Shown here: positions 1-20,473 of the stretch, one piece after another | Position numbering within the stretch: position 1 is the stretch's first letter | Layout: each line of letters opens with the position of its first letter | DNA from: a virus | Strand: one strand, 5' to 3' | IMG/VR virus record: IMGVR_UViG_3300025168_000875 | Span: 1 to 20,473 of that record | Length of the DNA: 20,473 nucleotides | Notes under the pieces: model-generated | What the model saw: only the letters and a program-made list of their open reading frames with translations | Told to the model about the DNA's origin: nothing | The model's database searches: none | Made by a program: the position numbers and the translations under genes

Positions 1-19
1 GGCTGATGATAGTAGTTAG

Positions 20-331
20 TTATGTAAATGTGTGATGGTTAATCAATTTTGCTATCTTTCTATCTTCTTCTAGCTCTGCTAGTAGGTGTATAAGACCTGT
101 CATATCGATAGTGATAGTAGTGTTGGGTTCCTCAGCAAGTTTGTTATAGGTGCTTTTTAGAGCCTTAGCAGTTATTTCAGCAGTGGTGTATATGTCTCGT
201 GGAGATGTATCAATGATAGTGGTGATTAGATCTCGTGGAGTTATGTCTGCTATTAGTTCAGCAGTTTTTTCTACGGCAATGCCTAAGGTTATAAGAGCGG
301 TGTCTAGGTAAGAGTTATTATTATGTTTCAT
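20..331 (-). CDS. Thr/Ile-rich 103-aa protein of unknown function with 12-residue tandem repeat
   Basis: This is the only leftward gene I can support. The start (ATG, minus strand, 331-329) has a convincing Shine-Dalgarno, AGGAA, six bases upstream, which argues for real translation. I recognise no family. The protein is rich in threonine (17 of 103 by my count) and isoleucine and has no signal peptide or clear membrane segment. Residues of the form T/S-P-R-D-L/I-x-T-T occur twice in a row, a 12-residue unit encoded by a 36-base tandem duplication (183-218 and 219-254). The C-terminal third (LAELEEDRKIAKL) looks helical and charged. It is divergent from the packaging operon, so it may be an early gene or a late accessory 'moron'. 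It could be spurious, but the ribosome site and the in-frame repeat speak against that. Confidence 0.6.
   Translation of the reverse strand: MKHNNNSYLDTALITLGIAVEKTAELIADITPRDLITTIIDTSPRDIYTTAEITAKALKSTYNKLAEEPNTTITIDMTGLIHLLAELEEDRKIAKLINHHTFT
183..254. repeat. Tandem duplication, 36-base period, inside the leftward ORF
   Basis: Two adjacent units, 183-218 and 219-254, each begin GTGGTG and share TCTCGTGGAG at the same internal position (195-204 and 231-240). The 36-base period equals 12 codons and keeps the leftward reading frame. The protein repeats are TPRDLITTIIDT and SPRDIYTTAEIT. The units have diverged, so the duplication is not recent. Confidence 0.75.
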
Positions 332-603
332 TATAGTTTCCTATGTTATTAAGTCAGTATTGACAATGATTATTTAATTACGCGTCGAGTGTACGAGACG
401 TGGGGTTATGTATGGTGATGATAGTAGTTAATAGGGTACCGGAGTAGGTTCATGGGTATAAATTGTAAAAGTAGGTTCATTATTTATGAATAGGGAGCGG
501 GGGGTAGGATATATACGGATGGGGGAGAAAGTGTGTAAGTAATATAGATAATATTTTTTCAGAAAATTTCCCCAAAAAAATTTATATGCTATTGTGGGTT
601 AAC
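332..603. other. Divergent intergenic region, G-rich and C-poor
   Basis: No convincing ORF lies here. The plus strand is strongly G over C, with only about six C in positions 401-540. G tracts lie at 493-495, 499-504 and 521-525, and an A/T-rich stretch runs from 541 to 585. An 11-base direct repeat AGTAGGTTCAT occurs at 443-453 and 470-480. A 15-base word TGATGATAGTAGTTA at 416-430 recurs at 4-18, so the two copies flank the leftward gene. TTGTAA at 463-468 with TATGAA at 485-490 (16-base spacer) is a weak sigma70-like promoter candidate for the rightward operon. Promoters for both directions should sit here, but I cannot assign them firmly. An origin or packaging signal is possible and unproven. 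Confidence 0.5.
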
Positions 604-1089
604 ATGGATACACGGGTTTGTGCATCATGTGCAAAAAAATTACCTAGAAAAAATTTCGAGGAGGTTAATCATCCTAAAGGATCTTATTTAAGAGCTGTTT
701 GTCCTTCTTGTAAAACACAGATCGCTAATAGAAAAAAATCTGCCAACCCAGAAGCTTATTTAAAACATCTATACTCTCAATTAAAATATAGTAGAAAGAA
801 AAACAACCCTGAACTTGGTTGGAGCATAGAAACGCAAGATTTAATCGACCGTTGGCAAATGCAAAAGGGCCGTTGTGCGTTGTCCAATATTCTTATGACC
901 TATGCAAAAGACGGAGGGGGTAAAAAAGAATTTAATGTATCAATAGACAGGATTAGTCCTCATGTAGGTTATATACCAGGTAATATTCAGTTAGTTTGCT
1001 ACAGAGTAAATTTAATGAAACACACATTACCGGAGGAAGAGCTTTACTGGTGGTGTAAGAATATAGTAACTAATAAGGAAAATATTTGA
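604..1089 (+). CDS. HNH-type homing/packaging-associated endonuclease with N-terminal zinc ribbon
   Basis: Probable metal-dependent DNA nuclease. With the start at 604 it is 161 residues. Cys6-x2-Cys9 and Cys33-x2-Cys36 form an N-terminal zinc ribbon. A middle motif GRCALSN resembles the 'C-x-LSG' segment of HNH-like phage endonucleases. The C-terminal block SIDRI...GYIPGNIQLVC..VN.MK matches the 'SIDRID..GY..dNIQLVC' signature of small phage nucleases, where Asp and Asn stand in for the classical His residues. An in-frame ATG at 586 would add six residues. I prefer 604 because MDTRVCASC begins directly with the zinc ribbon, but neither start has a good ribosome site. It lies four bases upstream of TerS. 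HNH proteins next to terminases assist packaging in some phages; alternatively this is a selfish homing nuclease. Confidence 0.75.
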   Translation: MDTRVCASCAKKLPRKNFEEVNHPKGSYLRAVCPSCKTQIANRKKSANPEAYLKHLYSQLKYSRKKNNPELGWSIETQDLIDRWQMQKGRCALSNILMTYAKDGGGKKEFNVSIDRISPHVGYIPGNIQLVCYRVNLMKHTLPEEELYWWCKNIVTNKENI

Positions 1090-1093
1090 TAAG

Positions 1094-1582
1094 ATGCAAA
1101 TTATGAAGAGTACTGAAGAGAGGAATGAGCTACAATCTCATTTCCCCTATATGGGCTTAAAATTAAATGAGTTAACTGTCCAAGAAGAACGGTTAATTCT
1201 TTTTTATATAAAAGGTATGACAAAAGCTGCTGCAGGAAGAGCCGCTGGGTACCAAAACATGGAGAATGTTTATGCTATTTTTAAAAGGGAGCCAATACAA
1301 AAAGCGGTCAATTATTTGCGCAATGAAATGGTTGAGGAATGCAAGTTTGACAGGAATCAGGCCACTAACATGTACCTCGAAGCGCATAGAAAATCAGCTA
1401 ATGCCACAGAAGAAAAAAACGTTGTTGACTCACTATGTAAGTTACACGGACTCTTTGTCCCAGAAAATGCTACCCAGATAAATATTAACGTAGACAGAGT
1501 GCAACAGTTAGAAAAGTTATCAGATGATGATCTATTAAAACTAGCTGGTGAAACTAATAATTATTTAGAGCCTAGTAAGTAG
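1094..1582 (+). CDS. terS: Terminase small subunit (TerS)
   Basis: DNA-recognition subunit of the packaging motor, 162 residues. Residues about 28-78 (LTVQEERLILFYIKGMTKAAAGRAAGY...) read as a helix-turn-helix of the kind seen in phage terminase small subunits: 'eer.i..yi.G.tka.Agr.AGY' followed by a helix leading to 'piqkAv.ylr'. Residues about 85-119, ending LCKLHGLF, match the 'A...LgKlhGL' oligomerisation segment common in this family. The C-terminal tail is acidic and probably contacts TerL. AAGGA lies about 14 bases upstream of ATG 1094; an in-frame ATG at 1103 is an alternative start. Its TAG overlaps the TerL GTG by one base, which implies translational coupling. Identification rests on pattern and on its position before TerL. 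Confidence 0.8.
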   Translation: MQIMKSTEERNELQSHFPYMGLKLNELTVQEERLILFYIKGMTKAAAGRAAGYQNMENVYAIFKREPIQKAVNYLRNEMVEECKFDRNQATNMYLEAHRKSANATEEKNVVDSLCKLHGLFVPENATQININVDRVQQLEKLSDDDLLKLAGETNNYLEPSK

Positions 1583-3222
1583 TGGTAGATAAAGTTCAGT
1601 GTAAAGAATGCAAAGCTGACTACGCTGTTACTTTATTAGAGGAGGGGACCTGTGTATATTGTAGCGCGGACGCCGCAGCGCAGATTGCCCCGCTCCCTGA
1701 TCCACAGGAGCAACAAGAATCTGCACTGGAACTAGACGCACAAAAAGAAGCACAAAAAGAGCTAGCAAAACGTATACTTTCACGGAAACGTCTTCTCCCT
1801 TTTGTAGAAAGATTCAACCCAGAATATGAAGCGGGGTGGGTACATAAAGATATATGTAAACGCCTTGAGCAATTTAGTCAGGACGTAGTGGATAAAAAAT
1901 CTCCTAGGTTAATGCTGTTCATGCCCCCGCGACATGGCAAATCAACATTAGCTAGTGTTTCTTATCCCGCTTGGCATTTAGGTAGAAACCCAAAACACGA
2001 GTTTATAAGCTGTTCGTACTCTGGATCGTTGGCAATGGCTTTTAGTAGAAAAGTCCGTCATCTACTCCGAGAACCATTGTACAAGAATGTGTTTACCGAA
2101 GCAAAATTAGATCCAACTTCTCAGTCTGTTGAAGCATGGTTAACTACTAAAGGCGGCGGTTATGTAGCGGCCGGTGTTGGTGGTGGTATTACAGGTAAAG
2201 GAGCGCACGTACTTGTAATTGATGACCCTGTAAAAAACAGAGAAGATGCAGAATCAGATTTTAATAGGGAGAATGTTTGGGACTGGTACACCTCTACTGC
2301 GTACACACGTCTTGCTCCAGGGGGAGGCATACTTGTAATTTTAACAAGATGGCACGATGACGATTTAGCAGGAAGGTTATTAAAGTCCGCTGATGAAGGA
2401 GCAGATACTTGGGAAGTAGTAGAGTACCCCGCCATCGCAGAAAAAGACGAAGAGTTTAGAGAAACTGGTGAGCCCTTACATGCAGAAAGATATGACTTAG
2501 AGGCTTTAACTAAAATTCAAAAAGCTATTGGCCCTCGAGATTGGTCAGCGCTATATCAACAGAACCCAGTGTCAGATGAAGGTGATTACTTTACAAGAAG
2601 TATGATTAATTACTATGACATTGAAGATGTAGATTTTGAGCGTATGAAATTTTATACAGCTTGGGATTTAGCTATTGGTCAAAAAGATAGGAACGATTAT
2701 TCAGTGGGGATGGTCATGGGTATTGATGAGTACGAACAACTTTATGTAGTAGATGTTGTACGCGGTCGGTTTGATGGCTACGAACTTGTAGAGAAGATCC
2801 TAGATTTGTACGAAAAGTGGAGGCCACTAGCAGTCGGTATAGAAAAAGGACATATAGAAATGGCAATAGGCCCATTTTTAGAGAAACGCGTTCAAGAACG
2901 TAAGCTACACGAAGCTTACTTTTATAGTTTAAAAACTGGGCGTAGAGATAAAGAAGCAAGAGCTAGAGCAATACAAGGTAGGATGCAACAAGGCATGGTG
3001 TACATTCCCCAAGACCCAGTTTGGGCGACTTCACTTGTATCAGAGCTCTTAAGATTTCCAAATGGAACTCACGATGACCAAGTAGATGCACTTGCATGGC
3101 TTGGATTAATGATGACTGAGTTTGTAACTTATGTAGAAAATATAGAGCATGTTCCGTCCTGGCGTGATAAATTAGACGCCTTAAGTAAAGATGTTTCTAA
3201 AAAATCAGCGATGAGTGCCTAA
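1582..3222 (+). CDS. terL: Terminase large subunit (TerL), ATPase-nuclease, with N-terminal zinc ribbon
   Basis: Motor that translocates DNA into the procapsid and cuts the concatemer, 546 residues. The ATPase half has Walker A PPRHGKST (115-122), Walker B VLVIDDP (210-216) and the coupling motif LTRWHDDD (254-261). The C-terminal RNase H-like nuclease shows the acidic triad: Asp362 in AWDLAIG, Glu421 in VGIEKG, and Asp498/Asp502 in HDDQVDALA. The sequence resembles the 'putative large terminase' type with a distinct C-terminal domain (TIGR01630, by recollection). Unusually, residues 7-27 carry Cys7-x2-Cys10 and Cys24-x2-Cys27, a zinc ribbon joined by an acidic, Gln-rich linker to the ATPase. 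The start is GTG, in a TAGTG overlap with the TerS stop. No internal Met would keep the ribbon, so the GTG is likely genuine. Confidence 0.96.
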   Translation: MVDKVQCKECKADYAVTLLEEGTCVYCSADAAAQIAPLPDPQEQQESALELDAQKEAQKELAKRILSRKRLLPFVERFNPEYEAGWVHKDICKRLEQFSQDVVDKKSPRLMLFMPPRHGKSTLASVSYPAWHLGRNPKHEFISCSYSGSLAMAFSRKVRHLLREPLYKNVFTEAKLDPTSQSVEAWLTTKGGGYVAAGVGGGITGKGAHVLVIDDPVKNREDAESDFNRENVWDWYTSTAYTRLAPGGGILVILTRWHDDDLAGRLLKSADEGADTWEVVEYPAIAEKDEEFRETGEPLHAERYDLEALTKIQKAIGPRDWSALYQQNPVSDEGDYFTRSMINYYDIEDVDFERMKFYTAWDLAIGQKDRNDYSVGMVMGIDEYEQLYVVDVVRGRFDGYELVEKILDLYEKWRPLAVGIEKGHIEMAIGPFLEKRVQERKLHEAYFYSLKTGRRDKEARARAIQGRMQQGMVYIPQDPVWATSLVSELLRFPNGTHDDQVDALAWLGLMMTEFVTYVENIEHVPSWRDKLDALSKDVSKKSAMSA

Positions 3223-3223
3223 T

Positions 3224-5344
3224 ATGCCAAGTACAAAATACAAAAAAATGAAGAAGCTAAATGCAGCTGAAGAAGCTCAAATAGCTAGAAATCAATGGGA
3301 CCGTTATCTTCGAGCCAGGGACAATGGGCACTTAGAATATATAGATATGGCAAAACGTTGTGACTCTTTTTACAGAGGGGAACAATGGGACGAAGCAGAT
3401 ATAGCAGCGCTAGACAGTGAGGGCAGACCAGCTTTAACTATTAATACTATTTTACCGACAGTTAATACTGTACTTGCCGAGCAAAGTTCTAGAAGAGCCG
3501 ATGTACATTTTAAACCTCGCAGAGGAGCAGAACAACAGACGGCAGATGTACTTACAAAACTATATATGCAATTGGGCGATGCCAATAAAATAGACTGGGT
3601 AGAAAGCCAAGTTTTTTCTGACGGTTTAATTATGGACAGAGGGTACTTCGATGTACGCATGAACTTTGATGACCACATAGAAGGCGAGATACGTATAAAA
3701 GCAAAAGATCCTTTAGATATTTTAATAGACCCGGACGCAAAAGAATGGGATCCAAAAACGTGGAATGAAATTTTTGAAACTAAATGGATGTCAGTAGATG
3801 AGATAGAAGAAGTATATGGTTTAAAGATAGCAGATAGACTTCGTATGATTGCAGAAAACGGAAGTACTTTGGGTATAGACTCTATTGAATATGAAGAAAA
3901 CAGATATGGGGATACTAATACTGGTTTAGAGTACGGGCATGATATGCCTTACAACGAAGAAGAAATAGGTGCATGTAGAGCAGTTAGAGTTATAGAAAGA
4001 CAGCACCGAAGATTAGTTAAAACTAAATTTTATGTAGACCCACAATCTGGAGACCAAAGAGAAGTACCAGAAGTGTGGGGCAAGAAAAAAATAGAACAGT
4101 TTGCAGACCAGTACGGCTTAGCTATTGTAGAGAAGTTAGCTAGAAAAGTTAGATGGACAGTTACAGCAGATTTAGTAGTGCTACATGATGATTGGTCTCC
4201 TTATGCCGACTTTACAATCGTCCCTTACTTTCCGTATTGGAGAAGGGGCAAGCCATTTGGAATGGTAAGAAATCTTTTATCCCCACAAGAACAATTAAAT
4301 AAAATATCCTCGCAAGAATTACATATAGTAAACACAACTGCTAACAGCGGGTGGATTGTAGAAAATGGGTCTTTAACTGGTATGACTGCAGATGACCTAG
4401 AAGAACATGGAGCAACTACTGGGCTAGTATTAGAATTTAACAGGGGCTCTAGTCCTCCTTCTAAAATACCCGCCAATAATATTCCTACAGGGTTAGACAG
4501 ACTTGGTATGAAAGCAGCAGCTAACATAAAAGAAATAAGTGGTGTAAACGATTCTATGTTAGGTAGCGACCACCAAGAAGTTTCTGGTATAGCCATGCAA
4601 CAAAAACAAGTTAGAGGCGCTTTAATGATACAAGTGCCTTTAGATAACTTACAAAAATCTAGGCATTATTTAGCAGAAAATATTTTAAACTTAGTGCAGA
4701 GGTTTTATTCTGAAGAAAGAATAATACAAGTAACTAATGAAGATGATCCTATGAAACCTCGTGAACCTATGGTGGTAAATCAAATGACCCCAGAAGGAAT
4801 AGTAGTTAATGATTTAACTATTGGAGAGTACGATATAGTTATAGGAACTCAACCTGCTAGAGACAGTTTTGATGAAACACAATTTGCAGAAGCGATATCA
4901 TTAAAATCTGTAGGCGTACCTGTACCAGATGATATGATAGTAGAGTACTCACACCTAAAAAGGAAAGAAGAATTAGCAAGGCGTATACGAATAATGACCG
5001 GCCAAGAGCCGCCAACTGAGGAAGAAGCACAAATGCAACAATTCCAAATGGAGATGCAAATAAGACAAGTACAATTAGAAATAGCTAAATTAGAAGCAGA
5101 AGTTGCTAAGATGCAATCGGAGTCTGCGGTTAATATAGCTAAAGTACAAGACATGGCTGATGTACAGCCGCAGCTAGAAATAGCTAAGATTCAATCTCAA
5201 CTACAAATGAGAAGAGAAGAACTCGCTTTACGTCAAAGTTTGTCAGAGATGTCAAACGAAGTAAGACGTGGGCAGTCAGAGACGCAGTCTGCTACTAAGA
5301 TAGCAACTGCTGCTATGCAAAACGCCAGTAAAAATAAAATATAG
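3224..5344 (+). CDS. Portal protein, P22-like
   Basis: Dodecameric ring at the packaging vertex through which DNA enters and leaves, 706 residues from ATG 3224. An in-frame GTG at 3215 would overlap TerL by eight bases. I prefer the ATG, which sits one base after the TerL stop. The early segment CDSFYRGEQWDEADI...LDSEGRPALTINTI and the following VNTVLAEQSSRRADVHF are typical of the long P22-type portal family. A later block KEISGVNDSMLGSDHQEVSGIAMQQKQ is also characteristic. From about residue 598 to the end the chain is Gln/Glu/Lys-rich with repeated QLEIAK units, predicting a long coiled coil. By analogy with P22 this could form a helical barrel projecting into the head. The stop TAG lies inside the ribosome-binding site of the scaffold gene. 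Confidence 0.9.
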   Translation: MPSTKYKKMKKLNAAEEAQIARNQWDRYLRARDNGHLEYIDMAKRCDSFYRGEQWDEADIAALDSEGRPALTINTILPTVNTVLAEQSSRRADVHFKPRRGAEQQTADVLTKLYMQLGDANKIDWVESQVFSDGLIMDRGYFDVRMNFDDHIEGEIRIKAKDPLDILIDPDAKEWDPKTWNEIFETKWMSVDEIEEVYGLKIADRLRMIAENGSTLGIDSIEYEENRYGDTNTGLEYGHDMPYNEEEIGACRAVRVIERQHRRLVKTKFYVDPQSGDQREVPEVWGKKKIEQFADQYGLAIVEKLARKVRWTVTADLVVLHDDWSPYADFTIVPYFPYWRRGKPFGMVRNLLSPQEQLNKISSQELHIVNTTANSGWIVENGSLTGMTADDLEEHGATTGLVLEFNRGSSPPSKIPANNIPTGLDRLGMKAAANIKEISGVNDSMLGSDHQEVSGIAMQQKQVRGALMIQVPLDNLQKSRHYLAENILNLVQRFYSEERIIQVTNEDDPMKPREPMVVNQMTPEGIVVNDLTIGEYDIVIGTQPARDSFDETQFAEAISLKSVGVPVPDDMIVEYSHLKRKEELARRIRIMTGQEPPTEEEAQMQQFQMEMQIRQVQLEIAKLEAEVAKMQSESAVNIAKVQDMADVQPQLEIAKIQSQLQMRREELALRQSLSEMSNEVRRGQSETQSATKIATAAMQNASKNKI

Positions 5345-5347
5345 GAG
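5338..5347 (+). promoter_or_regulatory. Strong RBS of scaffold gene, shared leader AATATAGGAG
   Basis: The ten bases AATATAGGAG precede ATG 5354 with a six-base spacer. The same ten bases occur before the coat gene and the accessory gene. The portal stop codon is embedded in this site. Confidence 0.75.
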
Positions 5348-5353
5348 TAAATT

Positions 5354-6379
5354 ATGGCTGAGGAAAAAAACGTAGAGACTCAAGACGTGCTATTTGAGAC
5401 TATGCCAGGGGCTGACCCTGTCTCACAGGAGGATGCGGAGGGGTTTGAATTGGATTTAAATTTTGAGGATACAAATGAAGACTCAGAAGAGACTAATGAA
5501 GTTGAAGAAACAACAGAAGAAAATACAGAGACAGAAGAAGAGGCTGTTACAGAAGAGGAGGGAGAGCCTTCAGGAGACGAAACAGCAGAGGACACTACAG
5601 AAGAAATTTCTTCAGGAGATGGTGAACAGCTTGAAGACGAAGTAGAAGATAAAAAGAAATCTCCTATGGTGCCTAAGTCTAGGCTAGATGAAGTCTTGGC
5701 TAAACAAAAAGCATTACAGAAACAACTAGATGAACAAAAACAGAAAAAGACAGAAATATTAGAAGAAGCTCCTGAGTACGATTTTAATTCTAAAGAAGGT
5801 GAGTACCAACAACTTGTTTTAGATGGTGAGTCTGATAAAGCTAGCGCTTTAAGAAATGAAATAAGAACCGCTGAAAGACAACAGATGATGTTTGAAGTGC
5901 AGCAACAGATGGGCCAGACGGTACAACAAAGTCAGGAGGTTATGAATCTTCAAGCAGCAGCCAAAGAAATAGAATCTTCTTATCCTGTGTTAGATGAAAA
6001 TAGCTCTGACTATAATGAAGATCTACAAAAAGAAGTTATAGATCTTAGGGATGCTTTTGTTGTACAAGGTTATGACGCTGGTGACGCTTTAAGAAAAGCT
6101 GCTACTTATACTTTAGCTGCTAAAGCCCCAGAACTATTAGTACCTTCTGAAGTACAAGTACCTCATATTAGCCCAGATTTAAAAGAAGTAGCGCAGAAAA
6201 AGAAACAAGCTAATGTTACAAAAAAATTAGAAGCCGCAACTTCTCAGCCCCCAGAGTTACAAGGAGAGAGTAATGCAGATAGAGGAGAAGCAACATTAGA
6301 TGTAAAAACTTTATCAGATGATGAGTTTAGTGCATTACCCGAAGAAACTTTACGTAGATTACGTGGTGACTTTGCCTAA
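5354..6379 (+). CDS. Capsid scaffolding protein
   Basis: Assembly chaperone that templates the procapsid and is then removed, 341 residues. It lies directly between portal and coat genes, the usual scaffold position. The first 110 residues or so are extremely acidic (long runs of Glu, Asp and Thr) and are followed by a basic stretch VEDKKKSPMVPKSRLDEVLAKQKALQKQL that starts a coiled coil. The middle is Gln-rich and helical (MMFEVQQQMGQTVQQSQEVMNL). The segment EGEYQQLVLDGESDKASALRNEI recalls conserved scaffold segments of N4-gp56-type phages. The C-terminus ends with a short helix, FSALPEETLRRLRGDF, as in scaffolds whose C-terminal helix-turn-helix binds coat. No protease motif is seen. The start is fixed by the strong GGAG six bases upstream. 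Confidence 0.82.
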   Translation: MAEEKNVETQDVLFETMPGADPVSQEDAEGFELDLNFEDTNEDSEETNEVEETTEENTETEEEAVTEEEGEPSGDETAEDTTEEISSGDGEQLEDEVEDKKKSPMVPKSRLDEVLAKQKALQKQLDEQKQKKTEILEEAPEYDFNSKEGEYQQLVLDGESDKASALRNEIRTAERQQMMFEVQQQMGQTVQQSQEVMNLQAAAKEIESSYPVLDENSSDYNEDLQKEVIDLRDAFVVQGYDAGDALRKAATYTLAAKAPELLVPSEVQVPHISPDLKEVAQKKKQANVTKKLEAATSQPPELQGESNADRGEATLDVKTLSDDEFSALPEETLRRLRGDFA

Positions 6380-6398
6380 ACACTGATATAGTATATAA

Positions 6399-6523
6399 GA
6401 ATTCGTTAAGTCAGAACGACATCTGGCCCTGATCGTTACAGGTTAAACAACGTAATTCGTCTATCAGGACGTAAAAAGGTTTGAGGTCGCTCTCATAAAA
6501 GTTGCGAATTCGTCTCCTCACGA
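6399..6523 (+). repeat. Three-copy, about 54-base periodic hairpin repeat
   Basis: Copies start at 6400, 6454 and 6507 with AATTCGT. Copy 1 folds as TCGTT (6403-6407) with AACGA (6415-6419). Copy 2 folds as CGTC (6458-6461) with GACG (6468-6471). Copy 3 folds as TCGT (6510-6513) with ACGA (6520-6523). Closing bases differ between copies but stay complementary. Copies 1 and 2 each have a second small hairpin exactly 28 bases after the repeat start: CCTG/CAGG (6428-6442) and TGAG/CTCA (6482-6495). Copies 1 and 2 also share TCAG-A/G-ACG just after the 7-mer. Individual stems are only 4-5 pairs, so the periodicity is the stronger evidence. Confidence 0.6.
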
Positions 6524-6584
6524 TACGGGGTACACGGATTATTTTGCCACTCCAATAAGTTGGCAGGTAATAGTAACGTTTAAT

Positions 6585-6594
6585 AATATAGGAG
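6585..6594 (+). promoter_or_regulatory. Strong RBS of coat gene, shared leader AATATAGGAG
   Basis: AATATAGGAG followed by AAG gives an extended Shine-Dalgarno, eight bases before ATG 6603. It is identical over ten bases to the sites before scaffold (5338) and the accessory gene (7805). Confidence 0.75.
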
Positions 6595-6602
6595 AAGCTA
6601 TA

Positions 6603-7751
6603 ATGGCTAATACTAACTTTGCGTCACTGACCTCCGAACAACTAACGGCTTGGTCACGTGACTTTTGGCGCGTTGCTCGCAACATGTCTTTCATTAACCA
6701 ATTTGCTGGTTCTGGGTCCAATGCTATGGTCCAAAGAATAAGCGAACTTACCAAATCTGAAAAAGGAGCTAGAGCTGTACTAACACTTTTAGCCGATATG
6801 ACAGGTGATGGTATCACTGGAGATTACACTCTAGAGGGTAATGAAGAATCATTGCGTGCATTCGACATAACTGTTCAACTAGATCAACTCAGGTTTGCTA
6901 ACAGACTTGCAGGAAGACTAGCTGATCAAAAATCTGTTGTTAACTTCCGTGAAAATTCTAGAGACTCTCTTGCTTACGCAATAGCCGATAGAATTGACCA
7001 ACTAGCGTTTTTAACGCTTACTGGGGTTGCTTACACGCAGAAAAATAATGGTGCATTAAGACCTGTTTATACTTCAGGTCAAAATCTAGGTGATCTCGCT
7101 TTTGCTAGCGATGTTTCAGCTCCTACGTCTAATAGACATAGAAGATTTGATGCTACCAATGGTATCGTAGCTGGTGATGTTACTGCAACTGTTGCAGCTG
7201 ACAAACTAACTTACGGTGCTATCGTGGACTTAAAAGCCTACGCTAAAGACAACTACATCCGTGGTTTAAGAGGCGCTGGTAATGAAGAGGTATTTCACCT
7301 TTTCGTAACTCCACAAGTAATGGCTGACCTTAAACTTGATTCAGACTTCCTTGCTAACGTAAGGCAGGCTGGTGTTAGAGGACCAACTTCAGGGTTGTTC
7401 TCAGGAACTTCAAGTCTAATGGTTGATGGTGTAATGGTTCATGAATTCAGACACGTATTTAATACGTCTGGTGCTACTACTGGTGCATCAAGTAATGCTG
7501 GATCTGCTGGATACAAATGGGGCGCTGACGCTGACGTTAACGGTTCTGCTTGTATTTTTGCTGGAGCACAAGCACTTGCTATGGCTGATATCGGACTACC
7601 AGAAATGGTTGAAGATAATTTTGACTACGGAAACCAAAATGGTATTTCTGTAGGTAAAATATTTGGCTTTAGAAAACCAAAATTCCAAAGCGACATCAAT
7701 GGTGCCGTTGAAGATTTCGGTGTAATCAGACTAGATGTTGCTTACGCATAA
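6603..7751 (+). CDS. Major capsid protein, N4-gp56 family
   Basis: Main shell subunit, 382 residues. The N-terminal half carries the signature of the N4-gp56 / DUF4043 coat family: LTKSEKGARAVLTLLADMTGDGITGDYTLEGNEESL..FDITVQLDQLRFANRLAGRLADQ, then NSRDSLAYAIADRIDQLAFLTLTG. The C-terminal half contains VFHLFVTPQVMADLKLDSDFLANVRQAGVRG and AGAQALAMADIGLPEMVEDNFDYGNQNGISVGKIFGFRKPKF, typical of the HK97-like fold of this family. Placement after scaffold fits. Codon use differs from its neighbours: nine of ten tyrosine codons are TAC by my count, and CGT/CGC arginines cluster in the first 30 codons, as expected for a highly expressed gene. The start is fixed by GGAGAAG upstream; a terminator follows. 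Confidence 0.93.
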   Translation: MANTNFASLTSEQLTAWSRDFWRVARNMSFINQFAGSGSNAMVQRISELTKSEKGARAVLTLLADMTGDGITGDYTLEGNEESLRAFDITVQLDQLRFANRLAGRLADQKSVVNFRENSRDSLAYAIADRIDQLAFLTLTGVAYTQKNNGALRPVYTSGQNLGDLAFASDVSAPTSNRHRRFDATNGIVAGDVTATVAADKLTYGAIVDLKAYAKDNYIRGLRGAGNEEVFHLFVTPQVMADLKLDSDFLANVRQAGVRGPTSGLFSGTSSLMVDGVMVHEFRHVFNTSGATTGASSNAGSAGYKWGADADVNGSACIFAGAQALAMADIGLPEMVEDNFDYGNQNGISVGKIFGFRKPKFQSDINGAVEDFGVIRLDVAYA

Positions 7752-7764
7752 TCGAGTCTTAATT

Positions 7765-7800
7765 AAAGTGAGGGCCATCTTTGGGTGGCTCTCCTTTATT
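7765..7800 (+). terminator. Intrinsic terminator after the coat gene
   Basis: GAGGGCCA (7770-7777) pairs with TGGCTCTC (7786-7793) with one G-U wobble and an eight-base loop. After a one-base bulge (T7769), AAAG (7765-7768) pairs with CTTT (7794-7797), and a short T-rich tract CTTTATT follows. It sits between coat stop and the next ribosome site and probably attenuates rather than blocks downstream expression, since the next genes have no obvious separate promoter. Confidence 0.75.
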
Positions 7801-7804
7801 ACTT

Positions 7805-7814
7805 AATATAGGAG
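7805..7814 (+). promoter_or_regulatory. Strong RBS deciding the start at 7820, shared leader AATATAGGAG
   Basis: GGAG lies five bases before ATG 7820. It fixes this start over an upstream in-frame alternative at 7781, which would begin inside the terminator stem-loop. Confidence 0.75.
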
Positions 7815-7819
7815 TAATT

Positions 7820-8281
7820 ATGAAAGTAATAGCAAATGAAGATATGTATGTATCTACGACATGGGGAGCTGCAATAAGATTGTATGCAGGAGTAGAAAAA
7901 GAATTAGGGGATGACTTAGGTCTAGCTTGTTTACAGCAAGGAGCTGTAAGAGTTGAGGATGAGTCAATACCAAGAAACCCATCCTTAATGGCAAGAGAAG
8001 AAGTTATTGAGGAGGCGGAATTAGTAGAGGAAGAGGATGCACGTGATATCGAAGACACAGAGAATAAAGAACAGGCTGAAGTATCAGGAGAAACTGAAAC
8101 GGAAGAGGCAGTTAGAGAAGAAAAATTAGAATCTGCAATACAACAGATAATAGATAATGGAGACCCAAAAGATTTTACAACTGATGGGATGCCTAAACAG
8201 TCTGTAATAAAAGCAGTGTTTGGTGAGCAGGTATCATCTGAAGAAAGAGACGAAGTTTGGGCTAAATTAATAGTGGATTAA
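7820..8281 (+). CDS. Acidic capsid-associated protein with C-terminal phage HTH-like segment
   Basis: 153 residues, function unproven. Three parts are visible. Residues 1-45 (MKVIANEDMYVSTTWGAAIRLYAG...GLACLQQGAV) are a small module often found in short proteins beside phage coat genes. Residues about 57-101 are a very acidic linker dominated by Glu. Residues about 101-150 (AIQQIIDNGDPKDFTTDGMPKQSVIKAVFGEQVSSEERDEVWAKL) match the pattern 'i..gd..dFt.dG.Pk..ai...lG..v...eRd..W', a winged-helix-like segment that recurs in phage head and tail accessory proteins. Position right after coat suggests a capsid decoration, head-completion or assembly-regulating protein. The acidic linker could contact scaffold or DNA-mimic surfaces. 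Start decided by the strong ribosome site. Confidence 0.72.
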   Translation: MKVIANEDMYVSTTWGAAIRLYAGVEKELGDDLGLACLQQGAVRVEDESIPRNPSLMAREEVIEEAELVEEEDARDIEDTENKEQAEVSGETETEEAVREEKLESAIQQIIDNGDPKDFTTDGMPKQSVIKAVFGEQVSSEERDEVWAKLIVD

Positions 8282-8287
8282 TGAAAT

Positions 8288-9016
8288 ATGGCAGGGACAG
8301 TAACAGGGGCTAATTTATTACTAAGGATTGAAGACACGCTTCAAGATCCTAGCAATGTGCGTTGGACAGAAGCTGAACTTCTTCGTTATATTAATGATGC
8401 ACAAAGAGAGATTGTTAATATAAGGCCAGAAGCTACCGCAACTTCTGCAAATGTAGCTTTAGTAGTTGGAACTGCTCAAACTATACCTACTGGGGCATTA
8501 CGTTTATTAAAAGTAGTACGTAATATGTCAGCAGCAGGTGGAAGTGCCACAGGTAAAAGAACTATACGACTAGTAGACCAAGACATTTTAGATACACAAG
8601 AACCTAGTTGGCATGACTCTACTGTAACAGGTGATGCCGCTCATACTACAATAGTGAAACATTATGTTTTTGATGAGGATGACCCAAGAAGATACTATGT
8701 ATATCCAGGGGCCTCTTCTACGAGCACTTTTGTAGAGATAGTATATTCAGATAGCCCTACTGATTTAGCCAATACATCAGCTACTTTAGATGTAGATGAT
8801 ATATACGCAAATGCAGTTGTTGATTATGCTTTGTATAGAGCTTTTATGAAAGACGCAGAGTCTGCGGGCAGTACTCAAAGAGCGCAGATACATTTTAATT
8901 TATTTAACACTAGTTTAGGTAGCGGAGCACAGATAAGTAACTCTTCTAGTCCTAATTTAGACCCTATAAGAAATTCACCCCCAACAGGTGTAGGAGCACC
9001 AATTTTTAATGGCTAG
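8288..9016 (+). CDS. Head-tail adaptor protein (DUF6682-like)
   Basis: Probable connector ring bound beneath the portal, 242 residues. The N-terminus IEDTLQDPSNVRWTEAELLRYINDAQREIVNIRPEA is a strong match to the phage adaptor family I recall as DUF6682: 'L.D..n.RWt..ELL.wiNdaqr.iv..rPda'. It is followed by QTIPTGALRLLKVVRNM, RTIRLVDQDILDTQEPSWH, then DPRRYYVYPGA, and the helical block DDIYANAVVDYALYRAFMKDAESAGSTQRAQIHF. This all-helical core with a beta insertion is shared by phage connector proteins such as gp6-type and P22 gp4-type adaptors. The C-terminal tail is Ser/Pro/Asn-rich and may be flexible. The next gene begins inside its last eight bases. Confidence 0.82.
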   Translation: MAGTVTGANLLLRIEDTLQDPSNVRWTEAELLRYINDAQREIVNIRPEATATSANVALVVGTAQTIPTGALRLLKVVRNMSAAGGSATGKRTIRLVDQDILDTQEPSWHDSTVTGDAAHTTIVKHYVFDEDDPRRYYVYPGASSTSTFVEIVYSDSPTDLANTSATLDVDDIYANAVVDYALYRAFMKDAESAGSTQRAQIHFNLFNTSLGSGAQISNSSSPNLDPIRNSPPTGVGAPIFNG

Positions 9017-9689
9017 TTTTGACTCAATAATGAAAGATGTACTTCCGTACGTTCCGGGGTGCCCAGATACAGTTGTAGAAAACTCTTTACGTTCTTCTAG
9101 TATAGAGCTTTGTGAAAAAGCTAGCGTATATACTAAAGAGCTAGACCCAATTAGTACTGTATCAGGTATCTATGAGTATGAATTTGGACAGCCCGCAGGA
9201 ACTAAAGTAGATAAAATAGTTTGGGCAATATATAACGGAGAAGATCTAGAAGCTATAACTCCTAGAGGGTTAGAAGGCCAAAACCCAAAATGGAGGGATA
9301 ACCAGTCTACCCCTAAACATTTTATACAACAATCTTCTGATTTATTTTGGTTAGTACCTATACCAGATACAAGTTTAACTAATGGCATAATCCTGAACGT
9401 AGCATTAAAACCTTCTAGAACCTCTAACAATATTGCAAACGAAATAGCGGACGATTACAGAGACGCAATAATATATGGGGCTTTGTACAGATTATTACGT
9501 ATGCCCGCGAAAGATTGGACAGACCCAATTGCAGCCGCAGATTACGCAGGTTTATTTAGACAACAAGTAGAAGAAGCTGAGATAAAAGCAAGAAGAGCTA
9601 ATATAGGTGTTTCTAGGAAAGTAACATATTCTGGCGTAGGGGTTTCTCCTGTTAGAAGGTTTCGGAGGTATGGTTCGGAGAAAGGGTAA
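9009..9689 (+). CDS. Second adaptor / tail-tube-like connector protein
   Basis: 226 residues. It has the architecture of podophage connector proteins: an N-terminal helix (FDSIMKDVLPYVPGCPDTVVENSLRSSSIELCEKASVY), a central beta domain (GIYEYEFGQPAGTKVDKIVWAIYNGEDLEAITPRGLE) ending in a Phe/Trp-rich part (DLFWLVPIPDTSL), and a C-terminal helix pair (DDYRDAIIYGALYRLLRMPAKDW...YAGLFRQQVEEAEIKARRANIG). 'Y.dai..GAlyRL...P.k.W.dp..A..y...f...v..A..kA' is the recurring connector pattern in these phages. The gene overlaps the first adaptor by eight bases, implying coupled production of interacting partners. I cannot tell a tail-tube protein from a second head-completion ring. The basic C-terminus (RRFRRYGSEKG) may touch DNA. 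Confidence 0.75.
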   Translation: MASFDSIMKDVLPYVPGCPDTVVENSLRSSSIELCEKASVYTKELDPISTVSGIYEYEFGQPAGTKVDKIVWAIYNGEDLEAITPRGLEGQNPKWRDNQSTPKHFIQQSSDLFWLVPIPDTSLTNGIILNVALKPSRTSNNIANEIADDYRDAIIYGALYRLLRMPAKDWTDPIAAADYAGLFRQQVEEAEIKARRANIGVSRKVTYSGVGVSPVRRFRRYGSEKG

Positions 9690-10112
9690 ATGGAACTTAA
9701 ATTTAGTAAGATACATGTAGATGACTTACAATTTGTTTATGAAGAGATTGAGGAAAAATTAAGGTACATAATTAAAAAAAGCTACTCTGACTGGTTACCA
9801 GCAGATATATATGTAGCGTTAAAAAATAAAGATGCAGATTTATATATTGGATACAAAGGAGACGAAAACGTTGGGTTTATTGTTACTAGTACCCAACAAA
9901 ACCATGGTGGGGGCCCTACTTTGTATGTTTGGGCGGCTTACCAAGACCCTAAATATGGATATGCAAAAAATGGGTTCGAACTATTGGAAAAACTTGCTTC
10001 AGAGTTACAAGCAGACAATATTGAGTTTCAAACAAGTAGAGAGGGGTGGAGTAAAGTTGCTCCAGCTCATGGTTATAAATTAGTAAGTTATGTTTATAGA
10101 AAGGATATGTAA
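9690..10112 (+). CDS. GNAT-like acetyltransferase domain protein
   Basis: 140 residues. The layout resembles a compact GNAT fold: N-terminal strand and helix pair (residues 1-35), a strand pair 52-67 (LYIGYKGDENVGFIVTS), a strand 77-83 (TLYVWAAY), a helix 92-107 (AKNGFELLEKLASEL), and a C-terminal strand with GYKLVSYVYRKDM. The canonical acetyl-CoA loop R/Q-x-x-G-x-G/A is not evident before the helix (PKYGYAKNG is found instead), so activity is uncertain. Small GNAT-like genes are repeatedly found among podophage connector and ejection genes. Possible roles are acetylating a virion or host protein, or a purely structural function. ATG directly follows the stop of the adaptor, with GAGAAAGGG just upstream. 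The stop overlaps the next ATG by one base. Confidence 0.62.
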   Translation: MELKFSKIHVDDLQFVYEEIEEKLRYIIKKSYSDWLPADIYVALKNKDADLYIGYKGDENVGFIVTSTQQNHGGGPTLYVWAAYQDPKYGYAKNGFELLEKLASELQADNIEFQTSREGWSKVAPAHGYKLVSYVYRKDM

Positions 10113-10762
10113 TGGCAAAAAAACCTAAAAAACAAGAGTACAAAGCTAGCGAAGCTGAAAAAGCTAATGCTTCTATAGCGGTTGCAGAGCAAGATTATTT
10201 TGAAAAAACTTATCAACCTTTGCTTAGACAAATGAGAGACAAAGCCTCTACTGCTCAAGATAGAACTACAGATACCTTACAAGATAGAGCGCAAGCAGAT
10301 ACTATGCAGGCGCTTACAGGTGGTAGGCCTAATTTACAGGTAGTAGAGGGTGTAAATTACGCTGCTAATATAGCATCAGGGGCTGCGGGACAAATGTCTA
10401 GAGCTAGAATGAAAGGTAAAGATGTGGCTACTACTATGCAGACGGGGGTACTAGGTACAGCTAGAGGCCAACAAGCAGACGCAGCTACTGGGTTAGGTGC
10501 TGCATCTAGGATGGCTACAAGTAATTTGTTAACAGAAGCTAGAAACAAACAGGCTGTAAGAGCTGCTAAAGCCGGAGCTATGGCGCAAGTTGGTGGTACG
10601 TTTATAGGTCAAGCAGGAGAAAACTATGCAGACACTAATAATATTTTTATGAAACCTGGGAAAATTACAACTACTGGTGAAGGCAATAAAGCAAAACAAA
10701 CGAGGGGTAAAAACACTGGTATATTTGGTGGGGTATTTGGTTATGGAGGGTCCAACTCATGA
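10112..10762 (+). CDS. Putative internal virion (ejection) protein, 216 aa
   Basis: Not matched to a named family with certainty. The N-terminus is Lys-rich (MAKKPKKQEYKASEAEKA), then helical (QDYFEKTYQPLLRQMRDKASTAQDRTTDTLQDRAQADTMQAL), then a long Ala/Gly/Met-rich amphipathic region (about residues 85-170) of low complexity. It ends in a Gly/aromatic tail (GIFGGVFGYGG). Ala/Gly-rich helical proteins of this size just upstream of two large ejection proteins occur in T7-like and related podophages (gp14-like role). It probably helps form the ejected channel across the envelope. ATG overlaps the preceding stop (TAATG) and its own TGA overlaps the next ATG (ATGA), so it is translationally coupled on both sides. 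Confidence 0.6.
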   Translation: MAKKPKKQEYKASEAEKANASIAVAEQDYFEKTYQPLLRQMRDKASTAQDRTTDTLQDRAQADTMQALTGGRPNLQVVEGVNYAANIASGAAGQMSRARMKGKDVATTMQTGVLGTARGQQADAATGLGAASRMATSNLLTEARNKQAVRAAKAGAMAQVGGTFIGQAGENYADTNNIFMKPGKITTTGEGNKAKQTRGKNTGIFGGVFGYGGSNS

Positions 10763-11358
10763 GCGTACTAGGCAGCGTAAGGAATATGATGGTCGATATA
10801 GACAAAAAGATGCAGGATACTAATAGTTATATTGGAGGGCTACCCCAAGTAGCAGACCCTGAAAAAGCTTATGCTGATGTAAGTAAGAGTCAGTATTACA
10901 ACTACATAAGGGACTTTAGAGATTTCGAAGAACAACAAATACAAGATGCTCAAACCGATACATCGTTAATTGATGGGGCTAGAGAAGACGCCGCCACACA
11001 ATCTGCGGTATCCCAAGGGGTACAACAGAGAAATCTAGAACGTTATGGTACGGAATTAACAGCCGCAGAACGGTCTGAAATAGCTAGATCAAATCAAAGG
11101 GGTTCCTCTTTAACTTATGCAAACAGTGTTAATAATGCGCAGATTGCTCAAGAAGAAGCTAACACACGAAAACTAGCTGATTTAATTAATATAGGACAGG
11201 GCGTTAATAGAAGTTCTATGTCTCAAATGCAAAGCGCAGCACAAGATGCTTCCTCTAGGAAACAAGCTTATTCATCAGCTAAAGCTAGCGCTAAAGCTCA
11301 GAATGCTAGCATGGCTGGAAGTTTAGCTTCAGCAGCAATACTAGCGTTCGCAATATAA
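10759..11358 (+). CDS. Putative internal virion (ejection) protein, 199 aa, C-terminal hydrophobic segment
   Basis: Function inferred. Mostly helical and Gln/Ala/Ser-rich, with repeated coiled-coil-like stretches (QYYNYIRDFRDFEEQQIQDAQ, RNLERYGTELTAAERSEIARSNQRG, NNAQIAQEEANTRKLADLINI). The segment 'RYG..Lta.er..i.r......s...a..vN.A' recurs in proteins of the same position in other phages that I recall as internal virion proteins. The last 16 residues (SMAGSLASAAILAFAI) form a hydrophobic tail that could insert in a membrane. It starts in an ATGA overlap with the previous gene. The two may be halves of one functional unit, as both are small, helical and low complexity. Confidence 0.6.
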   Translation: MSVLGSVRNMMVDIDKKMQDTNSYIGGLPQVADPEKAYADVSKSQYYNYIRDFRDFEEQQIQDAQTDTSLIDGAREDAATQSAVSQGVQQRNLERYGTELTAAERSEIARSNQRGSSLTYANSVNNAQIAQEEANTRKLADLINIGQGVNRSSMSQMQSAAQDASSRKQAYSSAKASAKAQNASMAGSLASAAILAFAI

Positions 11359-11362
11359 TATT

Positions 11363-13528
11363 ATGGCAAATTTAGTAGATAGTTTTTTAGGCGGGGTTCA
11401 AAGAGCCGCAGGGTACAGTGATAGAAGGCGTCAAGTACAGTCTCAGCTTCAGGCTCAAGACATGGCTGCTACTGAGTTTAATAATCAGCAGTATGATAGA
11501 AATATGGCAGAGTTTGCCAGGCGTACAAATACAGCAATACTTGATGTTAAAGACAGACTTATGCAACAAGGTGAAAATAAAAATGAGGCTGATTTAGGCA
11601 TAGAAGATTTTATAACTGCTTATGGAAAGGAGGAGGGCATTAAAGTACTTAATAGTATAGGGTTTGGGGCTGGATCTTTAGGGGAGAATAAATTTATTGC
11701 CGATATTGATTTTAACGACGATGGCACTATAACTCCTACGGTAGGGGTATATGACACAGACGAGGAGGGCAATCCTTATGTGTACTCAGAAAGATTTACT
11801 AAAGGGGGTAAAAAAGCTGCGGAAGGGGGAGAGTATGAAGATTTAGATTTAAGAGGGGCAAATGCAACTCTTCAAAGATATTTTCAAGGCGTACGTGGAG
11901 CAGGAGGTATGTTCCCAAATGTAGCATACATGGAACGAACTCAGAAAGGCGCTTTTGGTTTTGGGGATAGAGAAGGGGCGGAAAAAACAGGGCAAGATTC
12001 AGTAGATAATATAGACGGGACCCCTACTGTATCTGATAGTTTAGCAGGTGAAAATACAGGGGTTGGGATTAAAGATCCAATGGGCGGGGATGGAAGCCCA
12101 GCAGGACCTGGGGATCAACCCCCTACTATGCCAATGGGAGAAGAAATATCTAATTTTTTACCCCAATTAACGATAGGCGGGAATGTGTATTCACCTATTG
12201 AGTCCGGTTTTAGATCAGATAGTAATCCATCTAGCCCCGCGTACGTAGATGCAAGTACAATAGGGGAATATGAGGGTTATATAGAGACTAATCCAGACGT
12301 ACCATTTAATATGACACAGGAACAGTTTAATTCTCTAACAACTGAAGAACAAGACGCTTATAAATACGCTTCTAGAGCTATAACTTATAAATCTATACAA
12401 GACCGCGTAAAACCTATACTCATGCCTGAAGGGTCAAGTGCTCTTGAAGGGGGTCTATTTAGTAGTGTTAGAAACAATCCTATGGATTATAAAGATGGTA
12501 AAAAAATAGCTGAGAGGGGCATGTCCGCGTCTAAACGACAAGCTAAAGACAAAGCAAATAATTTTTATGCAGATAACGAAGATGAAATTTATTCTTATTT
12601 AGCTACTAACCCAGAAGCATTTAAAGAATTTGAAAAAGACCCCCAAGCTTTTGCTACTAACTCTAAATATACCCAGAACGGTAAATTAATAACCCCAGCT
12701 CCGGCAAAAGTTGTTGCAAAAAATAAAGTTGCTCTTAAAACAGTAGGAAAAAATGTAAAAGCGGGTAACCCTACTGACCAAGACACTCAAACTGTAGCGG
12801 GTATTATTGCTCAAAACACCAACACATCTAATCAATCCGTTAATATGAGGCAGTATGGTAGAAACGATAGAATTAGTATTTCTAAAACTATTTTAGCCTC
12901 TATACCTGCAAACATGCAAGGTACATATGTGCCTATGTTAGGTGTATTTGAAGAAACAGGTATGATGACTTTAGATCCTGCAAAACTTCAAATATCGCAG
13001 CTAAATGCGCAAACACAAGCTCAGTATGGCAAGGAGCAAACTCCTTCAGTTAGAAAATACATAGAAGACCAAGGTATGATTTTAGCAAAATATGATCCAG
13101 TAAAGGGAGTTTCAACTAATTTTGATACAGATGATCTTCCTGAATTTGTTAATGGCCTTTCTGTAATGATAGGTAACGCACAAAATGAAGCAGACCTACA
13201 AGGACTAGGGTTAATTGCAGGTCAGGCTATTAACTTATACATAGAGAATGAAGCTACTGATGGGATATTAGGCTCAATAAAAACCTGGCTATTTGGGGGC
13301 CCGAATACAGGAGGATTTAGTATATCTCCTAATGTTAGAGCGTATAATTCTCAAGGCCAACTAGTAACTGATTTTAGTCAAAGAAATACTATAGATAGGA
13401 TAGGTATAGTAGGCGAAGACGGTACAAGAGATGGAGATTTTGTATCCGTAGGAGAAATAAGAGGTAGTTTAGATCAAGGTGGCCTAGACATGTTGTTAGG
13501 TTACGCTACAAAAGCAGGAAGCATATAG
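11363..13528 (+). CDS. Large internal virion (ejection) protein, 721 aa
   Basis: No catalytic motif recognised. The N-terminal 70 residues are a helical, Gln-rich segment (VDSFLGGVQRAAGYSDRRRQVQSQLQAQDMAATEFNNQQYDRNMAEF) like those at the start of podophage internal virion proteins. Residues about 70-200 look globular with a beta-rich part (FIADIDFNDDGTITPTVGVYDTDEEG). A Gly/Pro/Asp linker (DPMGGDGSPAGPGDQPPTMPMGEE) separates this from the C-terminal half, which is helical and polar. No lysozyme or transglycosylase signature is visible. It starts four bases after the preceding stop, without a clear Shine-Dalgarno, and ends one base before the GTG of the giant ejection protein, so the two are probably made together in fixed ratio. 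Confidence 0.62.
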   Translation: MANLVDSFLGGVQRAAGYSDRRRQVQSQLQAQDMAATEFNNQQYDRNMAEFARRTNTAILDVKDRLMQQGENKNEADLGIEDFITAYGKEEGIKVLNSIGFGAGSLGENKFIADIDFNDDGTITPTVGVYDTDEEGNPYVYSERFTKGGKKAAEGGEYEDLDLRGANATLQRYFQGVRGAGGMFPNVAYMERTQKGAFGFGDREGAEKTGQDSVDNIDGTPTVSDSLAGENTGVGIKDPMGGDGSPAGPGDQPPTMPMGEEISNFLPQLTIGGNVYSPIESGFRSDSNPSSPAYVDASTIGEYEGYIETNPDVPFNMTQEQFNSLTTEEQDAYKYASRAITYKSIQDRVKPILMPEGSSALEGGLFSSVRNNPMDYKDGKKIAERGMSASKRQAKDKANNFYADNEDEIYSYLATNPEAFKEFEKDPQAFATNSKYTQNGKLITPAPAKVVAKNKVALKTVGKNVKAGNPTDQDTQTVAGIIAQNTNTSNQSVNMRQYGRNDRISISKTILASIPANMQGTYVPMLGVFEETGMMTLDPAKLQISQLNAQTQAQYGKEQTPSVRKYIEDQGMILAKYDPVKGVSTNFDTDDLPEFVNGLSVMIGNAQNEADLQGLGLIAGQAINLYIENEATDGILGSIKTWLFGGPNTGGFSISPNVRAYNSQGQLVTDFSQRNTIDRIGIVGEDGTRDGDFVSVGEIRGSLDQGGLDMLLGYATKAGSI

Positions 13529-13529
13529 T

Positions 13530-16500
13530 GTGGCGGAAAACAATACTCAACAAAAATCTTTAGTAACTACTAAGCCTACTACAGGAAACCCCCTTACAGA
13601 TATGTTTGTTAAGTCAAACATAAATGCAGCCGCTGGTATGAGGGGGCTTGCTAACCCCACAGAAAGAAAACCTCAAGCATATACGTACGGCGAACAATTT
13701 GGGCAAGCTTTTGAAGGAGGGGCTTCTCAGTTTTCTTCTGATGTAGAAAGATTTAAAGCTATAGGTAATCTTTTAACGGGTAGAGATAAAGAAGCTCAGG
13801 TTAACTTAAACTGGGCCGAAGTATCTGATGAAAACTCTTCTAAGGTACTAGCTCCTTTAGGATCTCTTGAAAAATTCTTAGACGCACCTAGTATGGATTC
13901 TTTCTTTTCTTCCGTAGTAAGAGCTACAGGTCAGTTTACTCCGTTGGCTCTTACTTCTATAGGTAGTGGACTAGGAGGAGCAGCAGCTTCTGTTTTAGGT
14001 AAAGCAGGGGTTAGCATGGCGGGACAAGCAGCTTTTAAACAACAGTTTAATCGTTTTGCTAAAAAGAATTTTATGCACGAGCATGACAAGATACAAGCTA
14101 TTAACGCCTTGAGTTATGGCAAGTATGCGATGAACCCAGACGGGAAGATCGTTTTAAATGGAGCGCTAGACCTTGCAAAAGCAGCTAAACGTGGTGGTAT
14201 AGCAGGGGCATTTGGGCAAGAGTATTTAATAGGTTCTGCACAAGCGTTAGGTGAGTACCAAGAAGCTGGCTACGACTTAACATCTGAAGAAGCCGCAGTA
14301 GCGTTAGGCTTAGGTGTACCGCAAGCTCTTTTAGGTACTTTGTCAGAGGTTAGTTTTTTTGGGTCTGTCGCACGTACAGCTTTACGTGATGCAGCAGCGG
14401 AGGGAGCAACTGCTGCTTCTAGGTCAGCTTCAGCTCAATTAGTTAGAGATATAGTTAGAGTTACAGCTAGCAGTGCTGGTGTAGAAAGTCTTACAGAAGG
14501 GGCTCAAGAAGGTTTGCAAGCTATGCAGAGGCTAACCATAGACCCTGATTTTACAGAACAAGAAGCACTTATGAGAGTAGCGGAGGGTGCGTGGGCAGGT
14601 TTCTTTGCGGGTGGGGCAAGGGGTGGTGTAGGTGGAGCGGCGTCTGGTGTTATTGGTATGGCTAGGGATATGGCTATAAAAGGAGCTCAATACAGCGCTG
14701 ATACCTTAGCTGGTATGCAGAAAAAAGGCCTAGATTTTGAAGATGGCCCTGTACCTGAATCTCAAATTAGATTTAATGCACAGTTTCAAGCTATGCAAAA
14801 CCCTGATAATGGGAAGAAAGCAGTATGGGTCCCAGAGTCTAATAAAAAAGATTTTAATGAAGAAGAAATAACTCAATCTGATTTATACAAAATAGAAATA
14901 CCGGGGCAGGGTACGCTTTATACTGCTGATAGTAGTTTAGCAGACCTAGCACAAAGTATTTCTTCTGATGACCAAGCAGGCGTTGAGAGCATGTTAAGAC
15001 AGTCTCTTGGCTACAGTAGACAACAGGAAGCATCAGATGGTTTTGTTGTTCAAGCTACTAATAAAGATGGGGTAGTAATTGATGAAGAATCTACTACGTT
15101 AGAAGGCAGGGATGCATCTATAGCTGCTATGGAAGCAAAATATGGAAAAGACAATCCTAACTATAAAGTTAGTTTTGATACCAAAGAAGAAGCTATATAC
15201 GATAGAAATTTAGAGATAGTTAGACTTAAGAAAGGCCAGAAAAAAGATAAAGCTCCTTTATCTCAGAGAACTCAAAAACTTACAGATGAAGAAAAACAAG
15301 ATATTAGAAACCAAGAATTTGCAGAAGCAGAAGAAACAGGGTCTCTAGGATCGTTAGGAGCCCCTAGAGAAACTACAGCTGTAGCTAATGAGGAAATATT
15401 TGGTAGGGCAGAGGAAGACGCGTACGAAGGTGATACTAATACTACTCAAAGTGATTTTCAGATTAGAGGAAAACCTGATTTTGTAAGGAATGAGGATGGT
15501 ACACCTTTTGAAGCAAAGCCAAAAGGGACTTTCCCTGATGACTCTCCTAAACAAAAAGATTTAGATGAGTTTAATAGAATAATAGAAGAAAGCGAAATAG
15601 ATTTAGACCCAGAAATAAGAGATAGTTTGCCCCAAAGTTTTATAAGAAAGTTTAATAAAACTAGTAGAGAAAATGAGGGTCTACAGCTATCAATTAGAGA
15701 AGGTATAGAAGGATACGTTATACGTACACAAACAGTACCAGGGGCCCAAGGTAAGTCCTCTGCTCTTCTAGCAGAAGAAGGTGTAAATGACGCCAAATCT
15801 ATAGCTAGAGCACAAGCTGTACAGAAAGTAGGTAAAGACACTAAAAAAATAGATGCAGAACTTGAAAAAGGGTGGGGTTTAATAGACAGAGAAACCCAAG
15901 AAGTTACACCCGTAAGTATGGTCCATCTTACTAATGTAGGCCGAACTATAAATCAAAGAAAAGAAGACTATAAAATGGAGGAAGAGCTAGGAGACCTTAG
16001 AACAGCAAGAGACGGTTTTACTACTATTATAGCGGAATTAGCGATTAACTATGATTTTCAATATAACGGTAAAAAAGTAATAAACCCTAAAGTAATAGAA
16101 GAAACGGGTGAAATTGTATCTAACCCTATGGACTCTAAAGAAATTGCTAGTGCTCCTGTGTACAGTCAAAATGGAGAGACTAAGACTGTACAAGATTTAT
16201 TAGGGGCAACAGGAATAGATATAGATACGACCCAAGCTTATGAAACAGGCTCTGTGTCAGTAGACCGTAAAGATAAAAAGACGGGAAGATTAAAATTTAG
16301 TAAGACAGGTAAAGTACAAAAAAGAAAAGTAGCTCCTGATATGGAGCCTGGTTTTTTTAACCCGAATGAAATTATTCAAGAAGCAGAGATAGATGAGTCT
16401 TTACAACAAGCAAAAGAACTTAGAAAAGAACACGCTAGTAAAAATGAAAGGTTAAATCTACGAGACCCCGAGTTAAAAAAAGATGAATATACCGAACAGA

Positions 16501-19500
16501 TAAACAGAGCCTACAATGAGAATGTACCTATAAACGAACAAAAAGCGAGAAGAGACATAGACGGTAACGTACTAACAGATAAAGATGGTTCTCCTCTTTT
16601 TGTTAAATTTACTCCTAAAGATAGGAGATCTACCCTAAGAACAAAACAACGAAAAATTGCAAACCCAGCTAATGTACATATAACAGAAAGTTTAAATAAA
16701 GCGTTGCCCGGGATAAAAGATTTATTTGCTAAATTTTCACAAAAAAACTTTTTTGGTATACATAGGGATTTATATATATTTGACCAAAACACAGATGCTT
16801 TAAATGCAATATTAGATAAATTACCAGAAAGTACTCGTATAGAGGTGCAAGAAAAAGTAAAAGAATGGAGAAACAACCCCAACAAAAAAGGTAGGATAAT
16901 AAGTTTTGGTAACACAGATTTTGTGTTTGTTAAGATGCCACCAAAAACAAAAAGAAATGCTTCTACAGCTTTTCAAGGGTATTTAACTTTAGCTCATGAA
17001 CTAGGCCATGTTATATTTCTTAATGAAAGAAATAGATCTCTTGCTAATCCTACCCTAAGAAAAAAACTCCAAGAAGCCTATACAAAAGACAGAGAGTCGG
17101 GGACGTATGACGCCTACACTTTTGAAGAAGGTTTTGATGAGTGGTATGCGGACCAAGTAGCAACTCGTTTATTAGCAGATGCAGCTGTACCAGGTTATTT
17201 AAATACGCCAAAAGGCGTAGTGTATGTGTCAGATAGTGGTTTTCAAAACAGTACAAATTCTGTCTTAGGTAGAAAACAAGTAGATAAACTTTTTGGGTCT
17301 TCCCCTTCTGAAAATTTAGGGCCTCCTTCTTTTGTAAATGGGCATTTTAAACAAGTATTTAATAAAATTAAATCTTTGTTTAGTACCTTAGCCCCTGAAC
17401 TTAGAAGAAGATTTAAGACTAACCCAGTATTTACTGAATATGTAAACGCTGTTACTACTGCATATAAAACTTCTACCAAAGAAGAATTTAATAGCAAGTA
17501 TGCCCCTCCTACCTATATACAAGACGCTTATGTAGCCGACATGACCGATTCTACTCTTAAACTTGCAAAAGAAGCTGGGTTAAGTAAAGAAATAGCTACT
17601 AAATTAAGAAAAGTAGCAAAACAAATATGGGGGTTATCCAACAAGAAAGGAGCAGAGTTTATTACGTATGCCGCAGATAACTACTTAGGTACTTTAGAAA
17701 AAGGGGGCAGAATGATTAGAGATGTTTTCTATCAACAAAGTCAAACTGTTTCAAAATCTGGAAGAGGCTATTTAAACGTTAGAAACCCTTTAGTTAATCA
17801 ATATGTAAGAGATATAGCTACTGCTATAGGCCTTACTTCTGCGGATAGAAAAATTACTGATCAGGCACGTGCTGTATTATTAGAAGCAGAAGACAACACA
17901 ATACCTGATAATAAATTAAGCCCTAAAGCTAGAGCAGCTAGAGAAGCTTTAACTAACTTTAAACGTAATTATTTAGACAGGATGGTTGAAGAAACAGGAC
18001 GTACAGATTTATCATTTAAAGAATTATTTGAAGAAGATGCAGAGGGTAATAGAATAAGCTATTTTACTAGGCAAATAAACGTACAAGAAGTTCGTGACAA
18101 TCCTGTAGTTAGAGAAGCATTTGCTCTAGCAATAGCTAAGTATAATAATATCTCTGAAAAAGCAGCTATGAAATCTGTAGAAAACTTACTGGCAGATACA
18201 GCAGATGGCACTATAGAAGGTATATCTGCTGTTGAAGATTCCTTAGGAAGCCCTTATAAATTAGGTATGCCTTCTTCTAGGCAACGTACTTTAAGAAATA
18301 TACCAACTAAAGTTTTAAGAGAAGCAGGTATATTGGTTCCGCCAGAAGAAGCGGTTAGAAAATATATTGATACAGCGGTAAAACGAACTGAGTTTGAAAG
18401 AAGAGGAGGGGCTAAAAAAATAGAAGAGGCTCTTAATTTAATAAAAGACCCCGTAGATAAAGCACGTGCTCAAGAAACGGTGCAAGCACTTTTAGGTAAA
18501 AGCGACAGGATTTTAAACCCCACTTTTAAAAAAGCTCAAAGTGCTGTATTAACTTGGAACGTTATTACTTTATTAACTTTTGCTACTTTGGCCTCTTTAC
18601 CAGATTTAGCAGGGCCCGTATTAAGATCAAAAGATTTTGGCGCTTTAATGCCGGGCATTAGAACAATCGTTAAATCTATAAAAGATCCTACAGAGCTAAG
18701 AGAGTTAGCTGATGAAATAGGAGTAGTTGCTAGGCAAAGCATGGAGACCATGTATATAAATGGGGCAGAGTTAGAAGTTATGAACGAGGGCGCCAGAAAA
18801 GTAACAGATGGCTTTTTTAGAGTAACAGGGCTAGAGTGGTATACACAGTTTACTAGAGTCTTTGCGACTGGTATGGCCGAACAGTTTTTACAAAAACATG
18901 CTAATAGCAATACAGCTACTTCTGCTAGATACTTAGCAGAACTTAATATATCTAAACAAGATATATTAAATAGTATAGACCCCTCTACTGGTAAATTTAT
19001 GTTTGAGGGAGATAAAGGCCAAAGAGTAAAAATGGCTATGGCTCAGTTTGTAGAAGAATCTATAGTTAGACCAAACGCTGCTGAAAGACCTACTTGGGTA
19101 AACGACCCTAGACTACAACTTTTATGGCAGTTAAAAAGTTTCTTTTATGCCTATGGTAAAAATGTAGTTGGTGGCGCCATAAGAGAGGGGCAAACTAGAT
19201 GGAATAACGGAGAAGGTATAGGAGGCCCAGCTACTTTACTAGCTTTAGGGGGGTTAACTTTACTACCTTTAACTATGGTAGGGTTAGAACTAAGAGAGCT
19301 TTCTAAAGATTTACTAGCTAAAGCCCTACCATTTACTGCTGGCGGCGACAGAATGTACAGGACTGACAATATGGAATGGCCAGAGTACATGCTTGAAATA
19401 TTTGATAGGTCGGGCGTGTTTGGTCCTTGGACAATGTTAATGCCTATGATAGAAGCCGAAAAATATGGAGACTCTTTCTTTGTACCTCCTTTTGGCCCTA

Positions 19501-19607
19501 CAGCTGAAAAAGTAGAAGATTTTCTAGATGAGGGTTTTGCTGGTATTATTGATAGGAGCGTACCATTCTATAGTTCAGTGGGGGGCGTAGGAGCAGGGTT
19601 TAGATAA
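13530..19607 (+). CDS. Giant ejection protein (2,025 aa) with zinc-metalloprotease motif
   Basis: Largest gene of the window. Residues about 127-168 and 348-380 are Gly/Ala-rich hydrophobic stretches; further hydrophobic segments lie at about 1675-1697 (WNVITLLTFATLASLPDLAG) and 1898-1922 (GGPATLLALGGLTLLPLTMVGLEL). At 1156-1160 is HELGH, preceded by LTLA and followed by VIF; 44 residues later comes FDEWYADQ with Glu1204, a plausible third zinc ligand, giving a gluzincin-like site. The C-terminal third (MFEGDKGQRVKMAMAQFVEESIVRPNAAERPTW..DPRLQLLWQLKSFFYAYGKNVVGG) strongly resembles the end of large podophage internal virion and 'large polyvalent' proteins. The likely role is ejection into the envelope, with local proteolysis. 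The start is GTG, with AGGAAG about 11 bases upstream. No vRNA polymerase motifs were noticed. Confidence 0.8.
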   Translation: MAENNTQQKSLVTTKPTTGNPLTDMFVKSNINAAAGMRGLANPTERKPQAYTYGEQFGQAFEGGASQFSSDVERFKAIGNLLTGRDKEAQVNLNWAEVSDENSSKVLAPLGSLEKFLDAPSMDSFFSSVVRATGQFTPLALTSIGSGLGGAAASVLGKAGVSMAGQAAFKQQFNRFAKKNFMHEHDKIQAINALSYGKYAMNPDGKIVLNGALDLAKAAKRGGIAGAFGQEYLIGSAQALGEYQEAGYDLTSEEAAVALGLGVPQALLGTLSEVSFFGSVARTALRDAAAEGATAASRSASAQLVRDIVRVTASSAGVESLTEGAQEGLQAMQRLTIDPDFTEQEALMRVAEGAWAGFFAGGARGGVGGAASGVIGMARDMAIKGAQYSADTLAGMQKKGLDFEDGPVPESQIRFNAQFQAMQNPDNGKKAVWVPESNKKDFNEEEITQSDLYKIEIPGQGTLYTADSSLADLAQSISSDDQAGVESMLRQSLGYSRQQEASDGFVVQATNKDGVVIDEESTTLEGRDASIAAMEAKYGKDNPNYKVSFDTKEEAIYDRNLEIVRLKKGQKKDKAPLSQRTQKLTDEEKQDIRNQEFAEAEETGSLGSLGAPRETTAVANEEIFGRAEEDAYEGDTNTTQSDFQIRGKPDFVRNEDGTPFEAKPKGTFPDDSPKQKDLDEFNRIIEESEIDLDPEIRDSLPQSFIRKFNKTSRENEGLQLSIREGIEGYVIRTQTVPGAQGKSSALLAEEGVNDAKSIARAQAVQKVGKDTKKIDAELEKGWGLIDRETQEVTPVSMVHLTNVGRTINQRKEDYKMEEELGDLRTARDGFTTIIAELAINYDFQYNGKKVINPKVIEETGEIVSNPMDSKEIASAPVYSQNGETKTVQDLLGATGIDIDTTQAYETGSVSVDRKDKKTGRLKFSKTGKVQKRKVAPDMEPGFFNPNEIIQEAEIDESLQQAKELRKEHASKNERLNLRDPELKKDEYTEQINRAYNENVPINEQKARRDIDGNVLTDKDGSPLFVKFTPKDRRSTLRTKQRKIANPANVHITESLNKALPGIKDLFAKFSQKNFFGIHRDLYIFDQNTDALNAILDKLPESTRIEVQEKVKEWRNNPNKKGRIISFGNTDFVFVKMPPKTKRNASTAFQGYLTLAHELGHVIFLNERNRSLANPTLRKKLQEAYTKDRESGTYDAYTFEEGFDEWYADQVATRLLADAAVPGYLNTPKGVVYVSDSGFQNSTNSVLGRKQVDKLFGSSPSENLGPPSFVNGHFKQVFNKIKSLFSTLAPELRRRFKTNPVFTEYVNAVTTAYKTSTKEEFNSKYAPPTYIQDAYVADMTDSTLKLAKEAGLSKEIATKLRKVAKQIWGLSNKKGAEFITYAADNYLGTLEKGGRMIRDVFYQQSQTVSKSGRGYLNVRNPLVNQYVRDIATAIGLTSADRKITDQARAVLLEAEDNTIPDNKLSPKARAAREALTNFKRNYLDRMVEETGRTDLSFKELFEEDAEGNRISYFTRQINVQEVRDNPVVREAFALAIAKYNNISEKAAMKSVENLLADTADGTIEGISAVEDSLGSPYKLGMPSSRQRTLRNIPTKVLREAGILVPPEEAVRKYIDTAVKRTEFERRGGAKKIEEALNLIKDPVDKARAQETVQALLGKSDRILNPTFKKAQSAVLTWNVITLLTFATLASLPDLAGPVLRSKDFGALMPGIRTIVKSIKDPTELRELADEIGVVARQSMETMYINGAELEVMNEGARKVTDGFFRVTGLEWYTQFTRVFATGMAEQFLQKHANSNTATSARYLAELNISKQDILNSIDPSTGKFMFEGDKGQRVKMAMAQFVEESIVRPNAAERPTWVNDPRLQLLWQLKSFFYAYGKNVVGGAIREGQTRWNNGEGIGGPATLLALGGLTLLPLTMVGLELRELSKDLLAKALPFTAGGDRMYRTDNMEWPEYMLEIFDRSGVFGPWTMLMPMIEAEKYGDSFFVPPFGPTAEKVEDFLDEGFAGIIDRSVPFYSSVGGVGAGFR

Positions 19608-19626
19608 TTTTAATTAGGAAAGATAT

Positions 19627-20001
19627 ATGGCATATTCAGAAACAATAAAACTAGTAACTGGGGATACCTTCCCAGAACTTAATTTTTCTTTAAAGGACAG
19701 TAATGCTGCTGCATCTGGTTCTACATTAGATGAAGAAAACTCAAATTCTTGGGCCCCTGTACCAATTACAAATGGTGCTGTAAAACTTAGAGTAAGAGAG
19801 ATAGGTTCTACTACCATAACTGAAACAATAACTTGTAGCATAACAAGTGGTAGCGGCGGTACTTGTGCTGCTGTATTTAGTGCGGCAGCTTTTCCTGCTG
19901 CTGGAACTTATGAAGGCGAGATTGAGTTTACAAACTCCGCGGGTAAAGTACAAACAGTACAAGATTTTATTAAATTTATAGTAAGGGAGGATTTTGACTA
20001 A
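19627..20001 (+). CDS. Ig-like / BppU-N-like structural protein
   Basis: 124 residues, predicted all-beta. The order ETIKLVTGDTFPELNFSLKDS, GAVKLRVREIG, TITCSITSGSGGTCAAVFSAAAFPAAGTYEGEIEFTNSAGKVQTVQDFIKFIVREDFD follows the pattern of the BppU N-terminal / phage Ig-like domain: 'GDt.p.l.f.l.D....', then 'v.l.vr', and 'aGty..Ei..t...G...Tvq.f..fiV'. Such domains anchor receptor-binding or baseplate proteins, or decorate capsids. Here it stands alone, so it may be an adaptor for tail spikes encoded beyond the window. AGGAAAG lies before the ATG. Its stop overlaps the next start by one base. Confidence 0.72.
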   Translation: MAYSETIKLVTGDTFPELNFSLKDSNAAASGSTLDEENSNSWAPVPITNGAVKLRVREIGSTTITETITCSITSGSGGTCAAVFSAAAFPAAGTYEGEIEFTNSAGKVQTVQDFIKFIVREDFD

Positions 20002-20156
20002 TGGCTAAAAAAGGTTTATACGCGAATATACATGCAAAAAGAAAAAGAATAGCGGCGGGGTCTAAAGAGAAGATGAGGAAACCAGGGTCTAAAGGGGCTC
20101 CTACGTCCAAAAATTTTAAAAAAGCAGCTAAGACTGCAAAAAAGAGGAAAAAATAA
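20001..20156 (+). CDS. Tiny basic protein, 51 aa
   Basis: Starts in a TAATG overlap with the previous stop, with GGGAGG ten bases upstream. It contains 16 Lys and 4 Arg in 51 residues. The core GLYANIHAKRKRIAAGSKEKMRKPG, followed by SKGAPT, is a pattern I recall from short hypothetical proteins in many marine phages, which supports real coding. Function unknown. Such a charge would suit nucleic-acid binding, possibly within the virion, but no fold is recognised. Confidence 0.72.
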   Translation: MAKKGLYANIHAKRKRIAAGSKEKMRKPGSKGAPTSKNFKKAAKTAKKRKK

Positions 20157-20326
20157 TGGCTAAAGGTATGAAACACTACAAACGAGACGGCACTGAATAT
20201 AAAGGGGGCTCGCATAAAATGCCTAATGGAGATGTGCATTCAGGTAAAACTCATAGTAAAACCAGTCAAAAATTATTTCATTTTAAAAATTTAAGTAAAA
20301 AAGCAAAATTAAAAGCTAAAAAATAA
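20156..20326 (+). CDS. Tiny basic protein, 56 aa
   Basis: Starts by a one-base overlap with the preceding stop, with GAGGAA a few bases upstream. It begins MAKGMKHYKRDGTEYKGGSH. The middle KMPNGDVHSGKTHSKTSQKLFHF contains 'MP.G..H.GktH...S..L', a recurrent motif of small phage proteins. The C-terminus is Lys/Ala-rich (LSKKAKLKAKK). Three His and one Asp in the middle could bind a metal, but this is only a guess. Function unknown. Confidence 0.7.
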   Translation: MAKGMKHYKRDGTEYKGGSHKMPNGDVHSGKTHSKTSQKLFHFKNLSKKAKLKAKK

Positions 20327-20473
20327 TGGCGGAAAGAAAGAGACAGAAACCAATACGTAAGACTACGGGTAAAGGAGGTAACTACAGGTCTACTAAGTCT
20401 GGTGCGGGGATGACTAAAAAAGGAGTAGCTGCTCATCGTAGAGCTAATCCTGGATCAAAATTAAAAACCGCGG
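20326..20473 (+). CDS. Tiny basic protein, 3'-truncated by window end (DUF5872-like)
   Basis: At least 49 residues visible; the stop lies beyond the window. It begins MAERKRQKPIRKTTGKGG. The tract GAGMTKKGVAAHRRANPGSK, then LKTA, is like the 'AG.T.kG...yrr...GS.Lk' pattern of small basic cyanophage and pelagiphage proteins that I recall as DUF5872. The start overlaps the preceding stop by one base and has no Shine-Dalgarno, so translation probably depends on coupling. Confidence 0.68.
   Translation, partial: MAERKRQKPIRKTTGKGGNYRSTKSGAGMTKKGVAAHRRANPGSKLKTA

Follow-up and report, generated by a model that had tools for sequence, protein, structure and literature searches.

A predicted chain of six H-type pseudoknots in the leader of a phage coat gene

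The coat gene and its transcription context

The window, a 20,473-nt stretch of viral DNA (IMG/VR record IMGVR_UViG_3300025168_000875), carries on its plus strand a coat (major capsid) gene assigned to Phage_capsid_3 (PF13252/phrog_334; 6603–7751), separated by a spacer of 223 nt (6380–6602) from a scaffold-like open reading frame (5354–6379). About 165 nt of the spacer (6403–6567) are predicted to form an RNA chain of six H-type pseudoknots. The spacer cannot be read as encoding a leader peptide, since stops occur in all three frames. Scanning IMG/VR with the coat protein provided 80 close relatives (coat identity 82–100%), and the spacer measures ~208–242 nt in those with a complete leader. 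Elsewhere in the window, an Endonuclease VII/HNH-like gene (586–1089) adjoins the small terminase gene on its upstream side.

An extended −10 promoter-like box (TG-A-TATAGT, 6384–6392, plus strand) ends ~9 nt before the first pseudoknot; the transcription start predicted from it lies at about 6399, about 2 nt upstream of this knot. A conserved −35 element was not shown. A −10-like box is found in most of 66 relatives, preceded by TG in 45 of them and ending 9 nt 5′ of pseudoknot 1 in 35. The array is followed by an AU-rich linker (6568–6602, plus strand, 75% A+T) containing the Shine-Dalgarno sequence AGGAG (6590–6594). In relatives, the distance from pseudoknot 6 to the start codon is 27–44 nt, with an A+T content of 75% compared with 53% in the array, which stops at a roughly constant distance from the ribosome-binding site. 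A terminator-like hairpin is located 3′ of the coat gene (7770–7793, plus strand), and the same kind of hairpin occurs in 42 of 50 relatives, while a control inside the coat gene gave 1 of 50. The −10-like box and the hairpin together make the coat gene look like a transcription unit of its own, with the array as its leader. Although transcript data are lacking, it is inferred that the transcript begins at most a few nucleotides away from pseudoknot 1 and terminates beyond the coat gene, the array being the 5′ leader of the coat mRNA.

Architecture of the pseudoknot array

The array consists of three repeats of a ~53-nt unit with two pseudoknots each, and odd- and even-numbered knots alternate in type. 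The odd knots have CG-containing first stems (S1), and in the even knots a GTCG-containing loop makes the second stem (S2) in the consensus of the relatives. All six lie on the plus strand. In pseudoknot 1 (6403–6427), S1 pairs 6403–6406 with 6416–6419 (TCGT/ACGA) and S2 pairs 6410–6415 with 6422–6427 (GTCAGA/TCTGGC); 6407–6415 constitutes an alternative fifth pair of S1. Pseudoknot 2 (6428–6452) combines S1 6428–6431/6439–6442 (CCTG/CAGG) with S2 6434–6437/6449–6452 (CGTT/AACG). Pseudoknot 3 (6458–6480) contains S1 6458–6461/6468–6471 (CGTC/GACG) and S2 6463–6465/6478–6480 (ATC/GGT), the latter being short and weak in the window and reaching 4–5 pairs in relatives, e.g., GTTAG/CTAAC. In pseudoknot 4 (6482–6507), S1 is 6482–6485/6492–6495 (TGAG/CTCA) and S2 is 6487–6490/6504–6507 (TCGC/GCGA; TCAT/ATGA in the relative L020).

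The gene-proximal portion, comprising pseudoknot 5, a linker and pseudoknot 6, is the most conserved one. Pseudoknot 5 (6510–6530) is built from S1 6510–6513/6520–6523 (TCGT/ACGA) and S2 6516–6519/6527–6530 (CCTC/GGGG). The linker TACACGG (6531–6537, plus strand; TAYACGG in relatives) is invariant in most columns across 67 sequences, and its final two bases start S1 of pseudoknot 6 (6536–6567), which pairs 6536–6538 with 6551–6553 (GGA/TCC; GGG/CCC in relatives). S2 of this knot pairs 6543–6549 with 6561–6567 (core TGCCA/TGGCA).

A sequence-only reading of the spacer had described a periodic hairpin repeat opened by the heptamer AATTCGT. The heptamer is indeed present at 6400, 6454 and 6507 and at no other site on either strand of the whole window. 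Its copy number is unremarkable, as at least three copies occurred in 21 of 100 shuffles of 20 kb; the unusual part is the clustering of all three copies within 114 nt. The stems named in that reading (TCGTT/AACGA, CGTC/GACG and TCGT/ACGA) exist in the window, as do the second stems at offset 28 (CCTG at 6428, TGAG at 6482). None of them is a simple hairpin, however; every one is a single stem of a two-stem H-type pseudoknot. In pseudoknots 1, 3 and 5, the first strand is marked by an AATTCGT copy, and both the 54/53-nt steps and the offset of 28 arise because the 52–53-nt two-knot unit occurs three times. The proposed alternative fold CCTGAT/ATCAGG is complementary in the window, but the complementarity is lost in relatives (e.g., L003). 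As for periodicity among relatives, the spacing of the repeats is conserved over 67 leaders (median of 53 from pseudoknot 1 to 3 and of 52 from pseudoknot 3 to 5), but the heptamer itself is not: it is absent from 53 of the 67 leaders and reaches three copies in the window only, and AATTCGT was therefore rejected as a conserved motif.

Comparative evidence for the fold

The fold was evaluated in an alignment of 67 non-redundant leaders of close relatives. The structure of 47 pairs is paired in 94.3% of cells (82.7% when shuffled), and double-sided changes affect 437 cells distributed over 31 pairs (117 cells when shuffled). In slid controls, with partners shifted by 1–3 columns, only 30–41% of cells are paired. 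G-U combinations occur in 97 cells versus 21 for A-C, which is the pattern expected for an RNA of the sense strand. A misaligned pseudoknot 4 led to the exclusion of a short alignment (A2) intended for a core model.

Covariation was scanned over all 24,531 column pairs against a tree-preserving null at E<0.05, using a custom script in the style of R-scape rather than R-scape itself. Nine pairs were significant, eight of which fall within the structure, while the ninth extends the second stem of pseudoknot 5. Pseudoknot 1 has significantly covarying pairs in both of its crossing stems, and significant covariation was also found in S1 of pseudoknots 2, 3 and 4 and in S2 of pseudoknot 6; S2 of pseudoknot 3 reached E=0.08. 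A swap test, which does not depend on exact columns, compared the pairing of each stem strand with its own partner and with that of another sequence. The own partner was better for both stems of pseudoknots 1–4 and 6 (z of 2.9 to 13), the values for S1 and S2 being 4.6 and 13.0 in pseudoknot 1, 10.0 and 4.0 in pseudoknot 2, 5.9 and 6.6 in pseudoknot 3, 6.7 and 4.9 in pseudoknot 4, and 2.9 and 5.6 in pseudoknot 6. The test is uninformative for pseudoknot 5, which is nearly invariant (S1 100% and S2 99.5% paired). The weakest helix is S2 of pseudoknot 2, with 71% of cells paired.

Compensatory changes, which the sequence-only reading had suggested looking for, are thus seen in both stems of most pseudoknots, and its proposal of a structured RNA in the coat-gene leader is strongly supported, the array being present in every close relative with a complete leader. 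It is considered nearly certain, on the strength of the aligned sequences, that the spacer, read on the sense strand of the coat gene, gives rise to six chained H-type pseudoknots maintained by compensatory change.

Single-sequence folding is far less telling. Nested folding of the array gave z=−1.28, with 15 of 200 shuffles as good, which is nearly uninformative, and nested minimum-energy folding was set aside as a test because it does not inform on pseudoknots. By contrast, the pseudoknot-chain score of the window array (31.0) lies far above that of shuffles (10.3 ± 4.7; none of 100 as good). A GC-richer region inside a 2025-aa virion gene (14,261–14,440) scores 33, which is 2.4 sd above its own shuffles with 1 of 100 as good; this region was considered alone, without relatives. 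As it reaches a similar raw score, the single-sequence score is supportive but not decisive. Under the earlier suggestion that equal folding scores in shuffled sequences would refute the structure, nested folding, which barely exceeds shuffles, would wrongly have led to the array being discarded; the relatives are decisive. Chance pairing in an AT-rich repeat without any RNA function could draw on the weak nested folding and on the equal raw score elsewhere in the window, but it is practically ruled out by the covariation, the independent test sets described below and the flat controls.

Distribution among phages

A covariance model of the leader detected one copy in the window and one in 13 of 14 longer contigs, the fourteenth being a pattern-match entry without an identifiable coat gene. 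Other loci found by pattern only had either a strong model match, in some cases at a contig end, or no model match. In the contigs searched, the array was not detected outside the coat leader.

Shorter arrays precede the coat gene in distant relatives, including the Acidovorax phage AP1, the Paracoccus phage KLEP18-1 and the Microcystis phage Mae-JY35, and arrays in relatives comprise two to six pseudoknots. The mean z of the pseudoknot-chain score is 4.1 in the window set, 2.7 in the AP1-like set and 1.4 in the KLEP18-1-like set, compared with ~0.1–0.7 in coding controls. The score is likewise high for the antisense strand of the leaders, most pairs being symmetric. In the AP1-like set, a covariation scan with the custom script ranked two genuine stem pairs at the top, in the first stem of PK_A and in the second stem of PK_B (E<0.005); a third match, between bases 4 apart, resembles a lineage effect. 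The window set averages 3.2 copies per leader (0.28 when shuffled) of a stricter module, defined as a first stem with CG ends and, behind it, a short loop that contains A; the AP1-like set averages 1.1 (0.16), while about half of the KLEP18-1-like leaders contain one to three modules and half contain none. Since the module had been designed on these three sets, it was frozen and then applied to two new ones. The R18-like set contains 1.50 modules per leader versus 0.16 when shuffled, and for 88% of its leaders no more than 3 of 60 shuffles do as well; the Mae-JY35-like set contains 1.14 versus 0.18; coding controls gave 0.11–0.25. Several R18-like leaders (L446, L440 and L432) show the same alternating order of knots as the window.

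Between lineages, the covariance model R1, meant to link the window set with the AP1 and KLEP18-1 sets, found no convincing match, with a single weak and partial match in the L288 leader (E=0.024). As the model does not bridge the lineages, homology across them rests on position and architecture.

Promoters just upstream of the array are predicted in 39% of the R18-like set (3% of shuffles) and 21% of the Mae-JY35-like set (4%). In the AP1-like and KLEP18-1-like sets, promoter-like sites were not above shuffles, except in KLEP18-1 itself (TTGACA-17-CATAAT). Given these two sets, a location of the array at the 5′ end of the transcript is not universal. Strong inverted repeats, several of them followed by a T-run, are found just before the coat leader in L083, L428, L456, L487 and L501; repeats of this kind, which several R18-like phages and the Aeromonas phage phiA008 carry, suggest an end of scaffold transcription ahead of the coat transcription start.

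In Bcep22-like phages (L361, L362, L363, L364 and L370), the gene immediately preceding the coat gene is annotated as a CsrA-like regulator; the Pfam CsrA cut-off is exceeded by two of the five and narrowly missed by another. The five Bcep22-like leaders examined do not contain a pseudoknot array. Three longer array-bearing contigs (L389, L390 and G010:C1:4600-4755) have a gene for a CsrA-family protein at another genomic position.

Possible functions of the array

It is probable, although inferred without expression data, that the array controls coat expression in cis. A processing element, a regulator-binding array and a packaged RNA, also considered in the sequence-only reading, cannot be separated here, although the positions of promoter and terminator argue for a coat-mRNA 5′ leader that acts in cis. 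5′-terminal structures of the ompA/papA type protect mRNA. The preferred mechanism, with a probability of roughly 0.45, is a leader that raises coat output by mRNA protection combined with ribosome docking; it rests on analogy, and there are no data on transcripts, half-life, protein or S1/30S binding. Serial knots would leave ribonucleases neither a free 5′ end nor a single-stranded entry site, while the knots and the AU-rich linker would offer the 30S subunit and ribosomal protein S1 a platform for docking (standby). The coat protein, needed in hundreds of copies, could thereby be made in excess over scaffold and portal. This choice is based on the location at a 5′ end, as predicted for most of the window set, on the roughly constant distance to the ribosome-binding site behind an AU-rich linker and on the conserved gene-proximal part, and the precedents of pseudoknot binding by S1 and ribosomes, of tisB and of gp32 rank protection and docking first and an autoregulatory operator second. 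Speaking against protection and docking, the pseudoknots of an IRES are dispensable for translation in E. coli (PMC9458429) and some lineages lack promoters; moreover, pseudoknot 5 and TAYACGG hardly vary, which suggests specific recognition rather than generic protection.

The main rival is an autoregulatory operator. Free coat, scaffold or a nucleic-acid-binding protein of the phage would attach to the array and from there cover the AU-rich linker as far as the ribosome-binding site, stopping coat synthesis once it accumulates. The layout, with a linker of 75% A+T, is that of gp32 acting on T4 gene 32 mRNA (PMC3014915), the nearly invariant unpaired bases (TAYACGG and ACGANA) look like a recognition surface, and the CsrA-family gene directly upstream of the Bcep22-like coat gene indicates that this junction may often be a place of post-transcriptional control. 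Yet no candidate binder has been identified, binding data are lacking, a repressor does not obviously need six knots, and the array shows no conserved CsrA sites (GGA loops), leaving the operator possible but rather unlikely. Control of the array by CsrA itself was rejected: there is no conserved GGA loop, and CsrA genes are present in some contigs only, elsewhere in the genome. A related and doubtful proposal is that the serial arrays, in which two to six H-type pseudoknots alternate, form an undescribed modular RNA class, serving as the standard leader of Phage_capsid_3 coat mRNAs and as an assembly sensor, on which unassembled coat protein (or a partner) would bind and throttle its own translation.

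The chain might instead block exonucleases at the scaffold–coat junction and thereby let coat RNA persist longer than the RNA of the upstream operon, without any direct role in translation. This fits the AP1-like lineage, in which the array comes right after the scaffold stop codon without a visible promoter, but the conserved −10-like box of the window set and the R18-like promoters suggest a primary 5′ end, which makes a block at the junction unnecessary in these two sets; this reading is quite unlikely. A separate small RNA (packaged, scaffolding or trans-acting), extending from the promoter to the last hairpin with the coat gene expressed by read-through, would agree with the compact and highly structured ~165 nt, with the promoter-like box and with T-runs after the last knot in a few relatives (e.g., L020 and L056). 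It is rendered very improbable by the lack of a consistent terminator between pseudoknot 6 and the coat gene and by the confinement of the detected arrays to coat leaders in the contigs searched.

Significance

The array is a widespread and strongly covarying RNA without an Rfam match, which is hard to spot by ordinary folding because each of its units is pseudoknotted; it illustrates that a genuine phage leader can be falsely rejected on the basis of a nested-fold z-score. Coat expression, among the highest protein outputs of an infected cell, would become a tractable problem of RNA control, and the natural series of two to six tandem pseudoknots offers material for studies of ribosome loading and RNA decay. 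The array would also serve as a marker for finding related phages.

Comparison with known RNA families and systems

The window has no match above the gathering threshold in Rfam 15 (best weak matches E=6.3 and 9.8), nine relatives gave nothing at lax E-values, and ARAGORN found no tRNA or tmRNA gene in the window. The nearest architecture is STAXI (RF01728), a pseudoknot that occurs in tandem, in two or three copies, in mobile-element contexts (PMC2864571). Both share tandem pseudoknots, but the phage array contains up to six alternating knots (six in the window), and its neighbours are a scaffold-like open reading frame and a coat gene instead of Ssb, topoisomerase, antirestriction or integrase genes. 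Membership in STAXI was rejected, as none of 10 phage records of the coat family match at E<=10 and cmscan of the window and nine relatives gave no STAXI match. Beyond STAXI, no tandem pseudoknot leaders in phages were found in the open-licence literature.

The operator of T4/T2 gene 32 mRNA consists of an H-type pseudoknot and an A+U-rich linker upstream of the ribosome-binding site (PMC3014915). The coat leader has the same layout, but it contains six knots instead of one, precedes a different gene and has no known binder. In tisB mRNA, a 5′ pseudoknot is needed for standby binding of S1 and the 30S subunit (PMC7708055). Its position near the mRNA 5′ end would be shared by the coat array if the inferred transcription start holds; tisB is a bacterial toxin gene with a single knot and a sequestered ribosome-binding site; sequestration has not been shown for the coat array. 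More generally, ribosomes and S1 bind preferentially to pseudoknots (PMC3858243). The dicistrovirus IGR IRES, a triple-pseudoknot RNA driving translation, is bound and unfolded by S1 in E. coli, where translation is independent of the pseudoknot structure (PMC9458429). It shares multiple pseudoknots with the array, but belongs to a eukaryotic virus and has a different topology. To judge from titles cited in PMC3997798, 5′-terminal stem-loops of ompA and papA stabilise mRNA; these stabilisers are plain hairpins, whereas the coat array is made of pseudoknots. A member of no family tested, the array resembles in its presumed working a structured 5′ leader.
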